Shown here piece after piece: positions 1 through 64,000 of a stretch of 64,000 bases of DNA. A model generated the notes under the pieces. It ran no database searches and was not told where the DNA came from. It worked only from the letters and a program-made list of their open reading frames with translations. The DNA is from Victivallis lenta. Its GTDB lineage: Bacteria; Verrucomicrobiota; Lentisphaeria; Victivallales; Victivallaceae. The stretch covers positions 124,001-188,000 of the forward strand of contig NZ_VUNS01000001.1 of assembly GCF_009695545.1 (NCBI RefSeq), written 5' to 3'. The position numbers were made by a program, and so were the translations under genes. Numbering within the stretch: the first letter of the stretch is position 1; each line of letters opens with the position of its first letter.

Positions 1-1
1 C

Positions 2-199
2 GCTCCGGGATTGATCCTGACCGACCTCTGCACCGAACGGCTCACGCCGGAGATGATGCAGCGCGAACTCGACACGATTCCCCTCCGGCGCGGCGCGCCG
101 CCCGGAGAGGTGGCCGAAGCGGTTTTCGACCTCGCCAAGTCCGGTTTCCTGACCGGAGAGGTCGTGAACCTCAACGGCGGCGCCTTCATGCGTCCCTGA
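2..199 (+). CDS. SDR-family oxidoreductase, C-terminal fragment
   Basis: This is the last 65 codons of a gene that begins upstream of the window. The reading frame is open from base 2. The visible residues run APGLILTDLC at the start and end in FLTGEVVNLNGGAFMRP. That is the usual C-terminal signature of short-chain dehydrogenases/reductases (FabG-like): a PG..xT segment after the active-site helix and a final G-x-x-x-x-x-x-G-G strand. The cofactor site (TGxxxGxG) and the catalytic Tyr/Lys lie outside the window, so the substrate cannot be inferred. Its 3' end overlaps the convergent beta-mannosidase gene by 14 bp. It is on the opposite strand from that operon and is probably independent of it. 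Confidence 0.75.
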   Translation, partial: APGLILTDLCTERLTPEMMQRELDTIPLRRGAPPGEVAEAVFDLAKSGFLTGEVVNLNGGAFMRP

Positions 200-2726
200 C
201 GCCTCCTCCGAAAAAGGAGTTGCCGGTAGTCAGGATGACCGGCAGCTCCTCACGGTCCCACGGAATTTCGTACGGAACTCCGGGAATCAGGTCGAAGGCG
301 TTGTCCGGCAGTTCGCATTCGCCGTCGATGTCGAGGCAGACGCGCCAGACGTACCGCCCGGACTCGAATCGCGCCCGGTTCCCGGCGCGGGAGATGCGGA
401 TTTCCGGATCCGGGTCGAGCCCGAGCTCCCCGAAGCGGCGCTCGAAGAGCCGGTGCTGCGCCGCCGGGCGGCCGCCGGAAAGAAGCTGCGCGAAAACGCC
501 GCTCCGCCCGGAGCCGGCCGCCTCCCACTCGCTTTTCGGGAATTCGGCCAGCAGCGTCGAGGCGTCGGGGGCGAGTTCGACCGGGATGGTCCGCTCCCGC
601 GCGATTCCGCCGCAGACCTGAAAAACACCGCAGCGGAGTTCGCCGCTCCACGGCTCGAAGGTGTCGTTGACGCCGAAGATTTTCACGCTGCCGTGTTCAC
701 TCACGACCGCCGCGGCGACCGGGGCGAAGGCGCGCTTCACGGGGTAGTAGGCGAGCTTCTTCCGCCGGTAGCAGTCGACGATGGTCCAGCCGTGGGTGAC
801 CGGCCACGAATCGTTGTACATCCAGAAAATCGCCGAGGCGGTCGAGAACATGCGGCGGCGGTAGTTCATGATGTACTCCTCAAGCCCCTCCGCCTGCAGG
901 AGCCCCGAAACGACGGCATAGCGCTCCATCGGCAGCGTCCGCGGGTCGAGCCCGGTCCAGAGCTCGACGGTCGCGTAGGCGTGGCCGAGCCGCCGCTCCG
1001 GGCTGAAGCTGCCGAAGGTGTCCTCGAGCCGCGCGAACGGATTGTCGTGGTGATCCCACGAGAACGACCAGAGCTCCCGCTCGTTTTCCGGCAGGAACTG
1101 CCGCAGCGTCGCCGGAGTCGAACAGCCGAGAACACCCCCCTCGTTCGGAAAACGGTCGACATAGGAGCGGAACGTCCAGAAATCGGTGCCGCCGGGCGTT
1201 TCGAGCGTCGCCTTCCACGGATGCTGGTCGCCGGTGGTCGGATCGGACGGCTCCTTGAAGCCGGGCGAATACGGCGAACTCGGCCAGTAGAACACCTGCG
1301 GCGATTCGTCGTGCACGACCTTCGCCAGCAGGTGGTGGAAGATGTAGTGGTCGCTCCAGCCGACTTCGCAGTCGCAGTACTGCCGCCATGACCGGTTGCC
1401 GAGCTCAAGCTCGTTGTTGCCGCACCAGACCACCAGCGACGGATGATGATTCAGCGCGCGGACAACCGTCAGCGCCTCCTTCCGCACGGCCCGGCTGAAC
1501 GCCTCGTTTTCGCCCGGATATTTGGCACAGGCGAAAATGAAGTCGTGCCAGAGCATGATCCCGGCCTCGTCGCACGCGTCGCAGAACTCCTCCGTCGCGT
1601 AGATGCCGCCGCCCCAGATGCGGAGCAGATTGAAGTTCGCGCCTGCCGCAAGCCGGACGAGCTCGCGGCAGCGCCCCGCGTCGACCTCGCTGTAATAGAG
1701 GTCCGCCGGTACGAAGTTGCCGCCCTTGCAGAAGATCCGCCGGTTGTTGATTTCGAGAATGAAATAGGTCCCCTCGACCGGATGTTCCGACTGATCGACC
1801 GCCACCTTGCGGACGCCGAATTTCCGCGTGACGCGCTTGCCGAGGAATTCGATTTCGGCCGTGTAGCGGAACGGCTCGCCCGCGCCGCGCGGGAACCAGA
1901 GCTTCGGACGGTCGAGCGTCAGTTCGACTGCGCACTGCGCATGCCCTTCCGGCAGCTCGAAGCTCTCTTCGACGGAGTTGCCGGTTTCGGCGATGCGGAG
2001 TTTCAGCGTTCCGCGCACCGCCCTCCCCTCGGCCGCCCCTTTCACGATGATGCGGGCGGAAGAGAGATCGTCCGCCGCCAGCGACACGAGAGAAAGCTCC
2101 GTCACGACGGAGTCCGGCGCGTACTCGAGCCGGACATCGCCCAGGATGCCGACGTTCTGCAGCCGCGCCTGCCAGTCCCAGCCGCTCTGATGCTGTGCCT
2201 TGCGGAGCCAGGCCCGCTTGGTCAGGTCACCCATCTCGCCGCCGCAACTGATCTTCGACGGATGGTCGCAATACTCGAATACGCCGCTCTCAAGCGCGAC
2301 GACCAGCGTGTTTTCCCCCTCCCGGAGCTTCCCGGTCACATCGATGCGGTGCGGCACGAGCGCATTGGCCGTGCTCCCGGCAAGCTCGCCGTTCAGATAG
2401 ACCTTCGCCAGCATCTCAAGCCGCTCGAAAACGAGATGGACGACCGCATCCGGTCCGAGCGCCCCGGCCGGAGCCGTGAAGGTGCGGCGGTAGATCCAGT
2501 AGCACTCCTCCACCCAGCGCGCCCGGAGGCTGTTCATGCCGAAATTCGGATCGTCGAGCAGCCCGTGCTTTTCAAGCGTCCGGTGGACCGGCTCCGGCAC
2601 CTCGGCGGTCATGAGCCGCCGCGCCGGCGCCGGATTCAGCGTGGTGAATTCCCAGGGGGCCGCGATCGGCGGACCGTCCGCATATGTGAGCCCCCAGTTT
2701 CCGTTCAAAGACAAAATCCGCTGCAT
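186..2726 (-). CDS. GH2 beta-mannosidase-like glycoside hydrolase
   Basis: Predicted exo-acting beta-mannosidase of about 846 residues, the usual length for GH2 beta-mannosidases. The N-terminus (LSLNGNW) begins a sugar-binding jelly-roll domain, followed by an immunoglobulin-like sandwich and a TIM barrel. The barrel carries WCGNNELE, with E439 as the likely acid/base, and E529 in FPNEGG as the candidate nucleophile. No signal peptide is visible, so it should act in the cytoplasm on imported manno-oligosaccharides. An ATG 36 nt further upstream (2762) is in frame, but 2726 starts right at the conserved LNG.W segment and has GGAG in front. It is the last gene of the aldolase-isomerase-kinase-mannosidase operon. 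Family assignment is firm. Mannoside specificity rests on the GNNE motif and on the neighbouring mannose/lyxose isomerase. Confidence 0.88.
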   Translation of the reverse strand: MQRILSLNGNWGLTYADGPPIAAPWEFTTLNPAPARRLMTAEVPEPVHRTLEKHGLLDDPNFGMNSLRARWVEECYWIYRRTFTAPAGALGPDAVVHLVFERLEMLAKVYLNGELAGSTANALVPHRIDVTGKLREGENTLVVALESGVFEYCDHPSKISCGGEMGDLTKRAWLRKAQHQSGWDWQARLQNVGILGDVRLEYAPDSVVTELSLVSLAADDLSSARIIVKGAAEGRAVRGTLKLRIAETGNSVEESFELPEGHAQCAVELTLDRPKLWFPRGAGEPFRYTAEIEFLGKRVTRKFGVRKVAVDQSEHPVEGTYFILEINNRRIFCKGGNFVPADLYYSEVDAGRCRELVRLAAGANFNLLRIWGGGIYATEEFCDACDEAGIMLWHDFIFACAKYPGENEAFSRAVRKEALTVVRALNHHPSLVVWCGNNELELGNRSWRQYCDCEVGWSDHYIFHHLLAKVVHDESPQVFYWPSSPYSPGFKEPSDPTTGDQHPWKATLETPGGTDFWTFRSYVDRFPNEGGVLGCSTPATLRQFLPENERELWSFSWDHHDNPFARLEDTFGSFSPERRLGHAYATVELWTGLDPRTLPMERYAVVSGLLQAEGLEEYIMNYRRRMFSTASAIFWMYNDSWPVTHGWTIVDCYRRKKLAYYPVKRAFAPVAAAVVSEHGSVKIFGVNDTFEPWSGELRCGVFQVCGGIARERTIPVELAPDASTLLAEFPKSEWEAAGSGRSGVFAQLLSGGRPAAQHRLFERRFGELGLDPDPEIRISRAGNRARFESGRYVWRVCLDIDGECELPDNAFDLIPGVPYEIPWDREELPVILTTGNSFFGGGVRDA

Positions 2727-2774
2727 ATCGCTCCGCTGCTCCTGTACTGCCCTGTGCCGCATCCTGTTTTTCCT

Positions 2775-3782
2775 TTACAATAGATTGAATTCGCCGGATT
2801 GCAAATGCTCTTCGATCCGGCAGTACGGAACCGCGCCGCCCGAGGCGGTCGGCGATTTCAGATTGAAATAGCTGCTCGCCGAACCGACCCGAAGCGCCTC
2901 TTCGAGCGGCAGCCGCTTCGCCAGCGCGTAGAGAACTCCGGCCGCGAACGCGTCGCCGGCGCCGTTATGCCCTGCGATTTCGTCCCGGTCGATCCGGCAG
3001 GAGGGGGTCAGCGTATACGCGCCGTCGGCGGTCATCGCGGCCGCCCCCTCCGGAAAGTGGATGACGCAGAGCTCGCCGATCTTCATCGAAAACAGCCGCT
3101 TCAGCGCCTCCGGCAGCAGCTCCGCGGCAAGCGTTCCGTCGCCGCTCCGCAGCCCGATGCCGGTCGAACAGGCGGCCTCGACCTCGTTGATGATGAGAAT
3201 ATCGGTCCAAGGGAACGCCGCCTCGGCCGCCGGACGGAAGCGGTCGGGACTGCCCGACACGAAGTCGACGACGGTGCGGAAGCCGCGTTTTCGCATCGCG
3301 GCAAGCAGCCGGGCCGCGCCGGTGCCGAACTCGGCGTCCGGCATATCGAGGCTCCGGAGCAGCAGCAGATAGCCGAGATAGAAGAACTCCGCTTCGGCTT
3401 CGGCGCCGTCGAAATCCGCCGCGCAAAGGAAAGCGTCGGCCCCGGCCGCGTGAAAGAAGGTCCGGCTGCCCGGAGAAGAAATCACATCCGTGTAGGCCGT
3501 CGCGACGCCGGGCGTCCGCCGCAGCAGCGACGTGTCGATGCCGCGCTTCGCGGCTTCGGCCAGCAGAAAATCGCCGTCGGCGTCTTCGCCGATTCTCCCG
3601 GCCGCGTACAGCGGGTACGACGAATCCATGGCGGCAAGGTCGAAGAGAATGTTCGCCGGGCCGCCGCCCGGCGCGCGCTCTTCGGCGAGAATGCTGCACA
3701 AGTTCCCTTCGCCGGGCCAGCGGTCGACGCTCTTGACCCGGTCGGCGATCCAGTTCCCGGCAGCGAGGATTCCGTCACGCAT
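2775..3782 (-). CDS. PfkB-family sugar kinase
   Basis: ATP-dependent carbohydrate kinase of the ribokinase/PfkB family, 335 residues. It has the N-terminal substrate-site glycine motif (APGGGPANILFDLA, about residues 37-50) and the C-terminal signature HNGAGDAFAAG, with D277 as catalytic base and the preceding GAG as anion hole. Its start overlaps the stop of the isomerase gene by 8 nt, so the two are probably translationally coupled. In context it should phosphorylate the ketose made by the isomerase: fructose if the sugar is mannose, or xylulose if it is lyxose. The sequence alone does not show whether the phosphate goes to C1 or C6. The aldolase next door favours a product that can be cleaved to trioses. 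Confidence 0.85.
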   Translation of the reverse strand: MRDGILAAGNWIADRVKSVDRWPGEGNLCSILAEERAPGGGPANILFDLAAMDSSYPLYAAGRIGEDADGDFLLAEAAKRGIDTSLLRRTPGVATAYTDVISSPGSRTFFHAAGADAFLCAADFDGAEAEAEFFYLGYLLLLRSLDMPDAEFGTGAARLLAAMRKRGFRTVVDFVSGSPDRFRPAAEAAFPWTDILIINEVEAACSTGIGLRSGDGTLAAELLPEALKRLFSMKIGELCVIHFPEGAAAMTADGAYTLTPSCRIDRDEIAGHNGAGDAFAAGVLYALAKRLPLEEALRVGSASSYFNLKSPTASGGAVPYCRIEEHLQSGEFNLL

Positions 3783-4476
3783 GGCTGCGCCCTCCGTACA
3801 GCCGCCGGCAGTCGGCCGCCAGCAGGAACTCCGGCTCTTCGTCCTCCAGAATCGGGTCGAAGCGGACCGCGTCGTCGAGAAAGCAGTTGTCGTTTGCGTC
3901 GTCGTTGACCGCCGATACTTCGCCGACCATCGCCGTGCCGGAACCGGGCTCGGCGTAAAAGCGATGAGCGTGAACCGGCTCGAGACAGACGCTTTCGCCG
4001 GGAGTCAGCACAAGCCGGTCGCCGGATTCCATTTGCCGCCGCATTCCATTGACCGTGATCTCGAACGGACCGCCGGCTTCGGCCGAGCGCTCCGGATCGG
4101 CCCGGAACAGTTCGACGATGAGATTGCCGCCGCCGCGCACGATGATGTCCTCGCGCTTATGCCAGTGGAAATGGCGCAGCGTAATCTGGTTTTCACGGAC
4201 CATCATGATCTTTTCGGCATACGGCTTCGGATACTTCGCGGAACCGGCCTTTCCGTTCCGCAGCGTGAAAAGCGTCAGCCCGAAGCGTTCGAAGTCCCCT
4301 TTGCCGAATCCCGTGACGTCCCAGCCGAGTTCGAGGTCGAAGATCTCCTCCGCCCCGTCCAGGTGTTTCTCCCAGTCGTCCTTCCGGTAGAATGCGAAAG
4401 GCGGCAGCCGGAAGTTCCGCTCCGCGAAAAACGCCATCGCCTCGCGGATCGTACGGTTGATCATCGAACGCTTCAT
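3775..4476 (-). CDS. D-lyxose/D-mannose isomerase (cupin fold)
   Basis: This 233-residue protein resembles D-lyxose ketol-isomerases. It opens with MKRSMINRTIREAMAFF and LPPFAFY, and has a cupin metal site HFHWHKRED (residues 102-110) plus a later PVHAHRF (H169, H171) as second metal-ligand strand. Enzymes of this family interconvert D-lyxose with D-xylulose, and many also convert D-mannose to D-fructose; that is family knowledge. The frame stays open a further 156 codons upstream, but that stretch only shadows the aldolase gene. The start at 4476 gives the family N-terminus and lies 4 nt after the aldolase stop. Next to a beta-mannosidase, the mannose activity is the more likely role. Confidence 0.85.
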   Translation of the reverse strand: MKRSMINRTIREAMAFFAERNFRLPPFAFYRKDDWEKHLDGAEEIFDLELGWDVTGFGKGDFERFGLTLFTLRNGKAGSAKYPKPYAEKIMMVRENQITLRHFHWHKREDIIVRGGGNLIVELFRADPERSAEAGGPFEITVNGMRRQMESGDRLVLTPGESVCLEPVHAHRFYAEPGSGTAMVGEVSAVNDDANDNCFLDDAVRFDPILEDEEPEFLLAADCRRLYGGRSHA

Positions 4477-4480
4477 GCCG

Positions 4481-5353
4481 TCACCCCCTTCTGCCGCTGC
4501 CGAACAGCCGGATCTTGTTCCGCATGACCTCGCGCACGGCCTCGTCGGCCGGGCGGCAGACCGCCGAGTTGTGAACGGAATAATTCGGCGACTTCCCGAG
4601 TTCCGCCACCACGGTCCGGTGCCAGGCGTCCATGATTTCGGAGCAGATGTTGATTTTCGCAATGCCGTGCCGGATCGCGGCGCGGATCTGATCCTCCGGC
4701 GTCCCGGAACCGCCGTGCAGCACGAGCGGAACCGGAGAAACCCGGTTGATCTCATCCAGCAGCCCGATCTGGAGCTCCGGCGCGGTCGCGTAGACTCCGT
4801 GCGCGGTACCGATCGACACCGCCAGCGCGTCGCAGCCGCTGCGCCCGACGAATTCGGCGACCCTGCCGGGCTCGGTATAGACCATTCCGGCCCCGGCATG
4901 ATCGCCGAGCTCCCCTTCGCCGCCGGCCGACGCGACGCCGACATGCCCGAGCTCGGCCTCGACGCCGACGCCGCGGCGGCGCATCTGTTCGCAGACCCGC
5001 CGGGTCAGCTCCGCATTCTCCTCGAACGGCAGCGCCGAAGCGTCGATCATGACGCCGGTAAAGCCCGCATCCGCACAGCGCACGCAAAGTTCGAGGCTCG
5101 CCGCATGGTCGAGCATGATGCAGACCGGCACCTTCGCGCCGATCGCGGCGCGGTTCGCCAGCGCCATCCAGTAATCGAGCCGGTCGCCCTCGTAGTCGAA
5201 TTCGACGCCGGCGATGATGACCGGCGAATTCTCCTCCTCCGCCACCTGCACGGCGGAGCGGATCATCGCCATGTTCTGCGTATCGAACAGGGGAACCGCA
5301 TAACCGCCCCGCCGGGCGTCTTCGAGCATTTCGCGCAATGAGACTACTGCCAT
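4481..5353 (-). CDS. class II ketose-bisphosphate aldolase
   Basis: Zinc-dependent class II aldolase, 290 residues. The active site is clear: LDHAAS (D82, H83), AELGHVG with E134, GTAHGVY with zinc-ligand H185, and LHGGSGT with H213. The family includes fructose-bisphosphate and tagatose-bisphosphate aldolases and enzymes that act on related ketose phosphates. The exact substrate cannot be told from sequence. It is the first gene of the mannoside operon, with a clear ribosome-binding site (GGAAGG, 5 nt before ATG) and the divergent AraC regulator upstream. Together with isomerase and kinase it would send the released sugar directly to triose phosphates. Confidence 0.88.
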   Translation of the reverse strand: MAVVSLREMLEDARRGGYAVPLFDTQNMAMIRSAVQVAEEENSPVIIAGVEFDYEGDRLDYWMALANRAAIGAKVPVCIMLDHAASLELCVRCADAGFTGVMIDASALPFEENAELTRRVCEQMRRRGVGVEAELGHVGVASAGGEGELGDHAGAGMVYTEPGRVAEFVGRSGCDALAVSIGTAHGVYATAPELQIGLLDEINRVSPVPLVLHGGSGTPEDQIRAAIRHGIAKINICSEIMDAWHRTVVAELGKSPNYSVHNSAVCRPADEAVREVMRNKIRLFGSGRRG

Positions 5354-5417
5354 ATTCCTTCCTTTCGGTTTGGTGTTCTTCTATCCGGAATATAGGCCGT
5401 TTTCTCCGATTCTTCTC

Positions 5418-5445
5418 TTGATTTTTTAACCGTTTATGATACTAT
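5418..5445 (+). promoter_or_regulatory. possible promoter of the AraC gene
   Basis: TTGATT (5418-5423) and TACTAT (5440-5445) are spaced 16 bp. Transcription would start within a base or so of the ATG at 5452, and no ribosome-binding site is seen, so the mRNA may be leaderless. A 10-bp palindrome, TTCATATGAA, covers the start codon. The whole divergent gap is about 98 bp and AT-rich. I could not identify a convincing leftward promoter in it. Confidence 0.35.
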
Positions 5446-5451
5446 TTTCAT

Positions 5452-6324
5452 ATGAAGTTCCATTATGAGACCGTTCTGCACGCTCCCGGGGAGTCGTTCA
5501 GCATCGAGATACAGTCCGGGGCGATCCTCGACTGCGTCTATCATGTCCACCCCGAATTCGAGCTGACGTTCGTCGAATCGGGATTCGGCACACGCTTCGT
5601 CGGCGACCTCATCGAGCCGTTCCGGGAGCAGGACCTGATTCTGGTCGGCGGCATGGTTCCGCATCACTACCTGACCCGGCGCGAAGACAGCACCGGCCCC
5701 GACTGGTCACGCACGCGGGTCATCAAGTTTCACGCCGGATTCCGCGACGGAGCCTTCCTGACGCTGCCCGAATTCGAGCCGCTCAAGCGCATGCTCGACG
5801 AAGCGGCGTCGGCGGGGCTGCATTTTCCGGAGGAGTCGGCGCGGCGCATTGCGCCGGATCTGCGCCGCCTGCCGGAACTCTCGGGGTGGGAGCGCTTTCT
5901 CGCCCTCACGGCCCTGCTCTGCCGTCTCGCGGAGGAGCCGCGCCGCAAGCTCACGCTCTCGGCGGCCGCCGCGCCGGCCGCGACTCCCGACGAACGGCTG
6001 AACCGGGTCCTGCGCTTCATCCACCGCCGCCTTGAACAGAAACTGCCCGTCACGCTTGAGGAGGCCGCCGCCCGGGCTTGCCTGACCGCGCCCGCCTTCA
6101 GCCACTATTTCCGCTCCGCCACCCGCAAGCGCTTCGTCGAATATGTGGTCGAACTCAAACTCAGCCGCGCCGCCCAGCTCCTTGCCAACACCGACCGGCC
6201 GGTCATGGAGATCGCCCTCGACTCCGGCTTCTCCAACCTCTCGAATTTCAACCGCCATTTCCTGCGCTACCGGAAATCGACCCCGCGCGAATACCGGGAA
6301 CGCCTGCGCTCCGCCCGCCGCTGA
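5452..6324 (+). CDS. AraC-family transcriptional regulator
   Basis: A 290-residue regulator. Residues about 1-100 form a cupin-like sensor domain (HVHPEFELTFVESG, then a DLILVGGMVPHHY turn). The C-terminal ~100 residues hold the paired helix-turn-helix motifs of the AraC family, ending in SGFSNLSNFNRHFLRYRKSTPREYRERLR. It is divergent from the aldolase-isomerase-kinase-mannosidase operon and is very probably its sugar-responsive activator. That role is inferred from position. The short gap holds both promoters. Confidence 0.9.
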   Translation: MKFHYETVLHAPGESFSIEIQSGAILDCVYHVHPEFELTFVESGFGTRFVGDLIEPFREQDLILVGGMVPHHYLTRREDSTGPDWSRTRVIKFHAGFRDGAFLTLPEFEPLKRMLDEAASAGLHFPEESARRIAPDLRRLPELSGWERFLALTALLCRLAEEPRRKLTLSAAAAPAATPDERLNRVLRFIHRRLEQKLPVTLEEAAARACLTAPAFSHYFRSATRKRFVEYVVELKLSRAAQLLANTDRPVMEIALDSGFSNLSNFNRHFLRYRKSTPREYRERLRSARR

Positions 6325-6371
6325 ACAGCGCCGGAACCGGCAACGCGGAATAAAGATTCAAACGGACTCAA

Positions 6372-6393
6372 CGCCGCGGGACTGACCGCGGCG
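6372..6393. terminator. hairpin between convergent genes
   Basis: Perfect 8-bp inverted repeat CGCCGCGG / CCGCGGCG with a 6-nt loop, between the ends of the AraC gene and the arabinofuranosidase gene. No run of T follows on either strand. It may slow or stop transcription from both sides, but it is not a textbook intrinsic terminator. Confidence 0.4.
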
Positions 6394-6415
6394 CGGCACA
6401 GACGAATGCCTCCCG

Positions 6416-8494
6416 CTATTCCCCGGCGGTCAGGGTGAAGGCGGTCATCGAGTGCGGCTTGAACTTCCACCGGAACGAGCTTCCGCTGCCGGGAACAGCT
6501 TCCTTCTGCGGCTCGAAGTATTTGACCGTGCCCGGATCGTCCTGATAGAGCACCTCGGCGGACCCCGCCGCATAGCGGAAGCCCTCCAGCTCGATCTTCG
6601 CCGGAATCTCGGAGTCGAGACTCCGGTTGAACACGATCAGCCAGAGCGTCTTCCCGTCCGCCGAACGGCTCGCGAAACTGCTGAGCCCCTGATAGGCGGG
6701 ACACTGTCCGGCCGGCCGGGCCGCCACCCGCAGATCGCGGATCTCAAGCGTGCCGGAGATCGCCCCCTGCACATGCTGCACCCGCCCGGTCAGAACCATC
6801 GCCTGCGTGTCGTCCAGCGAAAGCAGCGTCTCGCGGAAACGAGTCCACTCCTTTGCGACATTGATGCCGTAGATCGCGGTCGCATTGTGGGTTGCCGCCC
6901 AGCCGCGGATGTCCATCATGCCGAGACCGATGGTGGCCGATCCGGTCGAATCCGGCGCGGGCGTGAACTTCGCCTCGAACGACACCTCCAGCTCCCACGC
7001 CCGGCCCATCGGAATCTCCTTCGGGCGAAAAACGGTCACGAAATCCGGGTAGGTCTCCTGCCTGAAATCCCGGAAGCGGACAGTCAGGCTCCGGCTCGCA
7101 TTGCTTCCCTCCGCGCTCATGCCCGGCATGGTCAGATTGTTCAGCCGGAATGCGTTGAGCGGGAGCGGAACGAACGGGCCGTCGCCCGGAATGAATCGGT
7201 CGCCCTTCGCGGCCAGCACGCCCGGGCTCGCATTCGCCTCGAAGACCGGAACATTCTTCTGCGAGGTCGCCGCAAGTTCCGTCCCGAGATGACTCTTCAG
7301 CGTCTGGAAAAAGCGGGCCGCCGCCTTCATTTCAAGCAGCTTGCCGTCGTAGCCCGCCGGAACGTCCGCCCCCGGAATCGTGACGATCACGCCGTACATC
7401 GCATTCAGCAGATGCCAGTAGTTCGCCATCAGCACATTCGCCTCGGGCTGCAGGAAATCGAGCCAGAGCTCGGCGCACTGCATGCCGGCCAGGTAGCTGT
7501 AGCGGTAGGCATCCTTCTTCCCGGCGATGGACCGGATGTTGAACTCGGTGATTCCGAGCGGCATATCCCTGCCGGCCTCCTTCATGCGGCGGTGAAACCC
7601 GCGGAGCCGGCGGCGCATCTGCTCGTTGCCGGCCATCACGCTCCTGAACGCCGGGCCGGGCTCCAGCGAATCGACCTGCGGGTAGTAGGAGTGATAGATC
7701 GCAAAGTCCGCATTCTTCGCGGTTCCCTCATAGACGACCCGGTCCCATTCATCGCCGCCGAGGACGGTCTGCGTTCCGACCAGGATCGACGGATCGACCT
7801 TCTTCATCGCCGCAGCCACCGAATTGAAATATTCAACGTATTCCGCCGGCGAGTAGCGCCGGGTCGGATTCCCGCCGTGATTGCCGTGGATCGTCTCGTT
7901 GCCGATTTCGAAGTATTTGACGCCGTACGGCTCGGGGTGGCCGTATTCGGCCCGCTTCATCGCCCACGGATACCTCTTTTCTGCCGGCATGTTCAGGTAT
8001 TCGACAAGGTCCGCCGCATTCTGCGGAAGCGCTTTCATCTCCATCGCATAATCCGGGATGATGATCTGCGGCTCACAGCCGAGCGCCCTGCAGGTCTCGA
8101 GATATTCGTCGAGGCCGAAAGCCCAGTTTCCGCTGCCGCGTTTCCCGCGCGGGCCGACGGTCAGTTTCCAGTCGTAGTTGTGCGCGAGGCAGCCGCCCGG
8201 ATAACGCAGCGCGCCGAACGGAACCGTCTTCATGATTTCGACGACGCCGGGCGCCGGACGGCTGTTCTCCGCGTCCCAGTAGCCCTGCCCGAACTCGACC
8301 TCAAGCCCGCGCGGTTCGGGCTGAGCCAGCGGCGCCGTGAAGATGCCGCGATTGTCGGCCGCTTCAACGTTGTGCCCGAATACCAGCTCCCGGACCGGCC
8401 CGCGGTCCGCCTTCGCATCCACCGTAATCACCGGCTCGGCAGCCCCCAGCACCAGCACCGACGCCGCAACCGCCCCGAACAGCATTCGTCTCAT
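6416..8494 (-). CDS. secreted GH51-like alpha-L-arabinofuranosidase
   Basis: A 692-residue exported enzyme. After a signal peptide (MRRMLFGAVAASVLVLGAAEP) come the GH51 hallmarks: FGHNVEA near the N-terminus, RYPGG, YFEIGNE with acid/base E200, and ITEFN with nucleophile E317. The 117-residue spacing of the two glutamates fits the family. A C-terminal beta-sandwich follows the barrel. GH51 enzymes remove arabinofuranosyl groups from arabinan, arabinoxylan or arabinogalactan. A GTG two codons upstream is possible, but AGGAGG lies 5 nt before the ATG at 8494, which decides the start. It is a single-gene unit with its own strong promoter. Confidence 0.85.
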   Translation of the reverse strand: MRRMLFGAVAASVLVLGAAEPVITVDAKADRGPVRELVFGHNVEAADNRGIFTAPLAQPEPRGLEVEFGQGYWDAENSRPAPGVVEIMKTVPFGALRYPGGCLAHNYDWKLTVGPRGKRGSGNWAFGLDEYLETCRALGCEPQIIIPDYAMEMKALPQNAADLVEYLNMPAEKRYPWAMKRAEYGHPEPYGVKYFEIGNETIHGNHGGNPTRRYSPAEYVEYFNSVAAAMKKVDPSILVGTQTVLGGDEWDRVVYEGTAKNADFAIYHSYYPQVDSLEPGPAFRSVMAGNEQMRRRLRGFHRRMKEAGRDMPLGITEFNIRSIAGKKDAYRYSYLAGMQCAELWLDFLQPEANVLMANYWHLLNAMYGVIVTIPGADVPAGYDGKLLEMKAAARFFQTLKSHLGTELAATSQKNVPVFEANASPGVLAAKGDRFIPGDGPFVPLPLNAFRLNNLTMPGMSAEGSNASRSLTVRFRDFRQETYPDFVTVFRPKEIPMGRAWELEVSFEAKFTPAPDSTGSATIGLGMMDIRGWAATHNATAIYGINVAKEWTRFRETLLSLDDTQAMVLTGRVQHVQGAISGTLEIRDLRVAARPAGQCPAYQGLSSFASRSADGKTLWLIVFNRSLDSEIPAKIELEGFRYAAGSAEVLYQDDPGTVKYFEPQKEAVPGSGSSFRWKFKPHSMTAFTLTAGE

Positions 8495-8517
8495 CGCCAC
8501 CTCCTGACTCGATTAAC

Positions 8518-8538
8518 ATGGTATTCTAATTATACCAT
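8518..8538. promoter_or_regulatory. palindromic operator over the arabinofuranosidase promoter
   Basis: Perfect inverted repeat ATGGTAT-N7-ATACCAT. The -10 box of the arabinofuranosidase promoter lies inside it, so a bound protein would block RNA polymerase directly. The regulator is not identified: no regulator gene adjoins this promoter. Confidence 0.55.
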
Positions 8539-8557
8539 AAAGAAACAAAAAAGTCAA
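8529..8557 (-). promoter_or_regulatory. strong sigma-70 promoter of the arabinofuranosidase gene
   Basis: TTGACT (8552-8557), a 17-bp spacer and TATAAT (8529-8534), with an extended -10 TGG immediately in front of TATAAT. Predicted start of transcription is near 8522, giving a leader of about 28 nt with AGGAGG at 8500-8505. Confidence 0.75.
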
Positions 8558-8585
8558 TGCGGGACCCGAAAAAAACGGAAAAACT

Positions 8586-9170
8586 TCAGATGCGGAGCGC
8601 TCCCCGGCGCAGAACGCGCGGCTCCTTCCCGGTCGCATCGACGACGGTGGAGGCCAGCGCATCCGGTGCGATCGGGCCTCCGTCGACCGCCAGCGCCGCG
8701 TCGCCGGAGAGTTCGGCCAGCGCCGCCTGCACGGTCAGCGCGTTCGGATGCCCGGAGTGGTTCGCGCTGGTCTGGGCGAGCGGACAGCCGATCCGGCGCA
8801 AAACAGCCAGAACCAGCGGATGGTCCGGCACCCGGAATCCCGTCGTGCCGCCGTCCTGCCTCGGAGCGATGATCGTGATCGGTCCGGGACAGTGCCGCAC
8901 GGCCAGTTGTTCCGGCAGCCCTTCGAGACGCACGCCGTACCCGGCAAGCATCCGCCAATCCGCCACGAACCAGCCGAGCGGCTTCGAAGCATCGCGATCC
9001 TTCAGGTCGTAAATGCGCTGCCGGGCGGCCGCGTCATCGGCGCGGCAGACCAGTCCGTAGACGGTCTCGGTCGGCAGCAGGACCACGGCGCCGGGCCCGG
9101 CGAGCGCTTCGAGAACGGCGTCCGCCGCAGCATCGACGCCGGATTCGGCCAGTTTCAGCACACGGGTCAT
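8586..9170 (-). CDS. tsaC: threonylcarbamoyl-AMP synthase (Sua5/YrdC/TsaC family)
   Basis: A 194-residue YrdC-domain protein. It makes L-threonylcarbamoyl-AMP from threonine, bicarbonate and ATP for the universal t6A37 modification of ANN-decoding tRNAs. Visible family motifs are LPTETVYGL (33-41), the basic KDRDASKPL segment, PGPIT, and TSANHSG near the C-terminus. It matches the short TsaC form, without the extra C-terminal Sua5 domain. The reading frame extends upstream, but ATG at 9170 starts the conserved domain and lies 1 nt after the symporter stop, so the two genes are co-transcribed. Confidence 0.88.
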   Translation of the reverse strand: MTRVLKLAESGVDAAADAVLEALAGPGAVVLLPTETVYGLVCRADDAAARQRIYDLKDRDASKPLGWFVADWRMLAGYGVRLEGLPEQLAVRHCPGPITIIAPRQDGGTTGFRVPDHPLVLAVLRRIGCPLAQTSANHSGHPNALTVQAALAELSGDAALAVDGGPIAPDALASTVVDATGKEPRVLRRGALRI

Positions 9171-9171
9171 C

Positions 9172-10809
9172 CTATTCGTCCTCCTCGTCCGGCTGGTCGA
9201 GCACCCAGTGCGGCACCCGCTCGCCGAGGTAGCAGCAGATGAAAGCGACGACGCCGGCGGCAAAGCCGTAGACCGCACCGACCGTCAGGCTGCGGTCGAG
9301 GTCGGTGTTCATAAGTTCGGTGAAGCTCAGCCCGGTCCCGCTCGAATCGACGAAAACGTAGGCGAGCCAGACGCCGGTGGAGACCGCCATTGCAGCCCAC
9401 GCCGCGTTCTTGCTTGCCTTCGGCACATAAAGCGCCGTCACGACCGGAATGAAGATCACGACCAGCTGCGACGCCCAGCTGTTGATCATCAGGCTGTAGA
9501 TGCTTTTGACCGAGATCGCCAGCAGCAGCGCGATGAAGGTCAGGGCAACCGTGGCCACCCGGGTCAGGACCAGCAGCTTCTGGTCGCTGAGCCGCGGCCA
9601 GATCGAACCGATCACGTTGTTGCAGAGCAGCGACGACCCGGCCAGCAGCGAACTGTCGGCCGAACTCATGATCGCCGAAATCAGCGCCGCGAGGAAAACC
9701 GTCAGCACGATCGGATGAATGTTGCCGAGGATGATGATCGCCATGCGCGGCAGCACCTGATTTTCGAGGTTGTCGACCCCCATCGATTCGGGCGTGATGC
9801 CGTGATTGGTCAGCACCGTGCGGGCCGCGAAGCCGATCGTGATCGGCACGAGGCCGATCGCCGCGTAGAAGAAGCCGGACATGACGGCGCTCGATACTGC
9901 GATCTTCTCGTTGCGGCTCGCCAGCGAACGCTGGATCAGGTCCTGCCCGACCATGCAGCCGAGCCCCATGACGATCCAGCTGCCGATGTAGTAGATGTAA
10001 TCCGAAAAGACGAACGGCACCGGCTCGCCGGTGGCGGGGTCGAGCGCATGCCGCATGCCGATCGACAGATCCGCCGCGCTGAGCCGGCTGGTCATCTCGG
10101 ACCAGCCCCCGGCCTCGAACACCGCCCCCGGGACGATGACGAACAGCCCGATGACGATCAGCGAAACCTGCACCACGTCGGTCAGCGTCACGGCCCACAT
10201 GCCGCCGGCGAAGGTGTAGATCAGCACGACCGCCGCGCCGATGAGAGTCCCCCATATCGCATCCATACCGGTCAGGATATGCAGGATCGTGCCGATGCCG
10301 AGCATCTGCGCGCCGAGCCAGCCGATGTAGACGGGGATCATCCAGAGCGAGGTATACACGCCGGCCCATTTGCCGTATTTGCGCTCGACGATGTCGGTCA
10401 CGGTCAGACACTTGAGCCGCCGCAGCAGCCCGACGATGAAGATGCCGGCGAGGACCAGGCTGATCGATGCGCCGAACGGGTCGGCCAGCACACCGCCGAT
10501 GCCGTCGGAATAAACCGTCGCCGCGACGCCCATGCTCGACCCGGCGCCGAACCAGGTCGCCAGCAATGTGGCGGTGGCCATCCAGAGCGGCAGGCGCCTC
10601 CCGGCGACCAGAAAGTCGTTCATTCCCTTCACCTTGCGGCTGGACCAGAAGCCGATTCCGATCAACACGCCGACATAGGCGACAATCCCGATCCAGAGGG
10701 TGATCATTCCGCTCTGCGAGAGCATGGTGCCGCCGGGAACCGTTTTCTCCGCAGCGATTTCGGCAATCTCTTCGACCGGCGTGAGCGCCTCACCGAAAAA
10801 GTAGTGCAT
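9172..10809 (-). CDS. sodium:solute symporter (SSS family)
   Basis: A membrane protein of about 545 residues with roughly 13 hydrophobic segments and the SSS-family pattern. The second helix region reads FWSSRKVKGMNDFLVAGRRL..W; then come WFGAGSSMG, a GGMWAVTLTDVVQ segment and a SADSSLLAGSSL segment typical of the sodium-binding region of SLC5-like carriers. It should import an organic solute with sodium. The solute cannot be predicted, though sugars, amino acids and organic acids are all known for the family. A GTG start at 10851 is possible; ATG at 10809 is preferred because AGG precedes it by 7 nt. The tsaC gene follows directly. Confidence 0.85.
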   Translation of the reverse strand: MHYFFGEALTPVEEIAEIAAEKTVPGGTMLSQSGMITLWIGIVAYVGVLIGIGFWSSRKVKGMNDFLVAGRRLPLWMATATLLATWFGAGSSMGVAATVYSDGIGGVLADPFGASISLVLAGIFIVGLLRRLKCLTVTDIVERKYGKWAGVYTSLWMIPVYIGWLGAQMLGIGTILHILTGMDAIWGTLIGAAVVLIYTFAGGMWAVTLTDVVQVSLIVIGLFVIVPGAVFEAGGWSEMTSRLSAADLSIGMRHALDPATGEPVPFVFSDYIYYIGSWIVMGLGCMVGQDLIQRSLASRNEKIAVSSAVMSGFFYAAIGLVPITIGFAARTVLTNHGITPESMGVDNLENQVLPRMAIIILGNIHPIVLTVFLAALISAIMSSADSSLLAGSSLLCNNVIGSIWPRLSDQKLLVLTRVATVALTFIALLLAISVKSIYSLMINSWASQLVVIFIPVVTALYVPKASKNAAWAAMAVSTGVWLAYVFVDSSGTGLSFTELMNTDLDRSLTVGAVYGFAAGVVAFICCYLGERVPHWVLDQPDEEDE

Positions 10810-10887
10810 TTTTTTGCCTTGTCCTGAAAAAAAGTTCAAAAAAAACCGCACGGACGGACAACGGCTGCCCTCGGTGGCGGTACTTGC

Positions 10888-10916
10888 GTTATAAACTACT
10901 TGAATTTTCCGGACAA
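10888..10916 (-). promoter_or_regulatory. probable promoter of the symporter-tsaC unit
   Basis: TTGTCC (10911-10916), 17-bp spacer, TATAAC (10888-10893) on the minus strand. The leader to the symporter ATG would be about 72 nt. Confidence 0.4.
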
Positions 10917-10965
10917 TTCAATCGGAGAAACGTAAAAAAACACTTTTTTTCATATGCCGCGGCGC

Positions 10966-10994
10966 TTGAAAAAAAGCATAAACAAGAGTATTCT
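10966..10994 (+). promoter_or_regulatory. probable promoter of ispH (leaderless transcript)
   Basis: TTGAAA (10966-10971), 17-bp spacer, TATTCT (10989-10994). The expected transcription start falls at 11001-11002, exactly on the ispH ATG. No good ribosome-binding site precedes that ATG. Confidence 0.5.
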
Positions 10995-11001
10995 AGAAAG
11001 A

Positions 11002-11931
11002 ATGGAGCAGACGAAATGCATTTATCTCGCACATCCGCATGGCATGTGCGCCGGAGTGCGCAGGGCACTGCAGGCGGTCGACGCAGTTCTGGAACGGTTC
11101 GGGCCGCCGGTTTACGTGCTGCATGAGATCGTGCACAACAGCTTTATCGTGAACGGCCTGCGGAAACGGGGCGTCCGCTTTGCGGAGTCGCTTGATGAAG
11201 TTCCCCCGGGTTCGGTGCTGCTGTTCAGCGCGCACGGCGTTTCCTCCGCCGTGGAACAGGAGGCGCACCGCAGGGGGCTCAGGACGATCGACGCGACCTG
11301 TCCGCTCGTGAAAAGACTGCACCATGCGGCGGAAAAGGCGGACGACGTCCTGATCCTGCTCGGTCACCGGGGCCATCCGGAGGTGGAGGGAACGGTCGGG
11401 CGGTCGGGCGCCGGGCGGACCTTCACTGCCGGCAGCCGGGAAGAGCTCGCCGGGCTGCCGGATTTTCCGGCCGGAACGCGAATCGTGCTCCTGGCGCAGA
11501 CCACGCTGAATACGGAGGAGGTCCGCGCGATGGAGACGCTGCTGCGGGACCGCTATCCGCACCTGGAGTCGGCCGCCGCGGTCTGTTACGCGACGACCAA
11601 CCGCCAGAAAGCCGTGCGGCTGCTGGCGGAAAAGACCGGAACCGTGCTGGTGATCGGTTCTCCGCACAGCTCGAATTCGAACCGGCTGCGGGAAGCGGCG
11701 GAGCAGGCGGGCGCCGAAGCGTTCCTGATCGAAGGACCGGAGGAGCTGCCGCGCGAACGGCTGCTCGCGGCGGCATCGGTCGGCATCGGCGCGGGAGCCA
11801 GCGCGCCGGAGAGCCTGGTACGGCAGGTGATCGGCGAACTCGGCCGCCTCGGCTTCGGCCGGGTCGAACCGGTCCATGCCGCGGAAGAAGAGACCATATT
11901 TAAACGACCGGCAATCCCGGAGGAACGATGA
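11002..11931 (+). CDS. ispH: 4-hydroxy-3-methylbut-2-enyl diphosphate reductase
   Basis: The final enzyme of the MEP isoprenoid pathway. It reduces HMBPP to IPP and DMAPP with an iron-sulfur cluster. The 309-residue product has the three conserved cluster cysteines C16 (HPHGMCAGV), C100 (DATCPLV) and C195 (VCYATTNRQ). It also has the substrate-binding histidines in SAHGVS and LGHRGHPE and the diphosphate-binding SSNSNRL motif. An upstream ATG at 10954 is in frame, but the added residues (PRRLKKSINK) are not conserved-looking and lie over the promoter, so 11002 is preferred. The stop overlaps the start of the lipoprotein gene by 4 nt (ATGA). Confidence 0.93.
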   Translation: MEQTKCIYLAHPHGMCAGVRRALQAVDAVLERFGPPVYVLHEIVHNSFIVNGLRKRGVRFAESLDEVPPGSVLLFSAHGVSSAVEQEAHRRGLRTIDATCPLVKRLHHAAEKADDVLILLGHRGHPEVEGTVGRSGAGRTFTAGSREELAGLPDFPAGTRIVLLAQTTLNTEEVRAMETLLRDRYPHLESAAAVCYATTNRQKAVRLLAEKTGTVLVIGSPHSSNSNRLREAAEQAGAEAFLIEGPEELPRERLLAAASVGIGAGASAPESLVRQVIGELGRLGFGRVEPVHAAEEETIFKRPAIPEER

Positions 11932-12497
11932 AACATCTATTTTTTCTGTTTTTGCTGGTTTGTTCCGGCTTCATCGCCGGCTGCGACGACGACAAGCCCC
12001 GGACGACCAGAACCACCGTCGACTACGAGCTCGACCGCAAGCTCGACTGGAACGCGGCCGAGAAGAAGCTCAAAGGGTCGATACGGATCAAAACCCGTTC
12101 CGTATCGAAGGAGATGCCGCTCCTGTCCAACACCTACGGCATCGCCTTCGAGCTGACGCCCGGCGACCGGACCACGATCATCGTCATGAACGACGATGAA
12201 GGGACCTATTTCACCGGGGAGTATCCGGATCTGCCGATCCAGCTGCCGCGGCTGCTGAGCCTGCAGAGACCGGCCGTCAGCATGGAGCTGCTCGATCCCG
12301 AGATGTGCGCGGCCGGTGAAGTCGCGCTCTCCGAGGAGCCGATCGACGGCAAGTATTATCTGCTGTTCAACAATTACGACCTGAAATCCGCCTGGCTGTA
12401 CGGAACCAGCCTCGAACTGCCGGCCGGGCAGCCGCTTTCCGACAGCGGGTACGTCAGCCTCGCCAAAGGGAAAGAGGTCGTGCTGCGCACCCGCTGA
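11928..12497 (+). CDS. lipoprotein of unknown function
   Basis: A 189-residue protein with a type II signal peptide: a hydrophobic MKHLFFLFLLVCSGF stretch followed by lipobox IAGC. The residues after the cysteine are DDD, which in some bacteria affects sorting between inner and outer membrane. The mature part is soluble and mixed alpha/beta with no motif I recognise. It overlaps ispH by ATGA, so it is translated from the same mRNA. Nothing in the sequence explains a link to isoprenoid synthesis, and the pairing may be incidental. Confidence 0.75.
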   Translation: MKHLFFLFLLVCSGFIAGCDDDKPRTTRTTVDYELDRKLDWNAAEKKLKGSIRIKTRSVSKEMPLLSNTYGIAFELTPGDRTTIIVMNDDEGTYFTGEYPDLPIQLPRLLSLQRPAVSMELLDPEMCAAGEVALSEEPIDGKYYLLFNNYDLKSAWLYGTSLELPAGQPLSDSGYVSLAKGKEVVLRTR

Positions 12498-12524
12498 AGG
12501 CGGGATGATGTCCGTCCGGAGTTG

Positions 12525-14339
12525 TCAGCGAATATCTTTCTTCAGGAAGCCTTCGAGCACGTTCATGCTTTCGCGCAGGCCTCCGGCCCGGTTGCGGGCC
12601 AGCCACAGATCGCGGTGACGCCCGATGACCCGGCGCAGGCCGTCGTTCCAGGCCGCCGCATCGAAAGCGCCGCCTTTCCGGGCCGCCAGCGATTCGAGCG
12701 CCAGGCGGGCCAGCTCCGATGAATTTGCGAGCTCGTCGAGCACGAGGCGCGGAGCCTTTGGCGGATGTTCCGTCATACGGCCGCGCCAGGAGGCGAGCGC
12801 GGCAAGCGCCGCGGCGGCCTCGTCCGCCGTCGCCAGCTCCAGGAGCTCGCGGTTGCAGCGGCGATCCGGCGCATTCAGAATGCCCCAGAAGCAGGTCTGG
12901 TTCACGCCGGGATGCGCGAACGCCTCGCAGATGCGGCCGTAATCGAGCAGCAGCTCCCCGAGCCTCCCGTCACCACCCGGATTGAAGGCGAAATCGACCG
13001 CGTACGGCACCGCCTCTTCCACAGATGAAGCCGCGTTCCAGCTCCACCCGGCCGCAGCGGCGATGCCGGGCCAGGAGAGCGGCCAGTACTGATGATGCCC
13101 GCCGTCGCCCCAGTCGGTCAGCAGCAGCCCGGCCGCCCCGGACTCCCGGCCGCAGCGGGCCGCCGAACCGATGTTGCCGAACATGTTCGCGGTCCGGCCG
13201 GTGATCGAGTTCCAGGCCGACGTGCCGGGGCAGACGTAGAACGGAATTCCGGCGGCGCGGAACTTCGCGCATTCGTCCCTGAACGGGTGGTTCGCCTCAT
13301 ATCCCCAGTCGAGCGCAGTCACCCCCTGCGGCAGCTCCGGAATCAGCTCCGGCTCATGCAGGATGATATCGCCCCAGAACTGGACCCGGCGCCCGTGCCT
13401 GCCGGCCAGCTTCACAAGTTCCGAGAGAAAATCGAGGTAAACCCGGTGCAGGCCGCGCTCCGCGCAGAGCTTCCGGCTGCGCCCCTGCCCGAGCTCCACA
13501 GTCTCGTCGCAGCCGATGTTCAGCATTCCGCTCGTGAAGTTCGGCAGGAACTCGGCGTAGAGCCGGTCGATGAAGTCGAGCGCCTCCTTTCCGGGAGCGA
13601 GCGTCGCCTGATACCAGGCATCCCACGCCTCGAAATACCACGGTTCCGGACTTTCGGCCAGGCCGCGGTACTCTCCGAGGCAGAGCCAGCGGCCGAGATG
13701 CCCGAAGCTGTTCAGATTCGGCACGAGCTCGATGAAACGGCTGCGGCAGTAGCGGTCGAGTTCCATGATCTCCGCCGGCGTCAGCGGCGAGGAGTCGAAC
13801 CAGACCCGTTCGTCTCCGGCAAACGCGAAAGAGTGTTCCATGTAAAGCTGCAGCTCATTGTAACGCAAGGCGCTCAGGCTGTCGACGGTCCGTTTCAGCT
13901 CCTGCATGGCCGGCACCTTGCAGCGCGACACGTCGAGCATGTAGCCGCGCCGCGCGAAATCGGGCGCGTCGTCAATCCGCATCAGCGGAACCCGGCACGG
14001 TTCCGACAGCAATTGCCGGAAAGTGAGCAATCCGTAGTAAAACCCGGCGTCGCCGGAGGCCGACAGCAGCGCCTGTTCCGGCGTCGTTTCGAGCCGGTAT
14101 CCCTCCGGCGGCAGGGTGGAATCCCGCACCATGGTCAGCAGCCGGGCGCCCGCGCCCGGCGTGCCGGCCGTCACCTCAACCGGAGAAAAAAAACGCTCCG
14201 ACAGCAGCTCCGCCGCGCACATCGCCGCCTCCTTCAGCTCGAATCCGGCCTCCGCCGGAAGGACCAGCCAGCGGCGATCCGCATAGCTCACCCAGGAACC
14301 CGAATCGGAAACCCGGCGCGGTTCGGGAAAAATCAACAT
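12525..14339 (-). CDS. GH20-like beta-N-acetylhexosaminidase
   Basis: A 604-residue protein with the two-part GH20 layout: an N-terminal alpha/beta domain (about 1-115) and a TIM barrel starting at APDFARRGYMLDVSR. The barrel holds the GH20 aspartate-glutamate pair D278-E279 in NIGCDETVELG, the substrate-assisted catalytic site of this family. It has no signal peptide and so should be cytoplasmic, probably trimming imported N-acetylhexosaminyl or other hexosaminyl oligosaccharides. The family fit is good. The substrate is open, since GH20-like proteins of this divergence may act on other sugars. GGAGGTG lies about 5 nt before the start. Confidence 0.75.
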   Translation of the reverse strand: MLIFPEPRRVSDSGSWVSYADRRWLVLPAEAGFELKEAAMCAAELLSERFFSPVEVTAGTPGAGARLLTMVRDSTLPPEGYRLETTPEQALLSASGDAGFYYGLLTFRQLLSEPCRVPLMRIDDAPDFARRGYMLDVSRCKVPAMQELKRTVDSLSALRYNELQLYMEHSFAFAGDERVWFDSSPLTPAEIMELDRYCRSRFIELVPNLNSFGHLGRWLCLGEYRGLAESPEPWYFEAWDAWYQATLAPGKEALDFIDRLYAEFLPNFTSGMLNIGCDETVELGQGRSRKLCAERGLHRVYLDFLSELVKLAGRHGRRVQFWGDIILHEPELIPELPQGVTALDWGYEANHPFRDECAKFRAAGIPFYVCPGTSAWNSITGRTANMFGNIGSAARCGRESGAAGLLLTDWGDGGHHQYWPLSWPGIAAAAGWSWNAASSVEEAVPYAVDFAFNPGGDGRLGELLLDYGRICEAFAHPGVNQTCFWGILNAPDRRCNRELLELATADEAAAALAALASWRGRMTEHPPKAPRLVLDELANSSELARLALESLAARKGGAFDAAAWNDGLRRVIGRHRDLWLARNRAGGLRESMNVLEGFLKKDIR

Positions 14340-14382
14340 GCTGCACCTCCCTCATCTGTTGTTGAAACCAGCATGGGGAACT

Positions 14383-14410
14383 ACTATATCCGCGCCGCGC
14401 CGTTTCGCAA
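14383..14410 (-). promoter_or_regulatory. possible promoter of the GH20-like gene
   Basis: TTGCGA (14405-14410), 16-bp spacer and TATAGT (14383-14388) on the minus strand, about 40 nt upstream of the start codon. Confidence 0.4.
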
Positions 14411-14441
14411 TCCCGCACGACCTGTTTTCCGAAAAAAAAAT

Positions 14442-14469
14442 TTGCATCATCCTTTGGAGGATGTATATT
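14442..14469 (+). promoter_or_regulatory. cstA promoter whose spacer is a perfect palindrome
   Basis: TTGCAT (14442-14447) and TATATT (14464-14469) are separated by 16 bp. The spacer is itself a complete inverted repeat, CATCCT-TTGG-AGGATG (14448-14463). Predicted transcription start is near 14476, giving a leader of about 33 nt with AGGAGG at 14498-14503. Confidence 0.5.
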
Positions 14470-14508
14470 AATGAGTTTCGTTCAGGCATATTGCATCAGG
14501 AGGAAAAA

Positions 14509-15972
14509 ATGCTGCTCTTTCTGCTCGGGATGGCGATTCTCGTGATCGGTTACTTCACTTACGGCAGGTTCGTCGAAAAGATTCTGGGGCCGGACGACCG
14601 GCCGACGCCATGCCGGACCTGTTCGGACGGCGTCGACTTCGTCCGGCTCCCGCACTGGAAAAACATGCTGATCCAGCTCCTGAACATCGCCGGAGTCGGC
14701 CCGGTGATCGGCGTGATCCTCGGCATCAAATTCGGCGCGATCGCCTTCCTCATCATTCCGGTCGGCAACATCATCGGCGGCGCCGTGCACGACTTCGTCG
14801 GCGGCATGATGTCGCTGCGGCACAACGGCGCCAACCTGCCGGAACTGATCCGCATGAACACCGGCAAGGCGTTCTACTGGATCTTCTCGGCGTTCATGAT
14901 CTTCCTGCTGCTGCTGGTGGTGGCGGTATTCATCAACATTCCGGCCCGGCTGATCGACGGCTTCTGGCCCTCGACCGCGCTGTTCTGGACGGCGGTCATC
15001 GCCATCTTCCTCTACTACATCGCCGCGACGCTGTTCCCGGTGGACAAGATCATCGGCTCGGTTTATCCGCTGTTCGGCGCGCTGCTGATCCTCGGAACCT
15101 TCGCGATCTTCGCGGTCCTGATGTTCCACGCAGCCGGCAACCCCGCGCTGCTGTCGGAGTCGGAGGCATTCCGGGCCAATATGCTGACCCCCGCCAACAA
15201 CAGCCCGATCCTGCCGATGCTGTTCGTCACGATCGCCTGCGGCATCCTCTCGGGCTTCCACGCCACGCAGTCGCCGATCATCGCCCGCACGATGGAGCAT
15301 GAAAAACAGGCGAAATCGAGCTATTACGGCATGATGGTGCTCGAAGGCGTGATCGGCATGATCTGGGCGGCGGCCGGACTGGCGATCTACAATCTGTTCC
15401 CCGAGCTCATGCAGGAAAACCCGACCAATGTGCTTTCGAAGATCACGACGCATTTCCTCGGCAGCTGGGTCGGGGCGGTGACGGTCATCAGCGTCATCAT
15501 CCTCGCCGTAACCTCCGGCGACACGGCGATGCGGAGTCTGCGGCTGAGTCTGGCGGAAATGTTCCGCATTCAGCAGAAGCCGATCAGGAACCGCTTTCTG
15601 CTCTGCCTGCCGCTGATCGCCGTCGTCTCGCTCCTGCTCTGGTGGTCGAACCAGAGCGCCCAGACCTTCAACCAGCTCTGGGTCTACTTCGCATGGGGCA
15701 ATCAGGTGCTCGCAAGCTGCACGCTGACGGCCGGCACAGTCTGGCTGCTGCGGAACCGCAAGCCGGGGTGGATCACCGCCGTGCCGGGCGCATTCATGAC
15801 CTTCATCGTCGCGACCTATATCCTCTGGATCTCGCCGGCACACGGCGGACCGCTCGGCAAGCCGCTGCTCGGTTTCGGGCTCGAGCTGCAGACAGCGTAC
15901 ATCATCGCAATCCTGTTCGCGTGCATCACGACCGGCTGGAGCATCTGGTACGGGCGGAAACTCTCCCGGTAA
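14509..15972 (+). CDS. cstA: CstA-family carbon starvation / pyruvate transporter
   Basis: An integral membrane protein of about 487 residues. It carries the CstA-family core: GPD.RPTPC near the N-terminus, then NIAGVGPVIGVILG, GNIIGGAVHDFVGGMMSLRHNGANLPE, and a later SGFHATQSPIIARTM loop. CstA proteins import pyruvate (E. coli CstA/BtsT) and have also been linked to peptide use. This copy is the short form, as E. coli CstA has about 700 residues. The frame extends 57 codons upstream, but AGGAGG 5 nt before the ATG at 14509 and the start of the first helix fix the start. It stands alone. Confidence 0.88.
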   Translation: MLLFLLGMAILVIGYFTYGRFVEKILGPDDRPTPCRTCSDGVDFVRLPHWKNMLIQLLNIAGVGPVIGVILGIKFGAIAFLIIPVGNIIGGAVHDFVGGMMSLRHNGANLPELIRMNTGKAFYWIFSAFMIFLLLLVVAVFINIPARLIDGFWPSTALFWTAVIAIFLYYIAATLFPVDKIIGSVYPLFGALLILGTFAIFAVLMFHAAGNPALLSESEAFRANMLTPANNSPILPMLFVTIACGILSGFHATQSPIIARTMEHEKQAKSSYYGMMVLEGVIGMIWAAAGLAIYNLFPELMQENPTNVLSKITTHFLGSWVGAVTVISVIILAVTSGDTAMRSLRLSLAEMFRIQQKPIRNRFLLCLPLIAVVSLLLWWSNQSAQTFNQLWVYFAWGNQVLASCTLTAGTVWLLRNRKPGWITAVPGAFMTFIVATYILWISPAHGGPLGKPLLGFGLELQTAYIIAILFACITTGWSIWYGRKLSR

Positions 15973-16031
15973 TCCATTCGGCACACTTAAGCCGGGAAGG
16001 ATGCCCGCCCCGGCACATGCGTCGATCTGAA

Positions 16032-16066
16032 AATCACCCCCGCCGGCCTGGCCGGCGGGGGTGATT
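16032..16066. terminator. very strong hairpin after cstA
   Basis: A 15-bp perfect stem (16032-16046 with 16052-16066) and a 5-nt loop CCTGG lie about 60 bp after the cstA stop, between convergent cstA and guaA. No T run follows on the plus strand. It probably ends or protects the cstA transcript. Confidence 0.55.
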
Positions 16067-16077
16067 GCGCTTAAGAA

Positions 16078-16112
16078 TATAAAAAGGCCCGGAGGGGAAA
16101 ACGCCTCCTCCG
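16078..16112 (-). terminator. intrinsic terminator of guaA
   Basis: On the minus strand, after the guaA stop, CGGAGG (16107-16112) pairs with CCTCCG (16090-16095) across an 11-nt loop. GGCC and a TTTTTAT tract follow. Stem plus T run fits a rho-independent terminator. Confidence 0.55.
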
Positions 16113-16145
16113 AGTCCCGCGAAAGTCAGATCGGGAACCGCGGGC

Positions 16146-17411
16146 TTATTCCCACTCGATCGTCCCCGGCGGCTTCGCCGTGATGTCGTAAACCACGCGG
16201 TTCACGCCGTCGACTTCGCGGACGATCCGCTCCATCATGGTCTCGAGGAGCTCCCACGGCAGGCGCACGACCTGCGCGGTCACTGCGTCGACACTGTTGA
16301 TCGAACGGATCGCGATAACGTAATCGTACGAACGCTGCCCGTTCTTGATGCCGACCGTCTTGACCGGCACGAAGATCGCGAAAGTCTGCCAGGTCTTGTG
16401 ATACCAGCCGGCCCTGGTCAGCTCCTCGGTCACGATCGCGTCGGCTTCACGGAGCATATGCAGCGTGTCGCGCTCGATCGGGCCGACGTGCCGGACACCG
16501 AGCGACGGCCCCGGGAACGGATGACGGTCGATGAGCTCCGACGGCAGCCCGAGCAGCCGCCCGACCTGACGAACTTCGTCCTTGAACAGCCGCTCGACCG
16601 GCTCGACCAGCTTGAACTTCATATTCTTCGGGAGACCGCCGACGTTGTGGTGGCTCTTGATGACGCCGTTCGGATTGCCGTCGAGCGGAATGCTCTCGAG
16701 AATATCCGGGTAGATCGTCCCCTGCCCGAGGAACGGAGCGTCGACCTTGGCCGCCGCCTCGGCGAAGACCTCGATGAACTCCTTGCCGATGATCTTGCGC
16801 TTCTGCTCCGGATCGGCGACGCCCTTGAGTTTGTCGAGAAAACGGTCCGACGCATCGATATAGCAGAGGTTCATATCGAAGTTCCGGGCGAAAATCTCCT
16901 GCACGAGTTCGGGCTCGTTCTTGCGCAGCAGCCCGTGGTTCACGAAAACGCAGGTCAGCTGCCTGCCGATCGCCTTGTGGATCAGCGCGGCGACGACCGA
17001 GGAGTCGACACCGCCGGACAGACCGAGCACGACCTTCGCGCTGCCGACCTGGCGGCGGATGTCGGCCACGGCTTCGTCGATGAACTTCTCCATCGTCCAG
17101 CTGCCGTGGCAGCCGCACTGACAGCAGAATGCGACGGCGGCGTCCACGTCGCCGGTTCCGGTGCCGGAGGTCAGGTCGAGGATCGGCAGCTTCAGCGCTT
17201 CGAATTTTTCGCGCGCGCCGGGGCGCTCCGGCGTACCGGCGTCGGCGCAGAGGATCAGCCCGACCGGCTTCTCCTCCATCACGCGCTCGGCCGGAACGGT
17301 ATAAGGCATGACCATCGTGTAGATGTGACGGTCACGGATCGAGCGGGCGAACTTCTGGATGTCTTCGCATCCGAAGTTGACCAGCACGATGGTTTCCGGG
17401 GTTTGCTTCAT
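16146..17411 (-). CDS. guaA: GMP synthase with eroded glutaminase domain
   Basis: The product converts XMP to GMP. The ATP-pyrophosphatase and C-terminal dimerisation domains are intact: SGGVDSS P-loop at 132-138, FVNHGLLRKNE, IKSHHNVGGLP, PFPGPSLG and the terminal YDITAKPPGTIEWE. The protein has only 421 residues against about 515-525 for usual GuaA. The missing part is the glutaminase core. The first ~77 residues align with the start of a class I amidotransferase domain (IVLVNFG...FARSIRDRHIYTMVMPY). After KLPILDL, however, the sequence jumps to CGCHGSWTMEKF, with no catalytic CYGMQ loop and no His/Glu pair. It should therefore use free ammonia or a partner glutaminase. The upstream in-frame extension is not used: AGGAG lies 6 nt before 17411. 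Confidence 0.9.
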   Translation of the reverse strand: MKQTPETIVLVNFGCEDIQKFARSIRDRHIYTMVMPYTVPAERVMEEKPVGLILCADAGTPERPGAREKFEALKLPILDLTSGTGTGDVDAAVAFCCQCGCHGSWTMEKFIDEAVADIRRQVGSAKVVLGLSGGVDSSVVAALIHKAIGRQLTCVFVNHGLLRKNEPELVQEIFARNFDMNLCYIDASDRFLDKLKGVADPEQKRKIIGKEFIEVFAEAAAKVDAPFLGQGTIYPDILESIPLDGNPNGVIKSHHNVGGLPKNMKFKLVEPVERLFKDEVRQVGRLLGLPSELIDRHPFPGPSLGVRHVGPIERDTLHMLREADAIVTEELTRAGWYHKTWQTFAIFVPVKTVGIKNGQRSYDYVIAIRSINSVDAVTAQVVRLPWELLETMMERIVREVDGVNRVVYDITAKPPGTIEWE

Positions 17412-17451
17412 GAAATCTCCTTGCTGTTGACGTACAAAACAGAATATGAAA

Positions 17452-17480
17452 AATATACTCCGTTTTCCCGGTAAAGGCAA
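17452..17480 (-). promoter_or_regulatory. promoter of guaA
   Basis: TTGCCT (17475-17480), 17-bp spacer, TATATT (17452-17457) on the minus strand. Predicted start near 17445, leader about 34 nt. This gives guaA its own transcription separate from the PilT operon upstream. Confidence 0.5.
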
Positions 17481-17536
17481 GCGGCAAAAACCGTTTTCTC
17501 ACCATTCCGCGGCCCGGACCGGCCCACTCCTCCGGA

Positions 17537-18613
17537 TCAGATTCCGGAACGGTTGTATTTCCGCCGCACCGTATCGGGGTAGACGACGTGCGACAGCAGC
17601 GAATCGTAGCTGATGCGTCCCTGCTCGTAGAGGCGGATCAGCGACGAATCCATCGTGCACATCCCCTGCTGCGTGCCGAGCTCAAGCTGCGTGTAGAGTT
17701 TGTGCCAGTCCGCGTCGCGCATCAGGTTCCGCGACGCGAGGTCGACGGAGAGATATTCGCAGGCGAGCACCCGGCCCTTGCGGTCGACCGTCGGCAGAAG
17801 CTGCTGGGTCAGAATCCCCTGCAGAGAGTTCGCGAGCTGAACGATCACCTGCTGCTGCTGCTCGGGCGGAAACACGCCGACGATCCGTTCGACGGTCGTC
17901 ACCACGCTCGAAGTGTGCAGCGTCGCAATCACGAGGTGGCCGGTTTCGGCCGCCGTGAGGGCGGTGCCGATCGTGTCGAAATTCCGCATCTCGCCGATGC
18001 CGATCACATCCGGGTCCTGCCGCAGGATGTGCAGCAGCCCCTCGTGGAAGCTCCGCACGTCGCTGTGCAGCTCCTGCTGGACTACGAGCGACATCTTGTG
18101 GGTGTGGACATATTCGATCGGGTCTTCGATCATGATGATCTTGCCGCGGCGCCGGCTGTTGATCTGGTCGATCATGTAATTCAGCGTCGTCGTCTTGCCG
18201 GAACCGGTCGGCCCGGTGACGAGAATGAGGCCGGAAGGCCGGTCGAGCAGCCGGTCGACCGCCTCCGGCAGCCCGAGCTCCTCGCGGGTGCGCAGCTTTT
18301 CCGCGCAGGCGCGGATGGAGAGTTCCGGCGAGCCGTTCCGCAGATAGACCGAAACCCGGAACCTGCCCAGCTCCGAATGCGTGAGCGAGTAGCTGAGCGC
18401 CATCTCCTTTTCGAACGTCTCGCGCTGCGCCTCGGTCAGCGCGTCGAGCGCCAGGCGGGCCAGCGTCTCCGCGGAATACGGTTCGGCTTCGGCGAGGACG
18501 ATTTCGCCGTTGACCCGCCAGGCGGGCGGCAGCCCCGCGATCAAATGGATGTCCGAAGCGCCGAACCGGCGCGCCGTATACAGAAGGCGATCCAGCGTAA
18601 GTGGTTTGCTCAT
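17537..18613 (-). CDS. pilT: PilT-family type IV pilus retraction ATPase
   Basis: A 358-residue secretion ATPase of the PilT/VirB11 class. It has Walker A GPTGSGKT (134-141), the Asp box IEDPIEYVH, a Walker B region GIGEMRNFDT (E208) and the His box ATLHTSS. In PilT proteins these hexamers pull pilins out of the pilus base, powering twitching and DNA uptake. One deviation is the usual GEMRD motif reading GEMRN here. The glutamate needed for hydrolysis is kept. It is the last gene of a seven-gene operon that includes a Ycf46-like AAA ATPase. The operon has no pilin or assembly ATPase, though pseudopilin genes lie elsewhere in the window. The start at 18613 has AGGA in front. Confidence 0.9.
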   Translation of the reverse strand: MSKPLTLDRLLYTARRFGASDIHLIAGLPPAWRVNGEIVLAEAEPYSAETLARLALDALTEAQRETFEKEMALSYSLTHSELGRFRVSVYLRNGSPELSIRACAEKLRTREELGLPEAVDRLLDRPSGLILVTGPTGSGKTTTLNYMIDQINSRRRGKIIMIEDPIEYVHTHKMSLVVQQELHSDVRSFHEGLLHILRQDPDVIGIGEMRNFDTIGTALTAAETGHLVIATLHTSSVVTTVERIVGVFPPEQQQQVIVQLANSLQGILTQQLLPTVDRKGRVLACEYLSVDLASRNLMRDADWHKLYTQLELGTQQGMCTMDSSLIRLYEQGRISYDSLLSHVVYPDTVRRKYNRSGI

Positions 18614-18638
18614 AATTCCTGTTCCGTTCCGCTTCCGG

Positions 18639-19427
18639 CTATCTTCCGAACAGCCGCGCCCAGAAGCCGCGCGCGGCAACCGCTTTCTTCAACTCATCGG
18701 GAATCGTATAATCCGGCATCAGGGTCGAACACGCCGCCAGCGCCATCTCGGCGCCGCGCCGGTCCCCGAGCCGGAGCCGGGTCCGGGCCATCCGGAGCTG
18801 AAGCTCCCCCTTCTCCGGGTGGCGCGAAAGCACCGGGCTCAGGAATTTCATCGCCATGCCGGCCGAGGCGTCGGTATCCGCGAACAGACAGCAGTCGGCC
18901 ACCAGAACCGCCGCTTTCCACTCCTCGATTCCGCCGACCGCAAACGCCTGCTCGAAGCAGTACCCGGCATTCCGGCGCGAATAGAGAAACAGCTCCCCGC
19001 GAACGATATAGGCGAGCGCTCCGCCGCCTTTCTCCAGCGACGAATCCGAATACCCGCAGGCGCGGTCGAACTCACCGGTGCGCGCCGCCGCCAGCGCCCG
19101 CAGCGCCAGCAGATCCGGCGTCTCGCCGACCACGCCGGCGGCATTGGCGTACCAGAGCCCGGCCTCATGATATTCACCGAGTTCGATCAGCGAAAAAACC
19201 TGCCCCTGCCATGCCGGAGCGGAACCCGGATCGAGCCCGACCGCGCGCGAATACTCCTCCAGCGCGCGCTCGTAGACCGAGCGGAAAAACAGCCGGTCGC
19301 CGCGATCAAGAAAGTATTGCGCATCCTTGACCGGCTCCCCGGCGTAACACGGCTTGCCTGCATCCTTCGGGCCGCCGGAGGGCGGCTCGGGAATATCGGC
19401 AAGCTCCAGTGCGTTGAATCGTCCCAT
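18639..19427 (-). CDS. TPR-repeat protein of unknown function
   Basis: A 262-residue soluble protein made largely of tetratricopeptide-like helical pairs. These include AQYFLDRGDRLFFRSVYERALEEYSRAVGLDPGSAPAW (two stretches, about residues 36-74) and later repeats ending in LQLRMARTRLRLGDRRGAEMALAACS. No signal peptide or catalytic motif is seen. TPRs are protein-binding scaffolds, so it may tether components of the operon, which comprises PilT, the pseudo-peptidase, DUF2997/DUF1257 proteins and AAA ATPase. It lies 12 nt after the gene before it and 25 nt before pilT. Confidence 0.7.
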   Translation of the reverse strand: MGRFNALELADIPEPPSGGPKDAGKPCYAGEPVKDAQYFLDRGDRLFFRSVYERALEEYSRAVGLDPGSAPAWQGQVFSLIELGEYHEAGLWYANAAGVVGETPDLLALRALAAARTGEFDRACGYSDSSLEKGGGALAYIVRGELFLYSRRNAGYCFEQAFAVGGIEEWKAAVLVADCCLFADTDASAGMAMKFLSPVLSRHPEKGELQLRMARTRLRLGDRRGAEMALAACSTLMPDYTIPDELKKAVAARGFWARLFGR

Positions 19428-19439
19428 ATTGCTCCATTC

Positions 19440-20738
19440 TCAGTTCGAATCTGTTGGAATATACTCCGCATCCGGCGCAAGGCCAAGCGGCCTCCGGCGC
19501 CAGAACGGAAAAACCACCCGCTCGAGCCGGGCGGCGATCGCCCCCCGGCCGATGATCGCATAGTCGCGGTTCCACCCGACATTGCCGCGCTGCGTCACCG
19601 ACGGGTAAAGCAGGAATTCATCACTGCCGAGCACGGTTTCCGGCAGGTCCGGCAGCCGGTAGTCGGGGTTCAGCGGCAGAACCGCCGCGGGCGCATCGTC
19701 CACAAAGAGCCTTCCGTTCCTGATGCCTACTTTCTGGCCCGGTCCGGCCAGCAGCCGGTCGACGACATTGTCCGCGCCGTACACATAACGCCGAATTCCG
19801 ACCTGCACGATGTCGCCGGGCCGGAGTTCCCGCATCTCCCGGTCGAGCGCGACCCACTCCCCGCCGTAGAGCTCCGGCCCGCGATAGAGCGGCGCGATCA
19901 CCAGATAGTCGAGACGCCCGATCACCCGGTCGGCGGCAAAACCGTAGGAGAGGTTGTATGCCTGATAGACGAAAAGGCTCAGGACAACCGTGTAAAACAG
20001 CCTCTGCCGGTACGGATGCGACTCGAACCGGAAGATGTCGCAGATGCTGAGCGTCGGCCCGAGCGCCGCCAGCGCCAGCATCCACGGGAACCAGTCCGTC
20101 CCCAGATAAGCGACCGCCAGAGACAGCCCGAGCAGCCAGATGCCGATATAGACGAAGCCCCGGACGATCCGTTTCCGGTAAAACTGGTAATATCCCGGAA
20201 TCAGCGCGGACGGGATTCCGAGGACGGCCCGCGAAACCACGTCCCGAAACGAAAAGTCGCGCCCGTGCGGCGAGATATTCGTCGAGAAAAACGGCTGAAT
20301 CCGGTCGCCGAACAACGCATCGCAGAGACTGACGCCGTAAGCGGCCAGCGCAATGAGCATCATCCGGAGCCGAACCGATTCCGTCCCCGCGCGGAGCATG
20401 CCGCAGAGTCCGCCGCTCCACGCGGCCAGGCAAACAATGCCGAACAGCAGCCGCCCGCGGCGGAGCTGGCCGAAGCCCGGCAGCAGCAGCACAGCCAGCC
20501 AGTCGGCGACAGCCCACTCCCGTTCCGGCGTAACGACGGCCTCGCCGTTCGACTCGCGCCAGCGGAACCCCCGGCGGCGGCGCATGCGCCAGAGCAGCCG
20601 CCGCGCCCGGTCCGCCCCCTTCGCACGGGGCGGGTGCGGGTCGATCGCCGGAAGTTCGGGCGCGCGCAGCAGCTTCCCGCAGCGCACACACTTCTTCAGG
20701 TAATCCAGATTGTTGAAACCGCACTCCGGACAAAGCAT
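19440..20738 (-). CDS. zinc-ribbon membrane protein with a degenerate signal-peptidase (S26) domain
   Basis: A 432-residue protein. Residues 3-21 form a zinc ribbon (CPEC, then CVRC eleven residues on). Several hydrophobic segments follow through about residue 260. The C-terminal third looks like signal peptidase I: GGEWVALDRE, LRPGDIVQV, DNVVDRLLAGPGQKVGIRNGRLFVDD, then LGSDEFLLYPS and IIGRGAIAARLERVVFPF. These match the family order of GD.V, RGDIV, VKRVIGLPGD and the final IIGk..fPf. The catalytic Ser-Met-x-Pro motif is absent, and the catalytic lysine of VKR is aspartate (VDR), so peptidase activity is unlikely. It may be a scaffold or binding protein. Whether the homology reflects a real S26 fold needs profile searching. 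Confidence 0.65.
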   Translation of the reverse strand: MLCPECGFNNLDYLKKCVRCGKLLRAPELPAIDPHPPRAKGADRARRLLWRMRRRRGFRWRESNGEAVVTPEREWAVADWLAVLLLPGFGQLRRGRLLFGIVCLAAWSGGLCGMLRAGTESVRLRMMLIALAAYGVSLCDALFGDRIQPFFSTNISPHGRDFSFRDVVSRAVLGIPSALIPGYYQFYRKRIVRGFVYIGIWLLGLSLAVAYLGTDWFPWMLALAALGPTLSICDIFRFESHPYRQRLFYTVVLSLFVYQAYNLSYGFAADRVIGRLDYLVIAPLYRGPELYGGEWVALDREMRELRPGDIVQVGIRRYVYGADNVVDRLLAGPGQKVGIRNGRLFVDDAPAAVLPLNPDYRLPDLPETVLGSDEFLLYPSVTQRGNVGWNRDYAIIGRGAIAARLERVVFPFWRRRPLGLAPDAEYIPTDSN

Positions 20739-20750
20739 CGACAGTTCCGC

Positions 20751-20954
20751 TTACCGCTCCGTCTCCACATCGACATCGACGTCGACGCCGATTCCGGCCT
20801 GAAAATATTCGGAATCCGGCTCAAAGCCGACCTCCTGCCCGACGATTTCAGAGAGAATGTCCGCGATCTCGCGGCATCTGGTGCCGCCGAAACCGGAGAT
20901 GTCTCCGCGAACGATCCCCTCCGGAGAAATTTCGATCTCGATTTCCCGTGCCAT
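20751..20954 (-). CDS. DUF2997-like small protein
   Basis: A 67-residue acidic protein: MAREIEIEISPEGIVRGDISG, then FGGTRCREIADILSEIVG. The pattern of a short beta hairpin, G-x-x-G-x-x-C and a helix fits DUF2997. That family occurs next to DUF1257 (Ycf35-like) and Ycf46-type AAA ATPase genes in many bacteria. The same three genes are adjacent here, which supports the assignment. C-terminal residues GVDVDVDVETER form a repetitive acidic strand. The longer upstream frame overlaps the DUF1257 gene and is not used. The function is unknown. The single cysteine in a conserved place could bind metal or be modified. Confidence 0.65.
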   Translation of the reverse strand: MAREIEIEISPEGIVRGDISGFGGTRCREIADILSEIVGQEVGFEPDSEYFQAGIGVDVDVDVETER

Positions 20955-20958
20955 ACGA

Positions 20959-21471
20959 CTACTCCTCCCAGCTGCGCAGTTTGATGCGGATATTATCCTC
21001 GTCGTCAACCGTCTGTTCGACGAGCTCCATTCCGGTGCGGTTCTTCATCTCCTCGACGACCCGCGCATAGACGTACTGCTGGATCACGCGCCCGGCGAGC
21101 GTGCGGCCAAGCTCTTCGAGCTCGGCCTTCGGGTGAGAATCGCCGGTCACGCAGACCCGCATGCGGCCGCGCACGTCGCGCGAGAACCGGACCTCGATAT
21201 CGTCCTTCACAAACACCAGCTGCTGCTCGCGGCCGATCGACGCGCCGACCTCCTCGGCGTTACTGAGTTCAAGCTCGACCTCGGTGCGTACGCCGGAACC
21301 GACCTTTTCCTTCACGCCGCCGCTGACGTTCACATACTCCTTCGCGATCGTCCTGACCGTCTCGTCGACGGCGACGAAGCCCATGGCAACCAGCACAGCA
21401 CTCGCGGCCGTCGCAACCGCCGGCCACGCCGCCATCGCAATGGTCGGCGCGATAATGACAACTCCACTCAT
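20959..21471 (-). CDS. DUF1257 / Ycf35-like protein
   Basis: A 170-residue protein. The C-terminal half (about 85-170) resembles DUF1257, the family of chloroplast and cyanobacterial Ycf35: LAGRVIQQYVYARVVEEMKN followed by MELVEQTVDDEDNIRIKLRSW, close to the family's I-x-Q-x-Y-a and V-V-E-Q...G-x-I-R-L-V patterns. Residues 1-35 are unusual, being hydrophobic and alanine-rich, and may form a membrane anchor that ordinary DUF1257 proteins lack. A TTG start two codons upstream is possible; ATG at 21471 has GGAGG 8 nt upstream. It sits 12 nt after the AAA ATPase gene and 4 nt before the DUF2997 gene. Function is unknown across the family. Confidence 0.65.
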   Translation of the reverse strand: MSGVVIIAPTIAMAAWPAVATAASAVLVAMGFVAVDETVRTIAKEYVNVSGGVKEKVGSGVRTEVELELSNAEEVGASIGREQQLVFVKDDIEVRFSRDVRGRMRVCVTGDSHPKAELEELGRTLAGRVIQQYVYARVVEEMKNRTGMELVEQTVDDEDNIRIKLRSWEE

Positions 21472-21483
21472 GGCCAATCCTCC

Positions 21484-23061
21484 TTATTCCAGTTCGATTT
21501 TTCGGAGCTCGCCTTCCGGAACTTCCGGCGCACCGGTCGAAGCCGGGCGCGCCCGGCCGAGACACCAGTCGCGCAGCTTCCGGATCTCCTCCGACAGCGT
21601 CCGCGACAGCGGAACCGTCGCCGCCAGCGCCAGCATGACGTCCCCTTCCTCCAGGTCGCGCCCGGCGTAGTAGCAGTCGTACAGCGCCGCGACGACCGCC
21701 GCCTCGATTTCGGCCCCGCTGAAGCCGGCGGAAGCCTTCGACAGCGCGTCGAGGTCGAAATAGTCGGGATTCCGGTTCCGCTCGGCGATCTTCAGCCGGA
21801 AAATCTCCTTCCGCTCCGCCTCGTTCGGCAGGTCCACGAAGAAGATTTCGTCGAAACGCCCCTTGCGCAGCAGCTCGGGCGGAAGCTTCGAGATATTGTT
21901 CGCGGTTGCGATGACGAAAACCGGCGCGGTCTTTTCGGCCAGCCAGGTCAGGAGAGCGCCGAAGATGCGCGCCGAGGTGCCGCCGTCGGTGTCTCCGCCC
22001 GAACCGCCGACGCCGCCGAACGCCTTCTCGATCTCGTCGATCCAGAGAATGCACGGCGAAATTGATTCGGCCACGGCGAGCGAACGGCGCATATTCGACT
22101 CGGTCGAACCGAGCGCGCTCGAAAAGAGCCGCCCGGCGTCGAAGCGCAGCAGCGGCATCTTCCATGCCGCGGAGACGGCCTTCGCGCAGAGGCTCTTGCC
22201 GCACCCCTGCACGCCGAGGAAGAGCGCTCCCTTCGGGGCGGGCAGCCCGAAAGCACGGGCATTCTCGGTGAACGCGAACGAACGTTTCCAGAGCCACTCC
22301 TTCAGGAGATCGAGTCCGCCGATGTTCTCGAATCCCTCGGCCGCCTCGTAGTATTCGAGGATGCCGGATTTGCGGATCAGCTGCTTCTTCTCCTCGAGCA
22401 CGACCGGAACGCTCTCCGCCGAAAGGCCGCCCTGCAGCACCAGCGCGCGCGCAAACACGTTCTCGGCTTCGTTGAAGGTCAGCCCGAGCGCGGCCTGCAG
22501 CAGCGCCTCGCGCGATTCGGGCGGCAGGTCGATGACGAGCTGCGGATTGTCTCTGACTTCGGCGAGCACCTGGTCGAGCAGATCCTCCATGACCGTCAGG
22601 TCCGGCAGCGGGTAGTCGATGACCGTGACATCCTTTTCGAGATCTTCAGTCATGCACATGGTCGGTGTGATGATGATCAGCGTCTTGTAGCTGTTCTTCA
22701 GCGCGGCGGCGACTTCCCGGAGACGCCGGATCACCGCGAAATTGCGGTTTCCCATATAGGGGTGGAAATCGAAAAAGACGAAAATCGCCGGTTCGATATT
22801 CCCGATGACCCGGTCGAGAGCGGCGAGCGGGTCGCGGGTCTGCGGATCGGTCCGTCTGGCTGACTGCTCCGTGAGCCCGGCGGGAATCACGCCGGTATTG
22901 AAGCTCCAGGTGTAAACCTTCTTTTCGCGCCGCTCCGCAATGCGCTGCACATGCGCAAGGACGCGCTGTTCCTCGTACGAGACGACATTGATCACCGGGT
23001 ACCGCGCCCGGATCAGCATTTCAAGCTCGTCGCGGCGAACCGCCGGATTACCGTTAGCCAT
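21484..23061 (-). CDS. Ycf46-type AAA ATPase
   Basis: A 525-residue AAA+ protein of the Ycf46 family, conserved in plastids and cyanobacteria as well as many other bacteria. The N-terminal domain has the family opening LIRARYPVINVVSYEEQRVL and FVFFDFHPYM. The AAA module has Walker A GVQGCGKS (283-290), Walker B CILWIDEIEK (D342, E343), sensor ATANN, and LLRKGRFDEIFFVDLP with arginine fingers. Such ATPases remodel or unfold proteins; Ycf46 has been tied to CO2 use in cyanobacteria, but its substrate is not known. The gene overlaps the end of the radical SAM gene by 8 nt and is followed by DUF1257 and DUF2997 genes, the recurrent Ycf46 neighbourhood. The start has AAGGTGG about 6 nt upstream. 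Confidence 0.88.
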   Translation of the reverse strand: MANGNPAVRRDELEMLIRARYPVINVVSYEEQRVLAHVQRIAERREKKVYTWSFNTGVIPAGLTEQSARRTDPQTRDPLAALDRVIGNIEPAIFVFFDFHPYMGNRNFAVIRRLREVAAALKNSYKTLIIITPTMCMTEDLEKDVTVIDYPLPDLTVMEDLLDQVLAEVRDNPQLVIDLPPESREALLQAALGLTFNEAENVFARALVLQGGLSAESVPVVLEEKKQLIRKSGILEYYEAAEGFENIGGLDLLKEWLWKRSFAFTENARAFGLPAPKGALFLGVQGCGKSLCAKAVSAAWKMPLLRFDAGRLFSSALGSTESNMRRSLAVAESISPCILWIDEIEKAFGGVGGSGGDTDGGTSARIFGALLTWLAEKTAPVFVIATANNISKLPPELLRKGRFDEIFFVDLPNEAERKEIFRLKIAERNRNPDYFDLDALSKASAGFSGAEIEAAVVAALYDCYYAGRDLEEGDVMLALAATVPLSRTLSEEIRKLRDWCLGRARPASTGAPEVPEGELRKIELE

Positions 23062-24061
23062 TCGCACCACCTTCCACGTTCTCCCCGCCCGACAGCAGGG
23101 CATTCAACAATTGACGGACCTCGTCCGGAACGTCCTGAACGGCGATCGTGCCGTCCGGCCGCAGAATCAGTTCTCCGCTGAATCTGCCGGAATCCGATCC
23201 AACGCCCCCGGGTTCCGGATTGCAGACCGAACGGATGCGCCGGAGTCCGAGCCGCTCCACGGCCTCCCCGACCTTCTCCCACTCCCGCCGGTCGAGCGGA
23301 AGGCAGCAGCCGTCTTGGTCCGGCAGGAGCTCATTCAGGCTGACCGGCACGCCGGGCAGCTCTTCCGCCAGGAATTCGAGCGCCGGAATCGTGCAGCATT
23401 CGACATGCCCGTGCACCGGCAGCTGCCGGACGAGAAGCCGCCCGGGTTCCACGGCAAGCAGATTCCGCTTCATCGTCGGGACATAGCCGCCGAAACCGGT
23501 CAGCCGCCCGGCGCACGCATCCGCCGCGAACTTGAAATCGGCCACATAGAAGTCGACGAAACCGTCGATGACCTCGAATGCCTCGGCAGTGAACAGGAAA
23601 TCGCTGTTCCAGACCACCGGCACGCCCGACTCGAGCCGGCGGGCGACTTCGACGGCGGCCGGAAGCGAACAGCCGGGCTCGCCACCGAGCAGCTGAAGCA
23701 CGCGGATGCGGCCCTGCCGGTAAAGCCGGTCTGTCCGCGCCGCGATCTCCGCCGCATCGAACGGAACGCAGCCGGGACACCCCGGCTCCAGGAATTCGGC
23801 GTTCGAACAGTAGCGGCAGCGCAGGTTGCATCCGGCCAAATAGAGCATGCGGGCCGGATTCAGCGGAGGTTCCTCGCCATAGGTCGTGAAAAACTTCGAA
23901 ACGCGCGGTTCGGTCACGCCGCAGAATCCGGTTTCGCCTTCCGCGCGGCGCGCGCCGCAGCGGCGTTCGCACAGGCGGCACGGGCTGGCCAGTGCGGCAG
24001 CCCGGCCGCTCAGCGCCTCCCAGTCGATCGAACGCCCGATTTTCGCAATAAAATCTCTCAT
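23054..24061 (-). CDS. radical SAM protein, PflX-like activating enzyme family
   Basis: A radical S-adenosylmethionine protein of about 335 residues. The cluster motif CNLRCRYC (C-x3-C-x2-C) is clear. It is preceded by an extra cysteine-rich N-terminal block CRLCERRCG...GETGFCG, as in proteins annotated PflX or putative pyruvate formate-lyase activating enzymes. QLLGGEPG follows, corresponding to the GGEP motif that binds SAM. Members of this family have no firmly known target. Heading an operon with a Ycf46 ATPase and DUF2997/DUF1257 proteins, it may modify one of them; this is inference. The start is uncertain: ATG at 24061 or 24073, neither with a good ribosome-binding site. Confidence 0.82.
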   Translation of the reverse strand: MRDFIAKIGRSIDWEALSGRAAALASPCRLCERRCGARRAEGETGFCGVTEPRVSKFFTTYGEEPPLNPARMLYLAGCNLRCRYCSNAEFLEPGCPGCVPFDAAEIAARTDRLYRQGRIRVLQLLGGEPGCSLPAAVEVARRLESGVPVVWNSDFLFTAEAFEVIDGFVDFYVADFKFAADACAGRLTGFGGYVPTMKRNLLAVEPGRLLVRQLPVHGHVECCTIPALEFLAEELPGVPVSLNELLPDQDGCCLPLDRREWEKVGEAVERLGLRRIRSVCNPEPGGVGSDSGRFSGELILRPDGTIAVQDVPDEVRQLLNALLSGGENVEGGANG

Positions 24062-24227
24062 ATCCGTGAACATAATACACAAATTGCGAAAATGCAAATC
24101 CGGAATCACGACCGGGCCGGAAAACGGATCGGGAAAAGAATCGGCGGGGAGTGAACCGCGCGTTTCACCAACGGGTTGGAAAATACGGAGAAAACAGAAA
24201 AAAACGGAAGATACCGGTGAAAAGGGG

Positions 24228-24256
24228 TTGACAAAAAAGAAGATTTTATTTATTAT
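24228..24256 (+). promoter_or_regulatory. consensus promoter facing into the ABC operon end (antisense)
   Basis: TTGACA (24228-24233), exact 17-bp spacer, TATTAT (24251-24256) on the plus strand. Transcription would begin near 24263 and run antisense to the ABC ATPase gene. I see no rightward gene for it to serve. It overlaps the terminator hairpin below, so an AT-rich chance match is possible. Confidence 0.4.
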
Positions 24257-24264
24257 TAATCTTC
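24231..24264 (-). terminator. terminator of the heparinase-ABC operon
   Basis: On the minus strand GAAGATT (24258-24264) pairs with AATCTTC (24239-24245) across a 12-nt loop, followed at once by TTTTTTGT. It lies 15 bp past the last gene of the long operon. The stem is AT-rich, but the T run is good. The rest of the 24062-24278 gap has only short hairpins such as CCAAC-GG-GTTGG (24168-24179). Confidence 0.55.
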
Positions 24265-24278
24265 GGAGAATCGGATCA

Positions 24279-25304
24279 TCATCCCGCGGAAGTGCATGCC
24301 GCGAAGTGATCCGGGCCGACCGGAAGAAGCTCCGGCACTTCCGCCGCACACCCCTTCCCCGCTTCCGGGCAGCGCGGCGCGAAGGCGCATCCGGGCGGGA
24401 GGTTCCCGGCATCGGCAACCTCCCCGGCCTTCGGAAGCTCCCGCCTCCGGTCCGGGTCCGGCACCGGCGCGGAAGCCAGCAGCAGCCGGGTATACGGGTG
24501 AACCGGGTGCCCGAACAACTCTTCCGTCGGCGCGATTTCAACGATCCGCCCCGCATACATCACGGCGACCCGGTCGCAGATGTGTCGAACCACCCCGAGA
24601 TCGTGCGCGACGAAAATGTACGACAGCCCCATGTCGCGTTTCAGGTCGTCGAGCAGGTTGATGACCTGCGCCTGCACCGAAACATCGAGTGCCGAAACCG
24701 CCTCGTCCGCCACCACGAAACGCGGATTCATCACCAGCGCGCGGGCGATGCCGATCCGCTGCCGCTGACCGCCGGAAAACGCGTGCGGATAACGGGTCTT
24801 GTATTCGGGTTTGAGCCCGACCTTCAACAGCATTTCATCGACGCGGCGCTCAAGCTCCGCCCCCTTCGCCATCCGGTGAATCACCAGCGGTTCGGCGACG
24901 ATTCCGCCGACCGTCATGCGCGGGTTCAGGCTCGAAAACGGGTCCTGGAAAATCATCTGCGCGGATCGCCTGAGCGGAATCAGCTCCCTGGCCGTCAGCT
25001 CTCCGAAATCGACGTAGCGACCGTCGCCCGCCGCATCGAAATATGCGTGGCCGGACGTGAAGTCGAGCGCCCGCAGAATCGTCCGCACCGTCGTCGATTT
25101 TCCGCAGCCCGACTCCCCGACCAGCCCGAGCGTCTCGTTCCGCCGCAGGTCGAACGAAACGCGGTTCACCGCCTTCACGTCACCGGTCTTCTTCGGAATC
25201 ACTCCCCGGCTGCGGATCGGGAAAAATTTGCACAAATCCCGCACCGCCAGCAACGGCGGCGCATCGGAAAGCGCGCTGAAATCGTCTGTGCTGTAAGCGT
25301 TCAT
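24279..25304 (-). CDS. oligopeptide-type ABC transporter ATPase (OppF/DppF-like)
   Basis: A 341-residue ABC ATPase with Walker A GESGCGKST, Q-loop MIFQDPFSSLNPRMTVG, signature SGGQRQRIGIARAL and Walker B region FVVADEAVSALDVS. The C-terminal extension FAPRCPEAGKGCAAEVPEL is the OppF/DppF-type cysteine tail. Note that Walker B reads ADEAVS, a family variant. It pairs with the OppD-like ATPase upstream to power the peptide-type importer formed by the fusion protein and the OppC-like permease. It is the last gene in the operon, separated from the other ATPase gene by 250 bp that contains repeats. Confidence 0.9.
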   Translation of the reverse strand: MNAYSTDDFSALSDAPPLLAVRDLCKFFPIRSRGVIPKKTGDVKAVNRVSFDLRRNETLGLVGESGCGKSTTVRTILRALDFTSGHAYFDAAGDGRYVDFGELTARELIPLRRSAQMIFQDPFSSLNPRMTVGGIVAEPLVIHRMAKGAELERRVDEMLLKVGLKPEYKTRYPHAFSGGQRQRIGIARALVMNPRFVVADEAVSALDVSVQAQVINLLDDLKRDMGLSYIFVAHDLGVVRHICDRVAVMYAGRIVEIAPTEELFGHPVHPYTRLLLASAPVPDPDRRRELPKAGEVADAGNLPPGCAFAPRCPEAGKGCAAEVPELLPVGPDHFAACTSAG

Positions 25305-25313
25305 ATCTGCTCT

Positions 25314-25405
25314 ATATCGTTCTCCGGCCTCATTCTGATTTATGCCTGATTTATGTTTGATTTACATCGTCTTCCGGCTGGATTCTGATTCATGTCTGAA
25401 TTATG
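25314..25405. repeat. imperfect 42-bp direct repeat, period 50
   Basis: Copies at 25314-25355 and 25364-25405 share about 34 of 42 positions. Both contain ATCGT, CCGGC, ATTCTGATT, ATG, CTGA and TTATG in the same order, and a partial third copy follows at about 25403. They lie between the two ABC ATPase genes, inside the operon. The rest of the 25305-25554 gap contains GC-rich hairpins. Confidence 0.5.
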
Positions 25406-25486
25406 TCGTTTCCCGGCTTTTCCGCGCCTGCGGCGCCGGGTCTTTATGCGCATTCGCGCAACAGACCGCGTACGAATGCCTCCGGC

Positions 25487-25553
25487 GGCCGGGGCGCGTC
25501 GCCCCCGGCCCCCGGACCGGCAGGATGCCGGCGCCGTCGGCGGCTTTGCCGCC
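25487..25553. repeat. two GC-rich hairpins between the ABC ATPase genes
   Basis: GGCCGGGG (25487-25494) pairs with CCCCGGCC (25503-25510), loop 8 nt. GGCGGC-TTT-GCCGCC spans 25539-25553, one base after the OppD-like stop codon on the minus strand. Neither has a T run in the operon's direction. They could protect upstream mRNA or attenuate transcription of the last gene. Confidence 0.4.
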
Positions 25554-25554
25554 T

Positions 25555-26598
25555 TTACGTTTTCGCGGGCATGCGGCATTCTTTCTCTTTTTCCAACAGC
25601 ACGGTCATCTCCTCCGCCCGGGCGCAGCAGATCTTCCGTTCTCCGATCGTCCGCTCCTCCGGCGGCTCCCCCTTGTCGCACAGCCCTTTCACGGCGAAAT
25701 CGCAGCGCGGGTGGAACGGGCATCCCGGCGGCGTATCCAGCAGCCCCGGCACCGAGCCGCGGATCGACGGCAGCCGCTCCCCGCGTCCGTGCAATCCCGG
25801 CAGCGACGCCAGCAGCCCGTGCGTGTACGGGTGCAGCGGATTTTTGATGATCTCCCGCACGCTCCCCTGCTCGACGATCCGGCCGAGATACATCACCGCC
25901 ACCAGGTCCGCCGTCTCCGCAACCACCGCCAGATCGTGCGTGATCAGAAGCACGCTGCTGCCCGTCTCGCGCTGCAGGCTCCGCATCAGCGAAAGCACCT
26001 GCGACTGGATCGTCACGTCGAGCGCCGTCGTCGGCTCGTCCGCAATCAGCAGCTCCGGGCTGCTCAGCATCGCCATCGCAATCACAATCCGCTGCCGCAT
26101 CCCGCCGGAGAGCTCGAACGGATACTGGTCGAACCGCCGCTCCGGCGCCGGAATCCCGACCCGGCCGAGCATCGCGATCACCCGTTCCCGCGCCTCCTTC
26201 TTCGACATCTTCCGATGCAGGAACAGCACCTCCGACAGCTGGCCGCCGATCGTATGCACCGGTGAAAGCGCCGTCATCGGCTCCTGGAAAATCATCGCAA
26301 TGCGGTTGCCGCGTATCTCGTAAAGACGCGGATCTTTCTCCGAAACCGCGGCGAGATCCAGCTCCATGCCGTCCGCGCCGTGATAACGGATATGTCCGCC
26401 GGTGATCCTCCCCGGCTTCTGGATCAGCCGCAGGATCGAGTAGCTCGTCACGCTTTTGCCGCAGCCGGATTCCCCGACCAGCGCCAGCACCTTTCCGCGC
26501 GGCACGGCGAAGCGGACGCCGTTCACGGCCTTCGCCTCCCCCTCGTCCGTGAAGAAGCTGACCGTGAGACCGTCGATTTCGAGCACGTTCGGATTCAT
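25555..26598 (-). CDS. oligopeptide-type ABC transporter ATPase (OppD/DppD-like)
   Basis: A 347-residue ABC ATPase. Walker A is GESGCGKS, the Q-loop IFQEPMTALSPVHTIG, the signature LSGGMRQRIVIAMA and Walker B LLIADEPTTALD, with the H-loop in LITHDLAVV. The C-terminus has the PPGCPFHPRCDFA cysteine tail of the OppD/DppD family, known in some members to hold an iron-sulfur cluster. It lies 12 nt after the permease gene. It forms a heterodimer with the OppF-like protein by family precedent. Confidence 0.92.
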   Translation of the reverse strand: MNPNVLEIDGLTVSFFTDEGEAKAVNGVRFAVPRGKVLALVGESGCGKSVTSYSILRLIQKPGRITGGHIRYHGADGMELDLAAVSEKDPRLYEIRGNRIAMIFQEPMTALSPVHTIGGQLSEVLFLHRKMSKKEARERVIAMLGRVGIPAPERRFDQYPFELSGGMRQRIVIAMAMLSSPELLIADEPTTALDVTIQSQVLSLMRSLQRETGSSVLLITHDLAVVAETADLVAVMYLGRIVEQGSVREIIKNPLHPYTHGLLASLPGLHGRGERLPSIRGSVPGLLDTPPGCPFHPRCDFAVKGLCDKGEPPEERTIGERKICCARAEEMTVLLEKEKECRMPAKT

Positions 26599-26610
26599 TC
26601 CCGCCCTCCC

Positions 26611-27753
26611 CTATTTCGATGCATACGGGTCGGCCGCGTCGCGCAGCCCGTCGCCGACGAAGTTGAAGCACAATACCGCGAACACCAGCATCAGCACCGG
26701 CGAAAGCAGCCACGGATAGTCGATGACCGCCTTCACATTCATGCACTCCTGCAGCATGACGCCCCAGCTCACCACCGGCGGACGCAGCCCGAGCCCGAGA
26801 AACGACAAGCTCGTCTCCCCGAGGATCATCCCCGGCACGGTCAGCGTCAGCGTCACGATGATGTGGCTCGCAAAGGCCGGCAGCAGGTGGCGGAACAGAA
26901 TCCGCCCGTGCCCCGCCCCGAGCAGCCGGGCCGCGACCGCGTAATCCTCCTCGCGCAGGCTCAGGATCTTGCCGCGCACGACCCGTGCGAGACCGGTCCA
27001 CGACAACAGGCTCAGGGTGACCGTGATCGCGAAATAGGTCTCGAGCGGGCTCCAGTCCGCCGGTACCGCCGCCGCCAGCGCGAGCCACATCGGCAGCTGC
27101 GGGAACGAGTTGATGATCTCGATCACCCGCTGGATCGCCGTGTCGGTCACTCCGCCGCAATACCCTGAAATCCCGCCGATCACCACGCCGAGCACGAACG
27201 AGAGGAACACTCCGACCAGCCCGACCGACAGCGAAATCGTCGATCCCTGCACGATGCGGCTCCAGATGTCGCAGCCGAATTTGTCCGCCCCGGCCATGTA
27301 ATAGACGAAACGCTTCTCGTCGCCGGGCTTGAAGTCCGGAATCCGGCCGGTGTCGACCCCGAACAGATGACGGTCCGTCGGAAAGATCCCCCAGAGCCTG
27401 TACGGCACGCCCCGGACGAAGAAACCGAGCGGCGCGTTGTTTTCGGGCGCATCCTCATAGTAGCTGTTCAGCGTGACCGGATCGACCATCCGCCTGAGCC
27501 CTTTGGCGTGCAGCCCCGTCTCCCGGTCGAAGCCGAGCTTCTGCGGGGGGCAGTAGATGTAGTCGAGATTCCGCTCGTACTTGCCGTACGGCGCGAAAAA
27601 CGGCGAGAAAAGCGCCATGATGTAAAGCCCCGCCAGCAGAAACGCGGCCGCCACAGCGAGCTTGTGCCTGCGGAATTTCAGCAGCGTGAGCTGCCGCTGG
27701 TTCAGCATGTCGTAGGTCAGCGGGCCGGGCGGCGTGAAAAGTCTGATTCTCAT
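26611..27753 (-). CDS. OppC/DppC-like ABC permease
   Basis: A 380-residue inner-membrane permease. After an N-terminal helix (LAVAAAFLLAGLYIMALFSPFF) there is a long periplasmic loop (about residues 55-165). Five helices follow, with the coupling helix EEDYAVAARLLGAGHGRILFRHLLP (EAA-type loop) and ending in NFVGDGLRDAADPY, which is typical of DppC/OppC. It is longer than the usual ~300 residues because of the loop. Its start overlaps the stop of the fusion protein by 4 nt (ATGA), so stoichiometric translation with its partner permease domain is expected. Confidence 0.9.
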   Translation of the reverse strand: MRIRLFTPPGPLTYDMLNQRQLTLLKFRRHKLAVAAAFLLAGLYIMALFSPFFAPYGKYERNLDYIYCPPQKLGFDRETGLHAKGLRRMVDPVTLNSYYEDAPENNAPLGFFVRGVPYRLWGIFPTDRHLFGVDTGRIPDFKPGDEKRFVYYMAGADKFGCDIWSRIVQGSTISLSVGLVGVFLSFVLGVVIGGISGYCGGVTDTAIQRVIEIINSFPQLPMWLALAAAVPADWSPLETYFAITVTLSLLSWTGLARVVRGKILSLREEDYAVAARLLGAGHGRILFRHLLPAFASHIIVTLTLTVPGMILGETSLSFLGLGLRPPVVSWGVMLQECMNVKAVIDYPWLLSPVLMLVFAVLCFNFVGDGLRDAADPYASK

Positions 27754-30700
27754 CGGGTTCCGCCTCCTTCCAGCCGGATGCGCGGATCAACCATCATCAG
27801 CAGCAGATCGCTGACCAGCGTCCCCATGACGCCGAGCAGGCTCAGCACCATCAGCATCGAACCGGCCATATTCATATCCTGGCTGAACAGCGCCGACAGC
27901 ATCAGCGGCCCCACCGTCGGCAGACTCATGACGATCGCGACGATCGAACTGCCGGAAACGAGCGTCGGAAACAACGTCCCGATCCCTGAAATGAACGGGT
28001 TCAGCGCCATGCGCACCGGATATTTGAACAGCAGCTTCAGCGGCCGCACTCCCTTTGCGCGGGCGGTCACCACATACGGCTTGCGCAGTTCGTCGAGCAG
28101 ATTCGCGCGCATGACCCGGATCATCCCGGCGGTTCCGGCCACGCCGACCACGAGGATCGGCACCCAGATGTGCCGGCAGAGATCGACGGCCTTGCCCCAG
28201 CTCCATTCGGGCTGAATCGCGTACTCCGGCGAAAACAGCCCCGAAATCCCGGTCAGCGCCATCAGGATCAGCGCCAGCAGGAACGACGGCACGCACATGC
28301 CGAGAAATCCGAGCACCGAAATGAGGTAATCGCCCGCCGAATACTGCCGGCAGGCCGAATAGATCCCGATCGGCAGCGCAAGGCTCCAGGTCAGCAGCAC
28401 CGTGCCGAGCGATATGAGAACGGTCAGTAAAATCCGGTCGCCGACCATCGAATTCACGCTCTTCGAGGTCTCCATCGAATAACCCATCTCACCCTGCAGC
28501 AGCCCGGCGTCCTTCGGGTCGAAGGTGACGAACCAGGTGAACCCCATCCAGCGGCAGTAGCGTTTCCAGGCCGGGTCGTCGAAGCGGAAGAGCACGCGCA
28601 GGTCGTCGATCTGCGACTCGATCTGCTCCGGCGACGCGCCCGACTCCTCGAGCTGCATGATGCGGTTGCTGAGGTAGTCCCCCGGCGGCAGCTGGATGAT
28701 CGTGAAGACGCAGACCGAAATCACGAACAGCGTCGGAACCATGATGACCAGCCGCCGCAGCACGAACGGATGCTTCAGGATCAGCAGCAGCACGAGCAGC
28801 CCCGCCGCCGCCAGCAGCGACAGCTGAACCGCGCGCCCGAGCGCCGAGACCGGCACCCCGGAGACCGGCGGAATCTCATCGCCCGCAGCGAGCTGGCGGA
28901 CCGTATCCGCATCGGCCGCCGCGGACGGGCGGTCGAAACAGTAGGTTTCGGGCGCCGTGTTGCCGGGAGTCAGGAAGCAGTATCCCTCTACCGCCTTTTC
29001 CGGAACGTTCCGCATGTTCTCAGAGACGACGACGATCTTGGGCGGCGCGCTCGCCACGTTGATGGTCCAGAGGTTTTCGGCCGCGATATCGGTGATCTCG
29101 CGCATGAGCTCCTTCTGCCGCGCCGGGTCCGCCGAGCGGACCGCCTCCTCGTAGCACTCGATCGCGCGGTACATCGGGCTCGTCCGCGGCACCGGAACGG
29201 CTCCGGGATTGCCCGCTTCGGGAGCCCCGTACATGCCGTTCAGCGAAAACCAGTTGCCCCAGCCGATCGCGTAGGCGGATTCGTTCGTCGTCGCCACGAA
29301 GCTGCGCGGGGAAAGCAGCGGGACGATCTCCGACTCGCTCGACCAGATGTAGAAGTCGTAGTTGCGCGACAGCTTGCGCACGGTCAGCAGCGGGCGCGAA
29401 CAGAGCTGGTACATGCAGCGGATTCCGACCTTCGCCCAGTCGTCCGCCACGAACTGCGCCGGGCCGGTCCCGGTGAAATCCGTGAAGATCATGTAAAACG
29501 TGACCGGGCGGCCGTTTTCGTCGCAGCGGAACCCGTCTTTGCGCACCGCCGGGTCGAGCCCGAGCCTCCGCCAGACCGCGTCGAGCTTCCGGTTCGCTTC
29601 GGCCGGATCGTGCCGCGTGAAGGCGGTGCGGAGCTTTTCGGAGGGGTAGAGCGAATACGGCCCCGGCTCGACCTGGTGCGGCTTCGCCAGCCCGGCGTAG
29701 AACGCATCGATGATCGGCCCGCGGTCGACCGCGAGCGACAACGCCTGCCGGAACTCTTTTTCGGCCAACAGTTTTCCCTTCAACTCCGAAGCGCGGTCGT
29801 CCGCAATTACGGCGCGGTTCAGATTCGGGTAGATCAGCCACTCGCTCGATGTACCCGGAATCCAGCAGAGCACGCGGAATTTGTTTTCCCGGGCCCGTTC
29901 CATGAACTCCGTGTAGTTCTCGAAGCGGATGTAGCGGAACTGCATGTCGGCGCGGCCGCTCGCCACCGCCAGCGGCACCATCATCGAATCGATGAACTCC
30001 AGCTGGAGCCGGTCGATGTACGGCAGCTGCCGCCCCTCTTCATCGACCGCGAAATAGTACGGGTTGCGCACGAACGACATCGGCGACATCGTCGTATATT
30101 TGCGGTAAAGCCACGGGCCGAGCGACGGCAGAGCCGGATTGTTCGCGCTCATCAGCGTATAGAGCGAACGCGCGTTCGGCATGTTGTACTTCGCCATCTC
30201 CGCGGCGAGGAACGCCTTGTCGCCGTAATCGGGATGATACTTTTTCAGGTAATGCGCCGGAGCGAAGGCGGCCTGCGTCGCAAGCGTCTCGAGGAAATCC
30301 GCGCGCGGCTCCGGGAAGGTCCAGCGGACCTTGTGCGGCCCGAGCTTCTCAAGCGTCGCGGGCCTGCCGCCGACCGTGAAATGCTTGTAGACGCGGCCGC
30401 CGCCGAGCGATTCCGCCAGCATGAAGTCGTTCCAGAAGAAGAGCACGTCGTCCGCCGTGAACGGGTGGCCGTCGCTCCAGCGGATCTTCCGCAGCGTGAC
30501 CTCCCAGATTCGCCCTTCCTCCTTCATCTCGTACGCTTTGGCGATGTGCGGCACGATCGGGTATCCGGCCGGGCCGAACCGGAACAGCCGGTCGTAGAAG
30601 ATGCGGGCGGTCGCGGCCGCGGCGTCCGAACCGGAACCGGCAACGAACTGCACCCAGACCCCGCCGAATTTGCCGGGCCCGTCGCAGCCGCGCATGACGA

Positions 30701-31112
30701 CCGGCTCGGGGCCGGTCCGCTCCGCGACCGGCGGCAGGTCGACCCGGTCGAGCACCGGACTCTGCTTCCGCGGATACCAGGCCGGCAGCCTGCCCGCCCG
30801 GATCAGCCGCTCGACCTCTCCCGGAGCCGCCCCGGGAAACCGCTTCCGGAATTCGGCGGCGCGCCGGTAATCCGCCTCCGGCACGCTCCGCACCACACTG
30901 TAGCGGACGCCGTCGAGCGACTCCGGCAGCTGCCGCGCCGCCGCGGCCGCTTCCGCTTCGGCGGCGGTGCGCCGTCCGCGCCCCGGCCGCGTATCCGGCA
31001 TGACCAGGTATGCGAAGAGCAGCGTCGCGCCGTAAAGCGCGGCGAGCGCCCCGAGAAGGCCGAGCAGGACCTTCCATTTCGCAACCGGACGAATGATCTT
31101 TTTCCGACTCAT
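27750..31112 (-). CDS. fusion of family 5 solute-binding protein and OppB/DppB-like permease
   Basis: One 1120-residue chain contains two normally separate parts of an oligopeptide-type importer. An N-terminal helix (about 13-36) anchors a family 5 solute-binding domain (about 120-740). Its motifs include FGGVWVQF, IRWSDGHPFTADDVLFFWNDFM, SLYTLMSAN and FRQALSLAVDR. A linker helix (about 757-778) is followed by a DppB-like permease (about 780-1120) with RRLVIMVPTLFVISVCVF, GDRILLTVLISL and the coupling loop YVVTARAKGVRPLKLLFKYPVR. The linker helix returns the chain to the cytoplasm, so the topology works. The gene starts 1 nt after the M14 gene. Substrate is unknown; the operon suggests glycan fragments or glycopeptides. 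Confidence 0.88.
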   Translation of the reverse strand: MSRKKIIRPVAKWKVLLGLLGALAALYGATLLFAYLVMPDTRPGRGRRTAAEAEAAAAARQLPESLDGVRYSVVRSVPEADYRRAAEFRKRFPGAAPGEVERLIRAGRLPAWYPRKQSPVLDRVDLPPVAERTGPEPVVMRGCDGPGKFGGVWVQFVAGSGSDAAAATARIFYDRLFRFGPAGYPIVPHIAKAYEMKEEGRIWEVTLRKIRWSDGHPFTADDVLFFWNDFMLAESLGGGRVYKHFTVGGRPATLEKLGPHKVRWTFPEPRADFLETLATQAAFAPAHYLKKYHPDYGDKAFLAAEMAKYNMPNARSLYTLMSANNPALPSLGPWLYRKYTTMSPMSFVRNPYYFAVDEEGRQLPYIDRLQLEFIDSMMVPLAVASGRADMQFRYIRFENYTEFMERARENKFRVLCWIPGTSSEWLIYPNLNRAVIADDRASELKGKLLAEKEFRQALSLAVDRGPIIDAFYAGLAKPHQVEPGPYSLYPSEKLRTAFTRHDPAEANRKLDAVWRRLGLDPAVRKDGFRCDENGRPVTFYMIFTDFTGTGPAQFVADDWAKVGIRCMYQLCSRPLLTVRKLSRNYDFYIWSSESEIVPLLSPRSFVATTNESAYAIGWGNWFSLNGMYGAPEAGNPGAVPVPRTSPMYRAIECYEEAVRSADPARQKELMREITDIAAENLWTINVASAPPKIVVVSENMRNVPEKAVEGYCFLTPGNTAPETYCFDRPSAAADADTVRQLAAGDEIPPVSGVPVSALGRAVQLSLLAAAGLLVLLLILKHPFVLRRLVIMVPTLFVISVCVFTIIQLPPGDYLSNRIMQLEESGASPEQIESQIDDLRVLFRFDDPAWKRYCRWMGFTWFVTFDPKDAGLLQGEMGYSMETSKSVNSMVGDRILLTVLISLGTVLLTWSLALPIGIYSACRQYSAGDYLISVLGFLGMCVPSFLLALILMALTGISGLFSPEYAIQPEWSWGKAVDLCRHIWVPILVVGVAGTAGMIRVMRANLLDELRKPYVVTARAKGVRPLKLLFKYPVRMALNPFISGIGTLFPTLVSGSSIVAIVMSLPTVGPLMLSALFSQDMNMAGSMLMVLSLLGVMGTLVSDLLLMMVDPRIRLEGGGTR

Positions 31113-31113
31113 T

Positions 31114-32193
31114 TCAGCGCAGCAGCGTCTCCCGTTTCACGAACGGGTCCGCGAGGCCCGATTCGAGCAGTGTTTCAAAAGTCACGAAATTCACATCGAG
31201 CATCTGCTCGAACGACAATCCGCCGGAGACCGTGCATTCGAGCGTCAGCGCAAGCGCGCCGGAGGCCAGCGTGAAGAGATTGTTCAGATTCACCTGCCTG
31301 CCGGGCCTTCCCTCTCCGGCGGGCGTTTTCCGCAGACCGGCCTCGAAAAGCGCCCGGTTCACGGCGGAATACGCCCGCAGCCCGCGCCCGACATGGCTGA
31401 GATAGTTGAACTCGGAGGGCGGCAGCAGCACCGGCTCCCCCTCGCACGAGTGCGCATTCAGCACAAAATCGGCGCTGTAACGCTCGATGAGACGCAGCAG
31501 CGCCTTCGCCTCGGCGGTCCGGATATGGCCGGGACATGCGTCGTGCATGATGTTGAACCCCTCCGAATTCGGATATCCGCCCGGATAGGCGACTCGGTCG
31601 AGCGGAAGCGGGAAGAATTCCTTGCTGCCGCGCCAGCCGATCAGCGACCCGTCGAGCCAGCAGCCCTGCGACACCCGGCGGAACGTCTCGTACGGCACGC
31701 CGCGCAGGTGGTCCGGCGAAATCGACCGCCCGTCCATGTTCACGCAGGGCAGCACGATAAGCCGGTAGTGCCCGAGCAGGGAAACCAGCCGTTCGTGACT
31801 GCGCCCGAGCAGGTCGGTTCCGTGTTCCAGAAGCTCGATCAGATTCACCGCAAAAGCGACGCTCTCGGCCTCGGCGCCGTGGATTCCGGCGCACCAGACC
31901 ACCGTCGGCGGCAGCCCGGCGCGGCGGAAGTAGCTCGAATCCGACGTCGAGGACGAACCGGCCGACCAGTTCGTCTGCGGCGGCGGCTCCGAAAAGTCGC
32001 CGTAGAACACGGCGTACACGGGGAAGCCGCCCGGCGTCCGCGCGATGACCTCGCTCCGGCCGCGCCGGACCGATTCGCAAACCGCCCCGATCTCCCCGGG
32101 ACGCACGCGCCAGTAGGCCGGGCGCGGCTCCAGGCCATCGACCGAAGCAGGCGCAAAACGCCCGCCGGCCAACTGTTTCAACGCAGCGATCAT
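31114..32193 (-). CDS. M14 zinc carboxypeptidase-like protein
   Basis: A 359-residue protein with an M14 peptidase active site: GIHGAEAE giving zinc ligands H105 and E108, NMDGR, LNAHSCEG with third ligand H248, and TLECT with E319 as candidate catalytic base. No signal peptide is visible, so it should act in the cytoplasm on an imported substrate. M14 members include carboxypeptidases and amidases that remove D-amino acids or aminoacyl groups. Sitting between a heparinase-like lyase and an oligopeptide-type importer, it may remove an amide-linked group from imported glycan fragments. The start overlaps the heparinase stop by 4 nt. Confidence 0.75.
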   Translation of the reverse strand: MIAALKQLAGGRFAPASVDGLEPRPAYWRVRPGEIGAVCESVRRGRSEVIARTPGGFPVYAVFYGDFSEPPPQTNWSAGSSSTSDSSYFRRAGLPPTVVWCAGIHGAEAESVAFAVNLIELLEHGTDLLGRSHERLVSLLGHYRLIVLPCVNMDGRSISPDHLRGVPYETFRRVSQGCWLDGSLIGWRGSKEFFPLPLDRVAYPGGYPNSEGFNIMHDACPGHIRTAEAKALLRLIERYSADFVLNAHSCEGEPVLLPPSEFNYLSHVGRGLRAYSAVNRALFEAGLRKTPAGEGRPGRQVNLNNLFTLASGALALTLECTVSGGLSFEQMLDVNFVTFETLLESGLADPFVKRETLLR

Positions 32194-34865
32194 GGTCTGT
32201 CCCCTCCCGGAACGGTTCTGAATTCAGCCCTGATTTCAAGCTCCGCCCCGGGTTCGACCGGCAGCCGGAGCGTCTTCGGCGCATCATGCCAGACCCTGAC
32301 CGGGGCGGACAGGAGCGGCGCGCCGTTCACACTCAATTCCGAAAATTCGACGTAATATATCATGCGTTTCCCATCTTTGCGAATATCCGGGCCGCGAAGC
32401 TGCAGAATCAGCGTGCCGCCGCCCTCCGCCTTGAGTCTGCAATGCCCCTCCTTCGTCTCCCCGGCACCCGCGAACTGCACGAGCCCGCCCTTCCCCTGCG
32501 CGAACCAGCGCGGCTGTTCCCAGTAAGCGGCGTTCCCCTTGTCGCCGAGCAGGACCCGGCCGCCGGAAACCGACGCATCGATCCGGGCGAAATCCGCAGG
32601 GGAAGGCTTTGCCGGCGGCGCTTTTTTCTCTGCCGCCGGCTTCACGACCGGAACCGGTTTCAGCAGCGGCCGGTCAACCAGCGTTTTCCCGTTTTCGCGG
32701 ATCGTGACATGGCCGCCGATCAGGCCGTCGCGGTTGAAACGGACCTCGCACTCGCGCCCTTCGGCAGTCGTGAACTTCACGCCGTCCTGCTCCGCATCGC
32801 GCAGCAGCTGCGTGCCGGCCATCTGCGAAACGCTCCGGTCCGCGGCCTGGAGCACGGTCAGGAAACGGGCCTTCCGCGCCTGTCCGGGCGGCGAAAGCTC
32901 CAGCCGGCAGCGTCCGGACCAGTTCGGTTTTGCAAAAGCCTTTTCGTGGTTCGGAATCTCCCAGTTGCGTCCGTTCGTCCAGAACTCCTTCCCGGGGCCG
33001 CCGATCACTTCGGCTGCGGCCTGTTCCGGCAGCAGCGGGCGGATGAACAGCGCCCCCTCCCCGGCCTCGCTCCGCCAGAGGCCCGGCGAAAGCTCTTCCG
33101 GTTCGTTCTGCGTATGGAGCAGAAAACTCTTTTTCTGATCCGGCTTCACCGATGTGACCCGGTCGTAAATCACGAAGTAATCGGGGGCGACGTAGACGAA
33201 CTGGCGCACGGCCTCGCTGCACTTCTCCGGCGCATAGCAGCCGGTCGCATCTCCGCCGGTGACGGCGTGGTACGGGCTTTTTTCAAAACCGAGCGGACGG
33301 TTCGCCGCCATGCGGCTCTGGCCGCCGTCGTTGAAGACCTTTCCGGGAATGGCCGGCGCATTGGCCGGATACCAGTAAGGCGGCAGAGGCTCGTTCTCCA
33401 TCCGGATCAGAATCGAATTATGCGCGACGGTCTGCGGATAGTAGACCCTGTGATGCGCCGCCGAACCGCGTTCGCCCGTATCGAGCGCCTGAAATCCCTG
33501 TCTGTAGATGATGAAGCTGTTCTCGTCGTAGTGCTGGTGCTGCGTATGGCGCGCCCCGGCTTTGATCGAGGCATAAGTGTCGTTCTCCGTCGCTCCCGAA
33601 CGCACGATCATGAGCCCGAAGGTCGGAAAATAGGCGGCGATATCGCCGGCGAGCACCTGTTCCGGCGGTTCGGCATTCTTCACTTCCGGGTCGAAGCCGG
33701 TCAGGATGAACGGCAGATACGGGTAGGTGCGCAGCGCGAGGATCTTCCGGATATGCGGCGGAATCATCTCCATCACGGCCCGCGCCTGCTTCGCGCGTTC
33801 CGGCTCCGACCCGCCGTAAAAGTGGATCGCCTGCGCAAGATGCGTGTACATGAGGTAGCACGGCATCGCGTTGGTGCCGTGGAACGCATCGCCCCAGCCG
33901 AAATCGAGAAAGCCGTCCTTCGCCGCGCGGCTCGGAATCGCGGCCCAGGAGAACCAGTTGCCGTAATCGCGCATCTGGGTCCAGTGCTCCGTGCCGTCGA
34001 TTCCCGCCGCGCTTTCAAGCACGTGCAGAAAGTTGTAGCTCGCCCACGGATACTGCCCGAAGCTGTAGCCGGAACAGATCGAGGTCAGCAGCCCGCTGCC
34101 GCCCGAAATTTCGTCGCGCAGATTCATCATGGCGGTATTGAGTCTGTACCCGTTCCGCAGCAGCTTCTCCGCCCGCGCATCATCGATGCCGTCGCCGTAA
34201 GCGGCGAGCCCGGCATAGAGCTGCAGCCCCGGTTCGCCGTAGTTGCCGGTCTCGGGGCCGCCGCCGTTGCGCATATAACCCGGATTCTGCATATGTTCGA
34301 CGTGCTTCAGCATCGGCCCGAGGAAGCCGCGCCGTTCCTCCGGCGTCAGTTCGTTGTAAAGCCAGTCGTATGCGACAAGCCCCGAAAGGCGCGTGTTGTT
34401 GAACCACTCCGGCAGAATCCGGCAGCGGTCGCTCCATTCGACGAATTCGACCAGCAGCTTCAGATACCGCTTCGATTTCTCGAAATACGCCCGGTCGCCG
34501 GTCGCAAGATAGAGAATCGCGCATTCGAGCGCTTCGGTGCCGCCGGAGGTTTTCACCGCGTAAATCGCGGCGTTCTGGTCGTTCAGGAGCTTTTTGAAAA
34601 CAAGCTTTCCGCCCTTCATCTCGGCGACATCGGCCTTGAATTCCAGCCCGGGCTCCGCCGGGAGCGCGTCGGTCCGCTTCTTCATGTCGTCGAGCAGCGG
34701 CCTGCAGAGCGTATTCGCCCGTTCCCGGAAGGCCGGGAGCGTCTCGCGCGTCAGGAACATGCGCGGATGGTCCGGCCGGATTCTCCCGGCAAACTCCTCG
34801 AAGGTGGGGGCCGCGCCGAGCGTCAGGACCGCCAGGGCCGCGGCTGCAGTCAATGCGAATTTCAT
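32190..34865 (-). CDS. secreted heparinase II/III-like polysaccharide lyase
   Basis: An exported protein of 891 residues with a signal peptide (MKFALTAAAALAVLTLGAAP). Residues about 25-400 are helical, as in the alpha/alpha toroid of heparinase II/III-type lyases (LARD motifs such as PRMFLTRETLPAFRER, ECAILYLATGD, GLVAYDWLYNELTPEER). From about 430 a beta-sandwich domain contains ARHTQHQHYDENSFIIYRQGFQALDTG, the usual His-rich segment of the family. The last ~150 residues may be an extra carbohydrate-binding module. Related lyases cleave uronic-acid polysaccharides such as heparin, alginate or ulvan. Which one applies cannot be told here. Confidence 0.8.
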   Translation of the reverse strand: MKFALTAAAALAVLTLGAAPTFEEFAGRIRPDHPRMFLTRETLPAFRERANTLCRPLLDDMKKRTDALPAEPGLEFKADVAEMKGGKLVFKKLLNDQNAAIYAVKTSGGTEALECAILYLATGDRAYFEKSKRYLKLLVEFVEWSDRCRILPEWFNNTRLSGLVAYDWLYNELTPEERRGFLGPMLKHVEHMQNPGYMRNGGGPETGNYGEPGLQLYAGLAAYGDGIDDARAEKLLRNGYRLNTAMMNLRDEISGGSGLLTSICSGYSFGQYPWASYNFLHVLESAAGIDGTEHWTQMRDYGNWFSWAAIPSRAAKDGFLDFGWGDAFHGTNAMPCYLMYTHLAQAIHFYGGSEPERAKQARAVMEMIPPHIRKILALRTYPYLPFILTGFDPEVKNAEPPEQVLAGDIAAYFPTFGLMIVRSGATENDTYASIKAGARHTQHQHYDENSFIIYRQGFQALDTGERGSAAHHRVYYPQTVAHNSILIRMENEPLPPYWYPANAPAIPGKVFNDGGQSRMAANRPLGFEKSPYHAVTGGDATGCYAPEKCSEAVRQFVYVAPDYFVIYDRVTSVKPDQKKSFLLHTQNEPEELSPGLWRSEAGEGALFIRPLLPEQAAAEVIGGPGKEFWTNGRNWEIPNHEKAFAKPNWSGRCRLELSPPGQARKARFLTVLQAADRSVSQMAGTQLLRDAEQDGVKFTTAEGRECEVRFNRDGLIGGHVTIRENGKTLVDRPLLKPVPVVKPAAEKKAPPAKPSPADFARIDASVSGGRVLLGDKGNAAYWEQPRWFAQGKGGLVQFAGAGETKEGHCRLKAEGGGTLILQLRGPDIRKDGKRMIYYVEFSELSVNGAPLLSAPVRVWHDAPKTLRLPVEPGAELEIRAEFRTVPGGDRP

Positions 34866-34885
34866 TTTTCCGTCTCCCGGTTTGA

Positions 34886-35707
34886 TCAGTTGCAGGGCGA
34901 GCCGAGCTCGCTGTTGTATCCGGCGCCGAGCGCATTGGTGACTTCGCCGTCCCGGTTGTCGCCGGCGGCGTTGGTCAGTGTGTTGCGCGGATCTTTCGGC
35001 ACCGCCTTGAGTTCGGAATAGCTTCGTTTCTCAACATGGCCGTCCGCATACACGAAGTTCCCCCGGCTTGCCGCCGGCGGGAGCTGGTTCGGGCCGTCAT
35101 CGAGGTTGATGCGCGGATCACCGCCGTGACGGTAGCTCGCAAAGCCGATCGTGTTGAAATGAAAGACCATGCAGCGCGCGTTGTCCCCCATCGAGAGCGC
35201 CTGAGACGGCGCGTGAATCGCCGAGGTCTTGCGGAAGCGCCCGCCGCTGCCGCCGGCAAAGAATCCGGCGTGGAAGAAGGAGTTCACCCCGTAGTGCGAC
35301 CCGCCGAAAGCGGCCTCGACCGTCTTGTGCGTCCTGGAAGAGTCAGACGAAAACGGCCGGGCCTCGCCGGGGCAGACGAACGAACCCTTCGTCACATCCG
35401 CGCCGTACCAGGTCACGCCGCCGTAGGCGCTCCCGCTCGGTTTGCCGGCGGTGTCGGAATTGGAGTGTCCGGAAAGAAGACGGATGAAAACCCGCTTTTC
35501 TATCGGCGCACTCCCCGGCAGGATGAAATCCTGGTTGTCGTTCGAGTACATGATCGAGGCCAGCCCGAGCTGTTTCAGGTTGTTCACGCAGCCCGAGGCC
35601 CGGGCGGCGGAACGCGCCTGGTGCAGCGCCGGCAGCAGCATCGACGCCAGAATCGCGATGATTGCAATAACGACCAGAAGTTCGATCAGGGTAAAGAGCC
35701 GCTTCAT
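34886..35707 (-). CDS. pseudopilin-like protein (DUF1559-type)
   Basis: A 273-residue protein with an N-terminal type IV prepilin-like segment ([20 protein letters not shown]). [17 protein letters not shown], a conserved cysteine CVNNLKQLG, and a C-terminal [15 protein letters not shown] motif (the DG strand of DUF1559-type proteins) follow. It has E5 of the mature helix but leucine instead of glycine just before the cleavage phenylalanine. Such proteins are expanded in Planctomycetes and Lentisphaerae; their job is not established. It is the first gene of the heparinase-ABC operon, with AAGGAAG before the start. An upstream ATG at 35767 lies in the promoter and is rejected. Confidence 0.85.
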
Positions 35708-35745
35708 TTCCACTTCCTTTCTGTAAGGTTCCGGTACCGGGTCAA

Positions 35746-35761
35746 CTCCTATATAGGAGTA
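35746..35761. promoter_or_regulatory. operator for the GntR-type regulator, pseudopilin side
   Basis: Perfect 16-bp palindrome ACTCCTATATAGGAGT. It overlaps the -10 box and start point of the pseudopilin-heparinase promoter. A second copy of the pattern, ACTCC-N6-GGAGC, lies at the regulator's own promoter 89 bp away. Confidence 0.75.
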
Positions 35762-35787
35762 TAGCAAAAAAGAGGCCGTTTGTCAAT
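35759..35787 (-). promoter_or_regulatory. promoter of the pseudopilin-heparinase-ABC operon
   Basis: TTGACA (35782-35787), exact 17-bp spacer, TATACT (35759-35764) on the minus strand. Predicted start near 35752, inside the palindrome. It should drive seven genes, 11.4 kb, down to the terminator at about 24.24 kb. Confidence 0.8.
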
Positions 35788-35829
35788 AGCCGGAACGAAA
35801 AAAAAACGAAAAAAAACGGACTTTCCCCC

Positions 35830-35858
35830 TGGCAACTCCGTTACAGGAGCACTATAAT
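35830..35858 (+). promoter_or_regulatory. promoter and operator of the GntR-type gene
   Basis: TATAAT at 35853-35858 with a weak -35 (TGGCAA, 35830-35835) at 17 bp. ACTCC-GTTACA-GGAGC (35835-35850) fills the spacer. Its pattern matches the operator across the divergent gap, so the regulator probably represses both directions. Confidence 0.65.
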
Positions 35859-35881
35859 ATAAAGGAAGGAGAAATCTGCAC

Positions 35882-36937
35882 GTGATGGATCGGAAACTCT
35901 GGGAGCAGCTCCCCGTCTACCGGCGGCTGGAGAATGAAGTCAAGCGTCATATCGCCGACCGCCGGCTCAAGCGGCACGACCGGCTGCCCTCCGAGTCGCA
36001 GCTGGCCGCCGAGTACGGCGTGAGCATCGGAACGGTGCGCAAGGCGCTGAACAATCTCGTGACGGAGAAGATCATCTACCGCCGCCACGGTCAGGGAACG
36101 TTTGTCTCCCCGCGCAGCCGCAAAGGGAGGATTCTCGTCGTCGCCGGCAGATACGGGGCGGACTCCGGGCTCGGCGAAGATTTCCTGAACTTCCTGTTCG
36201 GCGCGCTCGACGAAGCGAATTCGGCCGACCTGCCCTGCGAACCGGCGCTGGTCGAGCTCGAAGATTTTTTCCGCAATCTCGACGATGTCCGGATGATCTA
36301 CCCCGAAACGGTCGGCGTGCTGTTCTTCCGCGGCCACGAAAACCTGCTCCGGGCGGAAAAAGCGCTCGAAAAGCAGGAGCTGCCGTTCCTCTTCTACGGG
36401 CCGAATCTGTACGGAGAGAAATCGAAGCGTTACTCGACCGTCCACCACAACGAAGCCTCCGTCGCGGCGCTGCTGGCGGAGTGCTATGCGTCGCGCGGTT
36501 TCCGCCGCGTGCTGTCGCTCGAGGACGGCAATGACATCACCCGCGCCCGCGTCCGGCTGCTGACCGAAGCGCTCGCCGGCTCCGGCATCGCGTGCGAAAG
36601 CCGCAGCTGGCCCGAACTTTCGCGGCAGCCGGAAGAGCTGCGCCGCCTGGCCGGGGAATTCGACGTGATCAGCGCCGCCGTCACGCAGACCGCCATCGAA
36701 GCGGTCCAGATCCTCGAGCGCGATCTCCGCCTCCGCGTGCCGGACACGATCGCCGCCGCCGGAATCGACAATACCCCCGGCAGCTGGCAGCTCCGCCCTC
36801 AGTTGACCGTGGTGGACCTCTGCAACGGCGAGAACGGCCGGCTCTGCATCCGCAAATTCAGCGAGCTCATCACCGCCGGCAGCCGCCCGTTCCATCTCGA
36901 CGGCAAGCTGGCGCTCATCCGGCGCGAAAGCTGCTGA
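35882..36937 (+). CDS. GntR-type regulator with LacI-like sensor domain
   Basis: A 351-residue regulator. Residues about 10-80 form a GntR winged helix (DRLPSESQLAAEYGVSIGTVRKALNNLVTEKIIYRRHGQGTFV). The rest resembles a periplasmic-binding-protein fold as in LacI family sensors (GRILVVAGRYG, GVLFFRG, VPDTIAAAGIDNTPG, then a C-terminal LI.RESC end). This is the AraR-type chimeric architecture of sugar-responsive repressors. It is divergent from the pseudopilin-heparinase-ABC operon and should control it through the two ACTCC-N6-GGAG palindromes. Starts GTG 35882 and ATG 35885 are both possible; GGAAGGAG lies 10-13 nt upstream. Confidence 0.9.
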   Translation: MMDRKLWEQLPVYRRLENEVKRHIADRRLKRHDRLPSESQLAAEYGVSIGTVRKALNNLVTEKIIYRRHGQGTFVSPRSRKGRILVVAGRYGADSGLGEDFLNFLFGALDEANSADLPCEPALVELEDFFRNLDDVRMIYPETVGVLFFRGHENLLRAEKALEKQELPFLFYGPNLYGEKSKRYSTVHHNEASVAALLAECYASRGFRRVLSLEDGNDITRARVRLLTEALAGSGIACESRSWPELSRQPEELRRLAGEFDVISAAVTQTAIEAVQILERDLRLRVPDTIAAAGIDNTPGSWQLRPQLTVVDLCNGENGRLCIRKFSELITAGSRPFHLDGKLALIRRESC

Positions 36938-36961
36938 GCGGAACAGCGGCTGTTCTCCGGC

Positions 36962-37747
36962 TTACTCCGTATTGACGTGCCCCAGCGAGTGGGCTTTGCG
37001 GTATTCCGCCGGCGTCTGCCCGTACAGCGCGCGGAACCGGCGGCGGAAGTAGGCGAGGTCGTTGAAGCCGGATTCGTAGGCGACCTCCTTCACATTGAGT
37101 TTTCCCGCCAGCAGCAGCCGGCAGGCGTGGGCGAGACGCACCCGGTTGATCTCTTCGGTCACCGTGCATCCCCAGCTGCGGCGGCAGAGCCGGTTCAGGT
37201 AGTCGGCACTGCACTGCAGCTCCTCCGCCAGAAGCGCCGTCGAGAGCGACTCGTCGAAGTGAAGCCGGATATGGGTCCGGGCGCGCTCTGCCAGTCCGGA
37301 AGCGGCCTTCTCCTCTTTCCCTTCCGAACGCCGGCCCGCCTCCAGCAGCAGAAGCTCCGCAAGCAGATCGGCGCCGGGACCGGGACCGCTTTCGCGGAGC
37401 TCCGAAAGCAGGAGCCGGTAGTACTCCCCGAACCGCCCGGGGCGGCCGGAACGCCCGCTCGACGGCATCGCCTCAAGCCGCGCACCCCCTTCCGCGCCGC
37501 GCGGGACGAAGTGCCCCCAGTAAAACACGAGCTGCGGCTCGTAGGCGGCAAGCCCGCCGTGACGGCGGCCGGGACGCAGCAGCAGCCACTCCCCCGCCGA
37601 AAGCCGGAACGTCCGCCCGGCCTCGAACATCTCAAGTTTCCCGGCATCGACATAGATCAGTTCATAGCTGTCGATGACCCGGGTGCCGTGCCGCCCGCGG
37701 CCGCGCGACACGAACCGCCCGGCATTCAGCATCCGCACCGTCTCCAT
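36962..37747 (-). CDS. AraC-family transcriptional regulator
   Basis: A 261-residue AraC/XylS-type regulator. It has an N-terminal cupin sensor (YELIYVDAGKLEMFEAG, LSAGEWLLLRPGRRH) and a C-terminal double helix-turn-helix. The latter includes LLAEELQCSADYLNRLCRRSWGC and VKEVAYESGFNDLAYFRRRFRALYGQTPAEYRK. The frame continues 15 codons upstream, but ATG at 37747 has GGAGG just before it. It ends against the convergent GntR gene and lies directly downstream of the 1581-residue glycosidase gene, which it may control. A small hairpin GAACAGC-G-GCTGTTC (36942-36956) separates the convergent ends. Confidence 0.9.
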   Translation of the reverse strand: METVRMLNAGRFVSRGRGRHGTRVIDSYELIYVDAGKLEMFEAGRTFRLSAGEWLLLRPGRRHGGLAAYEPQLVFYWGHFVPRGAEGGARLEAMPSSGRSGRPGRFGEYYRLLLSELRESGPGPGADLLAELLLLEAGRRSEGKEEKAASGLAERARTHIRLHFDESLSTALLAEELQCSADYLNRLCRRSWGCTVTEEINRVRLAHACRLLLAGKLNVKEVAYESGFNDLAYFRRRFRALYGQTPAEYRKAHSLGHVNTE

Positions 37748-37779
37748 AGTTCCTCCCCCTCCGGTTGCCGCCTGGACCA

Positions 37780-37815
37780 CGCTATTTAACATAGCGCAGC
37801 CGGGCCGGATTGCAA
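37780..37815 (-). promoter_or_regulatory. AraC-gene promoter with inverted repeat CGCTAT-N5-ATAGCG
   Basis: TTGCAA (37810-37815), 16-bp spacer, TATGTT (37788-37793) on the minus strand. The perfect inverted repeat CGCTAT-TTAAC-ATAGCG (37780-37796) covers the -10 box, so it looks like an operator, possibly for autoregulation. The hairpin could instead mark the end of the glycosidase transcript, but no T run follows. Confidence 0.5.
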
Positions 37816-37844
37816 GCCCGGAGGGAGAGGGAGGCGGAGCGGCG

Positions 37845-40800
37845 CTATTTGATCAGGACCCCCATCCGGTTCGCGTCGAACGGAATCATGCCGCCGCCGA
37901 GCTCGACGACGCGCTCCTTTCCCTGTCCGTCGCGGTTCACGATGCGGAGCGACATGCCGTCCCCGGGGACCATATTTCCGCGCGGAATGACGACATCGAG
38001 GTCGATGTGCTCCGCTGTGCGGCGCAGCACCCGGACGCACTCGTCGGCGCTCACGGCCGTTTCGATCCCGTACCGGCCGTTCCAGCGGTAGCTGTGGCTC
38101 CTGCCGCCGACGGCCGAGAAGCCGTATTCGCGGTAGCCGTCCTTATCCGAAATGCCGACGCTGAACACGTCGCCGCCGGTCCGGATGGTGCCGAGCTCCC
38201 CGGTCTGCACCGGCGTGTCGTCGTAAATCCGGGCGACGAAACGGAACGCCTCCGGCGCCTCGAAAAGCTGGTAATCGACTTTGAACTCATCGGCGGAAAA
38301 GCTTTTCGCCAGCCGGGAGAAATCCACTTCTCCGGCAAGCGGCTGCGGCTGGAAGGCCGTCATCCTGCCGTTGGCGGTGAATTCTCCGCCGTTCCACACG
38401 GTCCGGATGTCGTAGAGCTCGACGCCGTTCACGTCGCGATTCGTGAAGTTGTTGTCCCGGCGGGTGAGCGCAATCGGGACAATGACCGTTTCTCCGGGCT
38501 TGATCCCCTTGCGCCGGATCACCTCGGGCGTGAAGAACGAGCTCATCATCTTCGGAATCAGCTCGACGTCCGCCGGCTTCCCGGAGTTGTTGCGAACGAT
38601 GACCGCACGGCCGGTCCCCTCCACGCTGACGGGAGGAGCGGGATTCAGATAAAAGACAGTGGGGACGATCTTCCGCCCGCCGCCGAACGTTCCGCCGAGG
38701 GCGTAATGAGCCGCCTCGAAGCCGGGACCGGACTTCAGCGTCGCAACGCAGCGCGCAGCCTGGCCGGGGGCCAGCTCCAGCCGCGCCGGCTCAAAGGAAA
38801 CCGCGAGATTCTCCGCACCGCTGCCGGACGGCGTGACCGTCACGGGTTCGCCGCCCTCATTCGAATAGTAGAGTTCCAGCTCGACCGGTTCACCTTCGAC
38901 CAGGTACTGATCGAAATTGCGCGTCACGTTGCCCGGCACGACATAGACGGCCTCGCTGACGTCGCCGGGCTCGCGGCGCGGGGAAACTGCGGACGGACGG
39001 AAAGCGGGGATGAAGCTCGCATCCCCGGTCAGGGCGGAAAGATCCACATTGCGGAAATAATTCACAAAGCGATCGGTCAGCTTCAGGACATAGTCGCCGT
39101 CCGGGGCCGGCCGGCGGTTGCCGTACTGGTCGAAATGCTCGGCTCCGGCGCTGCCGGGCAGCGTGAATTCGACCTCGGAGGGGAGCCTGTTCCAGAGCAC
39201 GGCGGCGCCCTTTCCCTCCCCGTCCCGGAACAGGTATGCATGCACGCTGCCGTCGGCGAGCGTGACCCGGCCGACCGGAGTCAGCCCCGGATAAAAGCGG
39301 TTTTTGAACGGCTCGACCGCGCTGACCGAAGTCGCATCGGCATGTGGAATCATCGCCGCGCCGATGTCGTAGAAGATCGCCATCTCGACTCCGGCGCAAA
39401 GCAGGATCGGCGCTTTTTTGGTGATGAGTTCATCCAGCGAGCGGAAGGTGTGAAAGACGCTGCCCGACTCCGTATCCCAGACCTTCCAGCCCGGATAGAG
39501 CTTTTCGTATTCGCCGCGCGCCTTCAGCAGATTTTCGAAACCGTTGCCGTTGACCTCGACGCCGTACAGGTGCACGCCGATCACGCCGTCGGCGAACGCA
39601 TTGCCGTTCTGTTCATGACATTCGCGCAGATACCCGACCGGGATCGAGTTCAGATTGCCGAGCAGAACCGTCGCTTTCGGGTCGACCTCCTTCACTGCGT
39701 TGTAGAACGGACGGTTGAACTGAATCCATTCGCGGGCGTCGGCGCGCGGCAGCCAGCCGCCGTCGAGATTCGGCTCATTCGAAAAGTTCCAGAAGTCGAT
39801 CAGTCCCTCCGACGCCCGGACCGTGTCGCGGAAATAATCCGTCAGCTCGATCGGCTGCATGAACTTGCTGCGGATTTTGGACTGGTCTCCGCGCTGCAGC
39901 AGCGAGCCGACCAGAAACCCGGCCTCCTTCATCGGGCGGATCATCTCAAGGCAGCTGCGCCAGAGCGGCGTGCCGCTCGGGCTGACGAAATCAAGTTCGC
40001 CGAAGTAGACCGTTCCGACGCCCATGCCGATCAGCTCCTTCGCCTCCAGCTCCGGCTGCAGCGGCGGCGTGTGCCCGATGAAGTGCCCGTACCACATGCC
40101 GCTGAAACGGTTCATGACCGGAGCTTTCTCATATTTGTTGATGTAGAGCTCGCGGTCGGCGAGAAATTTTCCCTCCGGCGTGCGGGCCCTGACGATGCAG
40201 TTGAAAAACCCGTTCGGCAGCTCGGAAACATCGAACTTCACCTCGCTCCGTCCGGCGGGGACGGAGAGTTCCAGATCCTTCTTCAACAGCGATTTGCCGG
40301 AGAAGTAGTCCACAACCTCGCAGACGAGCTTCGCCTTCTTCGCGTCGGGTGAATCGAGCACGGCCGTGATCTCGTTCTTCTCTCCGGCGATCAGGTGCGA
40401 ATAGCGGTGATCGATGCGGATCAGCATATCGAAATCGACCGGCAGCATCCGGGTGATCTTGAAATTCCGGAGCGACACGGTCCGTCCCACCCGCGCTCCG
40501 ATCGCGAACAGAATCCGGCCGCTGCGCATATTGTTGCGGAAGTTCTCGCCGGCTTTCCCCTTGTAGACAAAGTGCTTCCAGTCGTTCGTCACCGTCGCGT
40601 CCCCTTCGCAGCGGAAGCCGAAGGTCACCCAGTTCGAATTGGCGAGGAAGTCGGCGCCGAGCCCCCAGAACGGCTCCTTGTCGGTCTTCGCGTCGAACTC
40701 GAGGAGCAGCGTCTCGCCGGCCAGCACGGTGAAGGCCGGCAGCAGCAGCCGGCAGCTCTCCGAAAGATGGTCCGGGTAGGTGAAATGATAAGCTCCGTCG

Positions 40801-42590
40801 CTGACGGTCATGACCGCTTCCGGCATATGGGTGCCCCAGAAACCGACGTGATACGGGTCGGCCGGGAAGTCGATCAGGTTGATCCGCCCCGGAAAATTGG
40901 CGTCGACCGTGTATTCGGCCGTGTCGCCGAGGTTGAACGGCCGGTAAGGCAGCGCCTGCCGCGAGACGAAAACCAGCGGGACGTAGACGCTCGAATCGTT
41001 CCACGAACGGTTCTCCTGATCTTTCGGAGAGAAGCTTAAATAGTGTTCCTGCGAAACGGTGTCGGTGTCCTGATACAGGGCGTTGAACTGCAGTTCGAGG
41101 CCGTTGAACGGATAGAGCTTCCGGACCTCGTTCTGCAGCTCGATCTTCATCATTGCCTCCCAGCCGCCTTCGACCAGCCGGGTCCGGGCCGTGGTGTTGC
41201 TGAGGGTCTTGCCGCGGGAATCGCGGCTGACGGTGAACTGCTCGTGGCGAATCCCGACGCGCGGATTCTGAAAAAGGCCGGTCGGCTGCAGGAAGAATTC
41301 AAAACAGTCGTTGGTGTGGATCGAATCGGTGCTGAAATTCAGCACATCGTCGAGGGCCCGGAAACGGACATAAATATACCTGCCGTCCGAAGCGAGCCGG
41401 AACTCCGCCTTGTTGTCTCCCGGAATCAGCGCGCTCTTGTTCAGCGACGTATTCGGGATCTCATACGCGGGGCGCCCCTGCCAGAACGGCGCGTCGAAAT
41501 CGTACGGAACCGATTCGAATACCTCGATCTCGGCGCGGCCCTTCTCCGCTCCCGCCGCGGCGCGCGGCGGCGGAACGATTCCCGGCAGCTTGACGCCGTT
41601 GACCGCCGCTTCGGTCAGGTTCATTCCGATCAATTTCAGCGAAACGTCGGAGATTTCAAGCGTCGAACCGCCCATGCTCGAAAAATCGATGCGGATGTTC
41701 CGGGTCCCCTTCGGCAGCGCGCAGCGGATCTTGAAGTGCTGGACGCCGTGCCGCAGCTGGAAATGGCGCTCGCGCTCCGCCAGCGGAGTTTGCAGCTGGT
41801 TGCCGTCCTCGTCGCTGAAAATCAGGCAGAGCGCGGCTCCCTTCGCATTCTTCAGGTCGCCGGTGAAATTGACCGCAGCATCGAATTCGACGCTGCCGGA
41901 GAAATCCGGGTCGATGCTCACCCGGCCGATCAGGGCCGACCAGGTGCCGACCGGAAAGACGACCGCGGCCGGTTTCTCCGCCGTCATCGGCGTATAGCGG
42001 GCGTCGTGCGGCTTCCAGACCGTCCCCCCCTTCAGGGAGTCCCGGTTGAAAAGCTCGATTCCCTCCGCCAGAGCGGCGACATTGCCGGCCAGCACGAGGG
42101 AGTAGTCGAACAGTTCGAACACGCCGCCCTTTCCGGCTGTCAGGTCAATCCGGATCGTCGAAGTCCCCTTCGGCACCGCGCAGCGGATTTCACACGTCTG
42201 CCTGCCGGACTTCACCGGCAGAAACCGCTCCCGCTCCTTCAGCGGAACCGGGATCGCCTTGCCGCCCGCGTCGTAGAACTGCATGTTGAAAGCGGCGTTT
42301 TTCGTGGCGGCCGGATCGCTCTTCAGGCCGACTTCCGCCCGGAATACGGCATCGCCGGAGAAATCCGGGTCGACCGGCGTTTTGAAGATGAGCGCGCTCC
42401 ATTTGTCGCGCGGCAGCGAAACCGCCGCCGGCGCCGCGTCCGAAGCCGGCGTGAAAACGCATTCATACGGTTCGAATGCATCCGGCTGCCTGAGCAGCCC
42501 GCTTTCAAACAGGACGATATCGGCGCAGAATGCCGCGAGTGAAGCCAGGAACAGGGCGAAAAATACCGGGAGCAAAAAAATTTGTTTCAT
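37845..42590 (-). CDS. large secreted multidomain glycoside hydrolase (GH39/GH5-like barrel)
   Basis: A 1581-residue exported protein. A signal peptide (MKQIFLLPVFFALFLASLAAFCA) is followed by two related ~150-residue modules (about 23-175 and 176-330), each with a WSALI..D.DFSG...F.A.V segment and ending in (C/G)A(L/V)PKGT.(T/N)IRID. A CBM9-like domain follows (about 360-510: DGRYIYVRFRALDD, NDCFEFFLQP). A TIM barrel then carries NFSNEPNL (acid/base E939) and VWDTESGS (nucleophile E1041), clan A-type retaining glutamates. A beta-rich region and a second CBM9-like domain (about 1420-1581) end the chain. It probably attacks a plant or host polysaccharide at the cell surface. The family number is not certain. 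Confidence 0.75.
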   Translation of the reverse strand: MKQIFLLPVFFALFLASLAAFCADIVLFESGLLRQPDAFEPYECVFTPASDAAPAAVSLPRDKWSALIFKTPVDPDFSGDAVFRAEVGLKSDPAATKNAAFNMQFYDAGGKAIPVPLKERERFLPVKSGRQTCEIRCAVPKGTSTIRIDLTAGKGGVFELFDYSLVLAGNVAALAEGIELFNRDSLKGGTVWKPHDARYTPMTAEKPAAVVFPVGTWSALIGRVSIDPDFSGSVEFDAAVNFTGDLKNAKGAALCLIFSDEDGNQLQTPLAERERHFQLRHGVQHFKIRCALPKGTRNIRIDFSSMGGSTLEISDVSLKLIGMNLTEAAVNGVKLPGIVPPPRAAAGAEKGRAEIEVFESVPYDFDAPFWQGRPAYEIPNTSLNKSALIPGDNKAEFRLASDGRYIYVRFRALDDVLNFSTDSIHTNDCFEFFLQPTGLFQNPRVGIRHEQFTVSRDSRGKTLSNTTARTRLVEGGWEAMMKIELQNEVRKLYPFNGLELQFNALYQDTDTVSQEHYLSFSPKDQENRSWNDSSVYVPLVFVSRQALPYRPFNLGDTAEYTVDANFPGRINLIDFPADPYHVGFWGTHMPEAVMTVSDGAYHFTYPDHLSESCRLLLPAFTVLAGETLLLEFDAKTDKEPFWGLGADFLANSNWVTFGFRCEGDATVTNDWKHFVYKGKAGENFRNNMRSGRILFAIGARVGRTVSLRNFKITRMLPVDFDMLIRIDHRYSHLIAGEKNEITAVLDSPDAKKAKLVCEVVDYFSGKSLLKKDLELSVPAGRSEVKFDVSELPNGFFNCIVRARTPEGKFLADRELYINKYEKAPVMNRFSGMWYGHFIGHTPPLQPELEAKELIGMGVGTVYFGELDFVSPSGTPLWRSCLEMIRPMKEAGFLVGSLLQRGDQSKIRSKFMQPIELTDYFRDTVRASEGLIDFWNFSNEPNLDGGWLPRADAREWIQFNRPFYNAVKEVDPKATVLLGNLNSIPVGYLRECHEQNGNAFADGVIGVHLYGVEVNGNGFENLLKARGEYEKLYPGWKVWDTESGSVFHTFRSLDELITKKAPILLCAGVEMAIFYDIGAAMIPHADATSVSAVEPFKNRFYPGLTPVGRVTLADGSVHAYLFRDGEGKGAAVLWNRLPSEVEFTLPGSAGAEHFDQYGNRRPAPDGDYVLKLTDRFVNYFRNVDLSALTGDASFIPAFRPSAVSPRREPGDVSEAVYVVPGNVTRNFDQYLVEGEPVELELYYSNEGGEPVTVTPSGSGAENLAVSFEPARLELAPGQAARCVATLKSGPGFEAAHYALGGTFGGGRKIVPTVFYLNPAPPVSVEGTGRAVIVRNNSGKPADVELIPKMMSSFFTPEVIRRKGIKPGETVIVPIALTRRDNNFTNRDVNGVELYDIRTVWNGGEFTANGRMTAFQPQPLAGEVDFSRLAKSFSADEFKVDYQLFEAPEAFRFVARIYDDTPVQTGELGTIRTGGDVFSVGISDKDGYREYGFSAVGGRSHSYRWNGRYGIETAVSADECVRVLRRTAEHIDLDVVIPRGNMVPGDGMSLRIVNRDGQGKERVVELGGGMIPFDANRMGVLIK

Positions 42591-42634
42591 AAAAGACTCT
42601 ATTGTTCGGAGTAAGCGAAAACCGCGTTTCTCCG

Positions 42635-43441
42635 TCAGAAGTTATAATACATGACCGACCAGCTGTCGCCGTTGTAATTTCCCCCGAGCGGGAAAATTTT
42701 CGCGGCGAGGCTCCGGACGAGGTCCCGCGAGGCGTGGCCGTCGGCGAACAGGTAATTTTCCGCACCGCTGTGGCGGCCGACGTCGATGTGGCTTTCGTTC
42801 TTGATCTTCTGCGCATCCGGGTCGCCGTTGAAAGCGGCCCAGGAGAAGTTGAACTTGGTTTCGTTGCTGTTCGGGTCGGCCTCGTTGTAGATATACAGAT
42901 CGCTCAGCATCGCAACCTTGCTGGCCTGCCGGAACCGCGACAGCCGCTTCGGACAGTACTCCTTCTGCTGGGCCGGATACCCCCAGCCGCCCTCCGGCAC
43001 CATGCAGCCGAAATAGAAGCTGTAAGCGTAGTTGGTGTAAACCCGGTAGTCCACGTAATCGGCCTCGCTCTTCGGCTGCCAGGTGACGTTCGAGGGGCAG
43101 ATCATGACCTTGTTGACCTTGTAGATGACGCCGCCGCCGACCAGTTTGTTGCCGGAGAGATAGGGCGCGATGTCGCTCGCCCAGCGATACCCTCCGTTAT
43201 ACCTGACCAGCGGCAGAAAGTCATTGCTGTCCCCGGCGTAGGAGAGCATGGCCGTGCCGATCTGCTTCTGGTTGCCGAGACAATTCGTCGCATGAGCGGC
43301 GGCCCGGGCCTGCTGCAGCGCCGGCAGCAGCATCGAAGCGAGAATCGCGATGATCGCGATGACGACCAGAAGTTCGATCAGCGTGAACCGGCGCGTCCTT
43401 TCCGGATGCGCCGCATGAATTTCATTCCTCAGCTTTTTCAT
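42635..43441 (-). CDS. pseudopilin-like protein (DUF1559-type)
   Basis: A 268-residue pseudopilin-like protein. The N-terminal leader is long and charged ([18 protein letters not shown]), then [18 protein letters not shown] and [18 protein letters not shown]. The C-terminal part has [13 protein letters not shown], the DG strand of the family. The residue before the cleavage phenylalanine is arginine, not glycine. It lies between the rhamnosidase-like gene (53 bp before it) and the giant glycosidase gene (44 bp after it), so all three are probably one operon. The role is unknown; it may be part of a surface fibre or secretion pseudopilus that serves the enzymes. Confidence 0.85.
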
Positions 43442-43494
43442 CGTACAGCTTCCTTTCCTTGAAAAATGTTGTGTGGCTTATGCCGTTTTCGTGC

Positions 43495-45981
43495 TCAGAT
43501 GCCAATCACCGTAAAATCAACCGGAGCCGGCAGCCGGGACAGGTCCTCCCGGAGCCGGAAACCGGCCGGAATCCGCAGCCCGGCCGTCGTGCCGTTCTTT
43601 CCGCGCCGCAGCTCCACCTCGGCGAATTCCCCCGATTCGCCGACCACGACCCGGCCGCGGGCATACTCCAGGCCGCCGAGATCGGGGCGGAAGCGGATCA
43701 CCTTCTCCCCGAGCCCCTCCTGCCGAACGCCCAGAATCTCCTGCTGAAAGAAAATGGCCGGGGCGCCGCCCCAGCAGTGGCAGAGACTGGCCCGGTCGGT
43801 CCACTCCTCCCAGGTGTTCACCATATTTCCGCGCAGCATGATCCCCCACGCCATGCGGATCCAGTCCAGCGCCGCGCGCGACTCGCCCAGCTCGAACAGC
43901 GCGGAGAGAAAGAAAAAGGCGCTCCAGGGCGTATTGCACGGCATGATCCACTCCGCCAGCTTCTCCGGATCGGCCGTGATCTCGCTGAAGGCCGGGACCC
44001 GGATGCCCGCGTAATGGCGGTAGAAATGCTGCGGGATGCAGCTCGTCAATGCGGCAGCCGAATCGAGCAGCCCGCAGAACCCGGCGTATCCGTGCGTGCT
44101 CTCCGAAAGCCGGGGCGGATTCCACCGCGGCAGCGGCACCTCGTGCTCCGCACCGGTCGGCCCGGCACTCTCCCATTCGACCGGGCAGACGAGTCCGGAG
44201 GCGGCGACATCGGCGGCGCAGTCGAAGAAGAGCTCCCAGTTGACCGAATTGGCGCGGACGATGAATTCAAGCAGGTTCTCCCCCGCCTTCAGCGGCAGCT
44301 CCACGGAGTCGGGACGATACATCGGGCCGCCCTTCGCCCAGTCCGGTTCCCTGTCGTCACGATGCAGCTCCCGGCCGTTCAGCCGGATCGCGCAGCCCGC
44401 ATACGCGGCGAAATCGAGCCGGACGCCTCCCGCCGTGCCGGAGGAGACGCGAACCCGGAGCCGGGCGGCGGACCCGGTCCAGCTTCCGCCCGGAACGCAT
44501 GAGAAGTTCACCATGAAAAATGACTGTTCCGGACGGGAATCCGTATCGCGCAGACATCCCGGAAACTCCGGATGCGCGAATACGGAACGGAAGGAACGCT
44601 TCACCCGCGCCGCCTCCTCCCGCCGCTCTCCGTCCGGCTCCCCCAGCGCCCCGGCGAGCTCAGCCGCCGCGCACAGGGCGCCGTAGTAGAGCGCATTCAG
44701 CCCCGCCGACTTGCCGGAACGGCAGAGCTCGAAGGTGTTGTCCAGATAGACGAATCCCTCCCGGTCCAGGTGCTCCAGCAGACCGTCGGCAGCCCGGCGT
44801 CCGGCAAACCATTCGAGCTGCCCCTCAATTCCCGGCCACAGAACCCGCACCGTCTCCAGATCGCCGGAAACCTGCCAATACCATTTCACGAACAGGATAT
44901 AGACCAGCGCGTAATCCACAAAAAACGCCCAGCTCACAATGCTCGGCGAACAGATCCGGCCGTCGCGGTATGAACAAAGACCATGCTGCAGCAGACATTT
45001 GCGGGTCAGGTCCAGTGTGCCGAAGCGTGCGAATGCGCAGCGGGCGCTGACGAACGCATCCATCCATTGCGCCTGGTCGCGGTGCGGGCAGTCGTTGTAA
45101 AGGTCGTCCATGCAGACCGCCAGCGTCCGGCCCGAAACCTCCCACAGCCGGTTCAGCGCCGGGTCGGAACACGTGAAGGAACCGGTTTCGCGCACGGGAT
45201 AACCGCAGGTCCGGACCTCCGCGGAATCCACTCCTTCCAACGCGCCGTGCAGCACCAGATACCGGAACGCGCGCCGGTTGAACGAGCGCCAGAAGAACGC
45301 TCCGCCGCCGCCCGAAAGACGGTCGGCATACATCTCCCGCCGCCCTTCGGTATGCGCCCAGCCCGAGTCGGGGGACTCCACATATTCGACGACGGTCTCC
45401 CCGGCCGTGCGCCGCCCGGCGAGCTCGACCCGCCCGGACACCATCTCGCCGAAATCGAACCAGTGCAGCTCCCCTTCGGTCCAGGCGCGCGCCGGTTCGC
45501 GCCGCCCTTCCGTGAACGGCGGGAGCGGCCTCGGCAGAAATTCGTCCTGGGCAGGGACCCGGCCCGGAATCGCCGGAACGAATGCGCCGGGCGGCGCGTC
45601 GAGCCGCACATATTCGCAGAATCCCACGCAGCCGACCGTATCCGGCGACGGCAGGTAGCGCGTCTCGACCCGGCAAAACCACTCCGGCTCAAAACGGCCG
45701 CCATCGGCGCATTCGACCTCGGCCCAGACGGCCGGCGCCCCTTTCCGGGCATGGACCAGCACCTCAAGCTCGCGGCAGCCGGAAAGCCCGTAACGGTCAT
45801 AATAAAGCAGCGGCTCCGCGCTGCGGACCGGCCCGGTCCCCAGGATTTTTCCGCCGGACCTCAGCTCATAAAGCTCATCGGCGTAAATCCTGATTCCGGT
45901 GCAGCCCCGTGGCAGCCCGCAACGGAATGTCACATATTCATTGCCGTTCCCGGAAACTCCGGGCGAAGTGAAAAGCCGCAT
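43495..45981 (-). CDS. GH78-like alpha-L-rhamnosidase
   Basis: An 828-residue protein resembling GH78. The N-terminal half is beta-rich: LHWFDFGEMVSGRVEL and FNRRAFRYLVLHG are typical of the sugar-binding module. The (alpha/alpha)6 barrel begins with ETGSFTCSDPALNRLWEVSGRTLAVCMDDLYNDCPHRDQAQWMDAF, the equivalent of the D.CPQRDER.GW region that binds rhamnose. The end has CHCWGGAPAIFFQQEILG and a C-terminal beta-sandwich. It has no signal peptide, so it would act on imported oligosaccharides. About residues 470-600 look like a beta-sandwich inserted into the barrel. GGGAG lies 6 nt before the start, with a strong promoter upstream. Confidence 0.75.
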   Translation of the reverse strand: MRLFTSPGVSGNGNEYVTFRCGLPRGCTGIRIYADELYELRSGGKILGTGPVRSAEPLLYYDRYGLSGCRELEVLVHARKGAPAVWAEVECADGGRFEPEWFCRVETRYLPSPDTVGCVGFCEYVRLDAPPGAFVPAIPGRVPAQDEFLPRPLPPFTEGRREPARAWTEGELHWFDFGEMVSGRVELAGRRTAGETVVEYVESPDSGWAHTEGRREMYADRLSGGGGAFFWRSFNRRAFRYLVLHGALEGVDSAEVRTCGYPVRETGSFTCSDPALNRLWEVSGRTLAVCMDDLYNDCPHRDQAQWMDAFVSARCAFARFGTLDLTRKCLLQHGLCSYRDGRICSPSIVSWAFFVDYALVYILFVKWYWQVSGDLETVRVLWPGIEGQLEWFAGRRAADGLLEHLDREGFVYLDNTFELCRSGKSAGLNALYYGALCAAAELAGALGEPDGERREEAARVKRSFRSVFAHPEFPGCLRDTDSRPEQSFFMVNFSCVPGGSWTGSAARLRVRVSSGTAGGVRLDFAAYAGCAIRLNGRELHRDDREPDWAKGGPMYRPDSVELPLKAGENLLEFIVRANSVNWELFFDCAADVAASGLVCPVEWESAGPTGAEHEVPLPRWNPPRLSESTHGYAGFCGLLDSAAALTSCIPQHFYRHYAGIRVPAFSEITADPEKLAEWIMPCNTPWSAFFFLSALFELGESRAALDWIRMAWGIMLRGNMVNTWEEWTDRASLCHCWGGAPAIFFQQEILGVRQEGLGEKVIRFRPDLGGLEYARGRVVVGESGEFAEVELRRGKNGTTAGLRIPAGFRLREDLSRLPAPVDFTVIGI

Positions 45982-46051
45982 ACCGATCTCCCTCGTTTTC
46001 GTGGCGGAGCAGCGTGCGCGCCGGCGCCGCCCGTCTCCCTTCTCTCAAAAT

Positions 46052-46080
46052 ATTATACGGGAAAGCGGTTTCAATGCCAA
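46052..46080 (-). promoter_or_regulatory. promoter of the rhamnosidase-pseudopilin-glycosidase operon
   Basis: TTGGCA (46075-46080), 17-bp spacer, TATAAT (46052-46057) on the minus strand. The spacer contains GAAA-GCGG-TTTC (46061-46072), which fits the GAAAnCGnTTTC pattern of LacI-family operators. The adjacent LacI-type regulator is the likely binder. Confidence 0.65.
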
Positions 46081-46262
46081 CTCTTTGCGGCCATTATTCC
46101 GGTTGATTTTTTACAAAAATTTACATTCCGCCGCCATCCGCGTTCCAACGCGAAATCACGCGCGGACGCCGCCGCCATCCGGAAAACGGAAGCGGCGGCC
46201 GTTTTCCGGGCGCGCAACTGTAACGGGATGTAAAAAAAGATGCATTTTATTTCATACTCCGC

Positions 46263-46291
46263 TTGACAACCGGCCGCCGGGCCGCCATACT
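46263..46291 (+). promoter_or_regulatory. promoter of the LacI-family gene
   Basis: TTGACA (46263-46268), 17-bp spacer and CATACT (46286-46291). The leader would be about 25 nt, with AGGAAAGG upstream of the ATG at 46323. Confidence 0.5.
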
Positions 46292-46322
46292 AATAGGAAT
46301 TGCAGGAAAGGGCCCCCGAATC

Positions 46323-47360
46323 ATGCTGCTGGAACACACCACCATCAAAGAGATCGCCGAGCGCGCGAACGTCAGCACTGCGACGGTATCGCGGATTCTG
46401 AACGGCAAACACTGTCACCGCTCTTCCACGGTCGAAACCGTCCGCCGAGCCATCGAAGAGCTCCGCGCGGAGGGGCCGGTGCTGACCGGATTCGAAACGG
46501 CGGCGGCGGAGAGCGTCGGCATCATGATGTTCTCCTACCGCGATTTCCTGAACACGAACTACACCGCCACGCTGGTCACGGCGATGGTCGAGGCGCTGAC
46601 CGCGGAAGACCTTTCGGTGCAGCTTCTCACCCTGAGCTCCAAGCGTCTCAGCATCGGCTACATCGAAAGCATGATCCGGGCGCACCGGCTGCGGGGGCTC
46701 CTGATTCCGGAGTTCGACATCCTGTATGCGATTTCGGAGAAGCTCGTCAAGCTGCCGATTCCCGTCATCGGCATCGGCAACCTCGCCGAGCCGGGGCTGC
46801 CCAACTGCGTCTGCGCGGACAACACCGGAGCCGGACGCGACGCCGCCAACTATCTCTGGAGCATGGGGCACCGCCGGTTCGGGCTGCTTTCGATGGCGTA
46901 CAGCGACATCTGCCAGCGGCAGCGGATCACCGGCTTCCGGGACACCATTCAGGAGCTGGGCGGCAACCCGGGCCAGGTCTGGAGCCGCCAGTACCGTTCT
47001 CAGGACGACTCCGTCTCCGGCGCGGTCTCCGAACTGGCCAACATGAAAAATCCGCCCACGGCGATCCTCTCGACCAACAGCCAGATCACGCTGAAGCTGC
47101 AATCCGGGCTTGTGCAGGCCGGCTTCCGGATTCCGGACGATATCTCGCTGCTCTCCTTCGAGGAGAATGGCGAACTCGAATTCCAGCCGGTTCCGATCAG
47201 TGTGCTGCGGCAGCCGACCCGCAGTCTCGGCGAAGTCGCCGTGCGCATGCTGATCAACTGCATCCGGGATATTCCCGTGAACCGCCAGGAGGTGCTGAAC
47301 TGCTCCCTCATCGCCCGCGAAAGCGTGCGGAACCTGGCCGGCGCCGCCGAGCTCGGCTGA
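46323..47360 (+). CDS. LacI-family transcriptional regulator
   Basis: A 345-residue regulator. The N-terminal LacI headpiece is TTIKEIAERANVSTATVSRILNGK, followed by a periplasmic-binding-protein fold sensor: SVGIMMFSYRDF, LRGLLIPEF, PIPVIGIGN, DNTGAGRDAANYLWSMGHRRFGLLS and FRIPDDISLLSFEENG. It is divergent from the rhamnosidase-pseudopilin-giant glycosidase operon and probably represses it. The frame is open for 20 codons upstream, but that stretch contains the promoter; ATG at 46323 starts at the headpiece. Confidence 0.92.
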   Translation: MLLEHTTIKEIAERANVSTATVSRILNGKHCHRSSTVETVRRAIEELRAEGPVLTGFETAAAESVGIMMFSYRDFLNTNYTATLVTAMVEALTAEDLSVQLLTLSSKRLSIGYIESMIRAHRLRGLLIPEFDILYAISEKLVKLPIPVIGIGNLAEPGLPNCVCADNTGAGRDAANYLWSMGHRRFGLLSMAYSDICQRQRITGFRDTIQELGGNPGQVWSRQYRSQDDSVSGAVSELANMKNPPTAILSTNSQITLKLQSGLVQAGFRIPDDISLLSFEENGELEFQPVPISVLRQPTRSLGEVAVRMLINCIRDIPVNRQEVLNCSLIARESVRNLAGAAELG

Positions 47361-47380
47361 ACCGGTCCGCCGGCCGGTTC
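47359..47380. terminator. hairpin between convergent genes
   Basis: GAACCGG (47359-47365) and CCGGTTC (47374-47380) with an 8-nt loop, overlapping the last codon of the LacI gene and facing the FAD oxidoreductase end. No T run. Confidence 0.35.
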
Positions 47381-47385
47381 CGCGG

Positions 47386-48705
47386 TCACAGAAAGTAAGC
47401 GCCGTTCTTCCGCAGCTCTCCGCGGAGGGCGGAGCGGTCGAGCTCGCGGGGAGCGATCTCCCGCTGCACCGCCATCGCGGCGGCGGTGCCGGCGGCTTCG
47501 CCGGTAACCAGGCAGACCGGCATGACCCGGACGCTGCCGTAGGTCATCCGGTCGGCGGAAATGCAGCGGCCGCAGAGCAGAAGATTGTCCAGCTTTTTCG
47601 GCAGCAGCGAGCCGAACGGGATTCCGTGCGATTCCCCCGCCTTGTAGCGGCCCGCCTTGTCGATCACGGCGCGCATTTCGCCGCTCATGCCGTGGATGTC
47701 CAGATAGTACGAGTTGCGCCCGATTTCGTCCTCGAAGCTGCGCCGGGCCAGATAGTCCCCGCAGGTCAGTTCGTAATCGCCGGCAATCCGCCGCCCCTCG
47801 CGGATGCCCATCAGGTTGGCCGTGCAGACGAGGTGGGCGGCGCCGAACGCCTCAGGCTCGTATTCCTTCAATGCGCGCAAATACGCGTGGGCGATCCGCC
47901 TGCCCTGAATCATCGCGGCGGAGACGGCGGCCGGATCGGTGCTGTCCACTCCGACCAGATGCCCGGCATTGAAGCCGACCGTCCCGGGACCGGTGAAAGT
48001 CTGGCAGAGATGCGTGTCGAAGATCTCCGGATAGGAGTCATCCTTCGCGATCCGGTGCACCGGGGAGCCGGGATTGTTCCCGTGCAGCCGGCAGGCATTC
48101 TGGTAATAATAGGAGTCGACATTGGAGAGCGTAAAGCAGAGCGTCGCATGCTGCAGGGCGCCGGTCCGGTCGTCGCCGAGGCTGAAGTCGGCGCCGGCCC
48201 AGGCCGCGATATCCCCGTCGCCGGTGCCGTCGACGAACACCTTCGCCCGGAACGCGGTCAGCCCGGCCTTGTTCCCGGCGATCACCGCGTCGATCGTTCC
48301 GTCACCGGCCATCTCCACCCCGGCGACGAAGGTGTGGAACAGCACGGAAACCCCGTGCTCCATCAGCAGCTCGTCGTAAGTGCGCTTCAACGCCTCCGGG
48401 TCGATCGAGACCCAGTTGAGCAGCTTCTCGTCGACGTGGCGGAGTCCGGCCTTCGCACGCCTGAAAACGGTTTCGGCGATCCCGCGGTAGATGATCTTCT
48501 CGCCGTCGGAAAACGGGCACCAGGCGGGAACCAGCCCCCCGGTGCCCATGCCGCCGGCGGCACCGGTTCCCTCCAGCAGCAGCGTTTTCGCCCCCGCGCG
48601 GGCGGCGGCGACGGCGGCGGCGCATCCGCCCGGCCCTCCGCCGACGACAACGACGTCCCAATCGGCGGAAACGCCGATCCTTCCGTGATAAACCCGGGAA
48701 TCCAT
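47386..48705 (-). CDS. FAD-dependent oxidoreductase
   Basis: A 439-residue flavoprotein. The N-terminal Rossmann motif is DVVVVGGGPGGCAAAVAAARAGAKTLLLE, the ADP-binding site for FAD. GAAGGMGTGG and VFVDGTGDGDIAAWAGA follow, and later NLLLCGRCISADRMTYGSVRVMPVCLVTGEAAGTAAA. This is the FAD-dependent oxidoreductase type often found in glycan loci of Lentisphaerae and Planctomycetes; its substrate is not established. It lies 121 bp after the sugar ABC permease gene, in the same direction and probably the same transcript. Oxidation of a sugar or sugar derivative is a reasonable guess only. Confidence 0.85.
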   Translation of the reverse strand: MDSRVYHGRIGVSADWDVVVVGGGPGGCAAAVAAARAGAKTLLLEGTGAAGGMGTGGLVPAWCPFSDGEKIIYRGIAETVFRRAKAGLRHVDEKLLNWVSIDPEALKRTYDELLMEHGVSVLFHTFVAGVEMAGDGTIDAVIAGNKAGLTAFRAKVFVDGTGDGDIAAWAGADFSLGDDRTGALQHATLCFTLSNVDSYYYQNACRLHGNNPGSPVHRIAKDDSYPEIFDTHLCQTFTGPGTVGFNAGHLVGVDSTDPAAVSAAMIQGRRIAHAYLRALKEYEPEAFGAAHLVCTANLMGIREGRRIAGDYELTCGDYLARRSFEDEIGRNSYYLDIHGMSGEMRAVIDKAGRYKAGESHGIPFGSLLPKKLDNLLLCGRCISADRMTYGSVRVMPVCLVTGEAAGTAAAMAVQREIAPRELDRSALRGELRKNGAYFL

Positions 48706-48826
48706 CGAAAAGTTCCTTTCGTTTCAGTATGCTCCGATTACTCCGGCATGAAATCCGGCCGCTTTCAAGCCGCCGCCCTGCTGCCGCCCCTCCGGGTTCC
48801 GCGAAAGAAAACGGAATCCGGCCGAC

Positions 48827-49657
48827 TCACCCCTTGACGGCGCCGGAGGAGAGGCCGCGGATGAAGAGCTTCATGCAGAAGATGAAGAGGACCACCAGCG
48901 GAATCGACGCGATCGTGTAGCCCGCCATGAGCTGCCCCCAGTTCTTCGTATATTCGCCCTCCAGGTAGAGCAGCGATACGGAGATGGTCTGCAGGTTCGT
49001 ATCGCGCAGATAGAGCAGCGGCGAAACGAAGTTGTTCCACTGCCCGATGATCGAGAGGATGCCGAGCGTCCCGATGATCGGCATCGACAGCGGCACCACC
49101 ACATGCCAGATCTGGTAGAACATATTGCCGCCGTCGATTTCGATCGCATCGAAAAGATCCTGCGGAATATCCTCGATGAAGTTGCGCAGCACGAAAATGT
49201 TGAACGCCTGCCCCCCCGCGATGGCCGGAATGATCAGCGCGAAATGCGTATTGTAGAGCCCGAGCGAAGTGATGAGCTTGAACATCGGCACCATGTTCGC
49301 CACACTCGGATACATCATGAGAATGATGAACACCCCGAACAGAAACTTCGACCCCGGCATTTTGTAGCGCGCGAAGAAGAACGCCCCGATCACGGCGATG
49401 ACCAGAGTCAGCACGGTCGCGGTGATCGCCACGAAAGCCGTGTTGAAAATGGTTCCGCCGAGATGGTTCCAGCCGAACACATAGTTCTCCCAATGGAAGG
49501 GAGCCTCGGGAAACCACGGGTTCCGCGAAAACTGCTGGTTGTCCTTCAGCGAAATATTGATCATGAGATACATCGGAACGAAGGCGAAAAACAGCACCAC
49601 CAGAATGAACAGGTGCTTGAAAAATTCGGCGGATCTGGACCGTACCACGCGAGCCAT
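48827..49657 (-). CDS. carbohydrate ABC permease (MalG/UgpE-like)
   Basis: A 276-residue permease with six predicted helices. The coupling (EAA) loop reads LFDAIEIDGGNMFYQIWHVVVPLSMPIIGT, as in MalG-type carbohydrate permeases. It follows the MalF-like permease by 10 nt. It would form the channel for the solute bound by the family 1 binding protein. No ATPase is encoded in this operon. Confidence 0.9.
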   Translation of the reverse strand: MARVVRSRSAEFFKHLFILVVLFFAFVPMYLMINISLKDNQQFSRNPWFPEAPFHWENYVFGWNHLGGTIFNTAFVAITATVLTLVIAVIGAFFFARYKMPGSKFLFGVFIILMMYPSVANMVPMFKLITSLGLYNTHFALIIPAIAGGQAFNIFVLRNFIEDIPQDLFDAIEIDGGNMFYQIWHVVVPLSMPIIGTLGILSIIGQWNNFVSPLLYLRDTNLQTISVSLLYLEGEYTKNWGQLMAGYTIASIPLVVLFIFCMKLFIRGLSSGAVKG

Positions 49658-49667
49658 ATGTGAACTC

Positions 49668-50570
49668 CTATTTTCTAACCCGGACGAAGCGGTTGTTGAT
49701 CAGTGTCAGGACGAGCGTGACCGCGAAAATCACGAAACCGATCGCGCAGCCGTAGCCGAAAAGCCCGCGCGAAAACGCCTCCCGGAAAATCATGAGCCCG
49801 GGCACCGTCGCGATGCCGCCGGGGCCGCCGTCCACGCCGAGGAAGAGGTAGATGTTCTCCCAGCTCTGCACCGTGCCGATGATCATCAAAATCAGGTTGA
49901 TCCTGACCTGGGTCATGATGAGCGGCAGCTCGATCTTGAAGAATACCGTGAGCGGTCCCGCGCCGTCGATGTCGGCCGCCTCGTAAACGTCCTCGCTGAT
50001 GCCCTGCAGCCCGGCGAGGTAGATCAGCACGCCGAACGCCCCGACCCACGGAAAGCCCATGAAGACCAGCGACGGGATCACCAGATTCACGTCCGAAAGC
50101 CACTGGACCGTATCGGTCGGCGAGATGAAGCCGAGCAGCCGCAGCAGGTTGTTCAGGATGCCGCTGTTCGGCTCGTAGAAGTATTTCCAGATCAGGATGC
50201 CGACCATGCCCGGGATGATCATCGGGATCACGAAAAGAATCCGGTACAGATACCCGAACCGGTCGCTGATCACATGGTGCAGCACGACCGCCACGACGAT
50301 CGGCAGGATCATCTTGACGACATTGGCGACGACGAAGATCGTCACCACCCAGAAGCTCCACCAGAGCGACGAATCGTTCCACATCTTGACGATGTTCTGG
50401 AAGCCGACGAACTCCTCGACCGTATCGCCGTCCCAGCGGTAGAACATATGCCACATGCCGTTGACGATCGGGTGGTAGCTGAAGACCAGCACCAGCAGGA
50501 GCGGCACGGCGATCAGCAGATAGACCGGCCAGTAATACCGCAGTTTCTTCAACGGAACTTCAATTGCCAT
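49668..50570 (-). CDS. carbohydrate ABC permease (MalF/UgpA-like)
   Basis: A 300-residue permease, six helices, with the EAA loop DVYEAADIDGAGPLTVFFKIELPLIMTQVRINLIL. This is the MalF/UgpA type that pairs with MalG-like permeases. Its start overlaps the end of the solute-binding protein gene by 11 nt. The substrate is not predictable from sequence. Confidence 0.9.
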   Translation of the reverse strand: MAIEVPLKKLRYYWPVYLLIAVPLLLVLVFSYHPIVNGMWHMFYRWDGDTVEEFVGFQNIVKMWNDSSLWWSFWVVTIFVVANVVKMILPIVVAVVLHHVISDRFGYLYRILFVIPMIIPGMVGILIWKYFYEPNSGILNNLLRLLGFISPTDTVQWLSDVNLVIPSLVFMGFPWVGAFGVLIYLAGLQGISEDVYEAADIDGAGPLTVFFKIELPLIMTQVRINLILMIIGTVQSWENIYLFLGVDGGPGGIATVPGLMIFREAFSRGLFGYGCAIGFVIFAVTLVLTLINNRFVRVRK

Positions 50571-52230
50571 TTTTGCCGTACTCCTCCAGCTTGCCCAGTT
50601 CTTCGACCAGTTCGACGTTGTTGTCCACAGTCTTATAGCGGCTGACGATGCCCTCCAGATTGATGTTCGAACGCATCATGAAAAGCCCGTTCTCCCGCGA
50701 TCCCGGTTCGGTGATCTCGGCGCCGACCGCCAGCGCCGAACGGGTGCCGTCCATGCTCCAGAGATTCCGCATGACGCCGTAATTCGCCTCGACGATCTCC
50801 TCGATCAGCTGCGGGCGCGCTTTCAGGAAATCGTCCCAGAAGTACTGCTTCGGGTCCTCCGGCTGGTGGATGATGCTGTTTTCAAGCCGCTGCAGCGTCA
50901 GCCGGTTCGCCAGCGTTCCGGTCGAAGTGAAGGGCGTGGTGACGGCGGTGTGGCTCGTATTCGTGACCGGCTCGAAATCCTTCATGGCGCCGGTGTATTC
51001 GACCTCCTTGAGCGAGGACATCCACTTGCAGTTCTCAACCATCACGAGCTGATTGACCTTCCAGCTGGTCAGGAACCGCAGGAAATCGAGCGCAAGGTCG
51101 AAATGCTTCGTCTTTTTCGGAATGCCGAATTTGCCCTGGATGCCGCTGCCGAGTTCCGTGATGCGCCCGAACGCCTTCGCGCCGAGCGGATGCTTTTCGT
51201 CCAGCACCGGAATCTGGATCACTTTGACTTCGAACGGCGCGTTGTTGATCATGCTCCAGGCGTTGTAGGTTCCGTCGATGAAGAAGGCGACGTTGCCCGC
51301 GAAAAACAGGTATTTGGTCTGTTCGAGATCGATCGCCGAAAAACCGTCCGCGAAATATTTCCCGATTTCGGTCACGACTTCGACCGGTTCGAGCAGCTTG
51401 TCCTTGTCGAGTTCGCCGGCGTTGATCTGGCGGAAAATCTCGCCGGTCGCCACGCCGTAGCCGTACGGCGAACCGGTGTCCGACAGATCGGTCGTCAGCT
51501 GCGAGTTGTAGGTGCTGAGCAGCTGGCCGATGGTCCCCTTGTCGAAGCCGCGCACGCCGATCGGGATGATCGGCCGCTTCTGCTGCAGGCCGTATTCCTT
51601 CAGCCTGGCGCAGTCCTCGAGCCACTCCGTCAGCGTATCCGGCAGCTCCGTCTTGCCGGTCGCCTCCTCATAAAGCTTCATATTCACATAGACGCGGGTC
51701 GTGTGCATGAATGTGCAGACCGAGAAGAATTCGCTGTACGCGGTGTCGAGCGCGCTCAGCATATCGTCCGCGAAGCTCTCCCGCCAGCTCATGTTTTCGA
51801 GCGGCGTGCCTTTGTTCCACGGGTTTTTCTCGCCGATATACGGCGAAAGCGGCGTGAAATACTGGTTCTGGATATCCGAACTGCCCATGACCTCGAGGAT
51901 ATCCGCCGGCTCTCCGCCGATCAGCTGGGTCAGGTACCACTGCTGGTAGCCGCGCACCGGAACCGCGACCTGGCGCACCTTGACCTTCACCCCCTGGGCC
52001 AGCTTGGCCTTTTCATACTCCTCGATCGCGGCGCTGATCCCTTCGCGGAACCCGTCCTCAAGCTGCCAGTGCGCGATGGTGATCACCTTCGTATCCGGCG
52101 AAAAAACGACCGACATGCCGCCGTGATTCCGGATCACCATGATCACCGAGAGAATGTAGAACGCGACGGCGAGGATGAGTCCGACTTTCTGAAAACGGCC
52201 GGCGCTCTGAACATCATCGAGTTTTTTCAT
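50560..52230 (-). CDS. family 1 extracellular solute-binding protein, membrane-anchored
   Basis: A 556-residue binding protein of the MalE/UgpB class. Typical features are TIAHWQLEDGFREGISAAIEEYEKA, the W.Q-like lead, AFFIDGTYNAWSM and LDFLRFLTSWKVNQ. Residues 14-34 form a hydrophobic helix (VGLILAVAFYILSVIMVI) with no lipobox or clear cleavage site, so the protein may stay anchored in the membrane by its N-terminus. It is larger than usual (about 420-450). It overlaps the TPR gene (4 nt) and the permease gene (11 nt), so the four transport genes are tightly coupled. Confidence 0.88.
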   Translation of the reverse strand: MKKLDDVQSAGRFQKVGLILAVAFYILSVIMVIRNHGGMSVVFSPDTKVITIAHWQLEDGFREGISAAIEEYEKAKLAQGVKVKVRQVAVPVRGYQQWYLTQLIGGEPADILEVMGSSDIQNQYFTPLSPYIGEKNPWNKGTPLENMSWRESFADDMLSALDTAYSEFFSVCTFMHTTRVYVNMKLYEEATGKTELPDTLTEWLEDCARLKEYGLQQKRPIIPIGVRGFDKGTIGQLLSTYNSQLTTDLSDTGSPYGYGVATGEIFRQINAGELDKDKLLEPVEVVTEIGKYFADGFSAIDLEQTKYLFFAGNVAFFIDGTYNAWSMINNAPFEVKVIQIPVLDEKHPLGAKAFGRITELGSGIQGKFGIPKKTKHFDLALDFLRFLTSWKVNQLVMVENCKWMSSLKEVEYTGAMKDFEPVTNTSHTAVTTPFTSTGTLANRLTLQRLENSIIHQPEDPKQYFWDDFLKARPQLIEEIVEANYGVMRNLWSMDGTRSALAVGAEITEPGSRENGLFMMRSNINLEGIVSRYKTVDNNVELVEELGKLEEYGKNGN

Positions 52231-53057
52231 TTTTCCGCCCCGCCTTCCCCGAGATCCTCCAGGAACCGCCTGGCGACCACCGCCTGCCCCGAATACGGAT
52301 ACCGCTTCAGATACTCCTTGAAATACTTGACTGCCATCGGCTTGTCGTCCAGCTTCTTGTGGAAGAGGAACGCCAGCCGGAACAGACCGCCGCGGTTCTC
52401 GTTCGGATTCGCAAACCCGATCTCATACCCTTCCATCAGGTGCCGGGCCGCGTTTTTGTAGTCGCGCCGCAGGCGGATATATTCATATTCCGCCAGCAGA
52501 TGCAGCGGCGGCAGCAGCTTCCGGTCCCCCCGGAAATCACGGAAAAAAGTTTCGAGTTCCTCGAAAGCGGCGTCGGCCTGTTCCGGATTCTCGAGCCGCT
52601 CGCGGATCAGGTAGAAGAAGGCGTTGCGATCCGCCGAGCTGCCCGGCGCGAGCTTGCGCACAGCTTCGAAAATCTTCACATGGTCGTAACGGTCGGCCGC
52701 ATCGCGGTACAGATCGCGCCGCTCCTTCATCAGCTGCGTGGTTCTGCCCAGCGCGACACCCGCCTCCAGCCGGTACGGGAGCGGCGTCTTGTCATTGTAG
52801 AAAAGTTCGGCGAGGGTCAGTTGTCCGCGCCTGATATCCTGCCGGGTGCGGTCGTACACATCGCAGAGACCGCTGACCAGCCGGCCTTCCGGCGTATGCG
52901 GTATCGTCCTTGCCAATTTCCCGGCCTGCGCATAATCCATCGCGGCGTATGCCTTCAACGCCGCCGACGCAGTTCCCTTCGCGTCCGGAACGGAATCTGC
53001 ACCGACCAGACCCGCTCCGGCAAGTGTCATGGCGAGTATCCACAACGGCTTGACCAT
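52227..53057 (-). CDS. secreted TPR-like protein of the sugar transport operon
   Basis: A 276-residue exported protein. A signal peptide (MVKPLWILAMTLAGAGLVGADS) is followed by helical repeats: YAAMDYAQAGKLARTI, FEAVRKLAPGS, FRLAFLFHKKLDDKPMAVKYFKEYLKRYPYSGQAVVARRFL. The last of these resembles TPR repeats of outer-membrane or periplasmic adaptors. It is the first gene of the ABC operon and overlaps the binding-protein gene by ATGA. It could help deliver glycan fragments to the binding protein; that is inference. The upstream in-frame extension runs through the promoter; AGGAGG 4-5 nt before ATG 53057 fixes the start. Confidence 0.72.
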   Translation of the reverse strand: MVKPLWILAMTLAGAGLVGADSVPDAKGTASAALKAYAAMDYAQAGKLARTIPHTPEGRLVSGLCDVYDRTRQDIRRGQLTLAELFYNDKTPLPYRLEAGVALGRTTQLMKERRDLYRDAADRYDHVKIFEAVRKLAPGSSADRNAFFYLIRERLENPEQADAAFEELETFFRDFRGDRKLLPPLHLLAEYEYIRLRRDYKNAARHLMEGYEIGFANPNENRGGLFRLAFLFHKKLDDKPMAVKYFKEYLKRYPYSGQAVVARRFLEDLGEGGAEK

Positions 53058-53154
53058 CGCACCTCCTTCCGGCCCCGCCGCACGGCGGAACCGCTCTGTT
53101 ACTGTACACCGGGACAGGCTCCCGCACGGAAATTTACGATATCTGCATTTTTTG

Positions 53155-53183
53155 ATTATAGCATGATCCGGCTCAATTGTCAA
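53155..53183 (-). promoter_or_regulatory. fully consensus sigma-70 promoter of the TPR-ABC-FAD operon
   Basis: TTGACA (53178-53183), 17-bp spacer, TATAAT (53155-53160), every base of both hexamers matching consensus. The leader of about 90 nt contains a small hairpin CGGGA-GCCTG-TCCCG (about 53111-53126). No palindromic operator was recognised, so the operon may be strongly expressed or repressed from elsewhere. The 53058-53280 gap holds no gene I can support. Confidence 0.8.
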
Positions 53184-53280
53184 CAGGAGACCATGCAAAA
53201 AAAGCCGACTTTCAGTAGAATAGATACATGGGAGATACGGCATGCCCGATATACGGCGGTCCTCCTCCCGTTTCCCTCTT

Positions 53281-53937
53281 CTATTTGTTGCCGGTCCAGA
53301 ACTGATCAACGTCGCAGGCTGCCATATCGTTGTGTGTCATGGAAACGACGTGACCGTCCACAAAAAGAACATTCGCCCGATTCAGATGAACCGGATAAGG
53401 CCACCGCAGCCGGTTGTTGTTCGCGTAGGCGACCGTGGCGTCAACATAGCTGCCCGGCTTGTCGACCGCCTCGCTGATCAGCAGTTGCCGCGAGGGCGAC
53501 TTGCATTTTGACAGCGGATACGGCTGGTTCGATCCGGAGTTTCGCCAGTTGTTCATGGCATAGTTGACCGCCTTCTGCCAGCCGGGACCGAAACGCTGAG
53601 CGTTCAATTCGCAGTAGAAGCCGCTTTTGCCGCCGTCCCGCATCAGGGCGTCTCCGTCCTCCGCATTGGCCGGCTCCCAAGAGTAATAGAGCTTCACCAT
53701 GGTCGGGGCCCAGTTGGTCCACCCCTTGCCGATGTTGTAGTTGATTGCGGGCAGACACCCTTTGTATGTGTCGGAATAAATGGCGAAGAAGAGTCCGGCA
53801 TTCTTCAGCGTATTCACGCATTTGATACCCTGCGCCCGTCCACGCGCCTGATTCAGAGCGGGCAGCAGCATGGAAGCGAGAATCGCGATAATCGCAATTA
53901 CAATCAGCAGTTCGATCAGGGTGAAATATTTTTTCAT
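53281..53937 (-). CDS. pseudopilin-like protein (DUF1559-type)
   Basis: A 218-residue pseudopilin-like protein. It opens with [20 protein letters not shown], then [20 protein letters not shown]. The C-terminal strand is [15 protein letters not shown]. Tyrosine precedes the cleavage phenylalanine in place of glycine. It follows the GH5 gene by 2 nt, so the two are translated from one message. AAGGAG lies 8 nt before the start. Confidence 0.85.
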
Positions 53938-53939
53938 GC

Positions 53940-55442
53940 TTACTTCTCCTTATGAATGTTCCGGTCCGAATGATTCCGCATCCAGCCCTCAGTCAGGACC
54001 TTCAGCAACGGGACGTTGACGGGGTAGTCGCTTCCGTCCGGCTTCTGCGCCAGAAGCGCCATGGTGTCCGGTCCGGTTGTCTCGCGGTAATTCCAGTAGG
54101 TCCAGTGGAAACCGTACTCCTCGAAGAGCCGGATCCGCTGTTCCGTGGCCCGAGCCTGATGATCGCCGGAACCGCTGTCGCGGGTGACAGCGAACTCCCC
54201 GACCCAAACCGGCACCCCGTGTTTCCGGGCGAATGCTGCAGGAACGGCGAGCTTCCGGCGAAGTTCGTCGTCGTTCTTCGTGGAGCCGGGCCCGAACAGC
54301 GCAGCGGCAAGATAGGTCCGGCCGGTGGCATTTTCCAGCCGAATCCGGCCGGAGAGAATGTACGTTCCCGGAACGATATCCCATTTAGGGCCGATCCAAC
54401 CGTTGTAGCCGGTGCTGCCGCTCACACGGAGGCTACCGGGAGCCGCATAACCGATCCCGGCGTCATACGCGCCGCAGGCTTCCGGGGAACGCTCCACCTT
54501 GAACGCCCCGGGGCCGCCGTCGAACGAAATACCGTGTATGTTTTTACCCGTTTCGTCAGTCAATGTGATGTCGTCGAACCAGGCGGAACCGCTGTTGTCG
54601 GCCGAACGGAGCAGGAGCGAAATCCGCCGAATGCCTTCCGGAATTTCGAGCGGCAATTTAAATTCCGTCCATTCCCGGCTGCCGGAGAGGAAGTCCCCGT
54701 TTTCGCCGGCGTTGCCCAGCCAGGAGTCGGCAAACGCGCCTTCGTAGAAGTGAAACGTGTAGAGGATATTGGGGTCGTCCACCCGGATTTCGTCAACGAC
54801 GCTCCGAGCGTTGCTCCAGTCATCTCCGCTTACGACGATGATCTTCTCCGGGTCGACCTGACGGATCGCCCGAATCACCTTTCGGTTCAGGGCGACCACA
54901 AGAGAGGGATCGCGGGGTTCCGTCCCGGGTTCGTTCAGAATCTCATAGGCGGCCACCGCCGGTTCGGCCCGGTAACGGCGGGCCAGTTCGGCCCATTGAC
55001 GGCAGAGAAGCTCCTGCAGCTTCACATCCTGCCAAAGCAGATTCCGCCCACCGTCGGTATAATGGGCGTTGTTCTGGCCTCCCTTGGCGACATGCATATC
55101 GAGAATCACGTACTGTTCGTACCGCTTCGCCCACCGCACGACTTCATCGACTTCGGCGAAACGCTCCGTGTTCCAGGAACCGTCTTTATTCGCGATGTCA
55201 GTATAGGTCATGGCGAGCCGGACGACGTTCGCTCCCCATTCCGCCTGTTTCCTCATATGCTCCTCGGTATAAACAGTCCCCTCCAGATGCCACCAGCCCC
55301 AGTTGATGCCGCGCAGGCGGATTTCCCTGCCCGCCGCCGTCAGCTTGCCGTCCGACACCTTGAGGGGAGCCGGTTCCGCGCCACAGCAGAAGGCGAGAAA
55401 CAGGGCTGCCGGCAAAAGGGCTGATTTCAACACTCTCATCAT
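53940..55442 (-). CDS. secreted GH5-like endoglycanase with an inserted beta-sandwich domain
   Basis: A 500-residue exported enzyme. A signal peptide ([24 protein letters not shown]) is followed by a GH5 TIM barrel: [40 protein letters not shown] (acid/base E171), [10 protein letters not shown] (H231, Y233) and [11 protein letters not shown] (nucleophile E416). Residues about 240-390, between the HFY strand and the nucleophile strand, read like a carbohydrate-binding jelly roll ([39 protein letters not shown]). GH5 specificity (cellulose, mannan, xyloglucan) cannot be fixed. It lies 116 bp downstream of the LacI gene and 2 nt upstream of a pseudopilin gene. Confidence 0.82.
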
Positions 55443-55558
55443 CGTTCAGTTTTCCTTTGATTGGGTTTCAGACAATACAACAGTATGGCAGCTATCCCGG
55501 GCAGAGCAGCCATCTGATTGATTTCGGGAGAAAGTTCGGGTCTCTTCAGAGCGGCTTT

Positions 55559-56635
55559 TCAGTTCTCCAGCAGAGACCTCTTTTCCTTGGCGGCGGCGAT
55601 GCTGCCGCGTTCGACAAGCGTCGCCCGGACTTTGTAAATCCGGCTACATACGCCGGATTCCCCATTCAGGCATTCCAGCAGGGTCCGAGCGGCAACTTCC
55701 CCCATCTCTCCACCGGAGAAGGAACAGGCGCTCACCGGTGGAGTCATGCGGCGAAGCGTCGGGTTGTCACTGAAACTGACGACGCTGATGTCGCCGGGAA
55801 TCCGCAATCCGAGCTTCCAGGCGGCATAGGCGATCTCCTCCGCCCGGACATGATCATAGCAGACAACGGCCGTCGCGCCGTTTTCAAGCACGCTGCGGCG
55901 CAGAAAGAGCTCGGCGGAAGCCTCCTCCATTCCGGTGACCTCTTCCGGCAGCCAGATTCCGTGCCGCTGCAACTCTTCGCGCAACTCGCGTTCGCGGAGG
56001 GCCCCCGAATAATGTTGCCGGGGATCCCCGAAGTCGGAATGAACCGCGTAATAGGCGACATGCTCATGCCCGCGTTCGGCCAGAGCTCCGATGATCAGGG
56101 CGGCCGAATGCCGCTCGTCCACCTGCACGCCGACTCCCCGGTCGAGATGAAGTCCGTTCACGACGGCATAAGGAATCTCCTTCCGTTCAAAAAAGGCCAG
56201 GAACGCAGGATCGCTGATGTTGAAGAGCAGCGCACCCGCAATTGGAAACGGCACGGTGTATTCCTCCACCCGGTAACGCTCCAGAAGATAGCTGCCGGTT
56301 GCGACGTAACCGCTGCTCCTGATCCGGCGGATAAAGCTCTCTTTCGCTTCCCGGATCGTCTCCGACGCATCCCTGACCGGGTCGAAGACGGCAATGATTT
56401 TCGATTCCCGACTCCGCATCATCTGCAGAAACGGATTCGGACGGTACTCCAGCTCGTCCGCAGTCCTCAGAATCGCTTCCCGGAGCTCCGGGCGGACGGA
56501 AAAATTCTTCCCCTTTCCGCTCAGAACCCGGCTGACGGTCGATTTAGAACAACCTACCCGTCCGGCGATCTGTTCCATGACACCGGCAGCGGAGCGGGGG
56601 GCATTCCCTTTTCCGGCCTGTTCCACTCTATTCAT
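55559..56635 (-). CDS. LacI-family transcriptional regulator
   Basis: A 358-residue regulator with a LacI headpiece (VMEQIAGRVGCSKSTVSRVLSGKGKNFSVRPELREAI) preceded by an unusual basic extension of about 17 residues. The sensor domain has AGALLFNISDPAFLAFFERKEIPYAVVNG, GALAERGHEHVAYYAVHS and RIPGDISVVSFSDNPTLRRMTPPVSAC. It is first in line before the GH5 and pseudopilin genes and probably controls itself and them. Two near-identical palindromes flank its consensus promoter. GGGAG precedes the start by about 4 nt. Confidence 0.92.
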   Translation of the reverse strand: MNRVEQAGKGNAPRSAAGVMEQIAGRVGCSKSTVSRVLSGKGKNFSVRPELREAILRTADELEYRPNPFLQMMRSRESKIIAVFDPVRDASETIREAKESFIRRIRSSGYVATGSYLLERYRVEEYTVPFPIAGALLFNISDPAFLAFFERKEIPYAVVNGLHLDRGVGVQVDERHSAALIIGALAERGHEHVAYYAVHSDFGDPRQHYSGALRERELREELQRHGIWLPEEVTGMEEASAELFLRRSVLENGATAVVCYDHVRAEEIAYAAWKLGLRIPGDISVVSFSDNPTLRRMTPPVSACSFSGGEMGEVAARTLLECLNGESGVCSRIYKVRATLVERGSIAAAKEKRSLLEN

Positions 56636-56660
56636 ATGGCTCCCGTTCGTTTATGCATCA

Positions 56661-56674
56661 AGCAACTGGTTGCT
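56661..56674. promoter_or_regulatory. operator 1 of the LacI-type regulator
   Basis: AGCAAC-TG-GTTGCT, a 14-bp inverted repeat just downstream of the -10 box at the predicted start of transcription. Matches operator 2 in both arms. Confidence 0.75.
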
Positions 56675-56678
56675 ATTA

Positions 56679-56707
56679 ATTATAGCAACAAGAACACGCA
56701 TTGTCAA
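56679..56707 (-). promoter_or_regulatory. fully consensus promoter of the LacI-GH5-pseudopilin unit
   Basis: TTGACA (56702-56707), 17-bp spacer, TATAAT (56679-56684) on the minus strand, both hexamers perfect. It lies between two operators. Confidence 0.8.
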
Positions 56708-56726
56708 GAGCTGTTTGAAAAAAATC

Positions 56727-56740
56727 AGCAACTAGTTGCG
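56727..56740. promoter_or_regulatory. operator 2 of the LacI-type regulator
   Basis: AGCAACTAGTTGCG; the inner GCAACTAGTTGC (56728-56739) is a perfect palindrome. It lies upstream of the -35 box. The two operator centres are 66 bp apart, close to a whole number of helical turns, so looping by a dimer of dimers is possible. Confidence 0.7.
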
Positions 56741-56749
56741 CAATGGTGC

Positions 56750-56783
56750 AAAAAAACATCACCGCACGGCATGCACGGTGATG
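56750..56783 (-). terminator. intrinsic terminator of the AsmA-DUF58-transglutaminase operon
   Basis: On the minus strand CATCACCG (56776-56783) pairs with CGGTGATG (56757-56764) around an 11-nt loop, followed at once by seven T. It lies 30 bp after the transglutaminase stop and is a textbook rho-independent terminator. Confidence 0.8.
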
Positions 56784-56812
56784 GCAATCCCATTCGAATG
56801 GCGGCCCGGCGA

Positions 56813-59041
56813 TCAGTCGCGGGTCGAATATCTCCGGACCAGGTACCCGTTCAGGTAATTGGTCAGCTCGATCCGCCGCGGCGGCGGCATGGTCGGGTGG
56901 CGGTCGACGATGGCCAGCAGCTCGGCGGCGGTCGGAACCTCCTCCTTCGGAATCACTTTCTGCCTCCGGAGCTTCTTCAGCAGCTTGAAATATTCCTTCT
57001 GGATCTTCCGCCGCTCCGGCGTCAGGTGGTCGGAGAGACGCCGTTTGCGGCGGTAAAGCAGAATCCAGATCAGGAAACCGAAAACAAATCCGCCCAGCGT
57101 ACCCCAGGCCGGATGCGTGACCAGATAGAGGAGCCACTCCCAGACGAGGGCGAGCGCGGCCATGGTCCCCTCGGCGAAATGGCCGCGGCGCAGGCTGCTC
57201 AGAACCTCGAACCAGGCCAGCCGCAGATAATCGCCGCGGCTGCTGAGCTGTTCCTGCCACGAATCCGGGCGCGCCGCCGGCGTCGTAATGCTCGGCGGCG
57301 TCGTATCGACGACGACCCAGCGTTTGTTCTGGCGGTCGAACGCCTCGACCCACGCATGCGCATTGCCGTAGCGGGCGATATAGTATTTGCCGGAGGGGTG
57401 CCGCTCATTGCAGATCACGCCGGTCACATACCGCGTCGGCACTCCGGCGCTGCGCAGGATCAGCGCGGTCGCCGAAGCGAACAATTCGCAATGCGCCCGC
57501 CGGTGCTCGGTCAGGAAATACTTGACCGGGTCGCTCGGCCGCCAGCGCGGCCGGAACCGGCCCTGCCGGCGGCGCGGATTCACGGCTCCGCCGGCCAGTC
57601 GCCCCACGGTGCGCATGCCCATGCGGAAGCCCGGGCGCTGCTCGAACCGGCGCTCCATATCCTCCGGAACCGGCCGCCGCCGGGGCCGGTAGTCGCCCTC
57701 CTTGATCGGTTCGGACTTCGGCCCCTGCCAATCCAGCGAATATTTGAACTCCCGGTCGAAATACTCCTGAAGCTTCATGAACCGTTCGGCGTCGGTCGGA
57801 TAATTCGCAAGTTTCAGCTCCTCGACGATGCCGTCGGTGACGGGCTTGACCTCGCGCGGAACTTCGAGAAACTCCTTGCCGGGCTTGTCCGGCAGCTGCA
57901 TGGCGCTTTCCTCGTCCCTGGTTTCGGTGAAAACCGAATAGCCGCCCTCGCGCACGAACGCCTCTACCTCGATGCGGCCGTCGCGGAAACGAAGGACGCG
58001 GGAGGCGATCAGCGCCATCGAAACCGTATCGCCCGGAATCATCAGCACGTTGCCCTGCAGCGACTCGTCCGGAAAAATATCCCAGGCGTTCGGCGTTTTC
58101 TCCATGCGGATCACCGAATAGAGCTGGTCGGCCGAAAGCGACCCCTCCGAAATCGTCGTGGGCAGCGGCGTCCCGAGCGCCTCCTCCGAACTGTGCCAGA
58201 TGCCGCGCTCGTAACGGTGGAACGAACGGCTCCGCAGATAGCCGGGCGGCTCGTCGCCGACCGCCCGCAGCGCCACCCGGTCGGACATGGCCAGAAACTC
58301 CGGCGACATGCCGGTCATGAGGTTCGGCGTCGATCCGAACTGCGCGGCGTTCCGGCCGGTGGTGTAAAGCTGCCGGATGCCGATCCGCAGAAGCGCGTTT
58401 TCGAGACTTCGGAACAGGTTTTCGTTCTGGCGGTACCCCCAGTACTCCAGCCAGATGAGTCCGACGATCGCCGTCAGTGAAAACACCAGCAGCACCGGAC
58501 GCTTCCAGTTCGCCCTCTTCTGCCCCGACCGGCTGCCGAACAGGATCGCCAGAATCGCAATCGTCATTGTCCCGCCGAAAAAGTAGGGAAAGGCCGCGAC
58601 GAGCTTCGACACCTCGCCCATCCGTTCGGAGGCGAGTCCGTCGAGCCGGATGTCGCCGCCGAGCCCGAAGGCGAGGATCGAGGCGGCGGCGGCCATGCCG
58701 ATCGCGTGCCCGCGACGCCGGAATCCGGCCGCCAGCGCCCCCAGGTAAAGCACGAACGGCACCGACAGATTCGGGCGCGAAAAGATCGCCATGAAGCCGA
58801 ACCGGTCCTGCTTCAGCGGGGCGAGATAGTTGCCGAACAGCGTGATCGCCATCGCGAGGACGGTCAGGTAGATGACCGACCGGTCGCTGACCCGCCATCC
58901 GGTGGATTTCAGCGACGCGACCACGAGCAGGATGATCGTGATGACCGTGATGTGCGGCAGATCCGCAATCGCGCTGAAGTAGAACGCCGCCGGCAGCAGA
59001 ATCGCCGCCGACCACAATACGATTTTTCTGGATTGATCCAT
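56813..59041 (-). CDS. membrane transglutaminase-like protein (TgpA/DUF3488 type)
   Basis: A 742-residue membrane protein. Several helices occupy about residues 1-190. A periplasmic transglutaminase-like domain carries the triad cysteine in RRAHCELFASA (about 518), histidine in GNAHAWVEAFD (about 561) and aspartate in VVVDTTPP (about 578). A C-terminal helix (WGTLGGFVFGFLIWILLY) and a basic cytoplasmic tail complete the TgpA layout. These proteins commonly occur with a DUF58 protein, as here (the genes are 1 bp apart). Function is uncertain in the family; TgpA is essential in Pseudomonas. The usual MoxR ATPase partner is not in this window. Confidence 0.85.
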   Translation of the reverse strand: MDQSRKIVLWSAAILLPAAFYFSAIADLPHITVITIILLVVASLKSTGWRVSDRSVIYLTVLAMAITLFGNYLAPLKQDRFGFMAIFSRPNLSVPFVLYLGALAAGFRRRGHAIGMAAAASILAFGLGGDIRLDGLASERMGEVSKLVAAFPYFFGGTMTIAILAILFGSRSGQKRANWKRPVLLVFSLTAIVGLIWLEYWGYRQNENLFRSLENALLRIGIRQLYTTGRNAAQFGSTPNLMTGMSPEFLAMSDRVALRAVGDEPPGYLRSRSFHRYERGIWHSSEEALGTPLPTTISEGSLSADQLYSVIRMEKTPNAWDIFPDESLQGNVLMIPGDTVSMALIASRVLRFRDGRIEVEAFVREGGYSVFTETRDEESAMQLPDKPGKEFLEVPREVKPVTDGIVEELKLANYPTDAERFMKLQEYFDREFKYSLDWQGPKSEPIKEGDYRPRRRPVPEDMERRFEQRPGFRMGMRTVGRLAGGAVNPRRRQGRFRPRWRPSDPVKYFLTEHRRAHCELFASATALILRSAGVPTRYVTGVICNERHPSGKYYIARYGNAHAWVEAFDRQNKRWVVVDTTPPSITTPAARPDSWQEQLSSRGDYLRLAWFEVLSSLRRGHFAEGTMAALALVWEWLLYLVTHPAWGTLGGFVFGFLIWILLYRRKRRLSDHLTPERRKIQKEYFKLLKKLRRQKVIPKEEVPTAAELLAIVDRHPTMPPPRRIELTNYLNGYLVRRYSTRD

Positions 59042-59042
59042 C

Positions 59043-60386
59043 TTACAGCTCCCTCACCATGCCGGTCCGCACCGCTTTCGGAGAAAGCGCGAACCAGTCG
59101 GGCGGCAGGTCCGCGGCCGGCTCGTCGGTAATCAGAAACACCCGGAGGGAAACGCCGCTCTCGCGCAGTTTCTCCACAAACTTCCGGCGGTCGTCGTCGT
59201 CCCCGATCAGGACCACTACGGCGCCGCCGACCTCGGAGAGATCGCGGAACACGTCGGCTTCGAGCTGCGCCAGCGCCGGAACCGGGGACGCATCGATGCC
59301 GCTTAAGATATCGCACACGGCATCGAAACTCGTGGTGCCCCGGCCGGTTTCGAGCCGATGCACCTCGGGACCCACGGCAAACAGTTCGACGGCGGCTTCG
59401 CCGCGCGAAAGGTATTCGGCCAGCGCCGCCGTCAGCTCCAGGGCCGCTTCGAGGTGCTCGGATTCCCGCGGCGTGCGGTGGAGCTTCCAGAACTTCACAG
59501 GCGGCACATACGTATCGGTCACCAGCGCGATCCGCTTGAGCTCATCCTCTTCGAACTCCTTGACCACGAAGGAGCCGAGCCGGGCGGTTCCGGGCCAGTC
59601 GATTCGCCGGATGTCGTCGCCGTCGCGATAGTCGCGCACCCCCATAAGCTCCATCGACTCGCCGATTTTCGAATAACGCGCCATCCCCTCCGCCTGATTC
59701 CGGGCCCCGAGCGGAAGGGTGAATTTCGACAGCGAGGTGAAAGCCGGATAGACCGCCAGCAGCCGGGCGTCGCTGCGCCAGCGGCAGCTCCACTTGATCA
59801 GGTTGAACGGGAAACGGGACTCGACCCGGGTCGTGTAAATCAGATAGCGCCCGCGCCGCTTCGCATAAACCACGCTTTCGAGCTTGACTTCCGCCCTGGG
59901 AGGCAACACGCCGACCGCGGCATGCTTTTCGATCGTGAGCCCGGACGAATAATTGAACGGGTCCGCACAGAGGTCCCAGGCCGGGAATTTGCGCCGGTTG
60001 CGCAGGATGAAATGGACCTTGAAGGTCGATTTCGCGCGCACCCGGTCCGGCATCAGCCGGACGAGATCGACGCGCGGCCGATACCAGAAGCCGAGGGACA
60101 GCTCGACCAGAAACACCGCGAGGAAGATCAGGACCATGAACCGCATGGGAGCATCCATCGCCACGGAAGCATAGGCGACCAGCATCGCGACCACGGGCAG
60201 CAGATAGAAGCCGACCGGAGAAAGGAAGAGGCGCGTGATCCCGATAAACCACGCGAAGAGCGCCAGCGAGCTGGAACGGTATTTCCGCTGCGTTCCATTC
60301 CGAAGCGCATTGAACTGAAATGTCTCCGGCCCGTCCAGGAACCGGCTCATTTTGCGCTGGATATATGCTTCCAAATTCAGATTCAC
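59043..60386 (-). CDS. DUF58 protein
   Basis: A 447-residue membrane-associated protein with two N-terminal helices (about 42-100), then a beta-rich region. It carries the DUF58 signature VRDYRDGDDIRRIDWPGTARLGSFVVKEFEEDE, followed by a von Willebrand A-like fold (RIALVTDTYVP, VVLIGDDDDR). DUF58 proteins usually stand with a MoxR AAA ATPase and a transglutaminase. Its start overlaps the stop of the AsmA-like gene by 4 nt. The molecular role is unknown. Confidence 0.88.
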   Translation of the reverse strand: MNLNLEAYIQRKMSRFLDGPETFQFNALRNGTQRKYRSSSLALFAWFIGITRLFLSPVGFYLLPVVAMLVAYASVAMDAPMRFMVLIFLAVFLVELSLGFWYRPRVDLVRLMPDRVRAKSTFKVHFILRNRRKFPAWDLCADPFNYSSGLTIEKHAAVGVLPPRAEVKLESVVYAKRRGRYLIYTTRVESRFPFNLIKWSCRWRSDARLLAVYPAFTSLSKFTLPLGARNQAEGMARYSKIGESMELMGVRDYRDGDDIRRIDWPGTARLGSFVVKEFEEDELKRIALVTDTYVPPVKFWKLHRTPRESEHLEAALELTAALAEYLSRGEAAVELFAVGPEVHRLETGRGTTSFDAVCDILSGIDASPVPALAQLEADVFRDLSEVGGAVVVLIGDDDDRRKFVEKLRESGVSLRVFLITDEPAADLPPDWFALSPKAVRTGMVREL

Positions 60387-63300
60387 TTCTTCTCCTTTGC
60401 CTCTTTCTTGCCGGGGATCCGGTAATTGACGGTGAACTCGATTTCCCCGTCCAGCCCGAACGCGGCCGGATCCACGGAACGGATCAGCCGCCGGTAGTTC
60501 TCATCACGGATCTGAAGCTGCCCGGGCCTCCCGGCCGCCGACAGACTCAGCAGCCAGCCGCCGCCGGACGCCTCCTCCAGGCGGAGCCGCAAACTGCGGC
60601 TGTTGAAATCGCGCAGCAGATTCAGCAGAATGCGCTGGCGCGCCGCCGACCCGGAAGAACCGGCCTGCACGAACGGTTCCAGCGCTTCAAGCTTCAGTTT
60701 GCCTCCGGCAGCCGCAGTCAATTCCGCCGACGCCAGCGCCGGGGGCCGCCCGTCGGCATGAATCCGCCAGAACAAGGTGCCGTCCGCGCGGCCGTCGATC
60801 AGGTCTCCGGGGAGGCCGAGGCTCCGCAGCAGACCGGCCCACTCCAGGCCGCGGACCACGATCCCGGCGTCCGCAGCCTCCGTACCGGCGCGAAGCGTGA
60901 AGGGGGCGGCGAGCCGCGCCCGGCCGCCCCACACCGTGCCGCCGGCGCTTAAAATATCGCACTCCTCGGGCCGGAGCAGCCGGAACGAAAGCGAACCGTT
61001 CCGGATCGCAACATCGTCGAGCTTCGCCTCGCCGAACCGGAATTCTCCGCCGGAATTCCGGCTCCGGGCACCGCCGCCCGGCAGCCGCAGCGTCCCGGAG
61101 AGCCGTGCTAGCGCCAGACCGTTGCCGGAGAGCGAAGCGTCCGCCGGAGTGAATTCGCAGCTCCACTCCGTGCGGGCAGGCAGAAATTCGAACGTCCCTT
61201 TTCCGGCCAGGCCGCCCTTGAGCGACAAGCCCGCGGCCGCGGGCAGGATTCCGCCGAGCGGCAACGGCGCCGAAAGCGTGGTCGGCTTCAGAGAAAAGTC
61301 GCCGGAGGCGCGCCACTGCTTCCCCCACGAAAACTCACCGGTCCAGAGCAGAGCGCCCTCCGGCCAGAACGGCGAAGCCGCCTGCCCGGCCAGGCGGAAG
61401 GTTCCCCCTTCAAACCGCACATCGCCGGAGGCGCTCTTCAGCAGGCCGCCGGGAACCGTGACCGACCCGGCCCGGAACGAACCGTTCCCGGTCACCGCGC
61501 CGTCCCGCCACACCAGCGGAATCGCCGCGGAAACCTGCTCCGCCCCGAAACCGCTCTCGGAAAAGCTTCCGTCCGAGAAGGAGAAGCGGCCGCTGCCGCC
61601 CTCCTTGTCCCGGTTGAACACCAGCACCTGTTCTCCGGCCCTGAGCTGCCGGACAGCGGGCTGTTCCCCCAGACGCGCCTCGAAGCCGGTCAGTTTCGCC
61701 TCCAGAGCGCCGACCTGCGAGTGATCGAACGAAACCCGGCTCGACAGCGCCTGAAAACTGCCTTCGAGGTCGTGGCTGCCGACCGTTCCGGCCGGCAATT
61801 CGAGCAGCGCCGTCCACCGCTCGGGCAGAAGCTCTGCTTCCCGCAGCTCACTGCTCCAGGCCGCATGCGCCTTCGGCACCGAAAAGGTTCCGCCCAGTGC
61901 GGAAAGCGTCAGCCGCCCCGTATCCATGCGGCCCAGAAAATTGTCGCCGGGCGTGATCGCGTTGCGGTCGAACCTCAGCTCGAAAACCGGCATCGCGGCG
62001 GAAATCTCGCATTCGGAATAACGGAAAAGCGCGTTTTCCGCGCCGCCCGCCGCCCGGAATCCCTGAACCAGCCAGGCCGGCGACAGCTCCGCATAGCCGG
62101 AGAAGCGCAGATCCCGGAACTCCCCGGCGCCGAACATGGAACGGACCGGATTCACACGCCGCACTTCAACGGCGCCTTCGACCCGCAGCGGCATGCGCTC
62201 CGCAGCGGCCGGATCGAACGTGGAGTTGAACCGGCCCGAAAATCCCTCGAGCTTCAGCTTCGGCACGCCGCCGCCGTAAAGGTTGACCCCGCCGAGCTCC
62301 GGCTCCAGAACCAGCATTGCCTCCCGCTCCCCCGTCTGCCGGGAAAAGCGGAAGGAGACCAGCGCCGATGATGCGCTCCAGGCGCTCTCCGGATTCGGCC
62401 ATTCGAGCTTCGAACTCTTCAGCAGGCCGGAGAGCTCGAAACTCGAAGCCTCCGGATTGTCGTAATCGAAATTCCAGCTGCCGGTCAGCGTCCCCGGCAG
62501 CGCGGCCAGCTCCTGCTGGCTCCCCGGCGCCCGGAACTTCACCGACTCGAAGCCGAACGAAAAATCGATGCTGCCGTGCGAACGGGAGCCGCCGCCGGAA
62601 ATCCGCGGCGAACGCCAGATGCAGTTGAATTCTCCGCACGGCAGCTCACCGCTCCAGCGGACCGCCCGGTCCGAACTTTCGGACTGGCGGAACATCCAGC
62701 TGCCGTCCCCCCGGTCGTAATGGCCGTCGATCCGCATGACGCCGGTCATCTCCCCGACCGGCGGAGCGTTCACGACCGAAAACCGGATGACGGAATCGGC
62801 GCCCCCGGTCACGGTCAGCGCACCGAGCGGCAGCTCCAGCGGGCGCCGCAGCGAGGTCTCCGGCAGTGCGACCTCCCACGGCCGCTCCGCGCCGTACCAG
62901 CGGAACACCGCCCGCCTGCCCGGGGAAATCTCCCAGACGCCCCCGGACACGGCAGTCCCTTCCGAAAAGGCAAGTTCGCCCTCAAAGGAGCGGACCGGGT
63001 CGGGCCTGCCGAAATCCAGCTTGAGAACTCCGTCGACATCGAACGCCCCCGAAAGCGCGACCTCTGCGGGAATGCGGCTCTCGACCAGTTCGAGCAGTTC
63101 CGTCGTCGCCCGCCCCCGCAATCTCAGTTCGGCGGCGCCTGTCTGCGGACGGTAGCTGCCGCTCGCGGCCAGCCCCGGGTCCGGCATCGAAAACTCGATG
63201 TCGAAATCACCGTCCGGGCGGCGCATCCACTTGAATTCAAACGCAAAATCCCCTTTCCTGGCCTTCCGCCGGAAAGAGCCGGTAACCGAAAACTCGGCGG

Positions 63301-63679
63301 GCAGCGTTCCCCGGCGCGCCGCCCCGGCCACCAGCGGCAGAAGCTGCGTGATCCGTCCGATCTCGACGCCCGCGGCGGATACCGAACGCGGCACGCCGTT
63401 CGCATCGAGGCCGATCTCGAGCCCTTCGCAGCCGGCGGCGACTCCGTCGTCCGCGCGATACGAGATGCGCCGGATCAGAATCCGGTCCGGCGACTGCTCT
63501 TCCACCTGTTCCGCCTCAAGCCCCTTGATTGAAAGCAGCATGCGCTCCACGGCGCGGGCCGGGGAGTGTTCGAACCAGAACCAGACGCCGCCGCCGGCAG
63601 CCGCCAGCAGCACCGCCGGAAGGATCAGCAGCCGAAGCCGGCGCCGTCCGCTGCGGAAGATGTGCCGTTCTTTCGTCAT
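60383..63679 (-). CDS. AsmA/YdbH-like large envelope protein
   Basis: A 1098-residue protein with a single N-terminal helix (LRLLILPAVLLAAAGGGVWFWF) after a basic start. A very long beta-rich region follows, built of short glycine-rich strands such as GSFRRKARKGDFAFEFKW, GVLKLDFG, LRIEGHY-like and FSFSDGSF. The end, LLNLLRDFNSRSLRLRLEEAS, resembles the helix-strand close of YdbH/AsmA-family proteins. Such proteins form long grooves across the periplasm and carry phospholipids between membranes. It overlaps both the formyltransferase-like gene and the DUF58 gene by 4 nt. The assignment rests on architecture only; I saw no diagnostic motif. Confidence 0.6.
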   Translation of the reverse strand: MTKERHIFRSGRRRLRLLILPAVLLAAAGGGVWFWFEHSPARAVERMLLSIKGLEAEQVEEQSPDRILIRRISYRADDGVAAGCEGLEIGLDANGVPRSVSAAGVEIGRITQLLPLVAGAARRGTLPAEFSVTGSFRRKARKGDFAFEFKWMRRPDGDFDIEFSMPDPGLAASGSYRPQTGAAELRLRGRATTELLELVESRIPAEVALSGAFDVDGVLKLDFGRPDPVRSFEGELAFSEGTAVSGGVWEISPGRRAVFRWYGAERPWEVALPETSLRRPLELPLGALTVTGGADSVIRFSVVNAPPVGEMTGVMRIDGHYDRGDGSWMFRQSESSDRAVRWSGELPCGEFNCIWRSPRISGGGSRSHGSIDFSFGFESVKFRAPGSQQELAALPGTLTGSWNFDYDNPEASSFELSGLLKSSKLEWPNPESAWSASSALVSFRFSRQTGEREAMLVLEPELGGVNLYGGGVPKLKLEGFSGRFNSTFDPAAAERMPLRVEGAVEVRRVNPVRSMFGAGEFRDLRFSGYAELSPAWLVQGFRAAGGAENALFRYSECEISAAMPVFELRFDRNAITPGDNFLGRMDTGRLTLSALGGTFSVPKAHAAWSSELREAELLPERWTALLELPAGTVGSHDLEGSFQALSSRVSFDHSQVGALEAKLTGFEARLGEQPAVRQLRAGEQVLVFNRDKEGGSGRFSFSDGSFSESGFGAEQVSAAIPLVWRDGAVTGNGSFRAGSVTVPGGLLKSASGDVRFEGGTFRLAGQAASPFWPEGALLWTGEFSWGKQWRASGDFSLKPTTLSAPLPLGGILPAAAGLSLKGGLAGKGTFEFLPARTEWSCEFTPADASLSGNGLALARLSGTLRLPGGGARSRNSGGEFRFGEAKLDDVAIRNGSLSFRLLRPEECDILSAGGTVWGGRARLAAPFTLRAGTEAADAGIVVRGLEWAGLLRSLGLPGDLIDGRADGTLFWRIHADGRPPALASAELTAAAGGKLKLEALEPFVQAGSSGSAARQRILLNLLRDFNSRSLRLRLEEASGGGWLLSLSAAGRPGQLQIRDENYRRLIRSVDPAAFGLDGEIEFTVNYRIPGKKEAKEKK

Positions 63680-64000
63680 GACAGCAGCCTCCTGCCGTCC
63701 TCGCCGTATTCCACGGTGCGGACCGGACGCCACTGCCCGGCCTCCCGGAAACAGAGCCGCCCGCCGTCGAGCCCGAAGCGGCCCGCCGCGAAATCGTCAG
63801 CCACGCGCGGAAAAACGACATGGTCGCCGCACAGCTTCAGCCGCTCCAGGTTGTGAGCCGCCACTTCGCGCAGCCGGTCCCGGTACGGAGCCCGCGAACG
63901 GCCGGCCTGAATCGCGGCAAGCGCCTCCGGGGACTCCCCGCAGAGCTCGACCGGCATCGGGCGGGAGACGCCGAGAACCGGCCCGGAATCCATCTCGGCT
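63676..64000 (-). CDS. formyltransferase-like protein, C-terminal fragment
   Basis: The last 107 codons of a gene that begins beyond the window. AEMDSGPVLGVSRPMPV followed by a helix, YRDRLREVAAHN and VADDFAAGRFGLDGGRLCF fits the end of the formyltransferase (PurN/Fmt-like) fold. In that fold a (V/M)D(S/T)GP segment precedes the last strands. The catalytic Asn/His/Asp part is not visible. The stop codon overlaps the AsmA-like start by 4 nt, so this gene starts or belongs to the same operon. The family call is moderate; specificity is unknown. Confidence 0.5.
   Translation of the reverse strand, partial: AEMDSGPVLGVSRPMPVELCGESPEALAAIQAGRSRAPYRDRLREVAAHNLERLKLCGDHVVFPRVADDFAAGRFGLDGGRLCFREAGQWRPVRTVEYGEDGRRLLS

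Follow-up and report, generated by a model that had tools for sequence, protein, structure and literature searches.

The 64,000-nucleotide stretch of Victivallis lenta DNA analysed here (the window) carries, on its minus strand at positions 17537-24061, a block of seven adjoining genes that is a co-inherited unit. In order, the genes encode a PflX-like radical SAM protein, a Ycf46-type AAA ATPase, a DUF1257/Ycf35-related protein, a DUF2997 protein, a zinc-ribbon membrane protein, a TPR protein and a PilT-family ATPase. New here is RFxx[LI]E, a short end-tag that otherwise unrelated partner proteins have in common. Our leading, though tentative, reading is that the block may encode a membrane-tethered, p97-like AAA remodelling machine assembled through such short end-tags.

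Gene order and inheritance of the block

All seven genes point in one direction, and the successive gaps from the radical SAM gene to the PilT gene are -8, 12, 4, 12, 12 and 25 nt, confirming the extent, common direction and tight spacing reported in the first-pass annotation. The complete block was found in identical order at 10 loci in Lentisphaeria and Planctomycetota, with partial blocks elsewhere. Because it recurs in this order across phyla, the arrangement goes beyond chance. Protein distances, compared pairwise between the seven families, correlate at 0.75-0.93. The operon PilTs form a single clade (support 100/100) to which the remaining PilTs of these genomes do not belong; the same-order recurrence together with this separate clade therefore identifies the block as a co-inherited unit.

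The Ycf46-DUF1257-DUF2997 trio is also present in many genomes with neither PilT nor a radical SAM gene nearby, and these two are therefore not obligate partners of the trio. The first-pass annotation had joined the trio to both genes and had named trios lacking both as evidence against that join. The join stands as a conserved, co-inherited arrangement and gives way in part to the many genomes in which the trio occurs apart from both. A literature search returned no paper joining these genes. PADLOC gave only AAA-level similarity to IetA and otherwise weak matches, and we therefore claim no defence system.

The Ycf46-type ATPase, its tail and the small partners

The Ycf46-type AAA ATPase (positions 21484-23061) scores 98.3 bits against the Pfam AAA profile (cut-off 21.2) and contains Walker A (GVQGCGKS) and Walker B (ILWIDE) motifs. 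It shares 47-48% identity with cyanobacterial Ycf46 over about residues 24-527, the N-terminal region included. The solved chains closest to its active AAA module are those of Cdc48/p97 D2. The model of the N-terminal module (residues 1-247) has a pLDDT of 91.5 and matches the AAA domains of p97, PAN and Vps4 with Z-scores of 13-14 over about 200 residues. The prediction for the ATPase is thus a tandem AAA architecture, in which an inactive first module, an AAA fold without a P-loop, precedes an active second one.

The chain ends in the tail ELRKIELE (21484-21510, stop codon included). The tail pattern, [RK]x[LI]E[LF], is related to the tag RFxx[LI]E and is seen mainly where DUF1257/DUF2997 are present. 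Our tail survey recorded it in 29 of 48 linked bacterial and archaeal loci, in 30 of 32 cyanobacterial Ycf46 proteins and in 3 of 57 unlinked AAA proteins. In a natural loss case (L180/G547), DUF1257, DUF2997 and the AAA tail are all absent together, and the TPR tag is kept. From these contexts we infer that tail and tag may be binding sites, with the tail docking the DUF1257/DUF2997 pair. Several observations count against a docking tail: L004 and L006 have DUF1257/DUF2997 and no AAA tail, the AAA proteins of the mobile-type trios of Verrucomicrobiota end in RRIAA-like sequences instead, and many viral AAA proteins have LDL/LDI ends with no DUF1257/DUF2997 detected nearby.

The next protein (20959-21471) has no Pfam match to DUF1257 (PF06868) at E<=1, and neither does any other protein of the genome. 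Orthologs at L131 (40% identical) and L183 (38%) pass the PF06868 cut-off through their C-terminal half. As the window protein lies below detection by the profile, we name it DUF1257-related only. It carries an N-terminal membrane segment at residues 1-23; this hydrophobic segment is present in the operon DUF1257-like members and missing from the soluble ones. In Foldseek, the DUF1257-like model matched nothing under E 0.001, and its best Z-score, 7.5, falls in the chance range of the tool, for which reason no fold family is claimed. A search of solved structures with the DUF1257 and DUF2997 profiles gave no convincing match. The DUF2997 protein itself (67 aa, 20751-20954) scores 33.7 bits against PF11211 (cut-off 24.1), and its residues G13, G24 and C27 are invariant in an alignment of 46 sequences.

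Membrane and TPR components

The zinc-ribbon membrane protein (19440-20738) combines an N-terminal CxxC..CxxC with a signal-peptidase-like domain that lacks catalytic residues. Its S26 match of 16.7 bits is below the cut-off of 22.9, in line with its earlier label as a pseudo-enzyme, and the catalytic Ser/Lys are not conserved in 10 orthologs; identification as signal peptidase I (S26) was rejected on both counts. Sister operons encode a rhomboid together with the AAA protein, of active type in some and degenerate in others. The proposal of a membrane-linked unit is supported by this rhomboid, by the membrane S26-like protein and by the hydrophobic segment of the DUF1257-like protein. The window has no rhomboid, which counts against the remodelling machine; two rhomboids are encoded elsewhere in the V. 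lenta genome, and the tag is absent from the single end that was readable. The TPR protein (18639-19427; TPR_19 30.9 bits, cut-off 25) is conserved in the operons.

The PilT-family ATPase

The last gene of the block (17537-18613) encodes a protein that scores 150.9 bits against T2SSE (cut-off 24.9) and 379 against TIGR01420 (cut-off 319), with intact Walker A (GPTGSGKT) and GEMR motifs. It thereby resembles the PilT/PilU retraction ATPases, from which it differs in its separate clade and in having no adjoining pilus genes. These intact family features would suit an accessory of pili or type II secretion, in which PilT retracts a pseudopilus, the AAA and small-protein set remodels pilin-like substrates, and RFxxLE imitates the prepilin sequence FTLIEL. 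The tag does resemble that sequence: a search of the genomes of the class for an R-F-x-x-hydrophobic-E-L pattern was swamped by RFTLIEL-type prepilin sequences, and PilC-type genes lie on other contigs of the V. lenta genome. We nevertheless regard a pilus accessory as unlikely. No PilB, PilC or pilin gene is present in any block seen, and the genome encodes four further PilTs, arranged as two tandem pairs. The tag, moreover, is also found at the very C-terminus of proteins, where its positions 2-3 are mostly polar and no membrane helix follows, and it occurs in loci without PilT.

The radical SAM protein

The first gene of the block (23054-24061) encodes a PflX-like radical SAM protein (Radical_SAM 36.4 bits, cut-off 29.5) with the cluster motif CNLRCRYC and N-terminal CRLCERRC..C cysteines, both conserved in sister operons. 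As a glycyl-radical-enzyme activase it misses the respective cut-offs (NrdG2 29.9 versus 131 bits, PflE 26.9 versus 174 bits). A maturation system, in which the radical SAM enzyme would modify a small partner, DUF2997 or another, and the AAA protein, in the role of an activase, would load or release the product, strikes us as quite unlikely. The invariant Cys27 of the 46 DUF2997 proteins speaks for it, as does the adjacency of radical SAM and AAA genes that recurs in Treponema injection-system loci, but with another radical SAM type. A further point in its favour is that in Synechocystis the duf2997-ycf35 pair is grouped with the ferredoxin gene fed7 (PMC4284462). On the other side, a radical SAM protein of this block's family is not nearby in most trio loci, and locus L006 carries the block minus this gene.

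The terminal tag RFxx[LI]E

In the window, the tag is the sequence RFNALE (19404-19421), close to the N-terminal end of the TPR protein (MGRFNALELAD). In the operons listed by the tag survey, the TPR proteins carry RFxxLE within their first 14 residues, and it is conserved in orthologs across phyla. Further carriers are the sister-operon rhomboids and unrelated ATPase neighbours in other phyla, in a contractile injection system and in a phage; the non-homologous ones include an injection-system protein of Treponema and, next to the trio, three phage proteins.

Near the N-terminus, the tag was found in 20 near-AAA proteins and in none of 1121 controls; at the C-terminus, the corresponding counts were 5 and 1. 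Counted by family, on automatic gene calls, it occurs in 7/199 versus 6/1224 (p=8e-4), and permuted motifs stayed at background (0-2/199). A viral validation set gave a modest family-level difference (4/184 versus 2/703, p=0.02), with three of the four carriers in one locus. The small family-level counts, the automatic gene calls and the modest viral test would all fit tag and tail being coincidences of composition, in a real operon whose proteins do not dock through them. We consider this distinctly improbable in view of the background level of the permuted motifs, the N-terminal placement, the conservation in TPR orthologs across phyla and the single phage locus with three tagged proteins. 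Loose co-transcription of functionally unrelated genes, a housekeeping linkage, would suit the patchy distribution of the block (close orthologs in only 6/198 genomes of the class and in none of the eight congeners listed) but is barely credible given the identical seven-gene order in two major lineages and the operon-specific PilT clade.

Comparison with known systems

Both Ycf46 and Ycf35 are conserved proteins of cyanobacteria and of the plastids of algae. The cyanobacterial and plastid set of Ycf46, Ycf35 and DUF2997 (the slr0373-slr0374-slr0376 operon in Synechocystis) shares the AAA family of the block at about 47-48% identity, the position of the DUF1257 gene directly downstream of the AAA gene, and a C-terminal tail of the same type (EYQRLEF). 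In contrast, the cyanobacterial loci read here have no radical SAM, S26-like or PilT genes of the block's families, and their DUF1257 is soluble, whereas the window protein has a membrane segment. Stress induces the slr0374/Ycf46 gene, and EcaB carbonic anhydrase activity falls when the gene is inactivated (PMC7496141).

The resemblance to Cdc48/p97 is one of design only, as the score against TIGR01243 is 92 bits at a cut-off of 803. It consists of two predicted AAA modules in one chain, the active one nearest p97 D2, of a rhomboid or degenerate rhomboid encoded with the AAA protein in sister operons, and of recurring short terminal motifs. The cofactors of Cdc48/p97 offer the parallel here, with the rhomboid-like Derlins and with short cofactor motifs. 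Unlike Cdc48/p97, the block has no p97 N-domain and no ubiquitin parts.

Two Treponema contractile injection loci (L080, L215) likewise bring together a radical SAM protein, a Ycf46-type AAA protein and DUF2997, and a neighbouring protein bears RFxxLE at its C-terminus. Here, however, the set lies within a group of genes for sheath, tube, hub and spike, DUF1257 is encoded elsewhere in the genome, and the loci have no PilT, TPR or S26-like protein of the block's families.

A possible remodelling machine and its meaning

For the remodelling machine, we postulate that the Ycf46-type ATPase forms a two-tier ring, with the inactive AAA modules in the first tier and the active ones in the second. 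The DUF1257-like protein, held at the AAA tail, would tether this ring through its membrane anchor. RFxx[LI]E would recruit the partners, through the TPR N-terminus here and through the rhomboid C-terminus in sister operons. The ring might then pull on or disassemble membrane-associated partners that the TPR, zinc-ribbon and rhomboid proteins present to it, with PilT and the radical SAM enzyme as dedicated accessories of this form of the machine. The double ring, the pulling action and the assignment of each partner to its site are our extrapolation.

A broader proposition, conceivable though doubtful, is that a p97-like Ycf46/DUF1257/DUF2997 machine is widespread and uses RFxx[LI]E as its general tag for recruitment, in bacteria, in phages and possibly in plastids. 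The operon would then be the membrane-protein-extraction form of this machine, with the rhomboid or pseudo-rhomboid and the pseudo-signal-peptidase as substrate receptors, a bacterial counterpart of ER-associated dislocation. The predicted tandem-AAA design, the putative docking tail and the partner tag together offer a handle on the long-unexplained Ycf46 and Ycf35 that can be tested with short peptides and point mutants, and searches for the tag could reveal additional partners in one genome after another.

A conserved seven-gene block

The block occupies 17537-24061 of the window and consists of seven genes, encoding a radical SAM protein, a Ycf46-type AAA ATPase, a DUF1257-like protein, a DUF2997 protein, a zinc-ribbon/S26-like protein, a TPR protein and PilT. 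As the first-pass annotation proposed, all run in one direction in close succession; they lie on the minus strand, with gaps of -8, 12, 4, 12, 12 and 25 nt. An oligopeptide ABC transporter set lies ~217 nt upstream, and guaA follows downstream as a separate gene. Promoter and terminator scans of the block gave consensus matches only and did not delimit the unit. At 27750-31112 (minus strand), a single 1120-aa open frame joins SBP_bac_5 (residues 186-590) to BPD_transp_1 (residues 912-1113), an unusual extracellular solute-binding/ABC permease fusion within an oligopeptide transporter operon. Genes for a CstA-type carbon starvation protein and a GH20 glycoside hydrolase neighbour each other at 14338-15972 and 12525-14339.

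Using the AAA protein as query and scanning one genome per species, we obtained 80 loci. Loci are designated here by L-numbers. Four Planctomycetota loci (L001-L004) have the complete set of seven genes in an identical order, and additional full blocks occur in the window's class (L129, L130) and in Planctomycetota (L179, L183, L184). Partial forms comprise L131, with the radical SAM gene on the opposite strand adjoining PilT; L134, in which no S26-like gene was recognised; L006, lacking radical SAM, from a bin labelled Chloroflexi that may be misassigned; and L180, retaining AAA, TPR and PilT only and apparently the same contig as L005. L132, L133 and L182 are truncated by contig ends. The distribution is patchy, with close AAA orthologs (at least 55% identity) in 6/198 genomes of the window's class and in none of the eight listed congeners. 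Block PilTs form one clade (100/100 with 14 rows, 95/84 once L006 is added) that excludes the remaining PilTs these genomes encode. Between-species distances of the seven families correlate at 0.75-0.93, which species history alone could also give.

DUF2997 occurs in 15 of the 338 genomes of the window's phylum. Because most trios of AAA, DUF1257 and DUF2997 from these genomes sit in other surroundings, with neither PilT nor radical SAM nearby, the proposed linkage to these two genes is refuted for the trio in general, though not for this block. In many Verrucomicrobiota (L135-L148), DUF1257-DUF2997-AAA is preceded by a conserved ~340-aa protein (VLxxVSVRYWRAxKKL) and sometimes a sliding-clamp-like gene, a setting resembling a mobile element; the AAA tail there is often RRIAA.

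Predicted structure of the ATPase and its putative partners

Among solved structures, the active AAA module resembles Cdc48/p97 D2 most. A model of residues 1-247 on their own, built from 40 sequences, shows a confident AAA-like fold (pLDDT 91.5; Z 13-14 over ~200 residues against PAN, p97 and Vps4; best Foldseek E 2e-6). This module lacks a P-loop, carrying VSYEEQR after the strand expected ahead of it, and E30, E31 and R33 are invariant. We therefore predict that Ycf46 carries two AAA modules in tandem, the first of them inactive, and infer that it could form a two-tier ring. Ycf46-type genes (L219-L298) are also common in viral contigs, some >300 kb, and among cultured phages infecting Mycobacterium, Pseudomonas, Rhizobium and Rhodobacter; many of the viral copies terminate in LDL or LDI.

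The DUF1257-like protein of the window has no Pfam match; orthologs with 38-40% identity score above the DUF1257 cut-off, owing to the C-terminal half of the protein. DUF1257-like proteins of the operons carry an N-terminal hydrophobic segment that is absent from soluble relatives. One cysteine is invariant in DUF2997, and catalytic residues are not conserved in the S26-like domain. In sister operons an extra rhomboid gene adjoins the AAA gene, active-type (GASG) in L131 and L132 and degenerate in L001, L002, L004, L129 and L179; the window has no rhomboid gene.

Terminal tag and ATPase tail

An RFxx[LI]E core marks one end of various unrelated proteins neighbouring Ycf46-type genes. Block TPR proteins start with sequences including MGRFNALEL, MSRFSSLEF, MKRFTNLEF and MTHRFNALEI, and RFDNIEL(D) closes the rhomboids of L131 and L132. 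In Omnitrophota the tag is on a membrane protein with a double zinc ribbon (L010, L011, L013). It also occurs on an NHL protein (L028), a Chloroflexota SNF2 helicase (L056; L029 has a similarly tagged protein), a protein without assigned family (L194) and injection-system proteins of Treponema, whose last residues are NDRFSNLEL and TGRFSRLEF (L080, L215). In these contractile injection system loci (L080 3144-11660, L215 11622-15462), radical SAM, Ycf46-type AAA and DUF2997 genes are interspersed with those for sheath, tube, hub and spike.

With orthologs included, the tag lies in the first 14 residues of 20/912 near-AAA neighbours versus 0/1121 others, and in the last 12 residues of five versus one. 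Corrected for homology by BLAST clusters, it marks 7/199 near families versus 6/1224 far ones (p=8e-4); permuted motifs mark 0-2/199 near families. The viral contig set gave 4/184 versus 2/703 families (p=0.02), three of the four from one phage locus, where proteins ending SRFSLIE, SRFSFLE and SRFAFLESK stand beside AAA, DUF1257 and DUF2997.

Where DUF1257 or DUF2997 is linked, the ATPase itself ends in [RKQ]x[LIM][ED][LIF] at 29/48 loci. The same ending is found at 30/32 cyanobacterial loci but at only 3/57 unlinked ones, two of these three being L182 (a truncated operon) and L214 (a Treponema relative); L004 and L006 are exceptions to the correlation. Three genomes, G547 (L180), G428 and G429, have no DUF1257 or DUF2997 detected anywhere and an AAA without the tail, and retain RFxxLE proteins. 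This distribution suggests a pairing of the tail with DUF1257/DUF2997, and of the tag with the ATPase; it is a correlation, noticed post hoc.

Possible function

We favour, as the best-supported reading, a membrane-tethered, p97-like remodelling machine joined through end-tags. The rhomboid, pseudo-peptidase, zinc-ribbon and TPR proteins would be its apparent receptors or scaffolds for membrane proteins, and PilT may be a second motor. The block might also have a pilus role. The tag's resemblance to the prepilin motif FTLIEL calls for caution about the tag and is also a possible link to PilT. In the window's genome (G000), the DNA pattern for RF..[LIMF]E[LF] is enriched (124 sites versus 33 in the reversed control); many of those listed code for the prepilin-type N-terminus RFTLIEL, which points to many pseudopilin-like proteins. 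A radical-SAM maturation role would be a further candidate.

Drawing on earlier studies, PMC7496141 describes slr0374 as the Ycf46 gene, places it with slr0373 and slr0376 in one stress operon, and reports that its inactivation affects EcaB carbonic anhydrase activity. A duf2997-ycf35-fed7 cluster is listed in PMC4284462. The papers searched contained no description of the block, tag or tail. It is the operon and the tag/tail observation that are new, more than any one gene; the block is real and conserved, and it merits follow-up.
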